Shown: in pieces, positions 1 to 64,000 of the stretch
Layout: every line of letters begins with the position of its first letter
How positions within the stretch are numbered: the first letter of the stretch is position 1
Source: Chordicoccus furentiruminis
GTDB taxonomy: Bacteria > Bacillota > Clostridia > Lachnospirales > Lachnospiraceae
Assembly: GCF_019355395.1 (NCBI RefSeq)
Contig: NZ_CP048829.1
Coordinates: 1,054,001 to 1,118,000, forward strand
Reading direction: 5' to 3'
DNA: 64,000 nucleotides
Translations under genes and position numbers: made by a program
The notes under the pieces: model-generated
The model's input: only the letters and a program-made list of their open reading frames with translations
The model's database searches: none
What the model was told of the DNA's origin: nothing

Positions 1-216
1 TGCCTGCGTCCGTGTCACCGGGGCCGGAGACGTCACCGCTCCCGATTCCGCCGTATCCGGACAGCCGGCTGACATTCTCTCCATTCTTTCGCCGGCCGCC
101 CTGTCTGTCCGTCTGAGCCGGACGTTCTCGGTTCCATCGGAATATTTCAGTTCACTCAGATCCGATGCGCCGAAAGCCTTCATCAGCTTCATCAGATCGT
201 CCAGTTCCATCTTCAT
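1..216 (-). CDS. accB: Acetyl-CoA carboxylase biotin carboxyl carrier protein, N-terminal part (partial)
   Basis: The gene runs off the left edge of the window; only about 72 N-terminal residues are visible. The start (ATG 214-216) has a GGAGG site 6 bases upstream. The N-terminus, with a DDLMKLMKAFGASDLSELKY stretch followed by a basic NVRLRR strand, matches the short helical head of BCCP proteins. It then enters a Ser/Pro/Thr-rich linker as expected before the biotinyl domain, which lies outside the window. AccB carries biotin between the carboxylase subunits that make malonyl-CoA. It lies 60 bp downstream of acpP on the same strand, as in FASII operons. The biotin-attachment lysine cannot be checked here. 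Confidence 0.72.
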   Translation of the reverse strand, partial: MKMELDDLMKLMKAFGASDLSELKYSDGTENVRLRRTDRAAGERMERMSAGCPDTAESGAVTSPAPVTRTQA

Positions 217-276
217 GGTCCCGCCTCCAAAAAATTCTCAGCCGGAACCGGTTCCGGCTGAGATCCGCTTTTCGTT

Positions 277-513
277 TCAGGCCGCCTGATGCGCGTCGAT
301 GTACTCGACTACGCTGCCGACCGTGTGGAGATTCAGAAGATCCTCATCCGGAATCGTCACGCCGAAATTCTCCTCGAGAGCCATCATCAGCTCCACGACA
401 TCCAGAGAATCCGCCTGCAGATCCTTGAAGAAATCAGACTCCGGCCGGATGTCCTCCCCCTCGAAATTCAGCGTGTCGATGATGATCGCCTTCACCTTCT
501 CAAACGTTCCCAT
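277..513 (-). CDS. acpP: Acyl carrier protein
   Basis: This 78-residue acidic protein has the ACP signature ADSLDVVEL; Ser36 is the expected 4'-phosphopantetheine site, followed by the EENF and IPDEDL helix III region. Length and charge are typical of bacterial FASII ACPs, which carry growing acyl chains in the cytoplasm. The ATG is preceded by AAAGGAG 8 bases upstream. It appears to be the first gene of a fatty-acid operon, followed by accB. The promoter at 591-620 and an inverted repeat just downstream of it lie in the 5' leader. Identification is secure; the polyketide-specific alternative is not supported by any neighbour. Confidence 0.96.
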   Translation of the reverse strand: MGTFEKVKAIIIDTLNFEGEDIRPESDFFKDLQADSLDVVELMMALEENFGVTIPDEDLLNLHTVGSVVEYIDAHQAA

Positions 514-557
514 TTGCGCTCCTTTTGTCTTTGCAAACCTTTTTTCTTCAGTTATTT

Positions 558-579
558 AGTTAAATTTATTTACTTAACT
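558..579 (-). promoter_or_regulatory. Candidate operator: inverted repeat AGTTAA-N10-TTAACT in the acpP leader
   Basis: AGTTAA at 558-563 and TTAACT at 574-579 form a 6-bp inverted repeat separated by 10 A/T bases. It begins 11 bases downstream of the acpP -10 box, around the expected start of the transcript. That is a repressor-type position. The binding factor is unknown: a FabT/FapR-type lipid regulator or the divergent TetR protein at 742 are candidates, but neither consensus is matched exactly. Confidence 0.45.
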
Positions 580-590
580 GTTGCGTGTGC

Positions 591-620
591 ACTATACTAC
601 TCAGGCCGTCTGTGTGTCAA
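591..620 (-). promoter_or_regulatory. Sigma-A promoter of acpP-accB
   Basis: On the minus strand, TTGACA (615-620) and TATAGT (591-596) are separated by 18 bp. An A/T-rich tract at 621-650 lies directly upstream of the -35 box and could act as an UP element. Confidence 0.82.
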
Positions 621-741
621 TATATTTATCTAAATATTTTTAATTTACCGTCGGGAACACCGCCGCTTCTTGCCCCTCTGCCGTCCGCATGCTATAATTT
701 GCCCATCCGCGATCTGGGCGGAGCACAGAAGGACCGTATGA

Positions 742-1329
742 ATGGATACAAAGAAGGATCTCACGAAGGAGCTTCTGGCGGACTGTTTTCGTGAGCTTAT
801 GCTCACGACGCCCTTCGATAAAATCACGATCAAGATGATCACAGACCGGGCCGGGCTGATCCGCCCGACCTTCTATAAGCATTTTCAGGATAAATACGAA
901 GTACTCGAGTGGATTTTCCGGACCACTGTCACCGACAGCGTCGATCTGATGCTGGCCAACAATATGGAAGCCGACGCCATCCTGATGTTCTGCCGCTGTA
1001 TCGGAAAGGACAAAAAATTTTACCGTCGGGCCTATCAGATGGAACCGGGGCCCAACTCGTTTGACCATATCGTCCATGAGTACGTCTACCGCACGTTTCT
1101 CACCCTCGCGGACCGCTTCTCCGTGACGATGAGCAGAAAGTACGAATATCTCACCCGCGAGATGATTTCCGAATACTACACCAGCGGCCTCATCTGCTCG
1201 ATCCGGGGCTGGGTGATGACAGACAGCGACATGACGGCCGAGCAGCTGGCCGACGCGTTCAAGTACCTGCTCTCCCACTCCGTCTTCGATCTGGTGAGCG
1301 AGTCAAGGCTGCGCGCCTCGACGAACTGA
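742..1329 (+). CDS. TetR/AcrR-family transcriptional regulator
   Basis: This 195-residue protein has an N-terminal helix-turn-helix (about residues 27-49: TIKMITDRAG followed by RPTFYKHFQDKYEVL) typical of TetR regulators. The C-terminal half is helical and resembles the ligand domain of DhaS-like TetR proteins. The ATG at 742 has AGAAGGA 7 bases upstream. It is transcribed away from acpP, sharing the 514-741 intergenic region. The position suggests it could control acpP or itself, but no ligand or target can be read from the sequence. Confidence 0.85.
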   Translation: MDTKKDLTKELLADCFRELMLTTPFDKITIKMITDRAGLIRPTFYKHFQDKYEVLEWIFRTTVTDSVDLMLANNMEADAILMFCRCIGKDKKFYRRAYQMEPGPNSFDHIVHEYVYRTFLTLADRFSVTMSRKYEYLTREMISEYYTSGLICSIRGWVMTDSDMTAEQLADAFKYLLSHSVFDLVSESRLRASTN

Positions 1330-1454
1330 GCGGATCCGCGGCGCGGCAGGCGGTCCCGTTGCGGCATGATCTCCGGCGCGAGTCAGTACCCGAAACGGCC
1401 GGCTGCCGGACGCCCCGTTCTTCCGCACCTGCGAATCCGCTGCCCGTATCGAAA

Positions 1455-1503
1455 AAGGTCCCGTGGAGGACGAAGTGTAAAACTCCGTCCCCCACGGGAC
1501 CTT
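1455..1503. terminator. Bidirectional hairpin between convergent genes
   Basis: GGTCCCGTGG (1457-1466) pairs with CCACGGGACC (1492-1501), flanked by AAAAA on the left and TT on the right. It sits between the convergent TetR and radical SAM genes and has a T tract on the minus strand, so it most likely ends the radical SAM transcript and possibly both. Confidence 0.7.
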
Positions 1504-1556
1504 CATTCGTTTCAGGAGCTCAGGCGGCTGCGCCGCCCCGTTTTCTTCCGCTCCGC

Positions 1557-3002
1557 TCAGCTGACATGCTCAAAGGCCGCCAGCTCCGGATGCTCTCTCT
1601 TCTCCTTTGTGTAATTCTCATAGGTCGGCTTCTTATGCGTCTCGGATGCCCACTCCTCGGCTGCCACAGGCGCCCACGCCTTCGCGTATGCGGCGGTCTT
1701 GGCGCAGAGCTCGTCGGCCTCCTCCGGCGCCTCGACGTTGGTCTGGTGCGCGCCGGTCTCCTCCACCATCTTCTTCAGAAGCTCCGGGTTCTCCAGCATC
1801 GGGCAGGGGCGCAGATGGTTGCGGTTGAACGGCTGGCCCTCGTGATAGGCCATAAACAGCGGGCTCTGCAGCATCTCGAGGATCGTGTTGTCCCGGATGT
1901 TGGTATTCGAGTAATGAATGAACACACAGGGCTCCGCGTCGCCGTTGGCGTTGATGTGGAAATAGTTCCGCCCTCCGGCGATGCAGCCGCCGACATACTC
2001 GCCGTCGTTCTGGAAATCCATCGGGTAGAACTCGATGTCGCAGTCGTTCGAACGGACCTGACGGATCCGGTGGATCATGTTCCGGCGCTGCTCCACCGTC
2101 GGCATCAGATCCAGCACCGCGTTCTTTCCGACCGGCATGTAGTGGAAGTAGAAGCCGAAGTGCGCGCCCTTGTCCGCCAGCATCCGCAGGAAGCCGTCAT
2201 TGGTCACCGCTTCGATATTCTGGCGCGTGTAGCAGATCGAGGTGCCGAAGAGAATGCCGTTCTTCTTCAGCAGATCCATCGCCTCCATTACCTTCTGGTA
2301 ATGGCCGTTTCCGCGGCGCGCGTCGTTGGTCTCCGGCGTTCCCTCGATGGAGAGCATGAAGATCATATTGCCCAGCTTCTTCACCTCGTCGCAGAGGGCC
2401 TGATCGATCAGCGTCGAATTGGTGTAGGCCGCGAACTGGCAGTCCTGATGCTTCTTCATCAGCTTCAGCACATCCTTCTTGCGGACCATCGGCTCGCCGC
2501 CGGTCATCATGTAGAGATGCACGCCCAGCGCCTTGCCCTCGGTGACGATCTTGTCCATCTCCTCATAGGTGAGGTTGCTCTTGTGTCCGTAGGTGCCGGA
2601 CCAGCAGCCGACGCAGTGCATGTTGCATGCCTGCGTCGGGTCAAAGAGGATCAGCCACGGGATATTGCAGTTGTATTTCTCACGGTTCTCGCGGATCTCC
2701 TTCGTCCCGTTGAGGAACGCCTCGTACCCGAGGTTCAGAAGCGTCATCTTCGCGACATGCGGATCCGTCTCCACCAGAATCCTGTCAATCATTTTGAACC
2801 AGCGGTTGTCCGGATCCTTGATCGCCGCCCGGACCTGGTCCAGCTTTTCCTTCGTGGCCGCCCTGCCGAACTTGGATCCGGCGAGATCCACGATCTTGAG
2901 ATAGACGGAGGTCCTGTCATCCGTATTCCGGATATGCCGGATCAGACCTTCCAGTAAGACGTTCATCGCCTGACGCTCTGCTGCATGTGATAATGATGCC
3001 AC
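1557..3002 (-). CDS. Radical SAM protein with SPASM-like C-terminal region
   Basis: The protein has about 481 residues. A radical SAM cluster motif CNMHCVGC (Cys126, Cys130, Cys133) binds the 4Fe-4S/SAM centre. It is followed by the MTGGEP strand and later by GGCIAGGRNYFHINANGD and EPCV, which resemble a SPASM auxiliary-cluster domain. About 115 residues of helical N-terminal extension precede the barrel. I chose the GTG at 3000-3002 because GGGAGAG lies just upstream; a TTG 27 bases further out is the alternative. The substrate is unknown. No short precursor peptide was seen beside it. Neighbours are a TetR regulator (convergent) and the mntP-like gene upstream on the same strand. Confidence 0.88.
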   Translation of the reverse strand: MASLSHAAERQAMNVLLEGLIRHIRNTDDRTSVYLKIVDLAGSKFGRAATKEKLDQVRAAIKDPDNRWFKMIDRILVETDPHVAKMTLLNLGYEAFLNGTKEIRENREKYNCNIPWLILFDPTQACNMHCVGCWSGTYGHKSNLTYEEMDKIVTEGKALGVHLYMMTGGEPMVRKKDVLKLMKKHQDCQFAAYTNSTLIDQALCDEVKKLGNMIFMLSIEGTPETNDARRGNGHYQKVMEAMDLLKKNGILFGTSICYTRQNIEAVTNDGFLRMLADKGAHFGFYFHYMPVGKNAVLDLMPTVEQRRNMIHRIRQVRSNDCDIEFYPMDFQNDGEYVGGCIAGGRNYFHINANGDAEPCVFIHYSNTNIRDNTILEMLQSPLFMAYHEGQPFNRNHLRPCPMLENPELLKKMVEETGAHQTNVEAPEEADELCAKTAAYAKAWAPVAAEEWASETHKKPTYENYTKEKREHPELAAFEHVS

Positions 3003-3061
3003 GATATTCTCTCCCTTTCTCTTGAACAAACCAGACAGCCTGCGCTGTTGTTACCATTTAT

Positions 3062-3085
3062 AAAGTGAACCCCAAAGTGAACCCC
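3062..3085. repeat. Two perfect tandem copies of a 12-mer upstream of the radical SAM gene
   Basis: AAAGTGAACCCC occurs at 3062-3073 and again at 3074-3085 without a gap. On the coding (minus) strand the repeats abut a TATAAA box, so they sit where a regulator of the radical SAM gene would bind. Confidence 0.6.
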
Positions 3086-3114
3086 GGTGAATCGGGAAAT
3101 GCACCCGCCGCCCC

Positions 3115-3151
3115 AAAAAACGGAACGCCCCCGCGGTCTTCAGAAGACCGC
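3115..3151 (-). terminator. Candidate terminator of the mntP-like gene
   Basis: GCGGTCTTC (3133-3141) and GAAGACCGC (3143-3151) form a palindrome over the stop codon. A T6 tract (minus strand) lies at 3115-3120, about 12 bases after the stem. The distance makes this only a plausible terminator. Confidence 0.4.
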
Positions 3152-3730
3152 CGACAGATAGTTGATCAGCAGATCCACCCCGCCGATCAGCACAAGGCAT
3201 CCGCCTACCGCGACCAGCTGGTTCAACGGCCCGTAGCCGAGCCAGAATCCGCAGAAGACGCCGACCAGCGCACTGGCGGCCGTGATCACGCCGACGATCA
3301 GCGCGGAGAGCAGCAGCTTAAGCCCCATGAAGCCGAAGCCGACACCCGCGATCAGCGCGTCGATGGACGTGAGGAACGCCCAGAACAATACGACCCGCAC
3401 ATGGAATTCGTCCTGTTTCTTCTCCTCCAGATGCCTTCGGCTCTTCTTCACCGACTTGGTGATCATCGTGATGCCGAGCACGAAGAACGTGCAGGCCGCG
3501 AGAAACGACCAGAGAAACTGCACGGAGGTGTACCCTCTCCGGATCGCCGGGATCATCGTGATGGCGCTGCCAAGAAGCATCATGCCCATCTGAAAACCCG
3601 TGAACAGCCCGACCATCGCCGCGCAGCGTGTCTTCCTGATCTCCGAGACAGTCGCCCCCCGGTACAGACAATATGCAAATACGTCGAGCGACAGCCCGAT
3701 GGAAATCACAATCAGTTGCCAGAGGCCCAT
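3140..3730 (-). CDS. mntP: MntP-like manganese efflux protein
   Basis: This is a protein of about 196 residues with six predicted membrane helices in two repeats. Each repeat carries the family's Asp motif: GLSLDVFAYCLYRG near the N-terminus and TSIDALIAGVGFGF in the second half. MntP proteins export Mn2+ across the cytoplasmic membrane. Length agrees with the family (about 190). A charged cytoplasmic loop (KKSRRHLEEKKQDE) separates the halves. I prefer ATG 3728-3730, with AGGTGG 8 bases upstream; a GTG 12 bases earlier is possible. A TATAAT box lies at 3761-3766. No manganese riboswitch was recognised upstream. Confidence 0.8.
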   Translation of the reverse strand: MGLWQLIVISIGLSLDVFAYCLYRGATVSEIRKTRCAAMVGLFTGFQMGMMLLGSAITMIPAIRRGYTSVQFLWSFLAACTFFVLGITMITKSVKKSRRHLEEKKQDEFHVRVVLFWAFLTSIDALIAGVGFGFMGLKLLLSALIVGVITAASALVGVFCGFWLGYGPLNQLVAVGGCLVLIGGVDLLINYLSAVF

Positions 3731-3986
3731 CCGTCCTACCACCTTTCCCGTTTCAGACTTATTATATGGAAGAACGCCTGTTTTCGGTATGCCAATAGAA
3801 ACGATGTGTACCGGTGCCGGATACAGATCATCGGGTTTGTAGCCTGTTTCCTGCGGTTTTCAGCCGTCCCGCCCCGAACGCCGCCGGTTTTTGCCGCCCT
3901 CCCGGTCTGCTTTATACCTGTTTCAGCCTGCCTTCAGCAGGCATCGGCCTGTCCCCGAAATTTTTTCAATTCTGTCAAACTTTTCA

Positions 3987-4015
3987 TTGCTTTTCATCGG
4001 GCAGGGTGCTAGAAT
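3987..4015 (+). promoter_or_regulatory. Promoter of tRNA-Val(CAC)
   Basis: TTGCTT (3987-3992) and TAGAAT (4010-4015) are spaced 17 bp apart; the start point would fall at about 4022, immediately before the tRNA. Confidence 0.7.
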
Positions 4016-4022
4016 ACTTCTC

Positions 4023-4094
4023 GGACGGTTAGTTCAATGGGAGAGCACTCGCTTCACGTGTGAGGGGTTGCAGGTTCGAGTCCTGTACCGTCCA
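4023..4094 (+). tRNA. tRNA-Val (anticodon CAC)
   Basis: A full cloverleaf can be folded: acceptor GGACGGT/ACCGTCC, D arm GTTC...GAGC, anticodon stem CTCGC/GTGAG with loop TTCACGT (anticodon CAC, reading GUG), and T arm GCAGG-TTCGAGT-CCTGT. The discriminator is A and the 3' CCA is not encoded. Confidence 0.95.
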
Positions 4095-4138
4095 TTTTTC
4101 ATGCCCGGAGTTTCAAAAGAGAAAAGCCGGTTCAGAAA

Positions 4139-4224
4139 GGCCGGGGCATCAGAGCCCGCCGGAAAAGCGGGACGGGAGAAAAGCCATCTCCCGTCCCGCT
4201 TTTCCGGCGCCCGATGCCCCGGCC
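4139..4224. terminator. 86-nt near-perfect hairpin downstream of tRNA-Val
   Basis: GGCCGGGGCATC (4139-4150) pairs with GATGCCCCGGCC (4213-4224). The inside continues with CGCCGGAAAAGCGGGACGGG pairing with its complement around a small AAAGCC loop. TTATTTC follows on the plus strand and the PAP2 gene converges from the right, so it may terminate both directions. The stem is much longer than an ordinary intrinsic terminator. Confidence 0.65.
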
Positions 4225-4261
4225 TTATTTCATTCCATCCCGTCATACCCCCCTGACCGCG

Positions 4262-4981
4262 TCAGCCGCCGACTTCGCTGTCCCGCTCCCTGTACCGTTG
4301 CTCGACCCACCTGTCCCACCGGCGGAAGCGGAAGAAACGGCCTCTCCGGTCAACCGCGTACCAGCAGATCAGATTGAGCGCCAGCGCAGTCAGCACATCG
4401 AACAGAGAATGCTGCTTGATGTAGACCGTCGACAGAATGATCAGCAGTCCCCAGACTGTCATCCCGAGAAATTTCGGAAGCGCAATGGGGCGCTTCCGCC
4501 TCGTCCGGCTGAGTGCGACCAGCACCGCGGTCGTGTTGAATACATGAATGCTGGGGAATACATTCGTCGGCGTATCCGACCGCCAGACAGCCGCCACCAT
4601 CCTCGTCAGCACGTTATCCCTCGGCATCTCATACAGACGGAGCGGCTGGCGGTTCGGGATAAACGTGGAGATCAGAAGAAACACCGTCATCCCGGTCATA
4701 AGAGAGGTCGCCAGCTCGTCGAAGCACGTCCGGTCCGTCAGATAGACATACACAATTCCAATCGTGATGAAAAGGAACCACGAAAGATAGGGGATCACGA
4801 ACCACTCGTTGAAGGGAATGAACCGGTCAACCGCCAGAATGACCTGAACATAGTGCGCCCTTGGTACGATCTCGATAATATGGAACCAAACCAGATACGC
4901 AAGCAGATAGAAGATCAGCGGCCACACATGGTCCAGATCATTCTCTCTCGTCCATCCGAAAAACGCCTTCACCAGTTTCAT
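4262..4981 (-). CDS. PAP2-superfamily membrane phosphatase (inositolphosphotransferase-like)
   Basis: This protein of about 239 residues has several membrane helices. PAP2 active-site elements are visible: an Arg-rich segment NRQPLRLYEMPRDN, then PSIHVFNT (PSxH motif 2) and KQHSLFDVL (HxxxD motif 3). These enzymes dephosphorylate or transfer lipid phosphates at the membrane. I use ATG 4979-4981 (MKLVKAFFGW). An upstream in-frame extension of 42 residues would run into the preceding gene and is Arg-rich with no membrane character. It follows the GDPD-acylphosphatase gene by 64 bp, suggesting joint lipid or phosphodiester metabolism. Substrate unknown. Confidence 0.82.
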   Translation of the reverse strand: MKLVKAFFGWTRENDLDHVWPLIFYLLAYLVWFHIIEIVPRAHYVQVILAVDRFIPFNEWFVIPYLSWFLFITIGIVYVYLTDRTCFDELATSLMTGMTVFLLISTFIPNRQPLRLYEMPRDNVLTRMVAAVWRSDTPTNVFPSIHVFNTTAVLVALSRTRRKRPIALPKFLGMTVWGLLIILSTVYIKQHSLFDVLTALALNLICWYAVDRRGRFFRFRRWDRWVEQRYRERDSEVGG

Positions 4982-5045
4982 CCGCCGCTGTCTTCCCCGA
5001 TCGTCCGTCCGCTCCGAAAGCGCGGTTCGATCCGCTGCCCGCCGC

Positions 5046-6362
5046 TCAGTACCGCACCTTGAATTCATACTCATGCTCTTCCGCCGGAATGATCTGCTCC
5101 TCAACATCCGTAATCTCGATGAAGCGCTGCTCTCCGAGACGGGTCATCATCTCGTCGAGCACGGACCGCGGCCCCTGGATCTCCATCTCGACCCGATCGT
5201 CGCAGACGTTTCTCACCCATCCGGTCACGCCCAGTGACTGGGCGATCCATGTGGCCCGGTACCGGAAACCAACTGCGGTCACCTGGCCGCTGACCAGCAG
5301 ATGCTTTCGTATGACATCCCGCATCGCTTTTTCCCTTCTTCTCCTGCTCCGGGCCGCCTTGCCGTTCTTTCCGGAATCTGCATCCGTGAGACACCGATCC
5401 CGCGCTTCCCCGTTCCAGTCCGGAATACCCTTCCTTCCGCCGACCGTCTCTCCCGGATCCGCCGCACGCGGTGTACGTCTCCCTCCCTCGCCGGTGTTCC
5501 GGCACTCCGGACCGCTGTTGTCCGACGGTGATCCTGTCTGCGCCGTTTCCGGGAGAAAGCCCTCGCAGATGAAAATGTCATAATCCTGCGAAAGCTTCCT
5601 GATCACCTCCGGTGAACGCACCGTCCATGCCGCGGTCGTCGCATGGAACAAATCCCGAAGAATCCGGAAACGCATCAGCCCGGTCTGCTTCCAGTTCCAC
5701 GCGATGAAATCCGGCTTCGTGAAGAAATTACCCGCGCAGCAGCTGGCGAGGAACCCGCAGATGATCCACGGAAACGAAAGCCCCGTATATTTTTCAGACA
5801 GCTGCCCGCGGAGCGTCTCCGGGCGGTTCTTTCGGAACCAGCGCAGTACCATCGGATTGAATGACTCGATGCACATCGGACCCTGATACACGTCCAGCGC
5901 TTCCGCCACATGGGAGCAGAGCGGCTCGACCCGGCTCAGATTCTCGCACTTGACCTCGACGATCAGCGGCACCCGGCCGGCGACCGTCCCGAGCGCCTCC
6001 TCGAACAGCGGAATCCGTTCCTCCGAATGAAACAGCCGGATGTCCCGAAGCTCCCTCCAGGTCATCCCGCTGATGTCGCGGTCCTGCCCGGCCGTGCGCT
6101 TCAGCGTGTCGTCGTGGGACACCACCAGCGTCTCGTCATCCGCCTCCCGTACATCCAGCTCCACGCCATATCCCGCCGCGACCGCCGCCGCGAAGGCGGG
6201 AATCGTGTTCTCCGGTGCCGGCCCGCCGTTGTCGTGCAGGCCGCGGTGGGCGATCAGCCGCCGTCCGAACACCTCCATCCGCTCCTTCCGGCCTTCTCCG
6301 GGCCAGACGGCGAGAATCCAGCAAACCGCAAGAGCAAAAACGACATATACAAGGATCTGCAT
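5046..6362 (-). CDS. Membrane-anchored glycerophosphodiester phosphodiesterase fused to acylphosphatase
   Basis: This is a protein of about 438 residues. Residues 1-20 form one membrane helix. Residues 35-270 are a GDPD barrel with AHRG (His39-Arg40), ELD (Glu68, Asp70) and SHDDTL (His83), which cleaves glycerophosphodiesters. A hydrophilic, Gly/Arg-rich linker (about 275-345) follows. Residues 347-438 form a complete acylphosphatase domain: GQVTAVGFR with catalytic Arg367, and WVRN with Asn385. The ATG at 6360-6362 has AGGATGAAGG just upstream. An internal ATG at 5322-5324 with AAGGG nearby could also give free acylphosphatase. I know of no standard GDPD with this tail. Confidence 0.85.
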   Translation of the reverse strand: MQILVYVVFALAVCWILAVWPGEGRKERMEVFGRRLIAHRGLHDNGGPAPENTIPAFAAAVAAGYGVELDVREADDETLVVSHDDTLKRTAGQDRDISGMTWRELRDIRLFHSEERIPLFEEALGTVAGRVPLIVEVKCENLSRVEPLCSHVAEALDVYQGPMCIESFNPMVLRWFRKNRPETLRGQLSEKYTGLSFPWIICGFLASCCAGNFFTKPDFIAWNWKQTGLMRFRILRDLFHATTAAWTVRSPEVIRKLSQDYDIFICEGFLPETAQTGSPSDNSGPECRNTGEGGRRTPRAADPGETVGGRKGIPDWNGEARDRCLTDADSGKNGKAARSRRRREKAMRDVIRKHLLVSGQVTAVGFRYRATWIAQSLGVTGWVRNVCDDRVEMEIQGPRSVLDEMMTRLGEQRFIEITDVEEQIIPAEEHEYEFKVRY

Positions 6363-6544
6363 GCCTTCATCCTCACGGCCGCAATGGCTATCTGATGTTC
6401 CGGGCGCCTCCGCAGCCTGCCCGCCGCGGCCTAATGGCACGAGGCAGACCGCCGGAGCGTCTCACCGCCGCGTTCGGCCCGTACGGTTCCGGACGCGGCA
6501 TGCATGTGCTTCCATGATATAGCAGAAAAGCCGGCATCGTCAAG

Positions 6545-6574
6545 AAAAGCCCCGAGGCATCATCCTCGGGGCTT
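6545..6574 (-). terminator. Terminator of tRNA-Val(GAC)
   Basis: AAGCCCCGAGG (6547-6557) pairs with CCTCGGGGCTT (6564-6574), followed on the minus strand by a CTTTTCTT tract. It lies 5 bases after the tRNA. Confidence 0.85.
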
Positions 6575-6579
6575 CGAAG

Positions 6580-6652
6580 TGGAACGTACAGGGCTCGAAC
6601 CTGTGACCTTTCACACGTCAAGCGAATGCTCTCCCAGCTGAGCTAACGTTCC
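6580..6652 (-). tRNA. tRNA-Val (anticodon GAC)
   Basis: On the minus strand the acceptor GGAACGT/ACGTTCC, D arm GCTC...GAGC, anticodon stem TTCGC/GTGAA with loop TTGACGT (anticodon GAC, reading GUC/GUU), and T arm ACAGG-TTCGAGC-CCTGT all pair. The discriminator is A and CCA is not encoded. Confidence 0.96.
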
Positions 6653-6685
6653 GTATCCATGACAGCCGCGCTGTCAACAGAAAGC

Positions 6686-6714
6686 ATTGTACCACAGCAT
6701 TTCCCGCAAGGCAA
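6686..6714 (-). promoter_or_regulatory. Promoter of tRNA-Val(GAC)
   Basis: On the minus strand TTGCCT (6709-6714) and TACAAT (6686-6691) are 17 bp apart. Confidence 0.72.
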
Positions 6715-6732
6715 TCACTTTTTTCATGATCA

Positions 6733-6811
6733 TTGCCTTTTTCTGCGTCCTCGTAGTATGATGAGGAGGAATCCGACCCGTGCGGACGGCCGCCGGCTCT
6801 GCCGGCCGTCC
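6733..6811 (+). promoter_or_regulatory. asnA promoter and leader hairpin
   Basis: TTGCCT (6733-6738) and TATGAT (6757-6762) are 18 bp apart on the plus strand. The leader then contains GGACGGCCG (6784-6792) paired with CGGCCGTCC (6803-6811), ending about 10 bases before the ribosome binding site. No T-box motif is visible. Confidence 0.5.
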
Positions 6812-6834
6812 GTCAAGAAGAAAGAAGGAGTGAT

Positions 6835-7842
6835 ATGAGTCTGAATCTGCCCGATCACTATGATCCCCATATGACTGTCCGGGAAACACAGGACGCCATC
6901 AAGTTCATCCGGGACCTGTTCCAGAAGGAATTCGGCAAGGAAATGCACCTGGAGCGCATCTCCGCCCCTCTGTTCGTCTCCCAGTCATCCGGCTTCAACG
7001 ACAACCTGAACGGCGTGGAGCGGCCGGTTGCATTTGACATGAAATCCATCCCCGGCGAAACCTTCGAGGTGGTGCAGTCCCTCGCGAAGTGGAAGCGCTA
7101 CGCGCTGGGTCAGTACGGCTTTCAGCCGGGCGAGGGTCTCTACACCAACATGAACGCGATCCGGAGAGACGAGGATCTGGACAATCTCCATTCCTGCTAC
7201 GTGGATCAGTGGGACTGGGAGATGGTGATCACGAAGGAGGACCGGACGGAGGCTTTCCTCCGGTCCGTCGTGAAGAGCATCTTCCGGATCATAAAGCATG
7301 CCGAGCATGAGGTCTGGTACCGCTACCCGAACGCGGTCTACCATCTGCCGGATGAAATCGCGTTCGTCTCCTCGGAGGAGCTGGAGAAGCGCTGGCCGGA
7401 TCGGACCCGGAAGGAGCGGGAGGACCGCATCGCCCGGGAAACCGGTGCGGTGTTCGTCAGCCATATCGGCTGGCCTCTGGCCGACGGCAAGCCGCATGAC
7501 GGCCGCGCGCCGGACTACGACGACTGGAACCTGAACGGCGATATCCTGTTCTGGTTCGAGCCGCTGCACTGCGCGCTGGAGATCTCGAGCATGGGAATCC
7601 GCGTCGATCCTGACTCGCTCGCGAAGCAGCTGAAGGCCGCCAACTGCGAGTACCGCAAGGAGCTGCCCTACCACAAGGCGCTGGCCGCCGGCCGGCTTCC
7701 GCTCACCATCGGCGGCGGTATCGGCCAGTCAAGGCTCTGCATGCTGCTGCTCGGCCGCGTGCACATCGGCGAAGTGCAGGCCTCGATCTGGCCGGAGGCG
7801 ATGCGGGAGGAATGCCGCGCTCACGGCGTGACGCTGCTGTAA
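6835..7842 (+). CDS. asnA: Aspartate-ammonia ligase (asparagine synthetase A)
   Basis: This 335-residue protein matches AsnA throughout. The N-terminus has the family pattern ([18 protein letters not shown]), followed by [17 protein letters not shown], the [11 protein letters not shown] segment, and [10 protein letters not shown] with a [14 protein letters not shown] core. The C-terminus has [28 protein letters not shown], the class II synthetase-like ATP site. It makes asparagine from aspartate, ammonia and ATP in the cytosol. AAGGAG lies 8 bases before the ATG. Length agrees with the family (about 330). It is a stand-alone gene with its own promoter and a downstream hairpin. Confidence 0.97.
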
Positions 7843-7874
7843 AAGCAACGGTGCCGCGCCCTGTCCCGAAAACC

Positions 7875-7905
7875 GGACCCCGGCTTCACCGCGAAGCCGG
7901 GGTCC
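7875..7905 (+). terminator. Hairpin downstream of asnA
   Basis: GGACCCCGGCTTC (7875-7887) pairs with GAAGCCGGGGTCC (7893-7905) around a 5-base loop; a short TCTTAT follows. The stem is strong and the T tract is weak. Confidence 0.65.
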
Positions 7906-8004
7906 TCTTATGCCAGACTGTCCTTCCGTTTCTCTTATTTCACGCCCAATCCGGCGGATCGCCTTCCGATCTTCCCCGTCCGGCTTTCCGGCCGGTTCTT
8001 CCGG

Positions 8005-8238
8005 TCAGTGGCCGAGGAGCTTCCCGATCTGCTTCTCATTCAGGACCCGGCCCGAAGAGACGACCTTTCCGTCGATCATGAGCGCCGGTGTGCTCATGAT
8101 GCCGTATCCCGCGATGACAGAGAAGTCTGTGATGTACTCGATCTCCGCGTCAACGCCCCTCTCCGCCGCCGCTTTTTTCGTATTCGCCAGCAGCGCCTCG
8201 CATTTACTGCATCCGCCTCCGAGAACCTTGATATTCAT
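8005..8238 (-). CDS. Small thioredoxin-like redox-active disulfide protein
   Basis: This 77-residue protein contains the active-site motif GGGCSKCEAL (Cys10, Cys13) and the thioredoxin cis-Pro region STPALMIDGKVV. It matches the 'redox-active disulfide protein 2' family of very short thioredoxins. The start codon overlaps the stop of the acr3 gene by 4 bp (ATGA), with AGGAGG 7-8 bases upstream, so the two are translationally coupled. That context suggests the protein reduces something linked to arsenic handling. No ArsC or ArsR is adjacent, so this role is inference. Confidence 0.88.
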   Translation of the reverse strand: MNIKVLGGGCSKCEALLANTKKAAAERGVDAEIEYITDFSVIAGYGIMSTPALMIDGKVVSSGRVLNEKQIGKLLGH

Positions 8239-9326
8239 GTTCTGCCTCCTGTATATGATGATGTCTGCTGAAAACGTTTCTGCGTCCGGTTCGCGATTCT
8301 GACAAGCGTCAGCATCACCGGCACTTCCGTCAGCACGCCGACCGTCGTCGCGAGCGCCGCCGGACTCGTCGTGCCGAAGAGCGCGATCGCAACCGCCAGT
8401 TCAAAGAAATTCGACGCTCCGATCAGACCCGCGGGCGCTGCGATGTCAAAAGGCAGTCCGACGAGCTTTGCCGCTCCAAAGGCAATGAAGAAAATCAGAA
8501 ACGTCTGGATGATCAAAGGCACCGCGATCAGAACGATATGGAGCGGATTGGAGAGAATCACCTCCGACTGTGACGCAAAGATGATAACCAGCGTCAGAAG
8601 CAGTCCGGCCGTCGTCGCATGGTCGAACCGGTGGACAAACACCTCCTCCAGATACCGCTGTCCTTTTGCTCTTGTGACGACGGCTCTCGTAAGAGCGCCG
8701 GCCGCGAGCGGGATCACGACAAAAAGGAAGATGCTGACGAACAGCGTGCTGTAAGGCACGGTCACATCGGATACGCCAAGCAGGAATTTCACGATCGGAA
8801 CGAATGCGACCAGAATGATCAGATCGTTCGTCGCGACCTGAACTACCGTGTAGGCAGGGTTCCCATGTGTCAGCGTGCTCCAGACGAAGACCATGGCCGT
8901 ACAGGGCGCCGCGCCGAGAAGCACGGCGCCGGCGAGATACCGGGTGGCCAGCTCCGGCGAAATGAAGGGTCTGAATATCACAGTCAGAAACAGCCAGGCC
9001 AGGCCGTACATGGTAAAGGGCTTGATCAGCCAGTTCGCGATCCAGGTCACGAACAGCCCCTTCGGGTTCTTCCCCACTTCCCGGATGCTCTGGAAATCGA
9101 CCCTGATCATCATCGGATAAATCATGATCCAGATCAGAACCGCGATCGGGATCGAAATCCCCGCCACCTGCATCCGGCCGAGCGTGTGAGGCACGGCCGG
9201 AAGAAAATGCCCGGTCAGCACGCCGACGGCCATACACAGAAGCACCCACACGGTCAGATATCTCTGAAAAAAGCTGATGTCCTCGTTTTTCTTCTCATAT
9301 TTACATTTATCAATATGATGAGGCAT
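8235..9326 (-). CDS. acr3: Acr3-family arsenite efflux transporter
   Basis: This 363-residue protein has about ten membrane helices. It carries the Acr3 hallmark GAAPCTAMVFVWSTLTHGNPAYT, with the conserved Cys in helix 4. Further family blocks are MIYPMMIRVDF, NWLIKPFTM and AAPAGLIGASNFFELAVAIALFG. Acr3 proteins export As(OH)2O- (and sometimes antimonite) using the proton gradient. It is coupled to the CxxC thioredoxin-like gene. Only 3 bp separate it from the DUF3810-like gene upstream on the same strand, so the three could share a transcript. No arsenic-responsive repressor was found nearby. Confidence 0.93.
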   Translation of the reverse strand: MPHHIDKCKYEKKNEDISFFQRYLTVWVLLCMAVGVLTGHFLPAVPHTLGRMQVAGISIPIAVLIWIMIYPMMIRVDFQSIREVGKNPKGLFVTWIANWLIKPFTMYGLAWLFLTVIFRPFISPELATRYLAGAVLLGAAPCTAMVFVWSTLTHGNPAYTVVQVATNDLIILVAFVPIVKFLLGVSDVTVPYSTLFVSIFLFVVIPLAAGALTRAVVTRAKGQRYLEEVFVHRFDHATTAGLLLTLVIIFASQSEVILSNPLHIVLIAVPLIIQTFLIFFIAFGAAKLVGLPFDIAAPAGLIGASNFFELAVAIALFGTTSPAALATTVGVLTEVPVMLTLVRIANRTQKRFQQTSSYTGGRT

Positions 9327-9329
9327 AAA

Positions 9330-10574
9330 TCAGTCCGCCAGACTCATCCGGTTCTCTTTCTCACAGGAAATGATGAGATCCACGACCTGATCGTAGCTCT
9401 CCGCGCCCGACCGGATCCCCTTGCTTTTCAGATAAGCATGATTCAGCCGCTCCGCCGTCCGCCCGGCAGCACCGTCATAGGCGCGCCAGAACGCCGTGTT
9501 CGCCTCGAGGTCGAGCCGGACGGAAGGTGCGAGAGTCTCCGAGAGCCGCTTCCAGGCGGCCCGGTCCCGCCGGTACAGCTCGTTTCCGCAGTAAATCCAT
9601 CCGCTCAGCGCCGCGCTGTAGCGGAAATCCGGGTCCTCCGACCGGGAGCAGGCGAGATAGGCGATCAGATTCGCCTCGTTTTCACGGAGAATACCCTTCG
9701 AGTGCGCGAGCTCATGGCAGATCGAGAACGGGCGGTTGTACTGCGGCATGTCCCGGTTGTAATGGGCCTCACCGGTCACGGCCGTCCAGATGCCGGAGAA
9801 GCGGGCGAGCGAAAGGAGGCGGGAGCAGAGCACGCCCTTCGGGCGGACAATATAGCCCCGCAGCTCGGGATAAGCGGCGCCCAGCGCGGAAACCGCCCGG
9901 CGGGCGCGTTCCTCCGCATCCGGCGAGACGAGCATCTGCCCTGCGTCGGGATCCGGCTCCCCCGGCAAAGCCGGTTTCGCCGCGGCACGGTTTTTCTCCG
10001 TCTGAACGGGGTCCGCAGCGGAACGGCTTGTTCCCGTCTGATCCGGGTCAGCAGCGGAGGCCGCCTCTGTCTTCTCCCCCTCCCGACTGACAAGCCCCGC
10101 GTACCGGTTGCAGCGCCGGACAAGCGTCCCGCAGACAGCCGTCAGCTCCTCCGTCGTATAGCTTCCTTCCCCGAATCCGTACTTCTCCGCGAACGGCGTC
10201 GTGCAGAAATACACGTCCTCGCCGCACTCGTAGAGAAAGAAGCCGATTCCGCCGGCCAGGATGACAAAGAGGAGTCCGCTTTGAAGACAGCGGCGCACCC
10301 CTTCTCTTCGCCGGACCAGCCCGGAAAGCAGACGGATCAGCCAGACCGCGGCCAGCGCCGAGGTAATGTACAGCAGCAGCTCACAGACAGACCAGGGGAC
10401 AGACGAAGAAAGCCTTCCGAGTGTGTTCACCCAGAAGGCATTCATTCTCTCCAGATACTGATCCGCAAAGCCCGGAATCAGCCGGGCTGAAAGCGCCGTC
10501 GCCAGACCGGCCGCCCAGCATCCCGCGCCGGCGGCGAAGGCAGCCCGTCTCCCGTTTCTGCGTTTACTCTTCAT
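9330..10574 (-). CDS. DUF3810-like membrane zinc-metalloprotease-type protein
   Basis: This 414-residue protein has three hydrophobic segments at about residues 12-32, 62-88 and 98-116. The rest is outside or soluble, with a zincin motif HELAH (His287, Glu288, His291) and downstream acidic residues in RENEANLIAYLAC, as in DUF3810. Residues 165-215 form a charged, low-complexity insert with two copies of an ADPxQT phrase. The family is uncharacterised, and peptidase activity is inferred only from the motif. Its first codons overlap the end of the 800-residue gene upstream by 11 bp, which suggests coupling. Confidence 0.8.
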   Translation of the reverse strand: MKSKRRNGRRAAFAAGAGCWAAGLATALSARLIPGFADQYLERMNAFWVNTLGRLSSSVPWSVCELLLYITSALAAVWLIRLLSGLVRRREGVRRCLQSGLLFVILAGGIGFFLYECGEDVYFCTTPFAEKYGFGEGSYTTEELTAVCGTLVRRCNRYAGLVSREGEKTEAASAADPDQTGTSRSAADPVQTEKNRAAAKPALPGEPDPDAGQMLVSPDAEERARRAVSALGAAYPELRGYIVRPKGVLCSRLLSLARFSGIWTAVTGEAHYNRDMPQYNRPFSICHELAHSKGILRENEANLIAYLACSRSEDPDFRYSAALSGWIYCGNELYRRDRAAWKRLSETLAPSVRLDLEANTAFWRAYDGAAGRTAERLNHAYLKSKGIRSGAESYDQVVDLIISCEKENRMSLAD

Positions 10575-12966
10575 CCTCGTCTCCGGATTCGCCGTCCTCC
10601 GGTTCGATGAGCAGCAGTTCCTTCAGACGGGTGAAAAAGCCTGCCGGCTTCCTCCGGGATGCGCGGCCCGGCCGGCTCTTCCGGCTGCTCTTCGCGTCCG
10701 GTTTTTCCACCCGTTCCGTCGCGGAAGAAGTCTCACGATGCGCCGCGCCGGTCCGGCTTCTCCGCGCCGGCCTACGGCCGCCCTCCGGCCGGCCGGCCTT
10801 TCGGCGCAGCTCGGCCAGCTGCCGCTCGTACGCCTCCTCGTCGAGCTCGTTCTCGGCCTCTTCCTCGTCCTCCATCGCCTCGAGCTCCGCGAGCCCGAAG
10901 TGTTTCTCCTCTTTCTTTTCCGACTCTTCGGTTTCAGAAGGAGCCGCGGCTTCCTCCCGCCCGTCCTTCTCAAGGTCCGCCGCGAACGGCATATCCGGTT
11001 CGTCCGGCTTTCCGTTCTCTTCGTCCCTCTCGCCCGACGCCGGATGAGCGGATGCTCCGTCCGGCTCAAGCACGCTCATATCGATCTGGGGAAGATGCTG
11101 GGTATCGATCAGCGGACTCCGGAGGAAATCGGAGTCATTGTCCTCAGGCCGGAACGGCGGACGGATCGGCGCCGTTCCGCCGTCAGCCGGCTCACGTTCT
11201 GCGTCCTCCGGCTCCGCGTCCGCCTCACCGCCGGCGCTTTCGCCGTCCTCCGGCTCTTCTTTCGCCTCGCCGTCGATGATTTCGCCGTCTTCCGGCTCCT
11301 CCGCCGCCTCGCCGCCGGCGATTTCGCCGTCCTCCGGCTCCTCTTCCGCCTCGCCGCCGGCGATTTCGCCGTCCTCCGGCTCCGCGTCCGCCTCGCCGTC
11401 GATGATTTCGCCGTTCTCCGGCTCCTCTTCCTCTTCAACGCCGGCATCTTCCGTTTCCGGCCCGTAGACGTCCGCCTCGAAGGCGAATGCCTCGTCCGCC
11501 CCCGCCTCATCCGGTTCGTTTCCGGCGTCCTCTTCGATCTCAGAGGCAAAGATCGCCTCGACGGAAGGCTCCTCCGCTTCCGTCGGCTCGACGGTTCCCG
11601 TGACCTCCTCCGCCTCCGGATCCGGACCGGCCGCTTCCTCCGGCCCCGTCACTTCGGGCAGCGGTTCATCGGGCTGTTCCGTCCCGTCCGTCACCGGCGC
11701 GGACAGATCCTCACCGGCCCGGTTCCCGTCTCTGTCATCCTCGTCCGACGGCTGCGCCGATACCTCCGCCGGCGCACCGGTATCTCTGTCATCCTCGTCC
11801 GACGGCTGCACGGATGTTTCCGCCGACAGATCCGCAGCCGGTTCCGCCGCGTCTTCCGTCACGTCCGCCGTCTCCCCGGTTTCTTCCGGCGCCGTCTCCA
11901 CCTCCGTGAAGATCTCCTTCACGACCTTGGCCGCATCGGCGTCCGCCTCGCTCACCGCCGGCTCCTCCGTCACGTCCGGAATCCGGAGCTTCTCCGCCTC
12001 CCGGTTCGCCTTCGCCGCAGCCGCCTCGGCCTTCAGACCGGCGGAAGCCTTCGCCGCGCGTCTTGCCTCCTCCTTCGTCGCGTACGCCGCACCGGCCTCC
12101 CACGTCTTGCGGCGGAATTCCGTGTCGATCAGCTGCTTCGCGTCATATCCCTCATCCGTGAACGCGGTGTTGAGGAACTCGTAGCGAAGCGGCACAATTT
12201 TAAGAAGGAACAGCGTCACCGGCATCTGATCCAGCTTCTGCTCCGTCAGTCCCCGTGCGGCCATCGCGATCCGGTACTCATCGCTTCCTACCGGCACCGG
12301 CGCCGCCTTCGCCAGAATCTGCAGCGACACGACCGGGCGGCCCGTCCGTCCGATCGGATCAAAGATCGCCGCGGAGACGTCTCCGTTCTCCAGAATGCCA
12401 CGGAACTTGTTTCCGCCCTCCGTGATGACGTAGAACACCCGGTCGAGATACATATACTCCAGCGGCGTACAGCGCACATAGCCCTGGCCTGCGGTGGCCA
12501 GCGCCAGCATCTGATGACTTCGGATGAACGACTCGATCCGGTCCATCAGCTTGTGCTCCTCCATCTCGTTGACCGGCTCGTGAAGGATCCGTCCGATCTC
12601 GTAGCCGGCCCGGAGCGTCTCGTTCTCGGACTGGATGAAAATACCGGAAATGCCGCTGATGCCAGCCGCCTTCTCGGAATCCGTGACATACTTCGTGTAG
12701 CCGAGATCGGAGAAACCGATGCCGACCATAATGATCCGCCTGCCGTCAATCGCGTGAGCGTGAGCTGTCAGATAGGATCTTGTCCGTCCGGCCGTCACCG
12801 TTCCGTAAAAATTGAAGACGAAGCAGAAGCCTTCGTAAGGCGTCAGATCCTCCGGCGCCTCCGTGATCTCTGCGACGCGTGCGTTGCCGATCAGGTAGCA
12901 GAGCCTGTCCGCGATGCGCTCCGCGGAGCTCATCCGGCCGTCGTAGAGAAGCAACGTCTTGATCAT
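10564..12966 (-). CDS. Flavodoxin-like/PNPOx-like protein with long acidic repeat tail
   Basis: This is an 800-residue protein. Residues 1-135 resemble a flavodoxin-type fold (TLLLYDGRMSSAERIADRL, then FVFNFYG). Residues 137-270 resemble a pyridoxamine-phosphate-oxidase-like FMN barrel (LALATAGQGYVRCTPLEYMY, then GDVSAAIFDP). After an Ala/Lys-rich stretch (290-330), residues about 345-700 are very Glu/Asp/Pro-rich and include five tandem 14-residue EPEDGEIAGGEA-type repeats. Residues 715-780 are strongly basic, and the end is acidic again. The domain order is unusual. The 5' ATG has AAAGGACG upstream. Role unknown; redox chemistry is suggested by the N-terminal domains only. Confidence 0.8.
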   Translation of the reverse strand: MIKTLLLYDGRMSSAERIADRLCYLIGNARVAEITEAPEDLTPYEGFCFVFNFYGTVTAGRTRSYLTAHAHAIDGRRIIMVGIGFSDLGYTKYVTDSEKAAGISGISGIFIQSENETLRAGYEIGRILHEPVNEMEEHKLMDRIESFIRSHQMLALATAGQGYVRCTPLEYMYLDRVFYVITEGGNKFRGILENGDVSAAIFDPIGRTGRPVVSLQILAKAAPVPVGSDEYRIAMAARGLTEQKLDQMPVTLFLLKIVPLRYEFLNTAFTDEGYDAKQLIDTEFRRKTWEAGAAYATKEEARRAAKASAGLKAEAAAAKANREAEKLRIPDVTEEPAVSEADADAAKVVKEIFTEVETAPEETGETADVTEDAAEPAADLSAETSVQPSDEDDRDTGAPAEVSAQPSDEDDRDGNRAGEDLSAPVTDGTEQPDEPLPEVTGPEEAAGPDPEAEEVTGTVEPTEAEEPSVEAIFASEIEEDAGNEPDEAGADEAFAFEADVYGPETEDAGVEEEEEPENGEIIDGEADAEPEDGEIAGGEAEEEPEDGEIAGGEAAEEPEDGEIIDGEAKEEPEDGESAGGEADAEPEDAEREPADGGTAPIRPPFRPEDNDSDFLRSPLIDTQHLPQIDMSVLEPDGASAHPASGERDEENGKPDEPDMPFAADLEKDGREEAAAPSETEESEKKEEKHFGLAELEAMEDEEEAENELDEEAYERQLAELRRKAGRPEGGRRPARRSRTGAAHRETSSATERVEKPDAKSSRKSRPGRASRRKPAGFFTRLKELLLIEPEDGESGDEDEE
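11204..11425 (-). repeat. Five tandem 42-bp coding repeats
   Basis: The phrase TCCTCCGGCTC (plus strand, with small changes) recurs at 11204, 11246, 11288, 11330, 11372 and 11414, exactly 42 bp apart. It encodes 14-residue units of the form EPEDGEIAGGEAEE within the acidic tail. Copies differ by a few bases, so they are diverged in-frame duplications. Confidence 0.9.
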
Positions 12967-13167
12967 GTCTTATCGTCCTTTCCGTTACTTATGGAACCCG
13001 CGGGCTGTCCGCGCCGTTCCGACATGTCATAACAGCATGCACACGGCCCGGATTCTCCGTGGTATGCCCATTGTCCGTTCATCCGGCCGCAAGCGTGTCA
13101 TGCCGCGCTGCGCTTCCGGTCCGGCCGCAGCCTTTCCGGCCTGCGGCTGCATGTCCCGCATCTGTTC

Positions 13168-14394
13168 TCATTCATCTTCATCCTCCTCCGAAATTCCCTC
13201 ATGCGCAATCGGCTTCCAGCGCTTCTGGGGAAAGATCAGGGAATAGAGTGAGCAGAGCGTATAAAGCTGAAGAAAAACCGGGAAAGTGAAAATCCCCGGC
13301 ATTACCTTCCGGATGCGGATCCCCACATATCTCGCCGTCAGCGCGGCGGCAAAAATCGAGGCGATATAGGAGAGAGCCAGCATGATAATCTGAAACAGCC
13401 AGGCATAATGGAAAGTCGAAAGGAACAGAACGTAGACGACGACCGTACAAATCATGATGACGATCGAGCAGGGTCCGGTCAGAAGCAGCGCCAGATTGTC
13501 GACGAGACGGACCGACGGCCTGCGGAAAAAGGCTTTGCACCATTTGCCGAAGTAGCTGGCGAAGATCTGGTAGCTTCCCGTGCACCAGCGGGCAAGCTGC
13601 CTCATCATCACCATAAAGGAGGACGGCTGTTCATCATAGCATACTGCGTCCACGCAGAACGCCGCTCTCGAGCCCCGGAGGCACTGCTGGAACGCGTACT
13701 CCACGTCCTCCGTGATCGTATGAGTGGACCAGCCGTGCGCCTCCAGCAGAGACTTCTTCACGGCGAAGCCGGTGCCCGTCAGGAAGCAGGAAAGGCGCAG
13801 TTTCTCCCTCGGATAGGAATAGATGAAGGAATACAGCGGCCAGTAGAGCGCGTACCACTGGGTGATGAACGTGCGGAATGGCTCTCCCGCAAGTCGGTTG
13901 CCCTGCACGACGTCATTCCCCTTGTTCAAATGCTCGTTGATCCGGCTCATGAAGTCGGACTTTGCGATGTTGTCCGCATCAAAGACAAGGAAGGCATCGA
14001 AGGTATCCCCCTTCTCCCTGAGAATCTTCGCGATCCCCCATGCGAGAACTGCGCCCTTGCCCGACTGCGGCCCGTCGAACCGTTCGTACACCGTGACAAA
14101 GGGATACTGGCGGGCAACCTCCGCCGTCCGGTCCGTGCAGTGATCGGCGAGAAGATAGACATGCCACTTGTCCATCGGATAATCCTGATCCCGGAGCGAA
14201 TTGAGCAGATGACAGAGGACCTTTTCCTCATTGCGCGCACAGATCACCACGGCGAAACGCTGCTTCGGTTCGCCGGGTCCGTGAGGCTCTTTCTTTTTCA
14301 TCAGTCCGAAGAACGCCACAAAGCCGGACCAGGCGAGCAGCAGAGTCGCAATGATCTGCAGCGTGATAAAAAAAGCGATCACCGGTGTCATCAT
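13168..14394 (-). CDS. Membrane-bound family 2 glycosyltransferase
   Basis: This 408-residue protein has one N-terminal membrane helix (residues 5-30), then a GT-A domain: VVICARNEE, a DxD-like FDADN, TGFAVKK, TITEDVEYAF (TED) and QLARWCTG (QxxRW motif). Three or four C-terminal helices follow. This is the layout of processive or lipid-linked GT2 enzymes that add sugars at the cytoplasmic face. No polysaccharide cluster surrounds it, so the product is unknown. It has its own promoter, divergent from the dehydrogenase gene. Confidence 0.88.
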   Translation of the reverse strand: MMTPVIAFFITLQIIATLLLAWSGFVAFFGLMKKKEPHGPGEPKQRFAVVICARNEEKVLCHLLNSLRDQDYPMDKWHVYLLADHCTDRTAEVARQYPFVTVYERFDGPQSGKGAVLAWGIAKILREKGDTFDAFLVFDADNIAKSDFMSRINEHLNKGNDVVQGNRLAGEPFRTFITQWYALYWPLYSFIYSYPREKLRLSCFLTGTGFAVKKSLLEAHGWSTHTITEDVEYAFQQCLRGSRAAFCVDAVCYDEQPSSFMVMMRQLARWCTGSYQIFASYFGKWCKAFFRRPSVRLVDNLALLLTGPCSIVIMICTVVVYVLFLSTFHYAWLFQIIMLALSYIASIFAAALTARYVGIRIRKVMPGIFTFPVFLQLYTLCSLYSLIFPQKRWKPIAHEGISEEDEDE

Positions 14395-14432
14395 ATCGTA
14401 ACTTTCTTAATCGTATTTTATGCTGTCGGTTC

Positions 14433-14461
14433 ATTGTACACTATTTCAACACACTTGGCAA
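14433..14461 (-). promoter_or_regulatory. Promoter of the glycosyltransferase gene
   Basis: Minus strand TTGCCA (14456-14461) and TACAAT (14433-14438) are separated by 17 bp. Confidence 0.7.
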
Positions 14462-14480
14462 ACCGGACCGCCGCTCCCGC

Positions 14481-14509
14481 TTGAAAGCATGCACGGAAAC
14501 GTGTACAAT
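14481..14509 (+). promoter_or_regulatory. Promoter of the lactate/malate dehydrogenase gene
   Basis: TTGAAA (14481-14486) and TACAAT (14504-14509) are 17 bp apart. About 85 bases of A/T-rich leader follow, containing ATTGG...CCAAT, a small inverted repeat close to the ribosome binding site AGGAGG. Confidence 0.78.
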
Positions 14510-14601
14510 TGAATTTGCAGGACCGAAATAAAGATATTGAAATATCGATTAAAATCAGCTACTATTGGCTCAGGCGTTAACCAATCACTAGGAGGATTAT
14601 C

Positions 14602-15543
14602 ATGAACAGAGGCGTTAAAATCAGTATCCTCGGTGCCGGCAGAGTCGGTTCCGCCGTCGCGCACACAATCGCAGTTCAGGGACTTGCTTCGCAGATCGTT
14701 CTGGTGGATATCGCGAAGGACAAGGCAAAGGGCGAGGCGCTTGATATCCGTCAGGGCGCGTCCGTGATGGATATGCCGGTGGACGTCATCGACGGGGATT
14801 ACGCCGATACAGCCGATTCCGACATCGTGATCTTCACGCTGGGCGCGGCCCGGAAACCCGGCCAGACCCGTCTTGATCTGGCACGCGGCAACGTCTCCAT
14901 CATCGAGTCGGTGATCCCTCAGGTCGTCAAATACGCGCCGGATGCGAAGTACGTCGTCGTCTCCAACCCGGTCGACATCATCACCTACACGATTCTGAAA
15001 ATCTCCGGCCTTCCTGAAAATCAGGTCATCGGTACCGGATGTCTTCTTGACACCGCCCGTCTCCGCAATGAAGTCTCGATGTACGCGAAGGTCAGTCCGA
15101 AAAACGTCCATCTGAACGTCTACGGCGAACACGGCGCGACCGCGATGATCCCCTGGTCCAACGGCACGATCTACAGCGAGAAGTTCGACAGCTACTTCAG
15201 CAGCCGCGGCCTCGAGATTCCGAGCCATGAGATCCTTCTGGATCATGTCCACGGAGCGGGCGGCCAGGTCATCAAGCTGAAGGGCGCCACCTTCTACGCA
15301 GTCTCCGTCGTCACGGCGTATGTCTGCAATGTCATCATCCACGATGCCAAGGCGGTTCTCCCGCTGTCCACCATGCTGCACGGTGAGTTCGGTTTCGAGA
15401 ACGTCTGCCTCTCCCTGCCCTGCGTGCTGGGCGCGAAAGGCATCGAATCCGTGAACACCCCGAATATGTCCGAGGAAGAGATCGCCGAGTTCGTGAAGAG
15501 CGGCGAGTCTCTGAAGGAAATCACCGCGGGTCTCAACATCTGA
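14602..15543 (+). CDS. L-lactate/malate dehydrogenase family enzyme
   Basis: This is a 313-residue NAD-dependent 2-hydroxyacid dehydrogenase of the LDH/MDH fold: GAGRVGSA Rossmann loop, VSNPVD, LLDTARLR (Asp150, Arg153), and GEHG with catalytic His177. The mobile-loop motif is ARKPGQTRLDL: Arg84 occupies the position that is Gln in typical L-LDHs (QKPGETR) and Arg in malate dehydrogenases. The substrate may therefore be oxaloacetate/malate or another 2-oxoacid rather than pyruvate. Overall similarity is LDH-like. It is monocistronic, with its own promoter, AGGAGG site and a strong terminator. Confidence 0.9.
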   Translation: MNRGVKISILGAGRVGSAVAHTIAVQGLASQIVLVDIAKDKAKGEALDIRQGASVMDMPVDVIDGDYADTADSDIVIFTLGAARKPGQTRLDLARGNVSIIESVIPQVVKYAPDAKYVVVSNPVDIITYTILKISGLPENQVIGTGCLLDTARLRNEVSMYAKVSPKNVHLNVYGEHGATAMIPWSNGTIYSEKFDSYFSSRGLEIPSHEILLDHVHGAGGQVIKLKGATFYAVSVVTAYVCNVIIHDAKAVLPLSTMLHGEFGFENVCLSLPCVLGAKGIESVNTPNMSEEEIAEFVKSGESLKEITAGLNI

Positions 15544-15595
15544 TCTTCTGATCGAAAATGCATGCCGTGTCATTCCGCGGCCCGGATGCAGACAG

Positions 15596-15629
15596 GGCTC
15601 TTCCCTGACCGGAAGAGCCTTTTTTATTT
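15596..15629 (+). terminator. Intrinsic terminator of the dehydrogenase gene
   Basis: GGCTCTTCC (15596-15604) pairs with GGAAGAGCC (15611-15619), followed by TTTTTTATTTT. Confidence 0.93.
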
Positions 15630-15645
15630 TCTTTCCTTCCGCGAA

Positions 15646-15694
15646 GCGGCGGGGATGCCGCCGGGTCTTCTCAGCCCGGCGGCATCCCCGCCGC
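15646..15694. other. 20-bp perfect hairpin between convergent genes
   Basis: Positions 15646-15665 pair perfectly with 15675-15694 around a 9-base loop. It lies 25 bp after the ferredoxin stop (minus strand). There is no T tract on either side; it may protect the mRNA 3' end or act as a terminator. Confidence 0.6.
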
Positions 15695-15718
15695 GTTTCA
15701 GTCTTTCCGTCTCAGCCG

Positions 15719-15907
15719 TCAGTCCGCCCGCGAAATCGCGCCGACCGGGCATCCGTTCATGGCCTCCTCGGCGTCGGCCTCCGATCCGGCCGGAACATCC
15801 TCCTCAATCGCCTTCGCCTTCCCGTCGTCCGCAATCGAGAAGACCGCCGGGCATGTCGCCTCGCAGAGTCCGCATCCGATGCATTCCTCACTGACCACGT
15901 ATTTCAT
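15719..15907 (-). CDS. Small 4Fe-4S ferredoxin
   Basis: This 62-residue acidic protein has the pattern CIGCGLCEATC (Cys9, Cys12, Cys15, with Cys19 extra) and NGCPVGAI (Cys53). That is a monocluster 4Fe-4S ferredoxin, used as a low-potential electron carrier in the cytosol of anaerobes. The ATG at 15905-15907 has AAGGAGG 7 bases upstream. Longer in-frame upstream sequence would overlap the intergenic hairpin and is not supported. It follows eno on the same strand by 100 bp. Confidence 0.93.
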   Translation of the reverse strand: MKYVVSEECIGCGLCEATCPAVFSIADDGKAKAIEEDVPAGSEADAEEAMNGCPVGAISRAD

Positions 15908-15936
15908 TGCATTTCCTCCTTTTGATGACGGCGTCC

Positions 15937-15965
15937 GGGGCGGACGGCTTCCCGCCGTCCGCCCC
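15937..15965 (-). other. Hairpin between eno and the ferredoxin gene
   Basis: GGGGCGGACGGC (15937-15948) pairs with GCCGTCCGCCCC (15954-15965) around 5 bases. No T tract follows on the minus strand, so it may be a processing or stabilising structure, or a weak terminator. Confidence 0.5.
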
Positions 15966-16007
15966 GCCGCGTATTCTTCTGTTTTTCCGCTCCGCACAGG
16001 ACCGCTG

Positions 16008-18003
<1,996 letters not shown>

Positions 18004-18130
18004 CCTGTGCCGCCTTTCCGAACGGATTCGTTCCGTCCTTCTGACTTTCCTCTTCCGTTCTGACTGCATCATATACAAAAAGCCGGCTCAATTCTGTATC
18101 TCCGGATACACTCAGGAAGAAAATTTTATG

Positions 18131-18219
18131 TATAATGGAGAAAGAGGAGCATGCAGCCGCCCATCACCATCGGCCGGCTTACTCTTCCGCATGCTGTTTT
18201 TCAGATCGATACGGTTTAA
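18131..18219 (+). other. TATAAT box and 22-codon ORF left of the IS; possible dus fragment
   Basis: TATAAT at 18131-18136 is followed by a GAGGAG and an ATG at 18151; the ORF ends with TAA at 18217-18219, inside the IS target site. The peptide begins MQPPITIGRLTLPHAVFQ, which resembles the extreme N-terminus of tRNA-dihydrouridine synthases. The GAGGAG lies only one base from the ATG, so translation is doubtful. It may be a gene remnant or simply the native leader of the Crp gene. Confidence 0.3.
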
Positions 18220-18222
18220 AAA
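18215..18222. repeat. Left target-site duplication of the ISL3 element
   Basis: TTTAAAAA at 18215-18222 is repeated exactly at 19939-19946; 8 bp is the usual ISL3 duplication length. Confidence 0.88.
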
Positions 18223-18288
18223 GGGTCAATCACTTTTCTTATGGGATAGGTGGTATCCCAGGTAATTTCAGGTAGCACCTGGCTGTAC

Positions 18289-18366
18289 CAGTGTCAAGGT
18301 CATCCGGCCATTTATCCCTCCCGCCCAAAGGGCGTGAGCATAAAAGGCCTTCTTCCCCTGACACTG
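18289..18366 (+). other. Structured non-coding segment in the IS leader
   Basis: CAGTGTCA (18289-18296) pairs with TGACACTG (18359-18366). It encloses GGCC...GGCC and GCCCAAAGGGC hairpins, and is followed by further hairpins (GGGGCGTAAGGACGCCCC around 18394). The 300 bp between the left IS end and the transposase has no credible ORF. It may be a transcript-level control or simply a terminator-like roadblock against outside transcription. Confidence 0.45.
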
Positions 18367-18522
18367 CTCCATCCAGGAGCGGCAGGGTAATCAAGGGGCG
18401 TAAGGACGCCCCGGCCCTTAAACCGGGCCAAAAACAGTTGCATAGAAAAAGGACCATCGTCTATAGTTGAGACTGTATTTCCTGGCAGAAGTGTACAAAC
18501 TCAACAAGGCGGTGGCCCGTAC

Positions 18523-19935
18523 ATGAATTATACACATACTGAGTCCGATGGACAACTGGCATTCTCTGAAAACAGATATACTTTTTTAAGCATCCCCTCC
18601 CGGCTGGAAGGCTTTAATAATTCTGACACAAGCGTACACCGGGCAGCTTCCGGCCGCGAAGTGTTGTGCTTTAACGGCAAGCTCGATCTGGCGGATGCTG
18701 ACCGCAGATGTCCAAAGTGTGGAAGCCGTATGCACATCAACGGTCACCGGGATCTTACGCTCCGGCATCTTTGCTTTGGCGGAAGCCTCAGTGCGATCCA
18801 TTTTGACCGCGTGCAGCTCATCTGCAAATGCGGACATTCCCATATGCAGTCTGTTCCGTTCAAAGCAGACGGCCATCAGATATCTGTGGAACTGTACCAG
18901 TATACCAGGGATCTGTTGGCACTTGGCACTTACACGCTCAAGCAGGTAGCTGAGATCACCGGGCTCGGAAAGAACACGGTCAAAGCCTTAGACCTTAAGC
19001 GCCTGAAGGAGCTCTATACCATCGACGGCACGAAACTGATCAGACCGGAGCAGCCGGCAAAAATGCTTGCCATTGATGAGTTCAAGCTCCACAACGGCCA
19101 CCGCTATGCCACCCACATCATAGATCTTGATACCGGCCATATCCTCTGGATCTCCCATGGGAAGAAAAAGCAGGTGGTCTATGACTTCATCGACCATGTC
19201 GGCCTGGAATGGATGGACTCTGTCGAGGCCGTCGCCTGCGACATGAACTCCGATTTCCAGGAGGCTTTTGAGGAAAAATGCCCCTGGATACAGCCGGTGT
19301 TCGATTACTTCCACATCGTAAAGAACTTCAACGACAAGGTGGTCAGTGAAGTCCGCAAGGACGAGCAGCGCCGCCTGTATGAGGAAGGCCTTATGGAGGA
19401 GGCAAGGGCTTTAAAAAAGACCCGTTACATCCTGATGTCAAGTCGATCAACGCTTCAGGCGAAAGATGCGCAAGCCAGGACAGGTGAGCCGATCAGCCGG
19501 TCCGGTTCCATCTTTCCCAAGGAAGAGTACGTCCGGAAAGAGGGTTATGAAGCAAGATATGACGAACTTCTCAGTCAGAACAAGCTTCTGTTCACGCTTG
19601 ATCTGATTAAGGAGCGTCTGTCTCTTTCCTACACCCGCACTGATGAAGCCCGTATGGCGGATGACATCACCTGGATCATGGATACCTGCAGTGCATCCGG
19701 AAACAGTCATCTTCAGTGGTTCGGAAGACTCCTTGGAAACCACTTTGAGGGCATCATAGCCCATGCAACTTATAAAATCTCCTCTGGCAAGATGGAGGGC
19801 ATCAACAACAAGATCAAAGTCTTACGGCGACAGGCCTACGGACTTCCGGATGACGATTATTTCTTCCTCAGGCTGTTTGACGCCAGCAGGAAGGGTTATA
19901 TTCGCAACCCCTTATCCCATAAGATTTGTGATTGA
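18523..19935 (+). CDS. ISL3-family transposase
   Basis: This 470-residue DDE transposase starts with a zinc-ribbon region (RRCPKCGSRMHINGHR, then LICKCGHSHMQ), followed by a helix-turn-helix (LKQVAEITGLGKNTVK). The catalytic core has AIDEFKL (first Asp), ACDMNSDFQEAF (second Asp) and SSGKMEGINNKIKVLRRQAYG (Glu region). It is intact with no frameshift. The stop codon lies inside the right inverted repeat. Lower GC than the neighbouring host genes is visible. Confidence 0.96.
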   Translation: MNYTHTESDGQLAFSENRYTFLSIPSRLEGFNNSDTSVHRAASGREVLCFNGKLDLADADRRCPKCGSRMHINGHRDLTLRHLCFGGSLSAIHFDRVQLICKCGHSHMQSVPFKADGHQISVELYQYTRDLLALGTYTLKQVAEITGLGKNTVKALDLKRLKELYTIDGTKLIRPEQPAKMLAIDEFKLHNGHRYATHIIDLDTGHILWISHGKKKQVVYDFIDHVGLEWMDSVEAVACDMNSDFQEAFEEKCPWIQPVFDYFHIVKNFNDKVVSEVRKDEQRRLYEEGLMEEARALKKTRYILMSSRSTLQAKDAQARTGEPISRSGSIFPKEEYVRKEGYEARYDELLSQNKLLFTLDLIKERLSLSYTRTDEARMADDITWIMDTCSASGNSHLQWFGRLLGNHFEGIIAHATYKISSGKMEGINNKIKVLRRQAYGLPDDDYFFLRLFDASRKGYIRNPLSHKICD

Positions 19936-19938
19936 AGC

Positions 19939-19946
19939 TTTAAAAA
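19939..19946. repeat. Right target-site duplication of the ISL3 element
   Basis: TTTAAAAA, identical to 18215-18222. It lies 15 bp upstream of the Crp/Fnr start codon. Confidence 0.88.
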
Positions 19947-19961
19947 GAAAAGGACACTGAC

Positions 19962-20669
19962 ATGAAGGAAAAAGGAGCAGACAGAAAGATCGCCCTGCCC
20001 GATCAGGCGCTGTCAGACAGCTCGCTCTTCAGAGGGCTTTCCGCCTCCGAAGTACGGACGCTTCTCGGGGAGACGCCGCATGTGCTGCAGTATTATGAGA
20101 AGGAAGAGACGATCTTTCATCTGATGGATCCGGCTGAGCGCATCGGCATCGTGCTCAGCGGGCGCGTGCAGGCGCAGAAAGCCTTCCCGAACGGGAGCCA
20201 GATCAACGTATCGACCCGGGGACCAGGCGGGATGCTCGGGCCGGCAGCCGCATTTTCCGAATCAAGGGTCTATCCCTGTGACGTCGTCGCGCTCGAGTCC
20301 TCGACGATTCTGATGTTCCGGAGAGAGGATCTGCTCCGTCTGCTGCAGAAGGATCTCAGGATACTGGAGAACTTCACGACCGGCATTTCTTCCGCAGCCT
20401 ATTACCTGCAGCAGCGGATCGAGCTGTACTCCTACCACGGCATCTCACAGAAAGCCGCCTTCTGGCTCCTCATCGAATGCCGGAAGCGCGGAAGCCGGAC
20501 GGTTCCGGTTCCGGGATCCGTCACGCAGTGGGCCCTGCTGATGAATGTCTCACGCCCCTCCCTCCACCGGGAGCTGAAGAAAATGGAAGAGACGGGTCTG
20601 ATCCGGTGCACGGACAAAAAAGTGGATATTCTCGATCCCGAAGCGCTTCAGGATCTTCTGAGCGGGTAA
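19962..20669 (+). CDS. Crp/Fnr-family transcriptional regulator
   Basis: This 235-residue protein has an N-terminal cyclic-nucleotide-binding-type barrel (about residues 20-140: FHLMDPAERIGIVLSGRVQAQK, GPGGMLGPAAAF) and a C-terminal winged helix (about 165-225: TQWALLMNVSRPSLHRELKKMEETGLI). No Fnr-type cysteine cluster is present, so it senses something other than O2 through Fe-S. The ATG is preceded by AAAAGG. The ISL3 element sits 23 bp upstream, so the native promoter has been separated from the gene. Expression may now depend on IS read-out or be lost. Confidence 0.9.
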   Translation: MKEKGADRKIALPDQALSDSSLFRGLSASEVRTLLGETPHVLQYYEKEETIFHLMDPAERIGIVLSGRVQAQKAFPNGSQINVSTRGPGGMLGPAAAFSESRVYPCDVVALESSTILMFRREDLLRLLQKDLRILENFTTGISSAAYYLQQRIELYSYHGISQKAAFWLLIECRKRGSRTVPVPGSVTQWALLMNVSRPSLHRELKKMEETGLIRCTDKKVDILDPEALQDLLSG

Positions 20670-20708
20670 GCGGCTCACCTGTTCGCTCTTTGCGCTTCCG
20701 GCCGCTCC

Positions 20709-20747
20709 GGATCCGGCCCGGACGTCCCGCATCCGGAAGCCGGATCC
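20709..20747. terminator. Inverted repeat between crp-like gene and pheA
   Basis: GGATCCGGC (20709-20717) pairs with GCCGGATCC (20739-20747), between convergent genes. There is no strong T tract. Confidence 0.45.
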
Positions 20748-20749
20748 GT

Positions 20750-21613
20750 TCAGTCCGCCGCCTCTCCGCCGTCGATTTCCTCGCGGTAATTGCCGAGGAA
20801 ACGGAACTCGGGACAGTCCGCCTTCAGCGAGTCAAGAATCCCCTGCACCTTCGGATCCCTCACGGAGCCTTCGATATCAATATAGAAGCGGAACTCAAAA
20901 TCCCGTCCTGGGATCGGCGCGCTCTCGATCTTCCAGAGGTTGATGTGTTCCCGGGCGAAACGGTCCAGCACGCCGGCGAGTGCGCCCGGCCGGTGCGGAA
21001 GGGAAAGGATCAGCGAGATCCGGTCCGCGTCCCCGCTCACCCGGGGTTCCTTCGCGATGCAGAGGAAACGGGTGTAGTTGTGATCGCTGTCCGCGATCCG
21101 GCGCTTCAGCACCTCAAGACCGTAGAGGTCCGCGCACTCCGGAGAGGAGATGGCCGCGATGCCCGGTTCTTCGGATCCGGCCACCATCCGGGCCGCCACC
21201 GCGGTGTTGAGACAGGGCACCTGTTTCACGTGCTCGCCGAGCGAGTGAAGAAACGCCGCGCACTGACCCAGCGCCTGCTCATGGGAGCAGACCGCGGTCA
21301 GATCCTTCAGCCGGGTGCCCGGCTTCGCCAGCAGCTGATGCCGGATTCTCAGACGGTAGCCGCGGACGATGGAGATGTCCTGCCTTCCCAGTATCTGATA
21401 GACCTGCTTCACGGATCCGTAGGTATTGTTCTCGATGGGGAGAAGCCCGAAGTCGCAGAGATCCTCTCTCACCGCCCTCGCGACGGCGTCGAAATTCCGA
21501 AAGTACAAGAAGCTCCCCTCCGGAAACAGCCGTTCGGCCGCGATCTGCGAATAGGCGCCCCGGATACCCTGACAGGCGATCACAAGTCCTCTTCCCCGGT
21601 TCGTTTCTTCCAT
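20750..21613 (-). CDS. pheA: Prephenate dehydratase
   Basis: This 287-residue protein converts prephenate to phenylpyruvate, the committed step to phenylalanine. The catalytic PDT domain (1-180) shows GIRGAYSQIAAERLFP, LPIENNTYGSV, SHEQALGQC and the NYTRFL motif with the essential Thr. A C-terminal ACT domain (about 200-275: ISLILSLPHRPGALAGVLD, INLWKIESAPIPGRDFEFRFYIDIEG) is the usual phenylalanine feedback site. No chorismate mutase domain is fused. It lies 18 bp after aroF on the same strand, under the shared Phe leader at 22655-22862. Confidence 0.96.
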   Translation of the reverse strand: MEETNRGRGLVIACQGIRGAYSQIAAERLFPEGSFLYFRNFDAVARAVREDLCDFGLLPIENNTYGSVKQVYQILGRQDISIVRGYRLRIRHQLLAKPGTRLKDLTAVCSHEQALGQCAAFLHSLGEHVKQVPCLNTAVAARMVAGSEEPGIAAISSPECADLYGLEVLKRRIADSDHNYTRFLCIAKEPRVSGDADRISLILSLPHRPGALAGVLDRFAREHINLWKIESAPIPGRDFEFRFYIDIEGSVRDPKVQGILDSLKADCPEFRFLGNYREEIDGGEAAD

Positions 21614-21631
21614 AACCTCTCCTTTTCGTCC

Positions 21632-22636
21632 TCAGTCCGCGAGCGCCGCCCGGATTTTTCCGAGCCGCCGCGCCAGCCGCTCAAACGCGTCCGGCGTGAT
21701 CGACTGCGGCCCGTCGCATCTTGCGTGAGCCGGATCATTGTGCACCTCAATGATGAGCCCGTCGGCGCCGGCCGCCACAGCCGCCTGCGCCATCGAGGGA
21801 ACCAGCGCGGACCGTCCGGTGGCATGGCTCGGATCGATGATCACCGGGAGATGGGACAGCGTCTTGAGCGACGGGATGCAGGCAAGGTCGAGGGTGTTTC
21901 TCGTATAAGTCTCGAACGTCCGGATCCCCCGCTCGCAGAGGATCACGTTGGGATTGCCCCCGGCGAGAATGTACTCCGCGCTCATCAGCAGATCCTGATA
22001 GCTGGCGGCCATCCCTCTCTTTAGGAGAACCGGCTTTCTCGTTCTCCCGAGCGCCTTCAGCAGAGAGAAATTCTGCATGTTCCGTGCGCCGACCTGAAGG
22101 ATATCAATGTCCTCGAACAGCGGAAGCTGGCTCGCGTCCATGATCTCCGTGCAGATCGGGAGGCCGGTGGCCTCTCTCGCCTTCAGCAGCAGCCGGATGC
22201 CTTCCGCCTCCAGTCCCTGAAAGGAGTAGGGCGAGGTGCGGGGCTTGAAGGCGCCGCCCCGGAGGACCGTCGCCCCGGCCGCCTTCACCGCCTTTGCGAT
22301 GCCGACGATCTGCTCCTCGGACTCCACGGAGCAGGGTCCGGCGATCAGCGTGAGCGTGCCGCCCCCGATCACGGCATCTCCGACCCGGATCACCGTATCG
22401 GAGGGATGAAACTTGCGGTTTGCATTTTTATATGGCTCCTGAACCCGCTTCACATCCTCGACGATATCGAGCGCCGAGATCAGGTCCATGTCGATGGAAG
22501 ACGTGTCGCCGATGAGGCCGAGAATCGTCTGGTGCTGCCCCACGGTGGGATGGACCTCGATATGGCGTTCCTTCAGCCACGACAGCAGATGATCGAGCTG
22601 GGCCCTGTCCGGATGTTCCTTCAGAATGACGATCAT
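21632..22636 (-). CDS. aroF: 3-deoxy-7-phosphoheptulonate (DAHP) synthase
   Basis: This 334-residue protein condenses phosphoenolpyruvate and erythrose-4-phosphate, the first step of the shikimate pathway. It is the AroAbeta/Thermotoga-like type: residues 1-70 form a ferredoxin-like regulatory domain (MIVILKEHPDRAQLD), then the KDSA/DAHPS barrel with LIAGPCSVES, LRGGAFKPRTSPYSFQG, VGARNMQN, LLKRGM, ILCERGIRTFE and IIDPSHATG. The metal-binding Cys (AGPCS), His and Glu are present. ATG 22634-22636 follows GGGAGG. It is the first structural gene after a Phe-rich leader peptide and terminator. Confidence 0.96.
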   Translation of the reverse strand: MIVILKEHPDRAQLDHLLSWLKERHIEVHPTVGQHQTILGLIGDTSSIDMDLISALDIVEDVKRVQEPYKNANRKFHPSDTVIRVGDAVIGGGTLTLIAGPCSVESEEQIVGIAKAVKAAGATVLRGGAFKPRTSPYSFQGLEAEGIRLLLKAREATGLPICTEIMDASQLPLFEDIDILQVGARNMQNFSLLKALGRTRKPVLLKRGMAASYQDLLMSAEYILAGGNPNVILCERGIRTFETYTRNTLDLACIPSLKTLSHLPVIIDPSHATGRSALVPSMAQAAVAAGADGLIIEVHNDPAHARCDGPQSITPDAFERLARRLGKIRAALAD

Positions 22637-22654
22637 GTCTTACCTCCCTGACAT

Positions 22655-22688
22655 AAAAAAGATCCCGCGGCCGGCTGACCTCGGGATC
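22655..22688 (-). terminator. Attenuator terminator of aroF-pheA
   Basis: On the minus strand GATCCCG pairs with CGGGATC (plus-strand positions 22682-22688 and 22661-22667), followed by TTTTTT (22655-22660). It ends 18 bp upstream of the aroF start codon. An upstream segment GGAGATC can pair with GATCCC (one bulge) to form an antiterminator. Confidence 0.88.
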
Positions 22689-22721
22689 GGATGCTTTATG
22701 AATGATCTCCTGCGATTCTGG

Positions 22722-22805
22722 TCACGCCGACAAAACCTTACCCTTCGTAAAGGTAAAGCCCGCAAACCAGAAAAAGCCGAATGCAGAATGAGCGGAGATC
22801 TTCAT
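22722..22805 (-). CDS. Phe-rich leader peptide of the aroF-pheA attenuator
   Basis: A 27-codon ORF starts at ATG 22803-22805 with GGAGG 7 bases upstream. Residues 9-19 read FGFFWFAGFTF: six Phe and one Trp in eleven codons. It ends at TGA 22722-22724, followed 34 bases later by a terminator hairpin. TTCTGGT inside codons 11-14 is complementary to ACCAGAA just after the stop (the 1:2 pairing), which overlaps the segment able to pair with the terminator's 5' arm. Stalling at Phe codons would therefore favour antitermination. Role inferred by analogy with pheL. Confidence 0.87.
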   Translation of the reverse strand: MKISAHSAFGFFWFAGFTFTKGKVLSA

Positions 22806-22833
22806 GTGTTTCCTCCAGAAATTTGTCTTCTCA

Positions 22834-22862
22834 AACTTAGCACGCGCTCTCCCTGCTGTCAA
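22834..22862 (-). promoter_or_regulatory. Promoter of the aroF-pheA leader transcript
   Basis: Minus strand TTGACA (22857-22862) and TAAGTT (22834-22839) are 17 bp apart; the start point would be about 20 bases before the leader peptide ATG. Confidence 0.65.
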
Positions 22863-22901
22863 GGCGGGAAATGCACCCGGCGCCGGAAGAAAAGGCCGTT
22901 T

Positions 22902-23495
22902 TCAGAGCACCGGCAGCTCGAAAAGATAGAAGAGACCGTCCGGATGGGCGCTGCCCTGCTCGACCGCGACGACCGCATGGGCCGACACCTCCGCGCCGGC
23001 CTTACGCGCCAGCTCTCTCAGCGCTTTCGTAGTGCCGCCCCCGCCGAAAACATCGTCCATGAGGAGGATCTTCTTTCCGGAAAGATACGCCGCGTCCTCC
23101 GGCGTCAGGCTCAGAGTCTGGTCCGCGTCGGTCGTCACCGAGCGGTATCCGGCCCGGACAGTGTTCGCCGGATCCGTGCTCTTCCGTGCTACGACCGTAT
23201 GCGTCAGCTCCGGATGTATCCGGCTCCAGCGAACCGCGACCGCGTGCGCGAGCGCGTTGCTCTTCGAGACCGGGTTCAGGATTGTATCAAAGGACGCGCC
23301 GGCTTCCTCCATCAGACGGACCAGTTCGTCGGCTGCATGCTCAATCAGACTGACCTGACCGCTGATGTCGAGGAAACCGACCGTCCGGCCTCCGATCTTT
23401 TTGAACGGGAGGTCAAATACCCCGTCTCCCAGTGTGACCCGCAGCTTCTTTCCGTTCTCCGTATCCACCATCTCTGTTCTGACTCGTTCATCCAT
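22902..23495 (-). CDS. Phosphoribosyltransferase (purine type, Xpt/Apt-like)
   Basis: This 197-residue protein has a PRPP-binding loop ILLMDDVFGGGGTTKALRELARKAGAEV and an upstream NPVSKSNALAHAVAVRW segment typical of type I PRTases. These join a purine base to PRPP to give a nucleotide. The neighbours are guanine deaminase and a BMP-type nucleoside importer on the same strand, so guanine or xanthine is the likely base (inference). It lies 73 bp downstream of guaD and is probably the last gene of that operon. Confidence 0.82.
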   Translation of the reverse strand: MDERVRTEMVDTENGKKLRVTLGDGVFDLPFKKIGGRTVGFLDISGQVSLIEHAADELVRLMEEAGASFDTILNPVSKSNALAHAVAVRWSRIHPELTHTVVARKSTDPANTVRAGYRSVTTDADQTLSLTPEDAAYLSGKKILLMDDVFGGGGTTKALRELARKAGAEVSAHAVVAVEQGSAHPDGLFYLFELPVL

Positions 23496-23568
23496 GCTTT
23501 TCCCTCCTGTATCTGTCTTTCCGTCCGGACCGCGTCTCCGGATCCGGCGGATCGTCGCCCGACGCGCC

Positions 23569-24837
23569 TCACCCGGTCCGCACGCCCCGGAGAATCCGTC
23601 CGCGGATCATCTCTGCCGATCCGGCATAGAGAAAACGGGCGAGTCGTTCCGGAAGCGTATAAGGCCGGAACTGCCTCAGCTCCCGGTCATCGATCACCAG
23701 TGCGTCGAAGTACATTCCCTCCGCGAAGCAGCCTGTATCCCCGAAGAAACGGCCGCCGCCCCGCGTCCCGAGATAGAATGCCTCCGTCAGCGTCAGCGGA
23801 TCCGTGCGGCCGCTCACCTTGGAAACCAGCTGGGCATTCACGATCACCTGCCGCATGTCCAGCGTGTGGCCGCCGCCCACGTCGCTGCCGAGTCCCACGG
23901 GAATCCCTTTTCTCATGCATTCCCTGACATTCAGATAGCGGTCGTTCGGGATATGCACGATGGCGTCCGGACAGTACGCGAGGAACACGCCCCGCCGGGC
24001 CATCAGCGCAAGAGACTCTTCCTCCGCGTACGTACAGTGGGCCATCACGGTCGGCGTCTGACCGAACAGTCCGAACCGGTCCCAGACCCGCGCGTAGGTT
24101 CTCTCCTCCGGAAAGCGTTTTCTCACCGCCGCCGTATCAAATGGGTTCTCGTTCATGTGGGACTGCACCGGGAGGCCGTACCGCTTCGCGAGGCGGCCGA
24201 GCGCATCGAGCAGAGCCTCCGAGCAGGCCGGGATATATTCCGGGCTCAGAATGCAGCGGATCCGATCCTCCCCTTCGAGCGCGCGGATCAGCGTCTCCGT
24301 CCCCTGTACGGACGCCTCCGTTGTCTCCGGGGCCTGACCGTCTTCGCTGAAGTCGCTGTTCATCTTACCGACGAAGGCTTCGAGTCCTCTGCGCCGGAGA
24401 TGACTGACGAGATTCAGTGCCGACGGGAGGTCCGAAGCCGTCATCATCACCGCGTGGAGCGAGCCGTACCGGAGAAGCTGATCCGTGAGCGCCGCGTTGA
24501 CTCTCTCCGCGTTCTCCGGCTCCGCGTAGGCCTGCTCCGTCGGATGGCAGTACAGCCGGAACCACTCCTCTCCGGTCCTGTCGCAGCCGAGTCCGGCCAT
24601 CGGAAGCTGGGCGGAATGCAGGTGGAGATCCGTAAAGGCCGGGATCACCAGCGCGTCCCCGAGCTCGACCGTCTCCGCACCTCCCTCCGTATCCGGCTTC
24701 TCCGGCCGGATCGACCGGATACGGCCGGCTGCATCCACGCTCACATACGCCGGTTCCATGACCTGTAAGGTATCCGGCTCCGGCGCGCTGACGAACCGGC
24801 CGTGAAAAACACGCCCTTTCCCGCTCCGTTCCGTCAT
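23569..24837 (-). CDS. guaD: Guanine deaminase (amidohydrolase)
   Basis: This 422-residue metal-dependent amidohydrolase has PAFTDLHLHSAQ (His72, His74), VQSHMNEN, VMAHCTY, and GLGSDVGGG with the catalytic Asp. The SDVGGG block and the tyrosine/phenylalanine-rich WFRLYCHPTEQ region match guanine deaminases, which convert guanine to xanthine. The ATG (24835-24837) overlaps the stop of the upstream permease by 4 bp (ATGA), with GGGGAGG upstream, showing translational coupling. Long in-frame upstream sequence is the antisense-like shadow of the permease gene and is not part of the protein. Confidence 0.9.
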   Translation of the reverse strand: MTERSGKGRVFHGRFVSAPEPDTLQVMEPAYVSVDAAGRIRSIRPEKPDTEGGAETVELGDALVIPAFTDLHLHSAQLPMAGLGCDRTGEEWFRLYCHPTEQAYAEPENAERVNAALTDQLLRYGSLHAVMMTASDLPSALNLVSHLRRRGLEAFVGKMNSDFSEDGQAPETTEASVQGTETLIRALEGEDRIRCILSPEYIPACSEALLDALGRLAKRYGLPVQSHMNENPFDTAAVRKRFPEERTYARVWDRFGLFGQTPTVMAHCTYAEEESLALMARRGVFLAYCPDAIVHIPNDRYLNVRECMRKGIPVGLGSDVGGGHTLDMRQVIVNAQLVSKVSGRTDPLTLTEAFYLGTRGGGRFFGDTGCFAEGMYFDALVIDDRELRQFRPYTLPERLARFLYAGSAEMIRGRILRGVRTG

Positions 24838-25784
24838 GAAGCCTCCCCCGAGGCCCGCTTTGCCTTCTCCGTCCGCTGTCTTGCGCGGGACGTCCTGTGA
24901 AGCGAATAGACCGTGATACCGAGCAGCGTCGCCGCGTACGGAATCGCGGAGACAAACTGAACCGGCATGCCGAGCATCTGAAGCGAATTGCCGAGCGCGT
25001 TGGTCGCGCCGAAGAACAGCGCCGCCAGCGTGGTGCCCCAGGGCGTCATCTGGCCCATCGATTCCGCCGCCAGCGCGATGAAGCCGCGCCCGGCCGTCAT
25101 GTTGGCCGTAAATCCGTCCATCTGGCCCATCGAGAGGTACGCGCCCCCGAAGCCCGCGAAGATACCGCTGATGAGCAGCGCAATATACCGGGTTCTCACG
25201 AGACGGATGCCTACACTCTCCGCCGCGTCCGGTGCCTCGCCGGCAGAGCGGATCTTCGTCCCGAGCGGCATCCTGTAGAGAATGAACCGGAGCAGAATCA
25301 CGCCGAGGAACGCGAGATAGGTGAGCACGTTCTGGCCCGAGATGACGGCGCCGACGAAGGGAATCTCGCGGATCAGCGGGATGTCCAGCTTCGGCAGCAT
25401 CACGCTCGGGATCGCGGTGGACGCCCCCTTCTGACCGGTCAGCAGGAAGAGGGCGAAGATCGTGATTCCCTTGGCGAGCATGTTGACCGCCAGGCCGCTC
25501 ATCACGAAATGGGTCCCGAGATGGAGAATGAAATACGCCATCAGCATCGCCATCGCGACCGAGCATAGAACGGCGAACAGAAGCCCCATCCAGGCGTTCT
25601 GGAAAAGCGCCGAGAAACAGACGCCCGCAAAGGCCGCGGTCAGCATGCAGCCCTCGATTCCGATATTCGTCACGCCGGCGAGATCGGATACGACCGCCGC
25701 CATTCCGGCAAAAACCAGAGAGGTACTGACCCGGAATACAGAGAAGAGAAATGATTCGGAGCAGATAATTCGCAGCAGATTCAT
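24834..25784 (-). CDS. Nucleoside ABC transporter permease (NupQ-type)
   Basis: This 316-residue membrane protein has about nine or ten helices. It has the BPD-transp-2 pattern of nucleoside/BMP importers: SDLAGVTNIGIEGCML, the EAA-like GTKIRSAGEAPDAAESVGI loop, and GYAGAYLSMGQM-type glycine motif with AGRGFIALAAE. It pairs with the permease at 25794 to form the pore for purine nucleosides or bases. Separated by 9 bp from that gene and overlapping guaD by 4 bp. Confidence 0.92.
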   Translation of the reverse strand: MNLLRIICSESFLFSVFRVSTSLVFAGMAAVVSDLAGVTNIGIEGCMLTAAFAGVCFSALFQNAWMGLLFAVLCSVAMAMLMAYFILHLGTHFVMSGLAVNMLAKGITIFALFLLTGQKGASTAIPSVMLPKLDIPLIREIPFVGAVISGQNVLTYLAFLGVILLRFILYRMPLGTKIRSAGEAPDAAESVGIRLVRTRYIALLISGIFAGFGGAYLSMGQMDGFTANMTAGRGFIALAAESMGQMTPWGTTLAALFFGATNALGNSLQMLGMPVQFVSAIPYAATLLGITVYSLHRTSRARQRTEKAKRASGEAS

Positions 25785-25793
25785 GTCGTCACC

Positions 25794-26900
25794 TCACGCT
25801 TGTCCTTCGTCTGATTCCTGCCGTCCCGCGGAACGCTTCAGCAGGAGGCGGTGTCTCCAGTGAACGAGGAAACCGGTCGCCGTCACAAGCAGCATCATGA
25901 TACCCTGGACGATGTAGATCATCTCGTTGGGTACACTGGTCGTCCGGGCCATCACCTCGGTGCCCACGCGCATATACGCGAGGAACAGCGCACCGAGCGG
26001 CACGAGCGCCGGGTTATTGGCGGCAAGGATCGCAACAGTCATGCCGTCGAAGCCGTATCCCAGCGTGTCCTGCCACTGGAAGCGGTCGTACATCCCGAGT
26101 ACCTCCACCGCGCCGCCGAAGCCGCCCAGTGCCGCCCCGATGATCTGGACCAGCATCAGCACGCCGAAGGTACTGAATCCCATCTCACCGGTGAACCGCG
26201 GATTGATGCCGGTCATCCGGATCGCGAAGCCTGTACGGGAGCGGTACATGAACTGATAGACCAGAACTGTCACGATCAGCGCGAGGATCAGACCCGAATG
26301 AACCTTCGTCCGGGGGATCAGCCCCGCGAGCTTGTCCGCCTCGGGGATCACCGCCGTCGCCACATTGCCCGAGCCCGGATCCCGGAACCGGTTCATGAAC
26401 AGATACTGTCCGACGGCGATCACGATATAGTTGAACATCATCGAGACGACGAATTCATTCGCGCCCCATTTCGCCCTGAGGAAGCCCGGGAGCACGCCGC
26501 AGAGCGCGCCCAGCGCCGTCGCCGCCAGAATCGCGAGCACGGTCGCCCCGACCCCCTGGAACGGACAATAGATCGTGACCAGAGCGGCCAGAAAACCGCC
26601 TATATAGAAGGCTCCGTCCGCGATCAGGCTGAACTGCTTCGCCTGAAACATCACGCAGGCGGCGAGTCCCGTGAACAGGATCGGGATCGCGGCCTCCAGC
26701 ACGTTGCCGAACCGGCGCAGTGTGGAGAACGGACCCGTCACGAAGGTAAAGATCGCCTCCAGCGGTTCTTTGCTCACACACGCGATGATGATAAAGGTGA
26801 TCCCGACGGAGATCAGAATCGCGAGCATCGTCCGCGTGAACTGAAAGAGGTTTTCATCCCGCCGGTTCTGCTCGTAGCTGCTTCTCTTTTCTGTCTTCAT
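25794..26900 (-). CDS. Nucleoside ABC transporter permease (NupP-type)
   Basis: This 368-residue membrane protein begins with a charged N-terminus (residues 1-20) followed by about ten helices. It carries KQFSLIADGAFYIGGFLAA, RAKWGANEFVVSMMFNYI, the FAIRMTGINPRFTGEMG loop and GFDGMTVAILAANNPALVPLGALF, as in the first permease of BMP-type systems. Its start overlaps the ATPase stop by 4 bp. With its partner at 24834 it forms the membrane channel. Confidence 0.92.
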   Translation of the reverse strand: MKTEKRSSYEQNRRDENLFQFTRTMLAILISVGITFIIIACVSKEPLEAIFTFVTGPFSTLRRFGNVLEAAIPILFTGLAACVMFQAKQFSLIADGAFYIGGFLAALVTIYCPFQGVGATVLAILAATALGALCGVLPGFLRAKWGANEFVVSMMFNYIVIAVGQYLFMNRFRDPGSGNVATAVIPEADKLAGLIPRTKVHSGLILALIVTVLVYQFMYRSRTGFAIRMTGINPRFTGEMGFSTFGVLMLVQIIGAALGGFGGAVEVLGMYDRFQWQDTLGYGFDGMTVAILAANNPALVPLGALFLAYMRVGTEVMARTTSVPNEMIYIVQGIMMLLVTATGFLVHWRHRLLLKRSAGRQESDEGQA

Positions 26901-28459
26901 GCTTCCGCCATCCTCTTTCTGATCTCATCCGGCTCCTGATGCTTCACGCCGAGCATGTAGAACCCGAGCTCCTCCTCACTGACGGACCGGACGTCGCCAA
27001 AGAACGCCGCCAGCTGCCCATCATACATCACCGCGATCCGGTCGCTCACCTCCAGCACCTCGTTGAGATCCGAGGAGACAAGGATGACGCCCGCTCCCCT
27101 GTCTCTGAGCGCGATGATGCTGGCATGAATGAACTGCATCGCGCCCACATCGACGCCGCGGGTCGGCTGGTTGGCGATCAGAAGCTTCGGCTCGTCCGAG
27201 AGTTCCCGGGCGATGACCACCTTCTGCATGTTGCCGCCGGAAAGCATCCGGACCGGCTGCTTCATCGAATCGGCGCGGATTGCGTAGGCCCGGATCTGCT
27301 CCTCCGTGAACCGCTCGCTCTTCTTCCTGTCGATGAACGGACCCTTCATCATCCGGCCGTTCAGCAGCTTGTCCGCGATGATGTTGCTCTCGATGCTGGC
27401 TTCTCCCGCCGTCCCCTGGCCGATCCGGTCCTCGGAGATGTAGGAAATGCCGAGTTCCCGGATCTTCCGGAGACTCAGTCCGCGAATCTCCCGGTTCTCC
27501 AGCAGAATCTCGCCGTTCTCGGTCCGCCGGAGTCCCGCGATGCACTCCACCAGCTCCTGCTGTCCGTTGCCCTCGACCCCCGCGATGCCGAGAATCTCGC
27601 CCCTGCGGATCGAAAGACTGACACTCTTCAGCCTCGCGACGCCGTCCTCGAACGCGCTGAGGTTCCGGACCGACAGCATCTCTTCTCCCGGCTTCGCCGG
27701 TTCCTTCCGGGTCTGGTTCACCGCGTCCCGTCCGATCATCAACTTCGAGATGTCGCCCTCGTTCATACCGGCGGTTTCGTAGCAGCCGACGGAATGGCCG
27801 TGCTTCATGATCGTGATCCGGTCGCAGATTTCCTTCACCTCGTTCAGCTTGTGTGAGATGAAGATGATCGTGTGTCCGTTCTTCTTGAAGAGCTCCAGCT
27901 CACGGAAAAGCTCCTCGGTTTCCTGCGGCGTCAGGACGGCGGTAGGCTCGTCGAGGATCAGGATCCGGGCGCCCCGGATCAGAGCCTTCAGGATCTCGAT
28001 CTTCTGCTTGGTACCCACCGAGAGATCCCTCACCACATCCGAAGGATTCAGCTGGAAGTGATAGAGATCCGAGAGTTCCTTCGTCCGCTTCACCTCGGTC
28101 TCCCGGTCGATCAGTCCGTGCCTTGTCCGCGGCTCGTCTCCGAGAAAGACATTCTCCGCCACCGTCATCGAGGGAACCAGCGCGTAGTGCTGATGGACCA
28201 TGCCGATTCCGTACCCGATGGCCTGCATCGGGGAATGAATCTCGATCGCCTTCCCGTCAAGGAGAATGCTGCCTTCGTCGGCCTGCTGTCCGCCGAACAG
28301 AATATTCATCAGAGTGGACTTGCCCGCGCCGTTCTCCCCGATCAGACCGTGAATCTCTCCCTTTCTCACGGAGAAATGCACCTGCCGGTTGGCCACGATG
28401 CCATTGGCATAGACCTTCGTGATGTCCTTCATCTCAAGTATCGGTGTTTCGCTGCTCAT
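26897..28459 (-). CDS. Nucleoside ABC transporter ATP-binding protein (NupO-type)
   Basis: This protein of about 520 residues has two fused ABC domains. The first has Walker A GENGAGKST, signature LSVGTKQKIEI and Walker B ILILDEPTAVLT. The second has degenerate Walker A GVEGNGQQE, signature LSGGNMQKVVIARE and LLIANQPTRGVDVGA. This two-domain layout is typical of simple-sugar and BMP nucleoside importers. I start at ATG 28457-28459 (MSSETPILEM) with GGAGG upstream; the 24 residues before it are a Gly/Pro-rich shadow. Confidence 0.94.
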   Translation of the reverse strand: MSSETPILEMKDITKVYANGIVANRQVHFSVRKGEIHGLIGENGAGKSTLMNILFGGQQADEGSILLDGKAIEIHSPMQAIGYGIGMVHQHYALVPSMTVAENVFLGDEPRTRHGLIDRETEVKRTKELSDLYHFQLNPSDVVRDLSVGTKQKIEILKALIRGARILILDEPTAVLTPQETEELFRELELFKKNGHTIIFISHKLNEVKEICDRITIMKHGHSVGCYETAGMNEGDISKLMIGRDAVNQTRKEPAKPGEEMLSVRNLSAFEDGVARLKSVSLSIRRGEILGIAGVEGNGQQELVECIAGLRRTENGEILLENREIRGLSLRKIRELGISYISEDRIGQGTAGEASIESNIIADKLLNGRMMKGPFIDRKKSERFTEEQIRAYAIRADSMKQPVRMLSGGNMQKVVIARELSDEPKLLIANQPTRGVDVGAMQFIHASIIALRDRGAGVILVSSDLNEVLEVSDRIAVMYDGQLAAFFGDVRSVSEEELGFYMLGVKHQEPDEIRKRMAEA

Positions 28460-28542
28460 CTGCGGCCTCCGGATCTTCTGAAAATACACCGGCGGCGGGC
28501 CGGCGCCTCTCAGGCCGCCGGCCCGCCGCATGAATTTCCTGC

Positions 28543-29685
28543 TTACTGAACCTTGGATACGATCTTTGCGATCTCATCGTTCGTCTTTCCGAAAGCGGTG
28601 TCAACCGTGATCTCGCCGGAGACGATCTTCTTCGAGGCGTCCTCGATGTCCGCCCGGACATTTTCCGGAACCAGCTTCTCATAGAACTCGTTCTCGCTCA
28701 GGCCGACAGCGCCGTCCGCAAGACCCAGCGTCTCGGACTTGCCCCACGGCAGCTTGCCTTCCGCGTTCAGATCGAAGGCTCTGACGAGAGAATTGTCCAC
28801 CCGCTTCATCACGGACGCCGGGATGTGATTTGCCTTCTCCGGATCGGAGTCCTTGTAAAGCATCGCCTGATCGGAATCCACGCCGATCGCCCACTTGCCG
28901 GTCTCTTTCGCCGCGTCCAGCGTACCCACACCGGAAGCGCCGGCCGCCGTGAAGACGACGTCTGCATTTCCCTGATTATAATCGGCCAGCGACATTTCCT
29001 TGCAGGTCGCGCTGTCCGAATAGCTGTTGACATAGCCTGTCAGCACCTTGATGTCCTTGTTGGCGTACTGCGCGCCCTGAATATAGCCCAGCATGAAGTC
29101 GTCAATGACCGAGCCCTGCATGCCGCCGAGGAAGCCGATGGTATTGGTCTCGGTCATCTCGCCCGCCATCACGCCGGCAAGGAAGGATCCCTCGTTCTGC
29201 TTGTAGTTGATGCTGTAGACGTTGGAATAGTCGCCCTTGTCATAGTCGACGGAAGCGTCGAAGAGAATGTACTTTGTATCCGGATAGTCCGGCGCCACAT
29301 TCTGAATCGGCTCCTGCGACTGCCATCCGGATCCGATGATGATGTCGTAGCCTTCATCCGAGGCGTCAAGGAAATTGCCTTCATACTTGCTGGAGTCCGA
29401 GCCCATCTCGATCACCTGGCAGGTCACGTTGTGCTTCTTCTCGACCTCCTTCATGCCCTCGTTCGCGGAATCGAGGAAGGACATGTCGCCCAGATTCCCG
29501 GTGAGGAGAAGCGCGACCTTCAGCGGCTTCTCGTCCGCGGCGGCCTCAACCGCCGAAGAAGCCGACGCGGCGCCGCTCTCCGCGGCAGACGATACATCGC
29601 TCGCCGCGTACACCGCCGCTCCGGTACTGAACGTCATAAGCGCCGACATCGTCAGTGCAGTGATTGCAAGTCCCTTTTTCTTCAT
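28543..29685 (-). CDS. BMP-family nucleoside-binding protein
   Basis: This 380-residue secreted binding protein has a signal peptide at residues 1-28 ending VYAAS. It is followed by a Ser/Ala linker and the BMP fold: LLTGNLGDMSFLDSANEGM, GSGWQSQEPIQNVAPDYPDTKYILFDAS, NEGSFLAGVMAGEM, ADVVFTAAGASGVGTLDAAKETG and WAIGVDSDQ. It delivers purine nucleosides or bases to the permeases. No cysteine is present at the expected lipobox, unlike the usual lipoprotein form in Gram-positives. It is the first gene of the importer operon (-35/-10 at 29874-29902). Confidence 0.93.
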   Translation of the reverse strand: MKKKGLAITALTMSALMTFSTGAAVYAASDVSSAAESGAASASSAVEAAADEKPLKVALLLTGNLGDMSFLDSANEGMKEVEKKHNVTCQVIEMGSDSSKYEGNFLDASDEGYDIIIGSGWQSQEPIQNVAPDYPDTKYILFDASVDYDKGDYSNVYSINYKQNEGSFLAGVMAGEMTETNTIGFLGGMQGSVIDDFMLGYIQGAQYANKDIKVLTGYVNSYSDSATCKEMSLADYNQGNADVVFTAAGASGVGTLDAAKETGKWAIGVDSDQAMLYKDSDPEKANHIPASVMKRVDNSLVRAFDLNAEGKLPWGKSETLGLADGAVGLSENEFYEKLVPENVRADIEDASKKIVSGEITVDTAFGKTNDEIAKIVSKVQ

Positions 29686-30037
29686 ATGCTGCCTCCTTCT
29701 GTCTCTGCTGATCCGGCCCTCTGTCAGCCAGACGCCCGCCGCCGACTGTACATCATCGCTTCACCGCGGCAAAGTAAAGTGTGCATCGGAGTCCGATCAC
29801 GGCCCGGCGCACCACATCCCGGATGCGGACCGCCTCTGTAAGAGCCGTGTAAATGCGAACGATCCCTCCTTGCAATATACTGTATTTTGTTTCATGAATC
29901 AATATGTTGACAGAATCCCATCCTTTTGTACCTGTGGATATACATGTTTTCTAATTTGTATCTTTGTAGTAAAATGCAGTCCATAATAAAGGCCGCTCGG
30001 GACAGGCACCTCCTCCGGCCGGAAAGGACGTTCATTT
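29686..30037. other. Divergent regulatory region between the importer operon and deoD
   Basis: This 352-bp gap carries a visible A/T island (29870-29995) within GC-rich DNA. It holds the importer promoter (29874-29902, minus). On the plus strand a TAAAAT box at 29970-29975 with a weak TTTTCT upstream may serve deoD. No purine riboswitch core and no ORF with a ribosome binding site was seen. Confidence 0.55.
29874..29902 (-). promoter_or_regulatory. Promoter of the BMP/nucleoside importer operon
   Basis: Minus strand TTGATT (29897-29902) and TATATT (29874-29879) are separated by 17 bp. Confidence 0.68.
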
Positions 30038-30778
30038 ATGTCAACACCTCATAACAGCGCAGAAGTCGGCGACATCGCCAGAATCGTTCTGATGCCGGGT
30101 GACCCGAACCGGGCGGAGAAGCTCGCGAAGGAGTGGCTCGACAGTCCGCATCTCTACACAAAGGTCCGCGGCATTCTCGGCTTCACGGGCACCTACAAGG
30201 GATTTCCCGTCTCCGTTCAGGCAAGCGGCATGGGGATCCCTTCCATCGCCATCTACTCATGGGAGCTCTATCATGTCTACGGCGTCGACGCGGTGATCCG
30301 GATCGGCACCTGCGGCGGCATGGTTCCGAAGGTGAGGATGGGGGATCTCGTACTCGCCGAGGGTTCCTCCACGGACAGCAATTTCGGCGCGGGCTTCCAC
30401 GCCTCCGGCCAGATTTCCGCCATCGCGGACTGGGATCTGCTGGAGACGGCCGTGCAGACCGCGCGGGAGCAGAAGGTCCGCTTCCATGTGGGCAATGTCG
30501 CGAGCGGCGATACCTTCTACGAGGAGACCGATACGCTTGAGGGATGGGCCAAGATGGGCTGTCTCGCGGGAGAGATGGAGTCCTACGGCCTCTATCTGAA
30601 CGCCGCGCGGGCCTCGAAGCGTGCGCTGGCGATTCTCACCGTCACCGATGAGATGTACGCGGATACCCACGCCTCCATCGAGGACCGGGAGAACGCCTAT
30701 GTGCACATGGGCCGCGTCGCGCTGGAGACAGCCGTGAAAATGTACCGGTCCGGCCTGATCGGAGGCGCGAAGCCGTGA
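30038..30778 (+). CDS. deoD: Purine nucleoside phosphorylase (DeoD type)
   Basis: This 246-residue protein matches the hexameric PNP family: VLMPGDPNRAEKLAKEWL, TGTYKGFPVSVQASGMGIPS, RIGTCGG (phosphate/ribose loop), AGEMESYGLY (Met-Glu-Ser ribose site) and VTDEM with the catalytic Asp. It splits purine (deoxy)nucleosides into base and (deoxy)ribose-1-phosphate. It is divergent from the nucleoside importer and overlaps the downstream PfkB kinase by 4 bp, so the two are coupled. Confidence 0.96.
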   Translation: MSTPHNSAEVGDIARIVLMPGDPNRAEKLAKEWLDSPHLYTKVRGILGFTGTYKGFPVSVQASGMGIPSIAIYSWELYHVYGVDAVIRIGTCGGMVPKVRMGDLVLAEGSSTDSNFGAGFHASGQISAIADWDLLETAVQTAREQKVRFHVGNVASGDTFYEETDTLEGWAKMGCLAGEMESYGLYLNAARASKRALAILTVTDEMYADTHASIEDRENAYVHMGRVALETAVKMYRSGLIGGAKP

Positions 30779-31713
30779 AACGGATCCTTGTGTTCGGCTC
30801 CACCTGCGTGGACATCATCATCCGCCTGCCGCACCTTCCTTCCACCGGCGAAGACATCGAGCCGTCGTATCAGCATTTTTCCATCGGCGGCTGCGCCTGC
30901 AACGTGGCCCACATCGGCCACTCGCTCGGCGTGCCGCTGACCTTCGTCACGCCGGTCGGCACCGGCATGTTCGGAGATTATGTCTGGCATCATCTCACGG
31001 CTCTCGGCCTCAGCGGACCCGTCCGCGTCCCGGACCGGGACAACGGCTGCTGCTACTGTTACGTGGAAGATTCCGGCGAACGCACCTTTCTCGCGGTTCA
31101 CGGCGCGGAGTACACCTTCGATCCGGCATGGTTCGATCAGATGGATACCTCCTCGTTCGACTACGCGTACATCAGCGGTTTCGAGGTGGAGGAGCCGACC
31201 GGTCCCGCCCTGATCGACTTCATGTCGTCTCTCCGCGCCGAAACGGTGTACGCGCCGAACGCCCGCTCGGCCAGCATCGACAGGCGCATTCACGAAGCCG
31301 TCTACCGGCTTCACCCGATTCTGCATATCAATGAGTCGGAGGCTTACATTCTGTCCGGCCTCAGCCGGAGCGCCTGCACGCCGGAGGAAGCGGCCTCCGC
31401 GCTTTACCAGCGGACAGGCAACACTGTCATCGTCACCCGCGGCGCGAAGGGAACGCTCTGGGCCGGACCGGACGGCTCGCTGCACCGGATGTACGGACGC
31501 CCCGCGAAGGTGGCGGACACGATCGGCGCCGGTGATTCCCACGCCGGATCCGTGCTCGCCGGTCTCTCAATGGAATGGCCGCTCGAGGACTGCATGAAGC
31601 TCGCCACGCTTCTCTCCTCCGCGACCGTGAGCATCGAGGGCGGCCAGCTGCCGGCGGATACGATCCGCCGTCTCTTCACGGAGATGGGCCGGAAAACGCA
31701 GGCGGAGGGGTGA
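30775..31713 (+). CDS. PfkB-family sugar/nucleoside kinase
   Basis: This 312-residue protein starts with GTG (30775), overlapping the deoD stop by 4 bp (GTGA), with GGAGG inside deoD. Motifs are the N-terminal VFGSTCVDI and GGCACNVAHIGHSLG (substrate Gly-Gly loop), and the C-terminal VADTIGAGDSHAGSVLAG with the catalytic Asp (GAGD). Coupled to DeoD, it probably phosphorylates a nucleoside or a ribose-type sugar released from nucleosides; which one cannot be told. Confidence 0.9.
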   Translation: MKRILVFGSTCVDIIIRLPHLPSTGEDIEPSYQHFSIGGCACNVAHIGHSLGVPLTFVTPVGTGMFGDYVWHHLTALGLSGPVRVPDRDNGCCYCYVEDSGERTFLAVHGAEYTFDPAWFDQMDTSSFDYAYISGFEVEEPTGPALIDFMSSLRAETVYAPNARSASIDRRIHEAVYRLHPILHINESEAYILSGLSRSACTPEEAASALYQRTGNTVIVTRGAKGTLWAGPDGSLHRMYGRPAKVADTIGAGDSHAGSVLAGLSMEWPLEDCMKLATLLSSATVSIEGGQLPADTIRRLFTEMGRKTQAEG

Positions 31714-31746
31714 AGGAGACCGCCCGGAGCACTCAGTTTAACGGCA

Positions 31747-31792
31747 GGATCCCGCCGGACCGATACCAGACCGTATCGGATCGGCGGGATCC
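31747..31792. terminator. Terminator between the PfkB gene and the R-M island
   Basis: GGATCCCGCCG (31747-31757) pairs with CGGCGGGATCC (31782-31792), with CGATAC...GTATCG inside. A TTACGTTCTTTTCTT tail follows on the plus strand. It may also end the convergent restriction gene. Confidence 0.8.
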
Positions 31793-31814
31793 TTACGTTC
31801 TTTTCTTCTATGCT

Positions 31815-32738
31815 TCAGGTCATTCGCGGCCCCAGAAACTTATCTCCGTTCAGATGAATCATATGGTCAGGAAAATCTGAAATCCAAACTTCTGTCTCCC
31901 ATGCCAAATCAGAGCTGAACTTTTTGTATACGTCACGATCCTGAAAAGCTGTCACAAAAATCTTTCCGGATTTCACATTTTTCGTCATATCCTGAATTTC
32001 GATGATTCGTTGAGGGCTCATTGGTCCTACACTTGTGACCGCTTCCACAAAATAGATCCAGTCCTTGTCCTGCCTGTATAAAACAACATCCGGCATTTTG
32101 TCATGCAAAGTAATTTCAAAGCCCAGTGATTTCAGTTTGCTGACATCTTTTATCAGGTCTTTCCGGATCGTATCTCCAACATAGAGACATTCGCATCCGG
32201 GCGCAAAACGCGGAGCGAACTGTTCAAGAATCGCTCTTTGCAATGCATTGTGCTTGCCGGGACTGAAGTTCAGTTCTTTCCCATTGATTCGGACAGGCAT
32301 CATTTCCATCGCTTTCCTGCTTGTATATTTATCAATCAGCGACTGATGATACAGTCTGAATCTTTCCAACGATCGTTCCCATCTTGACGAATCAAAGTCA
32401 CGAATCAGTTTCAATGATTCGTCCGTGATCCGATAACGATAATTGGGACTGTTTGTAGCTTGTCCATTGTCTTCTATCAATGCGCTTTCCCTGAACTGAT
32501 GCATACACTCCTTGCGAATGGCTTCACGCGTGTTTTCGGCATAAATCTTTCCATAGTTTTCTCCTGTGAATTGCAGCACATCATGTATTCGAATCCAATC
32601 GTTTGTGGCATCATTCCAATGATCAGATGGCTTCATATGTGCCAGCGTCAGAAGAGTGTAAGCCGCAATATCTGACTGTTGTTTCCCGGGCATGCCGAAG
32701 GATTTTAAGAAAATCTTCGCTTCACTGACTTTATCCAT
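31815..32738 (-). CDS. Type II restriction endonuclease, BsuBI/PstI family
   Basis: This 307-residue protein has an N-terminal helical DNA-binding region. The C-terminal half carries the family core: YVGDTIRKDL, KMPDVVLYRQDKDWIYFVEAVTSVGP (PD-(D/E)xK-like, Asp217 and Glu232) and MSPQRIIEI. The family cuts CTGCAG; the same specificity is likely but not proved. It overlaps the upstream methyltransferase gene by 8 bp on the same strand. The codons are visibly richer in A and T than in the flanking genes, which suggests horizontal transfer. Confidence 0.93.
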   Translation of the reverse strand: MDKVSEAKIFLKSFGMPGKQQSDIAAYTLLTLAHMKPSDHWNDATNDWIRIHDVLQFTGENYGKIYAENTREAIRKECMHQFRESALIEDNGQATNSPNYRYRITDESLKLIRDFDSSRWERSLERFRLYHQSLIDKYTSRKAMEMMPVRINGKELNFSPGKHNALQRAILEQFAPRFAPGCECLYVGDTIRKDLIKDVSKLKSLGFEITLHDKMPDVVLYRQDKDWIYFVEAVTSVGPMSPQRIIEIQDMTKNVKSGKIFVTAFQDRDVYKKFSSDLAWETEVWISDFPDHMIHLNGDKFLGPRMT

Positions 32739-34230
32739 GATATGCGGCTCCTTTCAATATCCTGTCACATGTTTCTGTTGACAGATCCTCAGCATCAAGA
32801 AGCTGTTTTCCGATTTCCTCTATATCCGCAATCGGCGGGACCGGAATGTGGTTTATTTCCGTACTGTTCACCTGCGTACTGCCGTTCAAAATCCGATAAA
32901 ACAGATCAAACAAGGTAGAGTTAAGCAATGCATATATGCCATAAGTCAGGGGTGCGCTCATCTCTTCCCTGTCCACCCTGTCAATATAATTTATTTTATT
33001 TTGTGTTCCTATGAATTTATACTGTGAAAAATCTTTCGCCAGATAAATCCCACATTGCAGCCTGCGGCGTTCCTCTTTAGCCGTAAATCGTTTGCAAAAT
33101 ACATAATTCTGATTTTTCTGTATCAGTCCCGGTTTTGAATCTGCGATCCAATCGTACTCTTTTCCTGTAGGATTATGATTTACCCGTCCGTCTTTTATGT
33201 TCTGGCTATAAAATAGCGGCAGGATATGCTCGCCGGGTTCCTTTTTTAATTCTTTCCATTGGCGAAAATCGACGACGATACCTGTATGCATTTTCAGGCC
33301 TTCGTCCGGCAGCGTCTTAGTGTATCGGTTTATCATTTTAATTACTTCGACATCTTTCTGTGATGTCGGAAGATACACATATAAGCGATCGCCCGAAACA
33401 ATCGCATTGTATGGAACATTGATTTCTTCGATTTCATTAAAATCATCATTCGTCTGCGTCGATGAAATCTTTACGTATGCAGGTGCTTTTTTTTCTTTCC
33501 TGACCTTTATGATCATGGTCTCCTGAAGAACCTGTTCCTGATTGAAAACCTTATCCCTGCTCACAAATAAATGGATTTGCTCCAGCTTTCCTTCATCCAG
33601 GAAATACCTTCTGAATGTTTTGAAATACTCACCGGATGTCCAGCTGCGGGGAATGATATAAACCATCTCACAGCCCGGTTTCAGATTAAATAAAGACATG
33701 GAAGCAAAAAGGAAATACATGTTTGGGGCTCCGTAGACGACCGTTGGCATGGCCATTGCCGCCGGATCATTCCGTCCGATCCTGAGATAAGGCGGATTTC
33801 CAATGACCAAATCATATTTTTCAAGTGCCTTCCCAGCAAATAGAGTTCTTTCAAAATCATCTGCCTGAGACAAAATATAGTCATCTTCATGGACAGCAAA
33901 CGAGAAGTCTATCGGCGAATGCTCCTTTATGTATCGCAAATTATGATGCAGAACAGGCAATACATCCTGATCGTTCTCATAACACGTTAAGGAGATTGAT
34001 TTCACTCTGTTCTCGTCAATCATACGATCAACCAAAGCGGCCGAGAGGATACCTGTCCCTGCTCCGGGATCCAGAATGTCAACATGGATTCCTATATTTG
34101 AAAGATCAAACATAGAGGCCATGAAGACAGCCGTTTCCTTTGAAGTAAAAAACTGTCCTTTTTTCTTTCTGACAGTCTTTGGCATTTTTTCAAGAAAATC
34201 CGCCGTCTGAAACAGGATATAGTCAAGCAT
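32731..34230 (-). CDS. Type II DNA adenine methyltransferase (gamma class, M.PstI/BsuBI-like)
   Basis: This protein of about 499 residues has the SAM-binding motif ILDPGAGTGILSAALV (residues 52-67) before the catalytic NPPY (145-148), the gamma-class order. KKGQFFTSKETAVFMA near the N-terminus is typical of N6-adenine methylases. The C-terminal half (about 290-499) is the target-recognition part. I chose ATG 34228-34230 with AAGGAG 8 bases upstream; 24 upstream residues overlap the promoter. It should protect the site cut by the adjacent BsuBI/PstI-type enzyme. No control (C) protein gene was seen. Confidence 0.93.
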   Translation of the reverse strand: MLDYILFQTADFLEKMPKTVRKKKGQFFTSKETAVFMASMFDLSNIGIHVDILDPGAGTGILSAALVDRMIDENRVKSISLTCYENDQDVLPVLHHNLRYIKEHSPIDFSFAVHEDDYILSQADDFERTLFAGKALEKYDLVIGNPPYLRIGRNDPAAMAMPTVVYGAPNMYFLFASMSLFNLKPGCEMVYIIPRSWTSGEYFKTFRRYFLDEGKLEQIHLFVSRDKVFNQEQVLQETMIIKVRKEKKAPAYVKISSTQTNDDFNEIEEINVPYNAIVSGDRLYVYLPTSQKDVEVIKMINRYTKTLPDEGLKMHTGIVVDFRQWKELKKEPGEHILPLFYSQNIKDGRVNHNPTGKEYDWIADSKPGLIQKNQNYVFCKRFTAKEERRRLQCGIYLAKDFSQYKFIGTQNKINYIDRVDREEMSAPLTYGIYALLNSTLFDLFYRILNGSTQVNSTEINHIPVPPIADIEEIGKQLLDAEDLSTETCDRILKGAAYHG

Positions 34231-34273
34231 AAAAGTCACTCCTTCAAAGGTGCGCGTATGAAGCTCATCAAAT

Positions 34274-34302
34274 ATTATGCCACAACGAATATGCGCAGGC
34301 AA
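34274..34302 (-). promoter_or_regulatory. Promoter of the R-M operon
   Basis: Minus strand TTGCCT (34297-34302) and CATAAT (34274-34279) are 17 bp apart, about 45 bp upstream of the methyltransferase ATG. Confidence 0.62.
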
Positions 34303-34396
34303 ACAGCTTGAAATGCACGATTTTTATCCGATTCTCTCAGCAAAGCATGCTTCAGCGCTTCAGCAGAGCGGTTATCCGGGGGATCCATCCTTCCAT

Positions 34397-34420
34397 AAAA
34401 AAGAGCGGCCGCAGCCGCTC
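34397..34420 (-). terminator. Intrinsic terminator of the uracil/xanthine permease gene
   Basis: Minus strand GAGCGG (34415-34420) pairs with CCGCTC (34403-34408), followed by TTTTTT (34397-34402). Confidence 0.88.
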
Positions 34421-34441
34421 CGTCTTTTCCTGTCTTTCGCT

Positions 34442-35893
34442 TTATTCCTCCCGGTCCCGTTCCGTCTGGCGCTCCGCGCGCTCCTCCGCCAGCTTTCTGG
34501 ACTTCGTCACGCGTTCCTTCACCTCCGTCAGTGTCTCGCCCTGCTGGATCTGCAGATCGACACCGGTGTCGTTGGGCTCATCGTCCTGGAAGCGGTAATC
34601 CTTCCCCGGCAGGATCGCATTCAGAAGGATGCCGACGAGAGAACCCACCGCAAGTCCGGAAAGCCCGATCGTCAGAGCGCCGGCCTTGAACGTGATGGCG
34701 CCGGAAGCTGAATAGTTGATGCCGATGGAAAGGACAAGAATCAGCGCCGCGATGATGACATTGCGGCTCTTCGTGAAATCCACGCGTGTCTCAACGATGT
34801 TCCGCACGCCGACCGCGGAAATCATGCCGTAAAGGACCAGCGAGATGCCGCCCATCGTCGCGGCCGGCATCACCTCGATGATCGCCGCGAACTTCGGGCA
34901 GAAGGACAGCAGCACCGCGTAGACGGCGGCGAGGCGGATCACCCTCGGGTCATAGACACGGGTCAGCGTCAGCACGCCGGTATTCTCGCCGTAGGTCGTA
35001 TTGGCCGGCGCGCCGAAGAGCGAAGCGACCACCGTCGCCAGCCCGTCGCCGGTCAGCGTCCGGTGCAGTCCCGGATCCTGAATGAAGTTCTTTCCGACGG
35101 TTGAGGAGATCGCCGAGATATCGCCGATATGCTCCATCATCGTCGCGAAGGAAATCGGAAGAATCGTGATCACGGACGTCAGCAGCAGACCCCGGTCCGC
35201 ATGTCCGCTTGCGAGAAGGCCGAACACCGTATCCTTCCAGATGACCGGCGAGCCGATCCACGCGGCCTTCGCCACCGGAGCGAAATCCACGTTGCCGGTG
35301 AGTGCGGCGACCAGATAGGACGCGAGCACGCCCATGATGATCGGGATGATCTTGATCATCCCGCGTCCCCAGATATTGCAGATGATGATCACCACGATGG
35401 CGACCAGCGCGATGCCCCAGTTGGTCTCACAGTTATCGACCGCCGACTTCGACAGGTTCAGTCCGATGGCAATGATGATCGGCCCGGTGACGATCGGCGG
35501 AAAGTACCGCATGACACGGTTCGCGCCGAAGGCCCTGAAGAGCGCGGCCAGCACCAGATACATCAGCCCCGCCACCGCGACGCCGAAGCAGGCGTAAGGC
35601 AGCAGATTTTCCTCGCCGTGCGGCGCAATCGCCGCGTAGCCGGCAAGAAACGCGAAGGACGATCCGAGGAACGCGGGCACCTTCCGTTTGGAAATCAGAT
35701 GAAAAAGCAGTGTTCCGAGTCCGGCGAACAGCAGCGTCGTCGAAACCGGCAGTCCTGTCAGCACCGGCACCAGCACCGTGGCGCCGAACATCGCGAACAT
35801 ATGCTGCAGTCCGAGAACGGCCATCCGCCCCTTTCCCAGCACTCTTGCGTCGTAGACCGGACTGTCTCCGATCGCTTTCTTCTGATAACTCAT
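34442..35893 (-). CDS. uraA: Uracil/xanthine permease (NCS2 family)
   Basis: This 483-residue membrane protein has about 12-14 helices. The NCS2 hallmarks are present: LGLQHMFAMFGATVLVPVLTGLPVS, RYFPPIVTGPIIIAIGLNLS, TMMEHIGDISAISSTVGKNF (His/Asp/Glu substrate region) and GAPANTTYGENTGVLTLT. NCS2 proteins import uracil or xanthine with protons; the TTYGENTG block favours uracil. The C-terminus (430-483) is a charged cytoplasmic tail longer than usual. It lies next to purine salvage genes across the R-M island. Confidence 0.92.
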   Translation of the reverse strand: MSYQKKAIGDSPVYDARVLGKGRMAVLGLQHMFAMFGATVLVPVLTGLPVSTTLLFAGLGTLLFHLISKRKVPAFLGSSFAFLAGYAAIAPHGEENLLPYACFGVAVAGLMYLVLAALFRAFGANRVMRYFPPIVTGPIIIAIGLNLSKSAVDNCETNWGIALVAIVVIIICNIWGRGMIKIIPIIMGVLASYLVAALTGNVDFAPVAKAAWIGSPVIWKDTVFGLLASGHADRGLLLTSVITILPISFATMMEHIGDISAISSTVGKNFIQDPGLHRTLTGDGLATVVASLFGAPANTTYGENTGVLTLTRVYDPRVIRLAAVYAVLLSFCPKFAAIIEVMPAATMGGISLVLYGMISAVGVRNIVETRVDFTKSRNVIIAALILVLSIGINYSASGAITFKAGALTIGLSGLAVGSLVGILLNAILPGKDYRFQDDEPNDTGVDLQIQQGETLTEVKERVTKSRKLAEERAERQTERDREE

Positions 35894-36034
35894 TGTCTCC
35901 TCCTCTTAAGATGCAAAGTCACAACAGGCTGCTATAGTGAGACCGTGATCCGGTCCTGCTACCATTTGTATGAAAATGCATGCCGCACCGCAAAATCAGC
36001 GTCCCGCAGATCCGGTCCGCGAAACGCTGAATCA

Positions 36035-36760
36035 TCAGACTGGCTCATCTGTCCGGGACTCATGCCTGAGCAGCTGAAAAACCACAATATACATCACCGC
36101 GACAAACAGAACGAACACCACAGTGGAAAGCCCCGTTCCGATCATCGCACAGGAATCATAGAAACCGTGAAGAAAGACGGCGAGCAGATATCCTGCTGCG
36201 AGATTGACCGCCGACCTGCCGCGTTCCCCGCGGTCCGCGCAGAGACGCGCCCGGCCGTAGAAACAGCCGAACACAACGGCGAAGCCGAGATGGCCGGGAA
36301 TCGAAAGGATCGCCCGCGGAAACGCCACCGTGAGACCGTAATCGAAGACATATTTGACGTTCTCGAAGGCCGCGAAGCCCAGCGAGACGAACGCCGCGTA
36401 CACGACGCCGTCGAAGCGGTAGTTGAAGTTCGGGTCGTTCCACGTCCGCCTGTAAAGCAGCACATATTTAGAACCTTCTTCCGCCGCTGCCACGACCAGA
36501 AAGGCGAGAAGGATCACATAAGTCGGACTGCCGCTGCTGATCTTCGAGTGATTGAGAATCGCCTCGCCGATCATCTCGAGCACGATGGAGATGAGGGCTG
36601 CGATCACGCCCTGTCCCGCAAGGGACCAGAGCAGTTCCGGCGGCTCCTTCTCCACGGTATCCATCTGATAGATATAGCGCATCAGAAAGACTGCGGGGAT
36701 CACGGCCGCTGAGATGTAGATGAACAGAATCCAGCCGATCGGCATCAGAAAAAACATCAT
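36035..36760 (-). CDS. PrsW-family intramembrane protease
   Basis: This 241-residue protein has about seven membrane helices and the PrsW glutamyl-protease motifs: AAEEGSKY (Glu94, Glu95, Lys98), FAAFENVKY (Glu133), GHLGF (His157) and LHGFYD (His198, Asp202). PrsW-type enzymes cleave membrane-anchored anti-sigma factors (RsiW in Bacillus). No sigma or anti-sigma gene is visible nearby, so the substrate is unknown. Length agrees with the family. Confidence 0.9.
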   Translation of the reverse strand: MMFFLMPIGWILFIYISAAVIPAVFLMRYIYQMDTVEKEPPELLWSLAGQGVIAALISIVLEMIGEAILNHSKISSGSPTYVILLAFLVVAAAEEGSKYVLLYRRTWNDPNFNYRFDGVVYAAFVSLGFAAFENVKYVFDYGLTVAFPRAILSIPGHLGFAVVFGCFYGRARLCADRGERGRSAVNLAAGYLLAVFLHGFYDSCAMIGTGLSTVVFVLFVAVMYIVVFQLLRHESRTDEPV

Positions 36761-36792
36761 TCGTTCCCTCCCCCCGGACGCATTTCTTACAT

Positions 36793-37848
36793 TTAACTAT
36801 GCGGACGGAACGCTGTCAACCCGGAACGGACGGTTCCTTCCTCCCGGACAAGCCGGAAATCATCTCCCTCCTCCGCAATTACGCGTCGGAAATCAGCCGG
36901 CAAAGGCGCCGTCACCGCAACCGGCTCACGGGAGAACGGCTGAAGGAATGTCACCCGCCAGGCGTGAAGCGCCGTGCGCACAAATCCCCGGTTCGCCCGG
37001 ATCCGCTCCGCCCGCTCCCCGTCCGTGAGTCTCAGCTGGGCGGGATAGGCTTCCATCGTCCGGCCGGTGCACTGCTCCGGCAGAAGAACGCCGCTTCCAT
37101 AGATCGGATCGCCCAGCAGCGGATGCCCCAGATAGGCCATGTGCACCCGGATCTGATGCGTCCTGCCGGTCTCCAGCGTGAGCGTCAGCAGCGCACAGTC
37201 CGCGTACTGTCTGAGCACGCGGTAATGCGTCACCGCCTCCGCTCCATCCGGACGCACCACCCGGCGGATTTTCTCCTCATACTCGCGGCTGATCGGAGCG
37301 CGGACCGTCCCCTCCGGATTGGCAAAAACGCCCGACGCCAGCGCCAGATACTGCTTGTTCCGGGATGCGCCGGCCGCAAGATGCGCACAGGCGGTCCGGC
37401 TCTTGCCGAAAAGCAGCACACCGCTGGTATCCTTGTCGAGCCGGCCAGCCGGCCGGATCTCATGCGGTTCTCCCCGATCGAGGAAATACTGCGCGAGATA
37501 ATTGGCCAGCGTATCGGCAAAATGCCCATGGGAAGGATGCACGACCATCCCGGCCGGTTTATCGACCGCGATCACGTCCTCATCCTCGTAAAGCACCGAA
37601 AGCGGCCCCCGCGCGGGTATAATCCGGCCCGGTTCCCCGTCCTCAAGCAGAACCGTCAGCGTCTCGCCCGCCGTCAGACGGCGGTTCGCCATCGCAGGCT
37701 TCCCGTCCACCGTGATACCGTTCTCCGTCCTGTATTTTGCCCGGGCGAAATCATGAGCGACGAGTCCGAATTCCTTCCGGATCACGTCGCCCACCGTTCG
37801 TCCCGTATCCTGCTTACGCGCCGTAAAGACAAGCGCTCTCGCCGCCAT
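36793..37848 (-). CDS. RluA-family pseudouridine synthase
   Basis: This 351-residue protein has an S4-like N-terminus (about 15-70: GRTVGDVIRKEFGL, VDGKPAMANRRLTAGETL), then the catalytic domain with VDKPAGMVVHPSHGH and AGRLDKDTSGVLLFGK (catalytic Asp138), LETGRTHQIRVHMAYLGHPLLGDPIYG. It isomerises uridine in rRNA or tRNA; the exact target (RluC/RluD type) cannot be assigned. The FolC-like gene ends 26 bp upstream on the same strand. Confidence 0.92.
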   Translation of the reverse strand: MAARALVFTARKQDTGRTVGDVIRKEFGLVAHDFARAKYRTENGITVDGKPAMANRRLTAGETLTVLLEDGEPGRIIPARGPLSVLYEDEDVIAVDKPAGMVVHPSHGHFADTLANYLAQYFLDRGEPHEIRPAGRLDKDTSGVLLFGKSRTACAHLAAGASRNKQYLALASGVFANPEGTVRAPISREYEEKIRRVVRPDGAEAVTHYRVLRQYADCALLTLTLETGRTHQIRVHMAYLGHPLLGDPIYGSGVLLPEQCTGRTMEAYPAQLRLTDGERAERIRANRGFVRTALHAWRVTFLQPFSREPVAVTAPLPADFRRVIAEEGDDFRLVREEGTVRSGLTAFRPHS

Positions 37849-37874
37849 CGGAACCTCCTTCTCTTCCGCCGCTC

Positions 37875-38924
37875 TCAGACCTTACGATCTTTCCCGTCTT
37901 TTTCCGCCGCCCGGCTGTTCTCTTCCGTTGCGTCGCCGTTTTCTTCGGTTTCGCCGCCGTTTGCTTCCGGCGCTCCGCCGTTTTCTTCCGGCGTTTCAAT
38001 ATTCTCTCCCGATGTTTCGCCGTTCTCTTCCGTCACTGCGCCGGCCGGCTCCGGAGACTGCGCGGAGCGGTGCACTGTCCGGAGTCCCTCCCGTACAGCG
38101 GCTGCGGGCAGCTCCCATCCCAGACCGCGAAGCGTCTCCGCTGCGGTGAGGACAACAGCCGCGTCGCCCGGACGAAGATCATCCGGAATGACAATCTCCC
38201 GTCCGCGCCAGAGAAACGGCTGACCCTCCGTTTCCCTCTCCGCCGGCTCCAGAGCGGAAAGATCCGCCTCCGCATAACCTGCATACATCGCGGCGCAGCG
38301 GCCTCGGAACAGCCGGTTCGCCTCGGGACTCACCGGATAGCAGACGGCCGTGCAGCCCTGTTTGATGACAGCGGCGTTCGCCTCCGCCGTCTCCATCCGT
38401 GATGCCTCCGGATCTTCCGTCCGCTCCGGTCCGAAATCCATGATCAGAACCGCGTCAGGACGGTCGATGACGTTGGTGCTGTCCGTCTCTCCGCCCATGC
38501 CAGCCCCAAGGAGCACGATTTCACATCCCTGCTCCGCAAAATACTGAATCGCAAGGGCTGTGGAAAGCTCCGACTCCGTGGGATGCTCTTCCATGGCGTC
38601 GGCCAGCACGGCCGTCTCCTCCGTGACATGCGCCAGATCACCGTCCGGGATCGGACAGCCGTCCGTCCGGATCCGCCCGCTGAGCCGGACGGAATCCGAC
38701 GAAGCCAGCAGCAAACCGGTGGTATAACCGGCGCTGCGGAAAACGGATTCCAGCGCCGTGCAGGCCGGCCCTCTGCCGCTTCCGCCCGCCACATGAACAA
38801 ACCGAAGCCGGTTCTGCGGATTGCCCATTCTGTGCAGCAGCTCGCGGATCCGGGAAAGGCCGGGGCGCCCGGCCTCCCCGCTGTATGTTCTGATATAAGC
38901 GATCGCTTCTTCTGCGTTCATCAT
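37875..38924 (-). CDS. Degenerate FolC/Mur-ligase-like protein with ENG-repeat tail
   Basis: This protein of about 349 residues opens like folylpolyglutamate synthases: AIAYIRTYSGEAGRPGLSRI, LLHRMGNPQNRLRFVHVAGG. The ATP loop expected as GTNGKGS is GGSGRGP (residues 47-53): the P-loop Lys is replaced by Arg and the final Ser by Pro. A shortened middle keeps VLLGAGMGGETDSTN, a FolC landmark. The usual C-terminal ligase domain is reduced and ends in a low-complexity EENG/EANG-rich tail (about residues 300-340). ATG 38922-38924 follows GGGAGG. It is probably not a working FolC. Confidence 0.7.
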   Translation of the reverse strand: MMNAEEAIAYIRTYSGEAGRPGLSRIRELLHRMGNPQNRLRFVHVAGGSGRGPACTALESVFRSAGYTTGLLLASSDSVRLSGRIRTDGCPIPDGDLAHVTEETAVLADAMEEHPTESELSTALAIQYFAEQGCEIVLLGAGMGGETDSTNVIDRPDAVLIMDFGPERTEDPEASRMETAEANAAVIKQGCTAVCYPVSPEANRLFRGRCAAMYAGYAEADLSALEPAERETEGQPFLWRGREIVIPDDLRPGDAAVVLTAAETLRGLGWELPAAAVREGLRTVHRSAQSPEPAGAVTEENGETSGENIETPEENGGAPEANGGETEENGDATEENSRAAEKDGKDRKV

Positions 38925-38967
38925 TCCGGGTTCCTCCCTGTTCCGGCCGGCATGTCCGGCCCGCTGC

Positions 38968-39005
38968 AAAAAAAGAAGCCGGACCGGAGAAACCGGTCCG
39001 GCTTC
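38968..39005 (-). terminator. Terminator of the arabinose operon
   Basis: Minus strand GAAGCCGGACCGG (39005-38993) pairs with CCGGTCCGGCTTC (38987-38975), followed by TTTTTTT. It lies 64 bp after the araB stop. Confidence 0.93.
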
Positions 39006-39068
39006 CGCATGCTGTGCAACCGCATCATAGCACAGCGCGCTGCCGTTGAACAGCCGTGAACAGGATCC

Positions 39069-40664
39069 TTACCAGCGCATCGACTCGACCGCCGCCTTCT
39101 CCGCGGCGAGCCCGTCCCGATAATGCTTCATGAAAGTCTCGAAGCCTTCGACGTCCTTCGGATCCGGCCTGACCGTCGTCCCGGACTGATGGGCGAAGAT
39201 CCGCTTCGTCAGGAAGTCCTCGAGCCGTCTCTCCTTCTTTCCGTCGATCATATACGCCGCGAGGAGCGCCATGCCCCACGGGCCGCCTTCGCTGGCCGTA
39301 TCCATACAGGTCACCGGCGCGTTGACAGCCGCCGCAAGATACCGCTGCCCCACGCCCGGCGTCTTGAAGAAGCCGCCGTGGCCGAGGATCCGGTCGACCC
39401 GGACCTTCTCATCCTTCATCAGGATGTCGAGTCCCATCTTGACCGCGCCCAGTGATGTGTAGAGATGAGCCCGCATGAAATTCGCCAGCGTGAAGGAAGC
39501 GTCCGGCGTCCTCGCGAAGAGCGGCCGGCCCTCATTGATATGCGTCACGCCCTCACCGGACAGGTAGCCGTAGGCGAGCAGCCCGCCGCAGTCCGGATCG
39601 CCGTTCAGGGAATTGGTGTAGAGCTTCGTGTACAGCTCTCCCATATCCGCCGGATGACCCGTCAGCTTCGCGAACTCCCCGAACAGCCCGACCCACGCGT
39701 TCAGATCCGATGTGCCGTTGTTCGCGTGGGACATCGCCACCGGAAAGCCGGTCGGCGTCGTGACCATGTCAATCTCGCGGTAGAGACGGCTCAGCTTCTT
39801 CTCCAGCACGATCATCGCAAAGGTGGACGTGCCGGCGGATACATTGCCGGTGCGCGGCGCGACGGAGTTGGTCGCCACCATGCCGGTGCCCGCGTCGCCC
39901 TCCGGCGGGCAGAGCGGGATGCCCGCCTCGAGCTCGCCTGACGCGTCGAGAAGCGACGCGCCTTCCTCCGTCAGCATCCCGGCCGCCTCGCCCGCGGTCA
40001 GAATCTTCGGCAGAATCCCGCGGGTCGTCCAGACATACCCCTTCGGCGCGATCAGCCTGTCAAAGCGTTCCATCATGGATGCGTCATAGTCAAGCGTCTC
40101 CGAATCGATCGGGAAGATACCGGCCGCGTCGCCGATCCCCGTGGCTCTCCGCCCGGTCAGCTTCCAGTGCACATACGAAGCCAGCGTAGTGACGAAATCC
40201 AGATCCTTCACATGCTCCTCGCCGTCGAGAATGCACTGATAGAGATGGGCGATGGTCCAGCGGAGCGGAATGTTGAAATCAAACAGCTCCGTCAGCTCGT
40301 CGGCCGCCTTCTGCGTGTTGCTGTTCCGCCATGTCTGGAACGGAGTCAGCAGCTGCCCTTCCCGGTCAAAGGCCATATAGCCGTGCATCATGGCGCTGAT
40401 CCCGATCGCGCCGACCCTTGTCAGCCTGACACCGTACTGTGCCTCCGCCTGCTTCTTCATGGACGCGTAGCAGTCGCGGAGTCCGTCGTGGATGTCGGCG
40501 AGACTGTAGGTCCAGATCCCGTCGACGAGTGCATTTTCCCAGTCATGAAATCCGACGGCCAGCACGCTTCCGTCATAGTCCGTCAGCACGGCCTTGATTC
40601 TTGTCGAACCGAACTCTATTCCGAGGGCGGTCCGTCCCTCTTCGATTGTTTCCTTCGCTCCCAT
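39069..40664 (-). CDS. araB: FGGY-family kinase, probable L-ribulokinase
   Basis: This 531-residue sugar kinase has the N-terminal phosphate-binding [15 protein letters not shown], the [11 protein letters not shown] and QTWRNSNT substrate segments, DAAGIFPID, and the C-terminal ATP domain with [25 protein letters not shown] and [17 protein letters not shown] members phosphorylate pentuloses. The araA and araR genes immediately upstream make L-ribulose the likely substrate. AAGGAG precedes the ATG. It is the last gene of the operon, before a strong terminator. Confidence 0.87.
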
Positions 40665-40751
40665 AAGACTCCTTTCCTGTCCTCCTTCTTCCGGCCCGCT
40701 TTCCGCCCGCCTCCGGCGGAGCCTGATCCGCTTCTCCGGCTGCGCGGCGGT

Positions 40752-41882
40752 TCATCCGTCCTTCTCCGCCGTATCCGGTCCTCTGTAAATCCTCTGTCTC
40801 CGAAGATCCCAGACCGAATCCCGGTATACCGGCTCGCTCCCGAATAGGCAGCTGCCGTCAAACACCGGCTGCCTGAGCATCTGCATCAGATTCGAGGCGA
40901 CCTTCCTTCCGAGCTGCTCCTTCGGATGAGGGAAGGATGTGAGCGGCACCCGGCCTACGCCGGCGAGGTACGAATCATCGATTCCGACCACAGAAAGATC
41001 CTCGGGCACGCGGATGCCGCGTCTGAGCGCAAGCTCCACAAGCTGATACGCCACCTCGTCGTTGTAGCAGAGGCATGCCGTGCAGTCTCCGAGCCGCTCG
41101 AACAGGTAATCGCCGAGATCGCTCAGCTTCGATGTCATCGGCGTATCGACCCATACCACCTGCCGCTGGTGCGTCTCCCCGCCCCCGCTGAGCATCGCGT
41201 CCATGTAGCCGGCGTAGCGGAGCGGGCCCTGCCCGTCGTCCGACTTGAAGATGCCGCCGATCCGCCTGTGCCCCGCGTCAAACAGCAGCTGCACCGCCTG
41301 ACGGGCGACCGACCGGTCGTCGATCCGCACGCAGGGCGCGTCGATCTGGGGATATCGGGCGTTAAAGAAAATCATCGGGATATTTCTCCGCCTGATCTCC
41401 TGATACATCTCCAGATTCGGATTCGGCAGCGCGCTCTTCGCCGGCTCCACGATCAGACCGTCCACACTGTCCTTCTCGAGGATCTGCCGGAGCATCTCCC
41501 GCTCCCGCGTCACTCTGTTGTCCGTGAACGAGACCTGCATCGCGTAGCCGTTCTTCGAGAGCACCCGCTCGATGCCCTTGAGCGTCGGCGGGAAGATATA
41601 GCTCTCGTAAAACGTGCTGAGCACCGCGATGCTCATATACTTCGGCTCACGAACAGGCTGCCGGATCCCGCCGACGTACGTGCCGCTTCCCTGCACCCGG
41701 GTGACGATATGCTGCCGCTCCAGCTCGCCGGTAGCGTGACGAACCGTCTGACGGCTGAGTCCGAACCGGTCGCTCAGCTCCTTCTCGCTGGGGAGCCGGT
41801 CGCCGCTCTGCAGCAGCCCGCCCGCGATCTCCTGCTTCACCCAGTCGATGATTTTCAGATATTTCGCTTCCTGGTCGGCCAT
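40752..41882 (-). CDS. araR: AraR-type arabinose repressor (GntR head, LacI-type body)
   Basis: This 376-residue regulator has a GntR winged helix at residues 5-75 (DWVKQEIAGGLLQSGDRLPSEKELSDRFGLSRQTVRHATGELE), joined to a periplasmic-binding-protein-like sugar domain (82-365: VLSTFYESYIFPPTLKGIERVL, GLIVEPAKSALPNPNLEMY, VVGIDDSYLAGVGRVPLTSF). This domain swap is diagnostic of AraR, which represses arabinose genes until L-arabinose binds. AraR-like operators lie at 48466-48481, 48623-48638 and possibly 47041-47056. It sits inside the operon between araA and araB. Confidence 0.93.
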   Translation of the reverse strand: MADQEAKYLKIIDWVKQEIAGGLLQSGDRLPSEKELSDRFGLSRQTVRHATGELERQHIVTRVQGSGTYVGGIRQPVREPKYMSIAVLSTFYESYIFPPTLKGIERVLSKNGYAMQVSFTDNRVTREREMLRQILEKDSVDGLIVEPAKSALPNPNLEMYQEIRRRNIPMIFFNARYPQIDAPCVRIDDRSVARQAVQLLFDAGHRRIGGIFKSDDGQGPLRYAGYMDAMLSGGGETHQRQVVWVDTPMTSKLSDLGDYLFERLGDCTACLCYNDEVAYQLVELALRRGIRVPEDLSVVGIDDSYLAGVGRVPLTSFPHPKEQLGRKVASNLMQMLRQPVFDGSCLFGSEPVYRDSVWDLRRQRIYRGPDTAEKDG

Positions 41883-42021
41883 CTTCCCGTCTCACCCTGC
41901 TTTTCTCTGTTGCGTCTCCGTTGTCTGTTTCCTTCCGCTCCGTCATCGGCGGTCCTTCAAGCTCTGATTCCCCGCGGGCAGGCACCGGGCGCATCCACCA
42001 ACGCGCCTGCCCGCCTCTTTC

Positions 42022-43452
42022 TCAGAACCGTGCGAGATCCTCTTCCGTCGTGTCCTCGCCGATGGTGATCAGCTCGGTATCCGTCAGCTTCGCGAACAGC
42101 TCGATGTCCGCCCGCGTCAGCGCGGTCGAGACGACGGAATGATGCGCGCCGCCCGCATAGCACCATGCTGCGGTGCCGATCTCAAAGCTCGGCTTATGAC
42201 GGTACATGATCCGCGCCACCGGCAGCTTCGGCATCGGCTCCGGCTGCTTCACCAGCTCGATGTCCGCGCAGATGATCCGGAAATGATCGCCGAGATCCAC
42301 CAGCGTGCACTGGATGCCGTCGCCGGTCACACCGTCGAAGACAAGACGCGCGGGATCGTCCTTCCCGCCGATGCCCAGCGGATGCACCTGGATCTCCGGT
42401 CTGGACGCCGCGAACGAAGCCGGCACCTCCAGCATATGGGAGGCAAGCTCGAGCTCGCTGCCCGGCGTCAGATCGTAAGTGTAGTCCTCGATGAAGCCCG
42501 TCGCGCCTTCGCGGCCCTCCGCCATCTTCATCAGAACAGCTGAGAACGCGCTGATCTTGTAGTCTCCCTCCGGGCCGAAGCCGATGCCCTCCGCCATCAG
42601 GTCCTGCGCTGCAAGACCCGGCAGCTGGCTGAGTCCGTGCAGATCCTGGAACGTATCCGTGAACGCCGTGACACCGTTGGCCCTGATGAATTTTCTGAAG
42701 GCGACCTCATAGCGGGCCTGCGTCCGGACGGCCTCGATCTTGTCGGTCGCCATCGTATACCGGCTCTCGTACTCCGCCATCTGCGTGTCGATCTCGGCGT
42801 CCGTCACCTCCGCCGCGAGATCCGCGATCTCGCCGATTCCCCAGTACTTGATCTCCCATCCGTATTTGATCTCACACTCGAGACGGTTGCCGTCTGTGAC
42901 CGCCACGTCGCGCATATTGTTGCCGAACGTCGCGACGCGGGTGCGGCGCGACAGCCCGATCGCCTTCGCCACCTCCGCGAACCGGCGGATCTTCGCCAGC
43001 ACGTCATCATGCTGGTAGTACCCTGCGACGACCTCATGGCGGATCCCCAGCTTCGCGAGAATGAAGCCGAACTCGCGGTCCCCGTGGGCTGCCTGATTGA
43101 GGTTCATGAAATCCATGTCGATTGCGTCATAGGGCAGCCGCTCGTTTGCCTGCGTATGCAGATGCAGCAGCGGCTTCCGGAGCAGCTGAAGGCCCTTGAT
43201 CCACATCTTGGCCGGCGAGAAGGTATGCATCCATGTGATGACGCCGACGCAGTCGTCGTCCACCATGACCTTCTTCATGTCCTCCACGCAGATCGCGGAG
43301 GTCTCCACGGTCGGCAGCAGCTCGACGCGGATCACATCCCCGAGCTTTTCATTCAGAAAATCCGTCATGCGCTGGCAGTCCGCGCGGACGGACGCGAGGC
43401 ATTCCTCGCCGTAGAGATCCTGACTGCCCGGAATAAAATACAGTTTTTCCAT
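42022..43452 (-). CDS. araA: L-arabinose isomerase
   Basis: This 476-residue protein converts L-arabinose to L-ribulose. Motifs match the AraA family: FIPGSQDLYGEECL, VITWMHTFSPAKMWI, LLHLHTQANERLPYDAIDMDFMNLNQAAHGDREFGFI, MAEGIGFGPEGDYKISAF (metal Glu) and CYAGGAHHSVVST (catalytic/metal His). Length agrees with the family. It is preceded by AAGGAGG and lies between the importer permease and araR on the same strand. Confidence 0.97.
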   Translation of the reverse strand: MEKLYFIPGSQDLYGEECLASVRADCQRMTDFLNEKLGDVIRVELLPTVETSAICVEDMKKVMVDDDCVGVITWMHTFSPAKMWIKGLQLLRKPLLHLHTQANERLPYDAIDMDFMNLNQAAHGDREFGFILAKLGIRHEVVAGYYQHDDVLAKIRRFAEVAKAIGLSRRTRVATFGNNMRDVAVTDGNRLECEIKYGWEIKYWGIGEIADLAAEVTDAEIDTQMAEYESRYTMATDKIEAVRTQARYEVAFRKFIRANGVTAFTDTFQDLHGLSQLPGLAAQDLMAEGIGFGPEGDYKISAFSAVLMKMAEGREGATGFIEDYTYDLTPGSELELASHMLEVPASFAASRPEIQVHPLGIGGKDDPARLVFDGVTGDGIQCTLVDLGDHFRIICADIELVKQPEPMPKLPVARIMYRHKPSFEIGTAAWCYAGGAHHSVVSTALTRADIELFAKLTDTELITIGEDTTEEDLARF

Positions 43453-43544
43453 TTTATAATTCCTCCTTATAGGATGGGGAGAAGCGGGCCGCGCGGAAAG
43501 CGCCGCAGCTTCCGCCCCTCTGTTTCTGTGAAGACTCTCTTACA

Positions 43545-44519
43545 TCACTTGATGATCTGCAGGGACTGCCGGTCGGCGAAGACCGCGACGAAGATCAGGA
43601 ACACCACGCCCTGAACGAGCTGCATCGCCTGTGTCGTAAGCCCCATCATGTTGAGCCCGGATGTGAGCACCGTATAGAGAAGCGAACCGATGATCACGTT
43701 CAGGAAGCTCGACTTCGCGCCGCCGGAAATCGGCATGCCGCCGAGGACCAGTGCGATCAGGATCTGCGTCTCCAGCTGGTTTCCGCCGGACGCTGTGACC
43801 GAGCCGACCTTGATGGCGTTGATGAAGGCGGCGAAGCCCGTGATGGCGCCGGCCAGCACATAGACCAGAAACTTCATCCGGTCCGTGCGGATTCCGGCGT
43901 ACTTCGCGGCCTTCTCGCCCGCGCCGATCGCCTTCAGCCGGATGCCGAAGCCGGTGAAGCGGAAGGCAAGGAGCCCCAGCACGATGATGATCAGCGTGCA
44001 GATCATCTTCAGCGTCTCGTTCATGCCAAGCATCGTCAGCTTGATGTCGCCCATCACCGGCGAGTTGGATGTCATGTACTTGATGATGCCGCGGAACAGG
44101 AACATCGTGCAGATCGTGACGATAAAGGACTTGATCTTGCGGTTGACATAGAAGAAGCCGTTCATCGCGCCGATCGCCGCGCCTGTGGCGATCCCGGCCA
44201 GAATCGCCAGCGGAATGCTCACTTTCGACACCAGACAGACCACGATCGAGGCCATACCGAGAATCGAGCCCTGCGAAAAGTCGAGTCCGCCCATCGTCAT
44301 GATGAAGAAGACGCCGGTAGAGGCGATCATCGTCACATACACCTGCGACATCACCAGACTGAACTTGGAAACCATCCGGCCGCCCGTCAGAATATTGAAG
44401 ACGGTGAAGACCGCGATGAGACCCGCAATCGGAAGCAGCTGGCGGAACAGCATTGCCCTGGAAACCTTTTTCAGTTCTTCCTCGCGGGAGACTGTTTTCG
44501 TTGCACTCTTTTCAGCCAT
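43545..44519 (-). CDS. Sugar ABC transporter permease (second permease of the ara operon)
   Basis: This 324-residue membrane protein of the RbsC/AraH type has about eight to ten helices, with MTMGGLDFSQGSILGMASIV, GFFYVNRKIKSFIVTICTMFLFRGI, IRLKAIGAGEKAAKYAGI and IALVLGGMPISGGAKSSFLNVIIG. A hydrophilic N-terminus of about 25 residues precedes the first helix. It partners with the ATPase at 44531 and the other permease at 46049 for arabinose import. Confidence 0.92.
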   Translation of the reverse strand: MAEKSATKTVSREEELKKVSRAMLFRQLLPIAGLIAVFTVFNILTGGRMVSKFSLVMSQVYVTMIASTGVFFIMTMGGLDFSQGSILGMASIVVCLVSKVSIPLAILAGIATGAAIGAMNGFFYVNRKIKSFIVTICTMFLFRGIIKYMTSNSPVMGDIKLTMLGMNETLKMICTLIIIVLGLLAFRFTGFGIRLKAIGAGEKAAKYAGIRTDRMKFLVYVLAGAITGFAAFINAIKVGSVTASGGNQLETQILIALVLGGMPISGGAKSSFLNVIIGSLLYTVLTSGLNMMGLTTQAMQLVQGVVFLIFVAVFADRQSLQIIK

Positions 44520-44530
44520 GACGTTCCTCC

Positions 44531-46030
44531 TTACACCATCTTCTCGATCAGGCTGTTCTCATCGAGGTCGCGGTTCCGTTCCAGTTCGCCGCTGATCCGG
44601 CCGTCCTTCATGATCAGGATCCGGTCGCACATCCCGATCAGCTCCATCAGCTCCTCGGAGATCATGATGATCGACTTGCCTTCCCTGCGCATCCTGTCCA
44701 TCAGCTGGTAGATGTCCTGCTTCACCTTGATGTCGATACCGCGGGTCGGACTGTCAAGAACGAGAATGTCGGAATCCTTTCCGATCCAGCGTGCCAGCAC
44801 CACCTTCTGCTTGTTGCCGCCGGAGAGGTCGGAGACGAACTGGTCCGTATTGACCATCTTCACGGACATCTCCTTCGCGTACCGGTCGGCGAACGCCTTC
44901 ATCTTTCTTCCGCTCAGGAAGCAGCCGAAGGAGCGCAGTGACCCGAGAGAAGGAAGACAGATGTTGTCGCCGATGCTCTGGTTCATGACGACCGATTCAT
45001 TGTCCCGGTCCTTCGACGTATAGGCCATGCTGTGCCGGATGGCTGTGGGGATGCTGTCCACCTGCGTCCCGTCGGCCAGCGTCACGCTGCCGGTCCGGTC
45101 GAAGGAGGCGCCGAAGCAGGCCTTTCCCACCTCATGCATGCCGGACTCCGAGAGTCCTCCGAAACCGAGAATCTCGCCGCGGTGCAGATCAAAGGAAACA
45201 TGCTCGATCTGTCCCGGAACCGACACGTCACGGACAGAGAGCACGACATCACGGCTGACAGGTTCGCCGTAGTCCGCGCGGTAGTAGTTGCCGGTGACCT
45301 CACGGCCGACCATCAGTCGCTTCAGATCGTCCTCGCTGACGGCCTTCGCGGACACCGTGTCGATGTAGACGCCGTCGCGCAGGATCGTGATCGTATCCGA
45401 CATCTGAAGCACTTCCTCGAGATCGTGGGAGATGAAGATGATCGTGCCGCCTTCCCCGCGAATCCGCCGCATCACCTTGTAGAGCTCCTCGCGCCCCTCC
45501 TGGGAAAGCGCCGTCGTCGTCTCGTCAACCACCACGACCTTCGGCTTGAAATACGTCGCCTTGACGATCTCCACAAGCTTCCGGTCCTCGAAATTGTACT
45601 CGTCCACCATCTTGCCGGCCTTGATGCGGCCGAACCCGTACTCGTCGAGCAGCGCCTGCGCCTCTTTGTTCATCGCGTTGGTGTTCTTGATTCCCATATG
45701 AACGAACCGTTCCTCGTGACCGAGGAAGATGTTCTCCGCGACGGTCAGGCCGGACAGCGTGCCCAGCTCCTGCACGATGATGGAAACGCCCTCGTTGTTC
45801 GCGGCGACCTGGTTCTTCGGGTGAATTTCCTTCCCGTCCAGAATGAAATGGCCGCTGTCAATCGAATAAATGCCGGTCAGCATATTGGTCAGCGTCGACT
45901 TGCCGGAGCCGTTCTCTCCGATCAGCGCGTGAATTTCACCCTTGTTGACCGTAAAGGAGACATCCTGCACCGCTTTCGTGATCCCGAAGGTCTTCGAAAG
46001 ATGCTGAATCTGTAATCTGACTTCACTCAT
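44531..46030 (-). CDS. Sugar ABC transporter ATP-binding protein
   Basis: This 499-residue double ABC protein has in its first half Walker A GENGSGKSTLTN and Walker B PKVVVVDETTTALS. Its second half has a degenerate loop GLSESGMHEVGK, signature LSGGNKQKVVLARW and Walker B ILVLDSPTRGID. That is the AraG/RbsA/MglA layout. It powers the importer formed by the two flanking permeases. It lies 11 bp from one permease and 18 bp from the other. Confidence 0.94.
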   Translation of the reverse strand: MSEVRLQIQHLSKTFGITKAVQDVSFTVNKGEIHALIGENGSGKSTLTNMLTGIYSIDSGHFILDGKEIHPKNQVAANNEGVSIIVQELGTLSGLTVAENIFLGHEERFVHMGIKNTNAMNKEAQALLDEYGFGRIKAGKMVDEYNFEDRKLVEIVKATYFKPKVVVVDETTTALSQEGREELYKVMRRIRGEGGTIIFISHDLEEVLQMSDTITILRDGVYIDTVSAKAVSEDDLKRLMVGREVTGNYYRADYGEPVSRDVVLSVRDVSVPGQIEHVSFDLHRGEILGFGGLSESGMHEVGKACFGASFDRTGSVTLADGTQVDSIPTAIRHSMAYTSKDRDNESVVMNQSIGDNICLPSLGSLRSFGCFLSGRKMKAFADRYAKEMSVKMVNTDQFVSDLSGGNKQKVVLARWIGKDSDILVLDSPTRGIDIKVKQDIYQLMDRMRREGKSIIMISEELMELIGMCDRILIMKDGRISGELERNRDLDENSLIEKMV

Positions 46031-46048
46031 GTCTTTCTCCTCCTTGAA

Positions 46049-47017
46049 TCACTTGACGATTTCGCCCTTGCCGACCTTGGTTGTCAGCGTGACGATGATC
46101 AGCAGCGCCAGTCCCGAGATGACATCGTTGACGGCAGTCGGGGCGCCGAGCGCGACAAAACCGTAGTAGATGATCTGCAGGAAGAACTCGCCGATGATGA
46201 TGGCCGGAATCGGAATGCCGTACTTCTTCAGCGCCAGTCCGAGGAAGCAGCCCATCGTCGGATAGAAGTTGCGGCTCATGGATCCCATGCCGGTTTCCGC
46301 CACCATTGAAGAACCGTAGCTGATGGTCAGAATCGCCTCGATTCCGAAAAATGCACCCGAGATGATGAAGGCGATCACCTTGTAGAGGTTGACGTTGATG
46401 CCCATATTCTTCGCGACGAACTCATTGGACCCGATCGCGTAGGTATAGGTGCCGATCTTCGTGTAATTCAGAAGCAGATACGCGATCACGAAGGCGGCGG
46501 CCGCCAGAATCAGGTCGCCCGGCATCGCGCCGAGGCCCCTCAGATTGGAAGGAAGCGTCGCGGACTGTCCGCCTGCGATGTAGCTGGCGACGGATTCATA
46601 GATCAGCGCGAGTCCTGTGGTCACGATCATCGAAGGAATATGAAGCTTCACATAGAAGAATCCGTTCAGCAGACCGACGACAGCGCCTGTGGCGATGCAG
46701 CCGAAGATCAGTCCGAAATAGCCAAGCCCGAAGCGGGAAGCCAGCTCCGTGCCGACGATCGCGGACAGCATGATGTTGGCGCCGATGGAAAAGTCGAACA
46801 TCCCCATCACCATGACGAAATAGAATCCGGCGGCGCCCGCCGAGATCATGAGCGACGACTCGAAGTAGCTGAGCAGATTTTTCGGAGAACCGAAATTGCC
46901 GGGCGTGATGATCTTGAATATCGCCCAGGAGACGATCACGAGAAGGATCAGGATCAGAAACCCCATCGTTCTTCCTGAGATCTTCCGGCCCGCCTGTGCA
47001 CGTTCAGATGAACCCAT
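46049..47017 (-). CDS. Sugar ABC transporter permease (first permease of the ara operon)
   Basis: This protein of about 322 residues is of the RbsC/AraH type: VMVMGMFDFSIGANIMLSAIVGTELA, GFFYVKLHIPSMIVTTGLALIYESV, IGSNEFVAKNMGINVNLYKV and PTMGCFLGLALKKYGIPIPAII. I start at ATG 47015-47017 (MGSSERAQAG) with TGAGG upstream; 43 in-frame residues before it cover the intergenic hairpin and AraR-like site. It is separated from the binding-protein gene by a 160-bp gap containing a terminator-like hairpin. Confidence 0.92.
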   Translation of the reverse strand: MGSSERAQAGRKISGRTMGFLILILLVIVSWAIFKIITPGNFGSPKNLLSYFESSLMISAGAAGFYFVMVMGMFDFSIGANIMLSAIVGTELASRFGLGYFGLIFGCIATGAVVGLLNGFFYVKLHIPSMIVTTGLALIYESVASYIAGGQSATLPSNLRGLGAMPGDLILAAAAFVIAYLLLNYTKIGTYTYAIGSNEFVAKNMGINVNLYKVIAFIISGAFFGIEAILTISYGSSMVAETGMGSMSRNFYPTMGCFLGLALKKYGIPIPAIIIGEFFLQIIYYGFVALGAPTAVNDVISGLALLIIVTLTTKVGKGEIVK

Positions 47018-47040
47018 ACCATTTACCTCATTTTTCGATA

Positions 47041-47056
47041 AGTTGTACGTAACAAG
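47041..47056. promoter_or_regulatory. AraR-like operator inside the ara operon
   Basis: AGTTGTACGTAACAAG resembles the known Bacillus AraR box (ATTTGTACGTACAAAT), sharing TTGTACGT and ACAA. It lies 24 bp before the permease start and downstream of the hairpin at 47072-47100, so it could be a roadblock or a second regulated start. Confidence 0.5.
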
Positions 47057-47064
47057 TATGTCCT

Positions 47065-47100
47065 GAAAGAAGGGCCGGTATCGCCGCGCGATACCGGCCC
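47065..47100 (-). terminator. Intercistronic hairpin between binding protein and permease
   Basis: Minus strand GGGCCGGTATCGC (47100-47088) pairs with its complement at 47084-47072, followed by TTCTTTC. It would terminate part of the transcript so that the binding protein is made in excess over the membrane subunits. Confidence 0.75.
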
Positions 47101-47176
47101 GGGGAGGATATTCATGAAGAACCTCTGCGGCGGAGCGGGTACGCATCCGCCGCCATGGCTCCTTCTGTCAGATCAT

Positions 47177-48364
47177 TCAGGATGCGACCGACTCGATGTC
47201 CGAGCTGACTCCGCTCACCGCGCCGCCGGCCCGCTTCTCCGCGTCCTCGATGGACAGCGACGCCGCCGACTTCGCGAGATCCTCAAAGCTCTCGTTGGAG
47301 AGATCGACGATCTCCTGATCCGTGTACGGAAGCTGATCGACGAAGTATTTCTCATACGCCTTGTAGTCGTCCGAGGAAGAGACATACAGATACGGGAAGT
47401 TGATCTCGTTGAACGTGCCCGCGAAATCCGTGTAATTGCCCTTGATGGCATTGTAGACCATCAGGAACGCGAACAGCGGATCGCAGTAATGGCCGCCGGA
47501 CTCGCCGGCCATAGAGCCGTTGGCAAGTCTCTCGCCCAGATCCGGAAGGAAGTCCGTTGACACAACGGAGATGTCCTTCGTCTTTCCGGCTGCTTCCACC
47601 GCGGAGATCGCGCCCTGAAGAGGCTCGCCGCCGCCGCCCGCCGGGATCAGCGCATCCAGGTTCGGATCCGCGCTCATCAGAGCGTTGGCCGCCTTCGCGC
47701 CGCCCTCGGATGTCGTGCCCGCGTACTGCGGCTCGGACAGCTTCGCCTGATCGTCCGGATGAGCCTCGTTCCACTTGTCCACGCCGGCCTTGTAGCCTTC
47801 CCATCTGCCGAGCCATGTCGCGTCGCCCTGCTCCCAGCCGATGAGGCCGATGTCTCTGCATCCCTTGTCAAGCAGGATATTGACGAGCTTCTCGCCGTTC
47901 TCCGGCTCATTCTCGTGAACCGCGCCCACATAGTAGTCGGAAGCCTTCGCAAGCTCATAAATATCCTTGCTGTTCTCTTCGCTGATGACACGGAAGAACT
48001 GTGCGAGATACACTTTGTTCGCGTTGCAGGTCGCGATGGCGGACTGCATCTCCGAATCAGCCGAGTTGCAGATGATGATGCCCTGACATCCTGCCGCGCA
48101 GAGCTGCTCGACGGAAGCCGTCACCTTCTCGGATACATGTCCCTGATCCACATACTGCACGTTGACGCCCAGCGCCTTCGCCGCCTCGTCCAGAATCAGC
48201 TTGCACTGGGAACCGAGGACATCCGTGGAGCTCCAGATGGAGACACCGATCGTGATATCCTTGTTGTCGATGCTGCCGTCGGCCGATGCCGTGACGGCCC
48301 CGCCCGTCATCAGAGAGCCGATCATCGTGGCGCAGAGAGCTGCGCTGATAAGCCTGCGTTTCAT
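47177..48364 (-). CDS. Sugar (arabinose) ABC transporter binding protein
   Basis: This 395-residue secreted protein has a signal peptide at residues 1-28 ending TASA. The periplasmic-binding-protein fold type I follows: TIGVSIWSSTDVLGSQCKLILDEAAKALG, GCQGIIICNSADSEM, VYLAQFFR, YVGAVHENEPENGEKLVN, IGLIGWEQGDATWLGRWEGYKAGVD and FAFLMVYNAIKGNYTDFAG. No lipobox cysteine is present at the cleavage site. AAGGAGGGG precedes the ATG. It is the first gene of the arabinose operon, about 235 bases after an AraR-controlled promoter. A shortened paralogue lies at 48991. Confidence 0.9.
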   Translation of the reverse strand: MKRRLISAALCATMIGSLMTGGAVTASADGSIDNKDITIGVSIWSSTDVLGSQCKLILDEAAKALGVNVQYVDQGHVSEKVTASVEQLCAAGCQGIIICNSADSEMQSAIATCNANKVYLAQFFRVISEENSKDIYELAKASDYYVGAVHENEPENGEKLVNILLDKGCRDIGLIGWEQGDATWLGRWEGYKAGVDKWNEAHPDDQAKLSEPQYAGTTSEGGAKAANALMSADPNLDALIPAGGGGEPLQGAISAVEAAGKTKDISVVSTDFLPDLGERLANGSMAGESGGHYCDPLFAFLMVYNAIKGNYTDFAGTFNEINFPYLYVSSSDDYKAYEKYFVDQLPYTDQEIVDLSNESFEDLAKSAASLSIEDAEKRAGGAVSGVSSDIESVAS

Positions 48365-48465
48365 GTAACCCCTCCTTGAAATGGTATCGCCCGCTTTCGC
48401 GCCGGCGCCCGGTCACGCGGTTCTTCGTTCCGTACGCTTTCGCTGCGGTTCGCAGAAGTTTTTCA

Positions 48466-48481
48466 ACATGTACGTACGTGT
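48466..48481. promoter_or_regulatory. AraR-like operator (downstream site)
   Basis: ACATGTACGTACGTGT is a near-palindrome centred on TACGTA and matches the AraR box core TGTACGTAC. It lies in the transcribed leader; its centre is 157 bp from that of the second site, which allows looping. Confidence 0.7.
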
Positions 48482-48607
48482 CCGTCCCCTTCGCTATGCG
48501 GATTGTCAGATCCGGACGACTCAAAGGCGGGTTTTTGTCTGTTCTGTCAATAACAATCTGCAACCGTCTGAAAAATCCGTCATTATTTCGTCCTTAAAAC
48601 TGAGTTC

Positions 48608-48637
48608 ACTATAATCCACCGGTCACACGTACGTCAA
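48608..48637 (-). promoter_or_regulatory. Promoter of the arabinose operon
   Basis: Minus strand TTGACG (48632-48637) and TATAGT (48608-48613) are 18 bp apart. The -35 box lies inside an AraR-like operator. Confidence 0.8.
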
Positions 48638-48638
48638 C
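48623..48638. promoter_or_regulatory. AraR-like operator overlapping the -35 box
   Basis: TCACACGTACGTCAAC carries the ACGTACGT core of AraR boxes and covers the -35 hexamer, an obvious repression site. Confidence 0.68.
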
Positions 48639-48785
48639 AGGTAAATACATATTTGTGATGGTTGTCCAGATTATGGATGATCATTTTGTTGAGGTTTTCA
48701 TCTGTTCCGCTCATTATTTCCACATTCTGTACATATTTGCCCCTTACATTTTGTCTATTCATTCGAAAACCCAGTCATTCCATTC

Positions 48786-48806
48786 AAATTTGTATAGTAC
48801 AATTTT
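48786..48806. promoter_or_regulatory. TTGTA-TAG-TACAA palindrome
   Basis: TTGTA (48790-48794) and TACAA (48798-48802) are perfect inverted repeats within an A/T-rich flank (AAATT...AATTT). It resembles a small operator and has partial likeness to the AraR box, lacking the central CG. Confidence 0.4.
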
Positions 48807-48913
48807 CCAGCTTCGATGAGCTGGTCCGTCCCGCCGCCTTCTTACGCCGCCGGACGAATCGCCCGGGACCATGGCGGCCCGTACGGGCACATGGTGATGC
48901 AGGCAGGCGCACC

Positions 48914-48954
48914 AGAAAACCGGGGCCGGCGCAGGCTTTCTGCGCCGGCCCCGG
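48914..48954 (-). terminator. Intrinsic terminator of the binding-protein paralogue
   Basis: CCGGGGCCGGCGCAG (48920-48934) pairs perfectly with 48940-48954 around a 5-base loop; TTTTCT follows on the minus strand. Confidence 0.9.
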
Positions 48955-48990
48955 CCGGATCGTGTCTGGTTCCGCTTTTCTTTTGTGCTG

Positions 48991-49926
48991 TCAGGACGCC
49001 TTCGACGCCGGGGATTCCGCCCGGGCCTTCGCGTCCTCTACCGAGAGGCTGGCCGCCGACTTCGCCAGATCTTCCAGACTCTCGCCGGCCAGCGCCTTGA
49101 TTTCCTCGTCGGAATACGGCAGCTGCGCGACAAAATACGTCTCGTAGGCACTCATGTCATTCGTCTCGATCTGCGGGAACGCGATGTTCCGGATCTTCCC
49201 GTCGAAGCCGGAATAACTCCCGTTCAGCGCGTTATAGACCATCAGGAACGCGTAGAGCGGCTCCACGAATTCCCCGTTCCGGTGCGTCTGATAGGCGGTC
49301 ATCGCGGTTCCGGCGGAAGTTCCCGCCGCTGCAGCGGCTGTTCCGGCCGCGGTCTGATCCGTTCCCGCTGCCGCCGGCGAAGAGGAGGCAGACACCGTGC
49401 TCTCCGCCTGAACCGCGGCGCTCTCCGCCCCGCTCTCATCGCTCAGATTCTCCGCGGCGTCCACCGCGCCGATATACCAGGGAGATGTTTCGGCCGCCTG
49501 ATAAACCGCCCCGTCCGACGGCGAAATCGAACCGACGGCCTGCGCGAGATAGACCCTGCTGTTCCCGCACGCCGTGAGCGCCGTCTCCATCGCGCTGTCG
49601 TCCGCCCCGACCATCACGATGCCCTGACAGCCCGAATCGATCAGCATCTGCGGCGCTTCCTGCACGAGGGAGGCCGTATCGCCGTGGTCGCAGTAGTTGA
49701 CGCTGACATCCAGCACCCGCGCCGCCTCGTCGATCAGCTTCTTCACCTGTGACCCGAAGGTGTCCGTCGAGCTGGAAATCGCGACGCCGATCGTCGTGGT
49801 CTTCGCGGAGCTGTCGGTGCTGTCCGCACTGCTCGCCGTCTCCTCGGAGGCCTGTACGCTGAAGCTTCCCAGCAGCGTGCAGGCCGTCACACCGGCCAGA
49901 ATCAGACTCATTACGTTTCTTCTCAT
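48991..49926 (-). CDS. Shortened sugar-binding-protein paralogue with an Ala/Ser/Thr linker
   Basis: This protein of about 311 residues is clearly related to the arabinose-binding protein at 47177. The N-terminal part keeps TIGVAISSSTDTFGSQVKKLIDEAARVL, GCQGIVMVGADDSAME, RVYLAQ and YIGAVDAAENL. The C-terminal part keeps EPLYAFLMVYNALNGSY, YFVAQLPYSDEEI and ESLEDLAKSAASLS. Between them, about 130 residues of the second lobe are replaced by a low-complexity Ala/Ser/Thr/Gly segment. A signal peptide (residues 1-22, VQA) is intact. I use ATG 49924-49926 after AGGAAA; earlier ATGs exist. It may be a pseudo-receptor or a decaying duplicate. Confidence 0.82.
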   Translation of the reverse strand: MRRNVMSLILAGVTACTLLGSFSVQASEETASSADSTDSSAKTTTIGVAISSSTDTFGSQVKKLIDEAARVLDVSVNYCDHGDTASLVQEAPQMLIDSGCQGIVMVGADDSAMETALTACGNSRVYLAQAVGSISPSDGAVYQAAETSPWYIGAVDAAENLSDESGAESAAVQAESTVSASSSPAAAGTDQTAAGTAAAAAGTSAGTAMTAYQTHRNGEFVEPLYAFLMVYNALNGSYSGFDGKIRNIAFPQIETNDMSAYETYFVAQLPYSDEEIKALAGESLEDLAKSAASLSVEDAKARAESPASKAS

Positions 49927-50053
49927 TTCCCGTTTCCTCGTTTTCATGATTGTCCCTATCATAGCACGCGTCCGAATGCCTGCTTCGGAACATTCTGTGA
50001 TTTTTTCGGCTTCCGCTTCAAAAGCGCCGGCGGAATCTCCGCCGGCCGTTCCT

Positions 50054-51010
50054 TCAGATCACATAGAACCAGTTCTTCTCCTGATCCAGTTCCCGGCTCT
50101 CGACCTGCGCCTCGCCGTCAAAGCGCACGCTGTACTCCTGATTCTTGATCGAAACCTTGGCGCCCGCGGGGACAGAGGACGTGATGAACGCGTTGGCGCC
50201 GATCACAGCGCCGCGGCCGATCCTCGTCTCGCCGCCCAGAATCGACGCGCCCGAATAGATCGTGACATTATCCTCGATCGTCGGATGCCGCTTCACGCCG
50301 TGCAGCAGCTGTCCCTTTCTGGTGGAAAGCGCGCCGAGCGTCACGCCCTGATAGATCTTGACGTTCTCGCCGATCTCCGTCGTCTCGCCAATCACGATGC
50401 CGGTGCCGTGGTCGATAAAGAAGTACCGCCCGATCGTTGCGCCCGGATTGATGTCGATACCGGTAAGCGTATGGGCGGATTCCGTCATCATCCTCGGGAT
50501 CATCGGCACATCCAGCAGCACAAGCTCATGGGCGATCCGGTAAACCATAATCGCGTAGAGCCCCGGATAGGAAAAGATGATGTCGTCCTTGTTCTCGGCC
50601 GCCGGGTCTCCCTCGAACTCAGCCTCCAGGTCCGTCTCGATCAGCGCACGGATCCGCGGAATCCCAGACAGAAACTTCAGGGAAATCTCCTGCGCCCGGG
50701 ATGTCAGAAAACAGGCTTCCTGACGCTCGTACTCCTTCCTGTAACGGAGCGTCAGCGCGATCTGCCTCGTCAGATTGAAGAGAATATCCTCGACCAGCGT
50801 GCTGGTGCTGTTGTCCCTCGTGTAGTATCGGTAGGTCTGCGCCTTGAAAAAACCCGGAAAAATCAGCTTCTGCACCTTCCCGATGATATCCTCGACAACC
50901 GCCTTGTCCGGCTGGTTGAAGGTATCCGGGCGGTCGATATACCGGCCCTTCCGGTAATCGGCCAGTATATTGTCCGTGATCGCCCTGATCTGCTCCTTGA
51001 TATCCGACAT
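50054..51010 (-). CDS. cysE: Serine O-acetyltransferase (CysE/EpsC type)
   Basis: This protein of about 318 residues acetylates serine with acetyl-CoA, the first step of cysteine synthesis. Residues 1-170 are a helical N-terminal domain; residues 180-290 form the left-handed hexapeptide helix with GIDINPGATIGRYFFIDHGTGIVIGETTEIGENVKIYQGVTLG, including the His/Asp pair, then HPTIEDNVTIYSGASILGG. The long N-terminal domain is typical of the clostridial/EpsC-like form. ATG 51008-51010 is preceded by GGGAGG at a longer distance. It is divergent from a LysR regulator that may control it. Confidence 0.92.
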   Translation of the reverse strand: MSDIKEQIRAITDNILADYRKGRYIDRPDTFNQPDKAVVEDIIGKVQKLIFPGFFKAQTYRYYTRDNSTSTLVEDILFNLTRQIALTLRYRKEYERQEACFLTSRAQEISLKFLSGIPRIRALIETDLEAEFEGDPAAENKDDIIFSYPGLYAIMVYRIAHELVLLDVPMIPRMMTESAHTLTGIDINPGATIGRYFFIDHGTGIVIGETTEIGENVKIYQGVTLGALSTRKGQLLHGVKRHPTIEDNVTIYSGASILGGETRIGRGAVIGANAFITSSVPAGAKVSIKNQEYSVRFDGEAQVESRELDQEKNWFYVI

Positions 51011-51172
51011 GACCTGTCCGTCCTCCCTGCGGTGAAATGTTCCGCGTATCCGTTCGATTATAGCAGATCCCGTGGAAAAAGGGGACTGTTTTACTGTGAT
51101 TTCGTCCCGTTTCCGACGGCAGTCCGTTCCCGTTCCAGCGCAATCCGAGACCCGGCTGTGGCTCCCGTCCGC

Positions 51173-51201
51173 TTGCAAGACACGCCCGGATCGCGTATTC
51201 T
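51173..51201 (+). promoter_or_regulatory. Promoter of the LysR-family gene
   Basis: TTGCAA (51173-51178) and TATTCT (51196-51201) are 17 bp apart, giving a leader of about 85 bases. Confidence 0.6.
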
Positions 51202-51210
51202 GATGAAAAT

Positions 51211-51269
51211 GCAGCCGCCGTCCCGATCGTCGGAAGCCCGGAACGGCCGCGGCTGCCGACGATCGGGAC
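51211..51269 (+). other. Alternative hairpins in the lysR leader
   Basis: GTCCCGATCGTCGG (51220-51233) pairs with CCGACGATCGGGAC (51256-51269). GCAGCCGC (51211-51218) can instead pair with GCGGCTGC (51249-51256), and the two helices share base 51256. They lie between the promoter and the start codon. Confidence 0.5.
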
Positions 51270-51293
51270 ACAAAGTAAAGGAAAGGCAACCTT

Positions 51294-52217
51294 ATGACGC
51301 TTCAGCAGATTCATTACGCGCTGACGATCGCCGAGACCGGCTCGATGAGCAAGGCCGCCGAAAAGCTGTTCATCTCCCAGCCGACGCTGACCGGAGCGAT
51401 CCGGGATCTGGAGGCGGATCTCGGCATCACGATCTTTCTCCGCTCCTCCCGCGGCATGGCCGTCACCAACGAAGGCGCCGAATTTCTCTCCTACGCGGCG
51501 CAGATGCAGCAGATCAGCGACCTGATCGACGAGAAATACCGCGGAGACGGCGGCGTCCGCTACCGCTTTCATGTCTCGGCGCAGCATTACTCCTTCGCGG
51601 TGAAGGCCTTCGTCGAGACGGTGCGCGGGCTTGATCCGCGCGGGTATGATCTGGCGATCCGCGAGACGCGCACCCGCGAGGTCATCCGCGACGTGGGGCT
51701 GCTCCGCAGTGAAATCGGCGTGCTCTACTTAAGCAGCTTCAACCGGAAAATACTCGAAAAAGCCTTTTCCGAGCAGAGTCTCGTCTTTCACCACCTGATC
51801 GACTGCGACGTCTACGCCTATCTCGCGAAAACGCATCCCTGCGCGCGCAAGGCATACGTCAGCCTCGCCGACCTGCTCCCGTACCCCTGCCTCGCCTTCG
51901 AGCAGGGCGACGACAGCTCCATCTACTACGCCGAGGAGATGTTTCCGGATTATCCGTATCCTCACCTGATCCACGCCAACGACCGGGCCACGATGCTGAA
52001 TCTGATGGTCGGGCTCAACGGCTTCACACTCTGCTCAGGCCTTATCTGCGAGGAACTGAACGGCGGCGACTATGTCGCCGTCCCCTTCCGGGACGAGAGC
52101 TGCACGCCGGCTCCGATGGAGATCGGCTATCTGACGAAGCGTCAGAGCCGCATGAGCGGAATCGGCCAGGACTACATCCGCCATCTGACAGATTATCTTC
52201 ACGCGGCCCGTCCGTGA
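51294..52217 (+). CDS. LysR-family transcriptional regulator
   Basis: This 307-residue protein has an N-terminal winged helix (residues 1-60: HYALTIAETGSMSKAAEKLFISQPTLTGAIRDLE) and a C-terminal co-inducer domain (90-300). The SMSKAAEKLFISQPTLT block is typical of LysR. It is transcribed away from the serine acetyltransferase gene, so a cysteine- or O-acetylserine-responsive role is possible but unproven. The start codon is 24 bases after the leader hairpin. The ribosome binding site is AAAGGAAAGG. Confidence 0.9.
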   Translation: MTLQQIHYALTIAETGSMSKAAEKLFISQPTLTGAIRDLEADLGITIFLRSSRGMAVTNEGAEFLSYAAQMQQISDLIDEKYRGDGGVRYRFHVSAQHYSFAVKAFVETVRGLDPRGYDLAIRETRTREVIRDVGLLRSEIGVLYLSSFNRKILEKAFSEQSLVFHHLIDCDVYAYLAKTHPCARKAYVSLADLLPYPCLAFEQGDDSSIYYAEEMFPDYPYPHLIHANDRATMLNLMVGLNGFTLCSGLICEELNGGDYVAVPFRDESCTPAPMEIGYLTKRQSRMSGIGQDYIRHLTDYLHAARP

Positions 52218-52283
52218 TCCTCCGGAACCATCGCTCCGCACCCGTCCCGGCGGACGGTACCGCTGCCGCACCGCCGTCATGAT

Positions 52284-52356
52284 CTGCGCGTTTGTCCTCT
52301 GCGCATCCAGCGCAAACGATCCGGCCGCGGCGCACGGCCGGCCGCCAAACGCGCAG
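52284..52356. terminator. Stem-loop between convergent lysR and binding-protein genes
   Basis: CTGCGCGTTTG (52284-52294) pairs with CAAACGCGCAG (52346-52356), with a second inner hairpin GGCCG...CGGCC. Only a short T tract is available, so it is a possible bidirectional terminator. Confidence 0.5.
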
Positions 52357-52400
52357 CGGTCCGCTCCGCCGGCCGCGCAGAAAATTCCTTACCGTCTCTC

Positions 52401-53396
52401 TTACTGCCAGCCGTCCGTGCCGTACTGCCCGGCGCCGGACGCGCTGATCATGAACGGATCGATCAGATAGCGCGCGTTCAGCTTCTTGCCGTCCAGATAG
52501 CCGTCCAGCATCTCGGCCGCCGCCTGACCCAGCGTAACCGGTGAGGACGCAGCCGTGCCGGCGAGGTATGCATTTCCGTCGGCCATCGCCTTCTTCATAT
52601 CCGGCGATCCCCCGAATCCGTAGATCTTCAGTCCGTCAAGCCCGGCCTCCTGCGCCGCGTCCGCTGCCCCCAGCGCCATCTGATCATCCCCGGCGATCAG
52701 CGCGGTGCAGCCGCTGTACTGTCCGAAAAGCGTCTTCGCCGCCTCCTTCGCGGCGTCCCTCGATCCTCCTCCGTCGCTTTCCCCGGCCACCGTGAACGGA
52801 GTTTCCGCCGGCTCGAGCGCCGATTCCGCAAGCGGGTCGGTAAGCCGATCGGTGAAGCCGGCGATCCTCGCCGTGACGGCCGCCGAATCCGGATGGTCCA
52901 GGATCAGAACCATTCCACCCGCCGGAATATCCTTCAGGAGCTCCTGTGCCGCCAGCTGCCCCGCCTTGTACTCATTCATGGCGGCGAAAGATGTCAGATA
53001 CGACATATCCGACACTTCCGTATCGAGCCCGATCACGGGAATCCCGGCGTCAGCGGCCTCCTGAAGCCCGCTGATGACCGAATTTCCGTCCAGCGCCTGC
53101 AGAAAGATACCGTCCACCTTCTGCTCCGCCAGCTGGTGAAGCTGGGATGTCTGCTTCGTGCTGTCTCCTCCGGCGTCCATCGTGACGACCGTCACACCGC
53201 CCCTGGCTGTGAACCAGTCCGTCAGCGCCTTCAGCTCCGCGCTGTCATAGGAATCCGACGCGTCCGCCAGCGCGAATCCCACTGTCACGCCCCGTCCGCC
53301 GCTCGTATCCGCGGCCGCCGTGCACGCCGCCGGCGCTCCAGCGATCAGCGCGGCAGCGGCTGTAGCGGCCGCCGCAGTCCGAACCATCCTTCTCAT
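52401..53396 (-). CDS. Sugar-type ABC transporter binding protein (orphan)
   Basis: This protein of about 331 residues has an alanine-rich signal peptide (1-25) and an RbsB-like fold: TVGFALADASDSYDSAELKALTDWF, QKVDGIFLQALDGNSVISGLQEAADAGIPVIGLDTEV, GDDQMALGAADAAQEAGL and IYGFGGSPDMKKAM. A Cys in the signal region (PAAC) is a poor lipobox. ATG 53394-53396 follows GAGGAGG. Its own promoter is at 53441-53469. No permease or ATPase gene lies beside it, so the transporter it serves is unknown. Confidence 0.87.
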   Translation of the reverse strand: MRRMVRTAAAATAAAALIAGAPAACTAAADTSGGRGVTVGFALADASDSYDSAELKALTDWFTARGGVTVVTMDAGGDSTKQTSQLHQLAEQKVDGIFLQALDGNSVISGLQEAADAGIPVIGLDTEVSDMSYLTSFAAMNEYKAGQLAAQELLKDIPAGGMVLILDHPDSAAVTARIAGFTDRLTDPLAESALEPAETPFTVAGESDGGGSRDAAKEAAKTLFGQYSGCTALIAGDDQMALGAADAAQEAGLDGLKIYGFGGSPDMKKAMADGNAYLAGTAASSPVTLGQAAAEMLDGYLDGKKLNARYLIDPFMISASGAGQYGTDGWQ

Positions 53397-53440
53397 ATTC
53401 TTCCTCCTCGTAAAGGCACCGTTTTCATCCATTTCTTTCT

Positions 53441-53469
53441 ATTTTACCCTCTCCCGCTTCTCTCTGCAA
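53441..53469 (-). promoter_or_regulatory. Promoter of the orphan binding-protein gene
   Basis: Minus strand TTGCAG (53464-53469) and TAAAAT (53441-53446) are 17 bp apart. Confidence 0.6.
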
Positions 53470-53516
53470 AAAATTCCGTCTTCCCTTTTCCGGCATCATG
53501 AACTATGATGGGATAG

Positions 53517-53532
53517 CCACAATATATAGTGT
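53517..53532. promoter_or_regulatory. NrdR box upstream of nrdJ
   Basis: CCACAATATATAGTGT matches the NrdR consensus ACACWATATATWGTGT at all but the first base. NrdR is the ATP/dATP-sensing repressor of ribonucleotide reductase genes. A second box in the usual tandem position was not found. Confidence 0.8.
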
Positions 53533-53725
53533 TTGTTCTATTTTATCATTCAACATGTGGTCATCCAAACCGTCGCAGAAAGCGCATCCGGCAAATCCAT
53601 CCCGGCTGTTTTCACGGGTTTTATGCAGCATCCATCCCCTGAACGCCGGTCAGAATCCGCCTGCCGGGTCGTTTCTCCGGGCTTTCTGTAAACCGATCCA
53701 TTTATATTATGAGGAGGGAAATGCA

Positions 53726-56035
53726 ATGACCGTACAGGACTGGCTGGGCGAAGAGAACCAGCTCGGAATTGATATCTGGAACCGGAAATACCGCTACCGG
53801 AACGAAAGCTTCGACGAATGGATCGACCGCGTCTCCGGCGGAGATAAGGAACTTGCCGGCCTGATCCGGGAGAAGAAGTTTCTGTTCGGCGGCCGGACGC
53901 TGTCAAACCGGGGTACGGACCGCTCCGCCTCTTACTCGAACTGCTACTCTCTCGGCTTCGTGGGCGACAGCCTGGACGAGCTGATGCAGGCGGCGACGGA
54001 TATCGCGAAAACCTTCAAGAGCCAGGGGGGTCAGGGGCTCTCACTCAGCAAAGTGCGCCCGAAGGGCACGCCGATCGCCCACGGTCAGTTCCGGAGCGAC
54101 GGCATCATTCCCTTCATGGAAATCTACAACCGCGTGACGGAGTCCATCTCCCAGGGCGGATCCCGAAAGGGTGCGCTTCTGATGTCGCTCGATATCTGGC
54201 ACAGGGAAGCGGAGTCCTTCATCCGGATCAAAAGCGAGGAAGGCCGGATCCAGAAGGCCAACCTTTCCCTCGAGATCGACGATGCGTTCATGGAAGACGT
54301 GCGCCGCTACTACGAGACAGGCGAAACGGTCACCCGGACAATCACCCGCACGTACGAAGGCAACACGATTACCTATGAGGTGACGCCGATCCGTCTCTAT
54401 CAGCTGATGATGGAGAAGGCCTGGGACTGGGGCGAGCCGGGCTGCCTTTTCGTCAATCAGCTCCGGAACCGCAACATGATGGAGAAGGTCGACAGCTACC
54501 GGATCGAAACCGTCAACCCTTGCGGCGAGCAGCCGCTCCCGGGCGGCGGGGCCTGCAATCTGGGCAGCCTCAACCTGTCCGCGTTTGTGCATGATCCGTT
54601 CACCGGTCATGCTTCATTCGACTTCGATGGATTCCGGAGCGCGGTTACCGTGAGTGTCCGCGCTCTCGACCGGATCATCGACGAGAACCAGAACCACCAC
54701 GCGCTTCCAATCCAGAAGGAGATGGCGCTCCGCTACCGCAACATCGGCCTCGGCGTCATGGGCCTTTACGATATGCTGGCAAAGCTCGGCATGCGGTACG
54801 GCAGCCCGGAGAGCATCGCCTTCAGCGGAAAACTCATGCATGAGATGTTCCGCACGGCCGTGATCGCGAGCAGCCGTCTGGCGGAGATGGCGGGTGCCTT
54901 TCCGGGATATGAGCCGGAAGTGCTTGACTCCGCGATCATCAGAGAGCATTTTACCGATGCGGAACTGGAACAGCTCGGAATCCGGAAAAACGGCCTCCGC
55001 AACTGCTCGCTTCTGTCGATCGCGCCCGCCGGTTCCATCGGCACAATGCTGAATGTCGCCACCGGCGCGGAGCCGGCCTTCTCGATCTCGTACACGCGGA
55101 AGACAGAGTCGCTGAACGGAGAAGAGGACAAGTCCTACACTGTCTTCACCGGTGTCGCGAAGGAATATCTCGATCTGACCGGCGAAAAGAAACTGCCGTC
55201 GTACTTTGTGACGGCCGGCGACATCCCATGGAAGGAACGGATCGACATGCAGTCGGAGCTGCAGAAGCACGTGGATACCGGCATCTCATCAACCGTCAAT
55301 CTGCCGCACGAAGTCACGGTCTCTGACATCGAGCTGCTCTATCTGTACGCGTGGGAGAAGAAGCTGAAAGGCGTCACGATCTTCCGCGACCACTGCCGAC
55401 GGGCCGGGATTCTCAGCCGCCCGGTGGAGCCGGAGAAACCGAAGCCCGCGTCGGACGCCCCGGCTCCGGACGGAAAGCAGCCGATCCCGCGGGGCGTCAT
55501 CCTCAAGGCGGACGACCGGTGCATCGGGCTCAAGCGGACGATCACGTCCGGCTGCGGCACGCTGCATGTGGAGGCGTTCTTCACCCCGGACACCGGCGAC
55601 CTCTACAAAACCTACTTCAGCAAGGGCTCGACCGGCGGCTGCAACTCCTTCATGGTAGGTCTGTCGCGGATGATCTCTCTCGCGGCCCGCGGCGGCGTGC
55701 CGTTCGAGGCCATCGTGGACCAGCTTCACTCGACGATCGTCTGCGCGTCCTACGCTGTCCGCGCGGCGACGCGTCAGGACACCAGCAAGGGATCCTGCTG
55801 CCCGGTGGCGATCGGCTACGTGCTCGAGGACATGCACCGGGAGGTGCTCGAGGTGCTCGGTCTCAGTAAAAAAGCCGGCACCGCAGTCCGCAACCCGGGC
55901 GTGCTCAGAAAAGAGACGTCCCGCGGCGGCGCCGGCGGAACCGGTCTGACCTGTCCGGTCTGCGGAGGCACGCAGCTTGTCTTCACCGGCGGCTGCGTGG
56001 AGTGCAAGGCCTGCGGCTGGAGCCAGTGCGGATGA
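53726..56035 (+). CDS. nrdJ: Adenosylcobalamin-dependent (class II) ribonucleotide reductase
   Basis: This 769-residue protein reduces ribonucleotides to deoxyribonucleotides using B12. It has GGRTLSNRGT, the first redox Cys in YSNCYSLG, the catalytic NPCGEQPLPGGGACNLGSLNLSAF (NxCxE), SIAPAGSIG and GISSTVNLPHEV. It also has SGCGTLHVEAFFTPDTGDLYKTYFSKGSTGGCNS and a C-terminal zinc-ribbon/thiol tail with CPVC, CVECKAC and GWSQCG. AGGAGGGAAATGCA precedes the ATG at 53726; longer in-frame upstream sequence (76 codons) lacks a ribosome binding site. It shares a 4-bp gap and a GCGGATGA/TCATCCGC hairpin (56028-56052) with the convergent gene. Confidence 0.95.
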   Translation: MTVQDWLGEENQLGIDIWNRKYRYRNESFDEWIDRVSGGDKELAGLIREKKFLFGGRTLSNRGTDRSASYSNCYSLGFVGDSLDELMQAATDIAKTFKSQGGQGLSLSKVRPKGTPIAHGQFRSDGIIPFMEIYNRVTESISQGGSRKGALLMSLDIWHREAESFIRIKSEEGRIQKANLSLEIDDAFMEDVRRYYETGETVTRTITRTYEGNTITYEVTPIRLYQLMMEKAWDWGEPGCLFVNQLRNRNMMEKVDSYRIETVNPCGEQPLPGGGACNLGSLNLSAFVHDPFTGHASFDFDGFRSAVTVSVRALDRIIDENQNHHALPIQKEMALRYRNIGLGVMGLYDMLAKLGMRYGSPESIAFSGKLMHEMFRTAVIASSRLAEMAGAFPGYEPEVLDSAIIREHFTDAELEQLGIRKNGLRNCSLLSIAPAGSIGTMLNVATGAEPAFSISYTRKTESLNGEEDKSYTVFTGVAKEYLDLTGEKKLPSYFVTAGDIPWKERIDMQSELQKHVDTGISSTVNLPHEVTVSDIELLYLYAWEKKLKGVTIFRDHCRRAGILSRPVEPEKPKPASDAPAPDGKQPIPRGVILKADDRCIGLKRTITSGCGTLHVEAFFTPDTGDLYKTYFSKGSTGGCNSFMVGLSRMISLAARGGVPFEAIVDQLHSTIVCASYAVRAATRQDTSKGSCCPVAIGYVLEDMHREVLEVLGLSKKAGTAVRNPGVLRKETSRGGAGGTGLTCPVCGGTQLVFTGGCVECKACGWSQCG

Positions 56036-56052
56036 CCGTTCAGATCATCCGC
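56028..56052. terminator. Hairpin over the convergent stop codons
   Basis: GCGGATGA (56028-56035) pairs with TCATCCGC (56045-56052), spanning both stop codons. It is likely to limit read-through in both directions; there is no clear T tract. Confidence 0.5.
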
Positions 56053-57170
56053 CCGAGGACCCGGATCGCTTTTTCGTACTTTTCGATTTCCACATACTCG
56101 TTCGGCTTGTGCGCCATGAACGGTTCCCCCGGCCCGAACAGAATGACACTCGTGTCCGGGTCGTTTTCGGCGAGGATGGACGCATCGGTAAAGAAATTGA
56201 TCCCGGTTGTCTCAAACGGAATCCGTTCCGCGCGCAGGGCCGTCTCAAGCTCTGTCACGAAGGCGTCCCCGGGCGCCGTCTCGATCGCGCGCCTGTAGTT
56301 CTCCGCCGCGAGGGAGATCCGGACGTCGCCGTTCGTAGCGGCCTCCGCCTCTGCTGCGGCTTCCTCCGCCTTTTTCAAAATCGCCGTCCTGTCAAGATCC
56401 GGTGTGAAACGGATATCCATCCGGATCATGCACCGGTCGGGAACCATATTGGGCGCGACGCCTCCCTCGATCCGCGTGATGATCGCCGTCGACCTTCCGA
56501 GCAGTGCGTGCTCATGCTCAGAGACGAAAGCCCGGATCTCATCCGCCTCCCTCAGCCCGAATTCCACGGCGCTCCTCCCCTGCCCGGGGTAGGCGCCGTG
56601 GCTCGTCTTTCCGGAAATGTCGAGCCGGAGCCACAGACATCCTTTCTGCGCGGTGCCCGCCTTAAGTCCGGTCGGCTCGCCGATCAGGATCCGTCCGCAT
56701 CCGGTCATCCCCTCCTCTTTAAGGAGGGCTCTGGCGCCTATTCCGTTCTTCTCCTCGTCGCATGTACCGCAGAAAAAAACAGGATGCCGGAACGGCCGTC
56801 CGAGCCGTACCGCTTCGCACAGGGCGAACACCATCGCGCAGAGGCCGCTCTTCATATCGCTGGCTCCGCGCCCGTAGATCCGCCCCCCGGCGACGGTCGG
56901 AACCGCCGGATCCGTCCGCCACTCCGAGGCCGCGCCGTACGGCACCGTATCCAGATGGCCGTTCCAGACCACAGTCTCTCCGTCCGTAATGTCTCCGATC
57001 CGGGCCGTGACGTTCGCGTGCGTCCCGTCGATCCGGACGGTCCGCGCGTCGATCCCGGCCCGCCGCATATAGTCCGCGAGAAACTCTGCCACTGCACCCT
57101 CGTCGTCCCGGCCGTTCACGCTCCGGATCGCGAGAACCTTCATCAGCAGCTCTACCGACTCTGTGCTCAC
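56040..57170 (-). CDS. M20-family metallopeptidase/deacylase (ArgE/DapE-like)
   Basis: This protein of about 376 residues has the co-catalytic zinc ligands: NGHLDTVPYG, GRGASDMKSGL, CDEEKNG (Glu general base and metal Glu), GEPTGL and FMAHKPNEY (last His). A lid domain lies at about 170-285 (GKTSHGAYPGQGRSAVEFGL). Such enzymes hydrolyse N-acyl, N-carbamoyl or peptide bonds. I start at GTG 57168-57170 after GGAGGAAGCAGGG. It is the last gene of the nucleoside-importer operon, 28 bp after the LacI regulator. Confidence 0.88.
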   Translation of the reverse strand: MSTESVELLMKVLAIRSVNGRDDEGAVAEFLADYMRRAGIDARTVRIDGTHANVTARIGDITDGETVVWNGHLDTVPYGAASEWRTDPAVPTVAGGRIYGRGASDMKSGLCAMVFALCEAVRLGRPFRHPVFFCGTCDEEKNGIGARALLKEEGMTGCGRILIGEPTGLKAGTAQKGCLWLRLDISGKTSHGAYPGQGRSAVEFGLREADEIRAFVSEHEHALLGRSTAIITRIEGGVAPNMVPDRCMIRMDIRFTPDLDRTAILKKAEEAAAEAEAATNGDVRISLAAENYRRAIETAPGDAFVTELETALRAERIPFETTGINFFTDASILAENDPDTSVILFGPGEPFMAHKPNEYVEIEKYEKAIRVLGRMI

Positions 57171-57198
57171 CCCTGCTTCCTCCTTTCCAAACCGTCTG

Positions 57199-58218
57199 TC
57201 AGCGGGCCGCAACGGAGGCCCGCTCGATCAGAACGGGGTCAAACAGAACCCGCTCCCGGTTGTCTTTATACCGGATTTCCCCGCGGATCAGCATTTCCGC
57301 CGCCTTTCGGCCCATCTGTTCCGCCGGCTGCCTGATCGTGGTCAGCGGAACCTCGAGAAAAGAGTCCATGAAGATGTCGTCGTATCCGATCACGGAAATG
57401 TCTTCCGGAACATGGAGTCCCTGCTCCTTTATCCTCTTCATGGCCCCGATCGCCATCATATCGTTGAACGCGAAGACGGCATCCGGCCTGTCAGGCATGC
57501 GGAGAATCCGCTCCGCCGCGAGCACGCCGCTCTCGAACGTATACTTTCCGTCATACAGCAGCTCCGCCCGGAACGGGATTCCGTATTCGCCGAGCGCCCT
57601 TCTGTACCCTTCCAGCCGCTGCTGGGAGTCAATCAGATTCCCCGGACCGGTGATACACGCGATTCTGCGAAGGCCGCGCGACAGCAGATAGTGCGTCGCG
57701 AGATAGCCGCCCTTCACATGATCAACGCTCACGATGCCGCCCATATCCGTGTCAATATACCGGTCCGCCAGAAGATACGGAATATGTGCCTTCTTCAGAA
57801 AGGTAATGCATTCCTGCGCCATCTCCGCCGTGCTCTCCGCCGCCATACCGAAGACGACGCCGCTCGCGCCCGCGTCCGCCAGCATTCTGAGGTTGACCAT
57901 ATCCGTCTCGTGGCTGTCGTTCGAATTGCACAGGATCACATTCCAGTCATTTTTCTTGCATTCATCCTCCACGCCTCTCGCGAGGGAGGCGAAGAAATTA
58001 TTCCGGATGTCGGAGATGGCCAGCCCGATCGTATTCGTTGAACCCTTCACCAGCCCCAGCGCCATCCGGTTGCGCCGGTAATGCATCCTTTCAGCCGTAT
58101 CGAGAATAAGCTGCCGGTTTTCTTTCGAAACCCGGCAGTCCGCATTGTTCAGCACCTGTGATACGGTTGTCACTGACAGATGGGTGGCTTCCGCGATCTG
58201 CTTTAATGTCGTTCGCAT
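57199..58218 (-). CDS. LacI-family transcriptional regulator
   Basis: This 339-residue protein has a classic LacI headpiece (1-55: TLKQIAEATHLSVTTVSQVLNNADCRVSKENRQLILDTAERMHYRRN) and a sugar/nucleoside-binding domain (60-339: TNTIGLAISDIRNNFFASLARGVEDE, VVFGMAAESTAEMAQ, DRYIDTDMGGIVSVDH, ISVIGYDDIFMDSF). Located inside the operon between the GATase1-like and M20 genes, it probably responds to the compound the operon handles, perhaps a nucleoside. No matching operator could be located. Confidence 0.93.
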   Translation of the reverse strand: MRTTLKQIAEATHLSVTTVSQVLNNADCRVSKENRQLILDTAERMHYRRNRMALGLVKGSTNTIGLAISDIRNNFFASLARGVEDECKKNDWNVILCNSNDSHETDMVNLRMLADAGASGVVFGMAAESTAEMAQECITFLKKAHIPYLLADRYIDTDMGGIVSVDHVKGGYLATHYLLSRGLRRIACITGPGNLIDSQQRLEGYRRALGEYGIPFRAELLYDGKYTFESGVLAAERILRMPDRPDAVFAFNDMMAIGAMKRIKEQGLHVPEDISVIGYDDIFMDSFLEVPLTTIRQPAEQMGRKAAEMLIRGEIRYKDNRERVLFDPVLIERASVAAR

Positions 58219-58229
58219 AAGACACCAGT

Positions 58230-58982
58230 TTACTGTTTTTCCGTCAGATAATCCAGCATATTTTTAAACAGCCGGTTGTAATGCTTCCAGCCGCAGAACT
58301 CCTCCGGCGCCCAGTGCGGTGCGCAGTCGGTCGAGAAGATGCCGCTCCTCCCTGATCCGAAATCCTCAAACGCGATGAACGGATCGCCGCAGATGTCCGC
58401 CACCAGCTGCGCCCCGGCTCTCAGTTCGCTCTTGTTGTATCCGAGAACCGCCGGAAACTCCTCATCGATTCCGGCCACCGCCGGGTGATCCGCCTTCACG
58501 ACGCGCGGAACCACTCCTTCGCAGTGCTCCATCCGGTCGTCGTACGGAAGCAGCTTCACCGGAAGCACCTCCTGAACCGGAGTCGCCCACCACTTTCCCT
58601 GTCCGCCGATCCCGTTGAACGTCATATACCCGCCGATCATCAGGATGGATCCGCCCTGCAGAACATAGTCCTTCAGCAGCTGGCAGCGGTTCGGGAACCG
58701 CCTGCTCTGCGCGAATGTGGCCGGCGGAATCAGGAGCGTATCCGCCCCGACGTCCGAAAGGATCACACATGCGTATTTTCGGAGTCCCTCCATGGTGAAC
58801 GGGAACTGTTCGGCCGCGATATGATTCGGCATATAAGTCAGCTCATACCCGGCTGCTTCGATCGCTTTGTCGATCCAGCCGAGCCCCGTCTCATACCTTG
58901 ATGAGAAGAAGCTGTTGAAACCCTTCACCTCCATCGTCGTCGCGGTCCATGACTCTCCGACAAGCAGCACCTTCTTTGCCAT
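58230..58982 (-). CDS. GATase1-like protein (putative glutamine amidotransferase family)
   Basis: This 250-residue protein matches the uncharacterised GATase1_like family (PF07090): VLLVGESWTATTMEVKGFNSFFSSRYETG, MPNHIAAEQFPFTMEGLRKYACVILSDVGADTLLIPP, GGSILMIGGYMTFNGIGGQGKWWATPVQEVLPV, HWAPEEFCGWKHYNRLFKNMLDYL. The nucleophile Cys expected in glutaminases is not clearly present, so it may bind or hydrolyse a ligand instead. It lies 4 bp from the M20 gene and 11 bp from LacI, inside the operon. Confidence 0.8.
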   Translation of the reverse strand: MAKKVLLVGESWTATTMEVKGFNSFFSSRYETGLGWIDKAIEAAGYELTYMPNHIAAEQFPFTMEGLRKYACVILSDVGADTLLIPPATFAQSRRFPNRCQLLKDYVLQGGSILMIGGYMTFNGIGGQGKWWATPVQEVLPVKLLPYDDRMEHCEGVVPRVVKADHPAVAGIDEEFPAVLGYNKSELRAGAQLVADICGDPFIAFEDFGSGRSGIFSTDCAPHWAPEEFCGWKHYNRLFKNMLDYLTEKQ

Positions 58983-58986
58983 CGTC

Positions 58987-60273
58987 TTACTCCTTTCCGT
59001 GCGGTTGACCGCCCCATTCCAGAATCAGCTTCGCGTAAATCAGGATCGACTGCCAGTACGCTTCCAGCTCAAGCCACTCATTGACCGCGTGGCACTGCGC
59101 GAGATTGCCCGGTCCGAACTGAATCGTCGGGCACTTTGCGATATTTCTCCAGAGTCTCGAGTCGCAGCCGGAAGGCGATCCGACGATCTTCACGTCCTTT
59201 CCGCGAATTTCGCGGTAGGCCGACTGGAAAGTCCGGACGAACGGATCCTCCGGATCCATCTCAAAGCCGTTCCCCGTCTGATAGACCGAGATAACCGGCA
59301 TATGCTTCTCCATCCAGGGATCCGCTTTTGCGGTCCGGTTCACTGTATCCGTAAACTCATCGATCACCTGCTGCATTGACATCAGCCCGGGCACAAAGTG
59401 GACGCAGGTCTGGAACATACAGTCCCCCGGCACCGTCGAGCCGGCCGTTCCGCCGCGGATTACGCCGATATTCAGGTTCGGCGCAGGAAGCAGCGGATGC
59501 TTATAGGTGAGCAGCCAGTCATGCTCCTTCTCGTTGAGGGCGCTGATCACCTTGATCGCCTTGTCGATCGCGCTGACCCCGTTCTTCTTCCCTCCGGAAT
59601 GACAGGATTTGCCCTCGAACGTCACCTGAAAGAACACCCAGCCCATATGATCCAGCACCAGCTCGTCGCTCGTTCCCTCGCAGTTCACGACGCCGTCGGC
59701 CTTCAGCCCGCGCATCACCGCCTGCATGGAGCCGTTTCCGCCGCCCTCCTCGTCGCAGACCGACGTGATCGTGACGTCGCCGGGCAGTTCAAGGCCCGCG
59801 TCCTGAATCAGCTTCACCGCCAGCGCGGACGCCATCAGCCCGCCTTTCATATCGGCTGCGCCTCTCCCGAAAATCTTTCCGTCCCGGACGTCCGCCTGAT
59901 ACGGCGGCGTGGTCCACTCGCCCGGATCTCCCTCCGGCATGACATCGATATGGCTGTTGAACAGAAGGCTCTTCCCGCCTTTCTTCCCGCCAAACGTAGC
60001 GTAGACATTGTACCGGTCTGTCTGGTCATGCCCGAGATTGCCTTCATGATAGCGGTCAAAGCAATCCCTGATGACCGCCTCGTCCATCGGATCGCAGTCA
60101 ATCCGGTTCGCGCCCATGGAGCGGAACAGCCCGACCATATAGTCCTGCCCCTTCTTCTCCAGTCCGCCGTCGATTCCATGTCCGAGATCATGCGTGTCAA
60201 TGTTGATCAGCCCGATCAGACGGTCCAGATATTCTTTTTTATGTGCTTCCAGTGTCGTTTCCAGTATGCCCAT
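58987..60273 (-). CDS. M20-family peptidase/amidohydrolase
   Basis: This 428-residue protein has the two-metal ligand set: NSHIDVMPEGD (first His/Asp), GRGAADMKGGLMAS (bridging Asp), VCDEEGGGNGS (Glu pair), EGTSDEL and AQCHAVNEWLEL (last His). A dimerisation/lid domain lies between residues 205 and 330 (GKSCHSGGKKNGVSAIDKA). It is larger than and only distantly similar to the second M20 protein at 56040. The substrate is unknown; the operon context suggests an amide-containing nucleoside derivative (inference). It starts 12 bp after the nucleoside hydrolase gene. Confidence 0.88.
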   Translation of the reverse strand: MGILETTLEAHKKEYLDRLIGLINIDTHDLGHGIDGGLEKKGQDYMVGLFRSMGANRIDCDPMDEAVIRDCFDRYHEGNLGHDQTDRYNVYATFGGKKGGKSLLFNSHIDVMPEGDPGEWTTPPYQADVRDGKIFGRGAADMKGGLMASALAVKLIQDAGLELPGDVTITSVCDEEGGGNGSMQAVMRGLKADGVVNCEGTSDELVLDHMGWVFFQVTFEGKSCHSGGKKNGVSAIDKAIKVISALNEKEHDWLLTYKHPLLPAPNLNIGVIRGGTAGSTVPGDCMFQTCVHFVPGLMSMQQVIDEFTDTVNRTAKADPWMEKHMPVISVYQTGNGFEMDPEDPFVRTFQSAYREIRGKDVKIVGSPSGCDSRLWRNIAKCPTIQFGPGNLAQCHAVNEWLELEAYWQSILIYAKLILEWGGQPHGKE

Positions 60274-60285
60274 GTCCGTCTCTCC

Positions 60286-61218
60286 TCAGTCATAATTCCG
60301 GATGCAGGACTCCACGATATCCCAGAACTTCTCCACGTCGATATCGGTTGCCACATGCATGTTCGGCTCAAGCTTCATGTATCCGAACAGATCGCAGTTC
60401 GTCCGCCCGTAGGACTCCGTGCTCCGGATGTCGACGGATCCGTGAACGTACCGGAGCGTCAGCACGTCCGGATCAATCAGATAGGCGATCGTCGTCGGAT
60501 CATGCAGCGGACCGCCCTCCCATCCGAAGACTTCCTTCTGCGTCCTGCAGAAAAAGCGCATCAGATCCGCGAAGAGATGCGCGGCCTTGTTGCCGACTTT
60601 CTCCATCCGCTCCACGATGGCCGGATAGCAGAGGACCTTCCGCGTGATGTCCAGTCCGCACATCGTAAGCGGCACGCCACTGTTGAACACAACGTAGGCT
60701 GCGTCGCCGTCCGCGGCGATATTGAACTCCGCCGCCGGCGTGATGTTGCCGTTCGTGTACGCGCCTCCCATAAAGACGATCTGTCTGATCTTCGGAATGA
60801 TCCTCGGCTCCATCCGCATCGCCATCGCCACGTTCGTCATCGGCCCGGTGATCACCAGCGTGATGTCCCCGTCCGACTCCATGAGCTTCCTGCAGAGAAA
60901 TGCAACCGCGTGCTCCTTCTCAAGCGGCTTGACCAGCGGTTCGAACACCGGGCCGTCCAGACCGGATTTCCCGTGAATGTCGCCGGCCGTCAGCCGGTTT
61001 CGGATCATCGGTCCGGGGCATCCCGCGTAGACCGGAATATCCAGTCCGAGGTACTGGCAGACATTCCTTGCGTTTTCCTGTGTATGGTCCAGCGTCTGAT
61101 TGCCGGACACGGTTGTGATCGCCAGAAGGTCAAGCGCCGGATGCTTCGCCGCCATCATGATCGCGACGGCGTCGTCATGTCCGGGATCACAGTCAAGTAT
61201 AATCTTTGTCTTTTCCAT
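60286..61218 (-). CDS. Nucleoside hydrolase (IunH/RihA-like)
   Basis: This 310-residue protein has the nucleoside-hydrolase signature ILDCDPGHDDAVAIMMA (Ca2+-binding Asp cluster), TVSGNQTLDHTQENA, LVITGPMTNVAMAM, VFMGGAYTNGNITPAAEFNIAADGDAA and the late Asp in LHDPTTIAYL. It releases the base from a ribonucleoside. The neighbouring ABC importer and hydrolases suggest it acts right after uptake. AAGAAAATGG start has GAGGAAAG upstream. Confidence 0.93.
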   Translation of the reverse strand: MEKTKIILDCDPGHDDAVAIMMAAKHPALDLLAITTVSGNQTLDHTQENARNVCQYLGLDIPVYAGCPGPMIRNRLTAGDIHGKSGLDGPVFEPLVKPLEKEHAVAFLCRKLMESDGDITLVITGPMTNVAMAMRMEPRIIPKIRQIVFMGGAYTNGNITPAAEFNIAADGDAAYVVFNSGVPLTMCGLDITRKVLCYPAIVERMEKVGNKAAHLFADLMRFFCRTQKEVFGWEGGPLHDPTTIAYLIDPDVLTLRYVHGSVDIRSTESYGRTNCDLFGYMKLEPNMHVATDIDVEKFWDIVESCIRNYD

Positions 61219-61342
61219 TTTCTTTCCTCACTCAATCAAGTCAAACGAACCAGATCATTTTGTCACAGGCGCGCCTCTCTACCCTCTGCATACCCGGGAA
61301 GCTCCTCTCCCGCGCCCCCTTTTCCCGCACTGCGTGTGCGCG

Positions 61343-62293
61343 TCATTTTGCCGAATCCGCGCTGATCAGCGCGGACTGCTTCCGTCTGCTGATGCTGAGC
61401 TTCGTCGCCATCGAGATCGCAAGCACGATAATCGTGACGATATACGGCATCATCAGCACGAACTGGGAAGGCAGACCGTACGCCTGAAGACGCGCGCCGA
61501 CCGAGTCCGCGAAGCCGAACAGCAGGCATCCGAGAGACGATTTGACCGGATTCGCGCCGCCGAAGAACATCGCCGCGACGCCCATGAATCCGCGGCTGCT
61601 GGTCATATTCTCAACGAACTGACTGCTGTATCCCAGGGAAAGATGCGCGCCCGCCAGTCCTCCGATCAGACCGGAGATCGCCATCGCCCGGTACTTGACC
61701 GCGTTCACGTTGATGGCCGCCGTCTTCGCCGCCTCCGCGAACTGTCCGACAGCCCGCAGTCTGAGGCCCCATACGGTCTTGTAGATGAAGAAATAGAGAA
61801 TCGCGATCAGCGCGATCACAAACCATTCCAGAAGGTTCCAGTTATTGAACAGTTCGTTCAGTACCTCGACATGGTCGAAAACGGGGATATGCACCTTGGG
61901 AATCGGGACGATATCCGGGCTGGAAAACGAACCGTTCTGGCCGAACATTGCCTGAATCAGGAACTTGGTGATCGCGAGCGCGAACATGTTGATGCCCATG
62001 CCGATCCCGCAGATATCCGCACCGAACCTGATATGCCCGACGGCCATAATCATCGAAATCGCAAGTCCCGCCGCCATCGCGGCCAGAATCCCGAGGAACC
62101 AGCTTCCCGTGAAATAGCTGACGATGACCGCGAAATAAGCCCCGACCAGCATGATGCCTTCTGTTCCGATGTTCAGGATATCCGCCTGCTGCGTCACGGA
62201 AGCGCAGAGCGTCGCGTAGATGATCGGCGTCGCCGCGCGGAAGGTAGCGTAGATCAGCGAAAGATTGAAGACCTTACTGAGAATCTGAATCAT
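61343..62293 (-). CDS. Nucleoside-type ABC transporter permease (second system, NupQ-like)
   Basis: This protein of about 316 residues has about nine or ten helices and the motifs QQADILNIGTEGIMLVGAYFAV, GADICGIGMGINMFALAITKFLI, GLRLRAVGQFAEAAKTAAINV and SSRGFMGVAAMFFGGANPVKSSLG, as in the BMP-system permease at 24834. ATG 62291-62293 follows AAGGAGGGCAGG. Its start overlaps the upstream permease by 20 bp, so the two are coupled. Confidence 0.92.
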   Translation of the reverse strand: MIQILSKVFNLSLIYATFRAATPIIYATLCASVTQQADILNIGTEGIMLVGAYFAVIVSYFTGSWFLGILAAMAAGLAISMIMAVGHIRFGADICGIGMGINMFALAITKFLIQAMFGQNGSFSSPDIVPIPKVHIPVFDHVEVLNELFNNWNLLEWFVIALIAILYFFIYKTVWGLRLRAVGQFAEAAKTAAINVNAVKYRAMAISGLIGGLAGAHLSLGYSSQFVENMTSSRGFMGVAAMFFGGANPVKSSLGCLLFGFADSVGARLQAYGLPSQFVLMMPYIVTIIVLAISMATKLSISRRKQSALISADSAK

Positions 62294-63356
62294 GTTCCTG
62301 CCCTCCTTCTGCATGGCCGCTGACATTCCGGACCGCCTTCGCCGGCTTTTTCACTTTGATAAAGTCGAACAGGGTTTCCATGGTCGCGATGATGATGAAG
62401 ATCGCCGTGATCGTATCAACCAGCCCCTTGGGAACGCCGGTTGCCTGCTGCATACCCATCGCGCCGGATTTCAGAATCGCGAGGAAGAACGCCATAAACG
62501 GCGTCGCAATCACGTTGCTCTTTACGATCAGAGCGGCCAGCATGCCGTTGTTGCCGAGGTTTGTCGCGAAGTTGTTCAGGAAGTAGCCGTACACGCCCAG
62601 CACCTCGATGGTGCCCGCGATGCCGCCGAGCATGCCGGACATCACCATCGCCTTCATGAAGATATGCCTGGAGTTGATGCCCGCATAGTCGGCGGCATGC
62701 GGATTGGTTCCGACCATCCGCAGCTTATACCCGAGATTGGTCCGGTACAGCATGAAAATATTCAGGATCACGAGCCCGATTGCGATGAAGAGTCCCGCAT
62801 TCACGCTGGACGGAATCATGAACTGCGGCAGACGGACGGCAATGTTCGGGGACTGCGGATTCGCGGATCCGGCCGACATCGGCCCGCTGACAAGATACGA
62901 GGTGATATAGAGCGCGACCGAGTTCATCAGAATGGTCGTGCAGACTTCGCTGACGTTGTAGTACGCCTTCAGCCAGGCGGGAATCAGCGCCCAGAGTCCG
63001 GTCACGACCATCGCGCCCAGGAAGCACGCGAGCATCAGCAGCGGCGTCGGAAGAAACGTCCATTTCCAGCCGATATAGGCTGCGGTGATACCTCCGAGGA
63101 ATACTTCGCCTTCCACTCCGACATTGAACGCACCGGCCTGCGCTGCGATCACGAAGGCCACCGACGTAAGAAGAAGAGGGGTAAGCGAGGCAAGCGTCGT
63201 ACCGAGATTCATCTTCCCGACAAAAGCGCCCCGCAGCAGTGCGGCGTACGCCGCGATTGGATTCTGCCCGATCGCGATGATCAGAACCGCGCCGATCAGA
63301 AAGGTAAGCAGCATCGTGAGCAGGATTCTGACGATTCCTTTTGTGATTTTTCCCAT
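62274..63356 (-). CDS. Nucleoside-type ABC transporter permease (second system, NupP-like)
   Basis: This 360-residue membrane protein has about nine or ten helices, with QAGAFNVGVEGEVFLGGITAAYIG, LKAYYNVSEVCTTILMNSVALY, YKLRMVGTNPHAADYAGI and NNGMLAALIVKSNVIATPFMAFFLAIL. It is the equivalent of the permease at 25794 in the first system. The ATPase partner lies immediately upstream (stop 1 bp away). Confidence 0.92.
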   Translation of the reverse strand: MGKITKGIVRILLTMLLTFLIGAVLIIAIGQNPIAAYAALLRGAFVGKMNLGTTLASLTPLLLTSVAFVIAAQAGAFNVGVEGEVFLGGITAAYIGWKWTFLPTPLLMLACFLGAMVVTGLWALIPAWLKAYYNVSEVCTTILMNSVALYITSYLVSGPMSAGSANPQSPNIAVRLPQFMIPSSVNAGLFIAIGLVILNIFMLYRTNLGYKLRMVGTNPHAADYAGINSRHIFMKAMVMSGMLGGIAGTIEVLGVYGYFLNNFATNLGNNGMLAALIVKSNVIATPFMAFFLAILKSGAMGMQQATGVPKGLVDTITAIFIIIATMETLFDFIKVKKPAKAVRNVSGHAEGGQEHDSDSQ

Positions 63357-64000
63357 TTAGTCCGCGCTCCTCTCCTGCGCCGCCTGACCGCCCATCATCA
63401 GCAGTCCCAGCGTACTCTCATTCGCTTCGGAAGCCGGCATCTCACCGGTGATCTTTCCTTCATGCATGACGATGATCCGGTCGGACAGCGCCATGATTTC
63501 CTCGAGCTCAGCCGAGATGAGGAGCACGCCGCATCCCTGCTGTTTCGCCTTCTCCAGCGTATTCCGGATGATCTCAATCGCGCCGACATCAACACCCCGG
63601 GTCGGCTGGGAGGCGATCAGAAGCTGCTTCTTCTGCGAAACCTCTCTCGCGACGACCACCTTCTGCGCGTTTCCGCCGGACAGCGAGGACGTCGGAAGAT
63701 GCGGATCGTTCGGACGGATATCAAACTGACGGATCATCTCTTCCGCATATGCGTCCTGCGCCTTCCGGTTTGTCAGCCCGTTCCGGGTGAACGGCGCTTC
63801 ATCGATCTGATCGGACACCAGATTCTCGCTGATCGACATCGCGCGGTCGAGCCCTGTCTTGTTCCGGTCCTCCGGAATGTGCGCAAGTCCCGCCTTTCTG
63901 GTCTTCGCGGGCCCCTTGTTTGTGACATCCTGCCCGCATACGAGGATCTTTCCCTTCTCGACTTTGCGCATCCCGGTGATGGCCTCCGCCAGCTCGCTCT
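63357..64000 (-). CDS. ABC transporter ATP-binding protein, C-terminal part (partial)
   Basis: Only the second ABC domain is inside the window; the gene continues past the right edge. Visible are SSLSGGNAQKVVVAREV (signature), LLIASQPTRGVDVGAIE (Walker B region), and LLISAELEEIMALSDRIIVMHEGKITGEM. This is the BMP/NupO-type double ABC ATPase that drives the permeases at 62274 and 61343. About 214 residues are seen. A BMP-type binding protein is expected upstream, outside the window. Confidence 0.93.
   Translation of the reverse strand, partial: SELAEAITGMRKVEKGKILVCGQDVTNKGPAKTRKAGLAHIPEDRNKTGLDRAMSISENLVSDQIDEAPFTRNGLTNRKAQDAYAEEMIRQFDIRPNDPHLPTSSLSGGNAQKVVVAREVSQKKQLLIASQPTRGVDVGAIEIIRNTLEKAKQQGCGVLLISAELEEIMALSDRIIVMHEGKITGEMPASEANESTLGLLMMGGQAAQERSAD

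Follow-up and report, generated by a model that had tools for sequence, protein, structure and literature searches.

The aroF-pheA operon of Chordicoccus furentiruminis is most likely preceded by a transcription attenuator that senses the charging of tRNA-Phe through the translating ribosome, and from the conservation and covariation of its parts we put the probability of this reading at roughly 90%. The locus was analyzed within a 64 kb stretch (hereafter the window, positions 1054001-1118000) of a genome that consists of a single 3.27 Mb contig, and all the elements discussed below lie on the minus strand, in the order promoter, leader ORF, terminator, aroF, pheA. The aroF gene (21632..22636) encodes a DAHP synthase of the PRK08673 type (NCBIfam NF006421, 479 bits against a cut-off of 335), and the best-scoring named relatives of the protein include Clostridia, e.g., Oscillibacter valericigenes (69% identity). 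The pheA gene (20750..21613) is assigned as prephenate dehydratase by profile matches: it scores over the cut-off of PF00800, and its best score against prephenate dehydratase models, 214 bits, is under the cut-offs of those models. Past the pheA end of the operon, an ORF at 18523-19935 resembles, by eye, an ISL3-type transposase.

The region upstream of aroF combines a leader ORF that has a ribosome-binding site and is rich in codons for the operon product, an intrinsic terminator ahead of the first structural gene, and two mutually exclusive pairings (1:2 and 2:3), which are the hallmarks of an attenuator. The promoter, as read from the sequence (22834..22862), consists of TTGACA (22862-22857), a 17-nt spacer and TAAGTT (22839-22834). 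The ribosome-binding site GGAGG (22812..22816) lies 6 nt 5' of the ATG (at 22805) of a leader ORF of 27 codons plus stop (MKISAHSAFGFFWFAGFTFTKGKVLSA, 22722..22805), with six Phe codons at positions 9, 11, 12, 14, 17 and 19 and a Trp codon at position 13. The terminator (22655..22688), delineated by the fold and by 3:4 covariation, is a hairpin at 22688-22661 followed by T6 at 22660-22655, and 18 nt separate T6 from the aroF ATG at 22636. These parts had been listed in an earlier note on this DNA, together with the complementary segments TTCTGGT/ACCAGAA, and all of them are found where that note had placed them.

Within the transcript, segment 1 (TTCTGGTTTGCGGGC, 22758..22772; supported by the minimum free energy fold and by covariation) is the arm of the 1:2 hairpin that carries Phe codons, and segment 2 is the 3' arm of the same hairpin (ending in TGACCAGAA, 22716..22731; fold and covariation), which extends across the stop codon. 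The upper part of this hairpin, CTTTACC (22758-22752)/GGTAAGG (22742-22736), is located within the ORF (22736..22758) and is supported by covariation. In the alternative 2:3 pairing, the core consists of the 5' strand GGC-TGACC (22720..22728), which includes the leader stop codon, and of segment 3, the 3' strand GGTCAGCC (22673..22680), which belongs to the 5' arm and loop of the terminator. In addition, the fold and covariation indicate that the start region of the leader (ATGAAGATCTCC, 22794..22805) pairs with a segment downstream of the stop codon.

For the leader (22805-22655), the predicted fold has an energy of -61.6 kcal/mol (z -4.29), a value that none of 200 shuffles attained, and the terminator folds at -18.2 kcal/mol. 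A simple strict consensus scan of the window calls neither a promoter nor a terminator at the leader; TAAGTT matches TATAAT in 3 of 6 positions, the terminator stem carries internal mismatches, and the promoter score of a single sequence is equalled by up to 28% of the shuffled upstream regions (8% for the window). In 18 of 21 leaders from the same genus, TTGACA occurs without mismatch and is separated by 16-17 nt from the best -10 element, and it is on such conservation that the predicted promoter and terminator rest.

A protein search of 42 genomes of the window's genus yields AroF-like matches in 32, some of them partial or weak, and 30 loci were read. In 21 of these, aroF is preceded by a Phe-rich leader, each with a terminator-like hairpin (one of the 21, L112, was counted by eye, its Phe count being under the minimum of the filter); at the remaining nine the leader is absent, and aroF in some of them seems to lie close behind another gene. 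The pheA gene is found downstream of aroF in 28 of the 30 loci. Two loci differ in detail: L113 (genome G053) has kept the promoter and the terminator without an intact leader ORF being seen, perhaps a decayed attenuator, and L003 (genome G006) has about 270 nt of extra sequence between the attenuator terminator and aroF. In an alignment of the leaders anchored on the upper stem, four positions are predominantly Phe (21, 19, 19 and 18 of the 21 sequences, respectively), and the peptide core FFFAFxGFTF is kept. The leaders contain 147 Phe codons altogether (100 TTT and 47 TTC), a content that could be somewhat inflated by U-rich pairing constraints.

R1, a covariance model trained on 20 of these leaders, identifies, in the 42 genomes of the genus and under strict filters, those same 20, each in a different genome, and one additional match, in G010, which is discussed below. 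Among the loci from the GTDB collection, R1 has a match immediately 5' of aroF in 17 of 80 at E <= 0.01, with the best value, 3e-10, in Oscillibacter; therefore, the element extends outside the window's genus.

The pairings were assessed with a swap test, in which the duplex energy of a segment with its own partner is compared with the energies for partners from other species over 5000 permutations, in all 21 leaders and in a dereplicated set of 18. With composition controlled and phylogeny controlled in part, the own partners in the dereplicated set outperform the swapped ones in every permutation (0/5000) for the 1:2 hairpin (mean -11.2 against -8.8 kcal/mol), its upper stem (-6.5 against -4.9), the 2:3 core (-13.5 against -10.8) and the 3:4 terminator (-25.1 against -15.6), and the same four pairings likewise beat 5000 of 5000 permutations in all 21 leaders. 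The control pairings 1:3, 2:4, 2b:4 and 1:2b are not significant in the dereplicated set (3277, 2368, 2227 and 1078 of 5000, respectively; 572 and 579 of 5000 for the last two in all 21 leaders). The changes are apparent in the alignment: in the upper stem, TACC/GGTA is replaced by TGCC/GGCA, and the 2:3 pairing takes the form TGACC/GGTCA in the window, TTGACT/AGTCAA in L012, GGTTGGCTG/CAGCCGACC in L023 and GAATTGGCT/GGCCGATT in L018. The earlier note had suggested that an attenuator with Phe as its signal should show both covariation of the 1:2, 2:3 and 3:4 pairings and conservation of the Phe codons and the terminator in orthologous leaders, and the findings in the genus support this reading on both counts.

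The predicted antiterminator that is conserved across the leaders is the stop-codon segment together with the 5' arm of the terminator (TGACC/GGTCA). The note had instead proposed GGAGATC pairing with GATCCC. Both strands are indeed present in the window and could lengthen the 2:3 helix (the L002 duplex of both pieces has -17.0 kcal/mol), but the relatives show no covariation of this pairing: for the segment comprising the next 22 nt, the duplex with its own terminator arm is not more stable than the duplexes with swapped arms (-7.1 and -7.4 kcal/mol; 3744 of 5000). Instead, GGAGATC (22704..22710) is perfectly complementary to GATCTCC (22800-22794) in leader codons 2-4, and the class of helices formed by the start region covaries (0/5000 in the swap test), even if such a helix is not strong in every leader (as little as -5.2 kcal/mol in L003). 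We therefore rejected GGAGATC:GATCCC as the antiterminator, a role that it is quite unlikely to have, and consider GGAGATC to be the post-stop strand of a helix that closes the start region.

The stop codon is inside the 2:3 core or at most 4 nt upstream of it in 16 of the 21 leaders, so that segment 2 would in most cases be covered by a ribosome that has completed the peptide; in the other five, it is 11-15 nt past the end of the core, and masking would be brought about by a ribosome passing over segment 2 rather than resting on it. At least five Phe codons are located upstream of the 2:3 core with a clearance of 12 nt in all 21 leaders.

From this arrangement we infer the following course of events. 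When Phe is ample, the ribosome would reach the leader stop codon inside segment 2, which would thereby be masked, so that the 3:4 terminator forms and transcription ends before aroF. When Phe is scarce, the ribosome would stall within the Phe codons and open the 1:2 hairpin; GGC-TGACC of segment 2 would then pair with segment 3, the terminator would be blocked, and aroF-pheA would be transcribed. If the leader is not translated, both the terminator and the 1:2 hairpin would form, which makes off the predicted default state. The helix between the start region and the post-stop segment might shut off the start site once a first ribosome has passed, and so limit later translation of the leader.

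The signal appears to be Phe rather than Phe and Trp jointly. The window leader has TGG at codon 13, and Trp occurs in some relatives too, which would fit joint sensing; however, the aligned position is occupied by Trp in 2 and by Ala in 9 of the 21 leaders, and the product of the operon is Phe, so that joint sensing is unlikely and, because the Trp codon is not conserved, Phe is the predicted signal. The conserved core FFFAFxGFTF might also be taken to mean that the ORF encodes a functional small protein and is conserved for reasons unrelated to attenuation. This is highly unlikely, given that what is conserved is the Phe codons and the RNA pairing, with alternative pairings that covary, and that the Tyr and Phe content of the leaders tracks the downstream gene. 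Furthermore, a profile search with the window peptide and three relatives finds no NCBIfam match and, in Pfam, a single match, for one relative and below the cut-off.

A T-box, a riboswitch or a terminator controlled by a protein would account for termination before aroF by other means, and a T-box-like motif is indeed found before aroF in a different family of the same order, by pattern match only. We regard such control as extremely unlikely here, since an Rfam search detects no meaningful match over the leader at either gathering or permissive thresholds: the six permissive matches all score far under the gathering scores of their families, and the T-box model RF00230 has no match. T-boxes are detectable by the same search, which finds one in L090, where it and the aroF of that locus are on opposite strands. 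The absence of a T-box motif reported in the note is thus borne out for the leader. In the locus with the T-box-like motif (L022 in G027), the motif upstream of aroF is GGGTGGTACCGCG, and no leader peptide was found.

The Phe-reading attenuator of the window belongs to a broader pattern. We sampled 185 aroF loci (30 from the genus, 80 from the GTDB collection and 75 from samples of the order and the class), in collections that overlap and are skewed to AroF proteins resembling the query. A loose filter finds an aromatic-rich upstream ORF at 137 of the 185 loci; a nearly identical filter accepts 34 of 550 shuffles and 7 of 110 reverse complements, a background of about 6%. The strict filter, which demands a leader ORF, a motif resembling a ribosome-binding site and a terminator, is passed by 123 of 183 aroF regions and by none of 366 shuffles or 183 reverse complements; after dereplication of AroF at 97% identity, 117 of 177 regions pass; with the genus loci set aside, the count is 99 of 149. 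The earlier note had placed Phe leaders mainly in Gammaproteobacteria, with T-boxes or proteins as the usual regulators in Firmicutes; at the sampled aroF loci of Clostridia, however, such leaders are not exceptional, and the leader-peptide architecture is common there rather than an oddity.

The codons of these leaders tend to correspond to the operon's second gene, as far as can be judged from the sequences. In the leader core, the mean Tyr/(Phe+Tyr) fraction is 0.51 before aroF-tyrA (n=77) and 0.13 before aroF-pheA (n=27). When single-label clades of the AroF tree are counted, the values are 0.52 (38 tyrA clades) and 0.27 (6 pheA clades; one-sided Mann-Whitney p 0.0015), and with dereplicated strict-filter leaders only, 0.50 (28 tyrA clades) and 0.25 (5 pheA clades; p 0.0045). 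The Phe-dominated aroF-pheA leaders fall into separate clades, within the window's genus and within the family f69 (L148, L150, L153). Counter-cases are the single-member pheA clades L075, L111 and L199, with Tyr fractions of 0.33, 0.33 and 0.5, and some tyrA clades, in which the fraction is as low as 0.17. Given this tendency, the leaders could serve as a hint of the purpose of an operon that is obtained from sequence alone.

The sole R1 match away from aroF is the one in G010 (E 3.4e-4), upstream of a gene that we denote paaK, for phenylacetate-CoA ligase (TIGR02155, 519 bits, under the cut-off of 646), and that is followed, by eye, by a gene with an ACT domain and then by one resembling trpB; the leader peptide is MTAHRNNFFGFTFGWWLRQHVS. 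We collected 100 paaK upstream regions (30 from the genus, 30 from the class sample and 40 chosen among the further matches listed). Of the 98 that were long enough, six pass the strict filter, compared with 0 of 196 shuffles and 0 of 98 reverse complements. One of the six, L291, was discarded as Leu-rich with a weak hairpin (-8.3), and an apparent leader before paaK in L257 was taken to be the terminator region belonging to the preceding gene. The five leaders that we count (5/98) come from four families: L213 (G010) and L232 (G001) from the window's genus, L265 (G092), L289 (G146) and L313 (G103). In each, a Phe-codon leader and a terminator are found ahead of paaK and an ACT-domain gene, and the leader is Phe-rich with at most one Tyr (that of G010 also has two Trp). 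The aroF-tyrA leaders of G092 and G103 (L157, L165) are instead Tyr-rich or mixed. G001 and G146 belong to different families, and their paaK leaders can be aligned (73% over 89 nt), with the 2:3 helix changed on both sides (GGTTAAT/ATTAACC vs GGTCGAT/ATCGACC); the 2:3 pairing is weak in the paaK leaders of G010 and G092 (-9.6 and -9.8 kcal/mol, respectively). Within 500 nt upstream of paaK in L265, two tandem Phe-rich ORFs are seen by eye, with a hairpin after each.

Under the strict filter, no such leader is found in the other 92 paaK regions or, as judged, in L291. Likewise, 20 regions from the genus contain no leader before paaK or the preceding iorA-iorB (among these, L328 ends short of the iorA start and L332 holds about 200 nt before iorA). 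In nine members of the genus, paaK follows likely iorA-iorB genes (by eye), with no leader seen there, and in G006 and G007, matches to 2-oxoacid oxidoreductase adjoin paaK. The genome search finds no aroF or pheA match in G001 and G010, where chorismate synthase is present; these assemblies are fragmented, and since aroF and pheA are neighbors, one assembly gap could remove both. In G018, G047, G049 and G057 from the same genus, there are also no aroF or pheA matches, and paaK is present without a leader.

We give about even odds to the possibility that, in some Clostridia, Phe-codon attenuation controls paaK and its ACT-domain neighbor, with the ligase running in the biosynthetic direction, to Phe. 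The argument for this direction is that a starvation-induced switch makes little sense on a degradation pathway, so that a Phe-starvation switch on paaK would favor biosynthesis in the species that carry such leaders. If so, the PaaK ligase and a 2-oxoacid:ferredoxin oxidoreductase would constitute a route from phenylacetate to Phe, and leader codons could reveal the direction of a pathway from sequence alone. According to a 2026 study (PMC13285125), an AMP-forming arylacetate-CoA ligase encoded beside IOR in Bacteroides may serve biosynthesis rather than degradation; the same study cites evidence that the IOR of B. thetaiotaomicron takes part in the conversion of Phe to phenylacetate. The formation of Phe from phenylacetate, in the context of the rumen, is cited in a passage of PMC7356843. 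The paaK leaders bear on a question that PMC13285125 raises for Bacteroides, whether in gut anaerobes an arylacetate-CoA ligase encoded next to IOR works in the synthesis or in the breakdown of aromatic amino acids.

Ribosome-mediated attenuation is a textbook mechanism. In the pheL-pheA attenuator of Enterobacteria (RF01859), a leader peptide with Phe codons, the 1:2, 2:3 and 3:4 alternatives and a terminator precede the pheA operon. The window element has the Phe leader peptide, the three alternative pairings and the terminator in common with it, and differs in that aroF comes first, the stop codon is inside segment 2 and a helix closes the start region. The Phe_leader covariance model RF01859 has no match in the window or in the whole genome; among 14 control genomes, it matches those of E. 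coli and Lactococcus lactis, and only one of these matches exceeds the cut-off. Thus, the covarying Phe attenuator predicted on aroF-pheA in Clostridia falls outside the Rfam models. The T-box leaders (RF00230) of Firmicutes also sense tRNA charging and control terminators of amino acid genes, but a T-box binds tRNA directly, without a leader peptide, whereas the window element is predicted to use a leader ORF.

The closest printed precedent, and the one close precedent we have, is uORFC-13-1 upstream of aroF in Acholeplasma (PMC8632094), which is known from Acholeplasma and environmental sequences only (24 representatives, with at least one Phe residue). As compared by description, it has in common with the window element a Phe-containing uORF before aroF, a possible promoter, a ribosome-binding site and an adjoining intrinsic terminator. 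A survey of five genomes including Clostridium novyi (PMC6429828) contains two candidate uORFs with Phe and Tyr at genes of shikimate metabolism, which are alike as far as its figure legend goes; the passages at hand from that paper give neither a mechanism nor a match of codons to operon for these uORFs. Passages of PMC11109978, PMC1262725 and PMC1173090 do not describe this element, and those of the last paper report, for other bacteria, tyrA operons with putative attenuators. In a search of mainly the open-access literature, partly through excerpts, we recognized no paper describing a Phe attenuator upstream of aroF-pheA in Clostridia. The window element is thus a new case of a known type of attenuator; the leads most worth pursuing are the trend for leader codons to fit the operon and the candidate attenuators of paaK.
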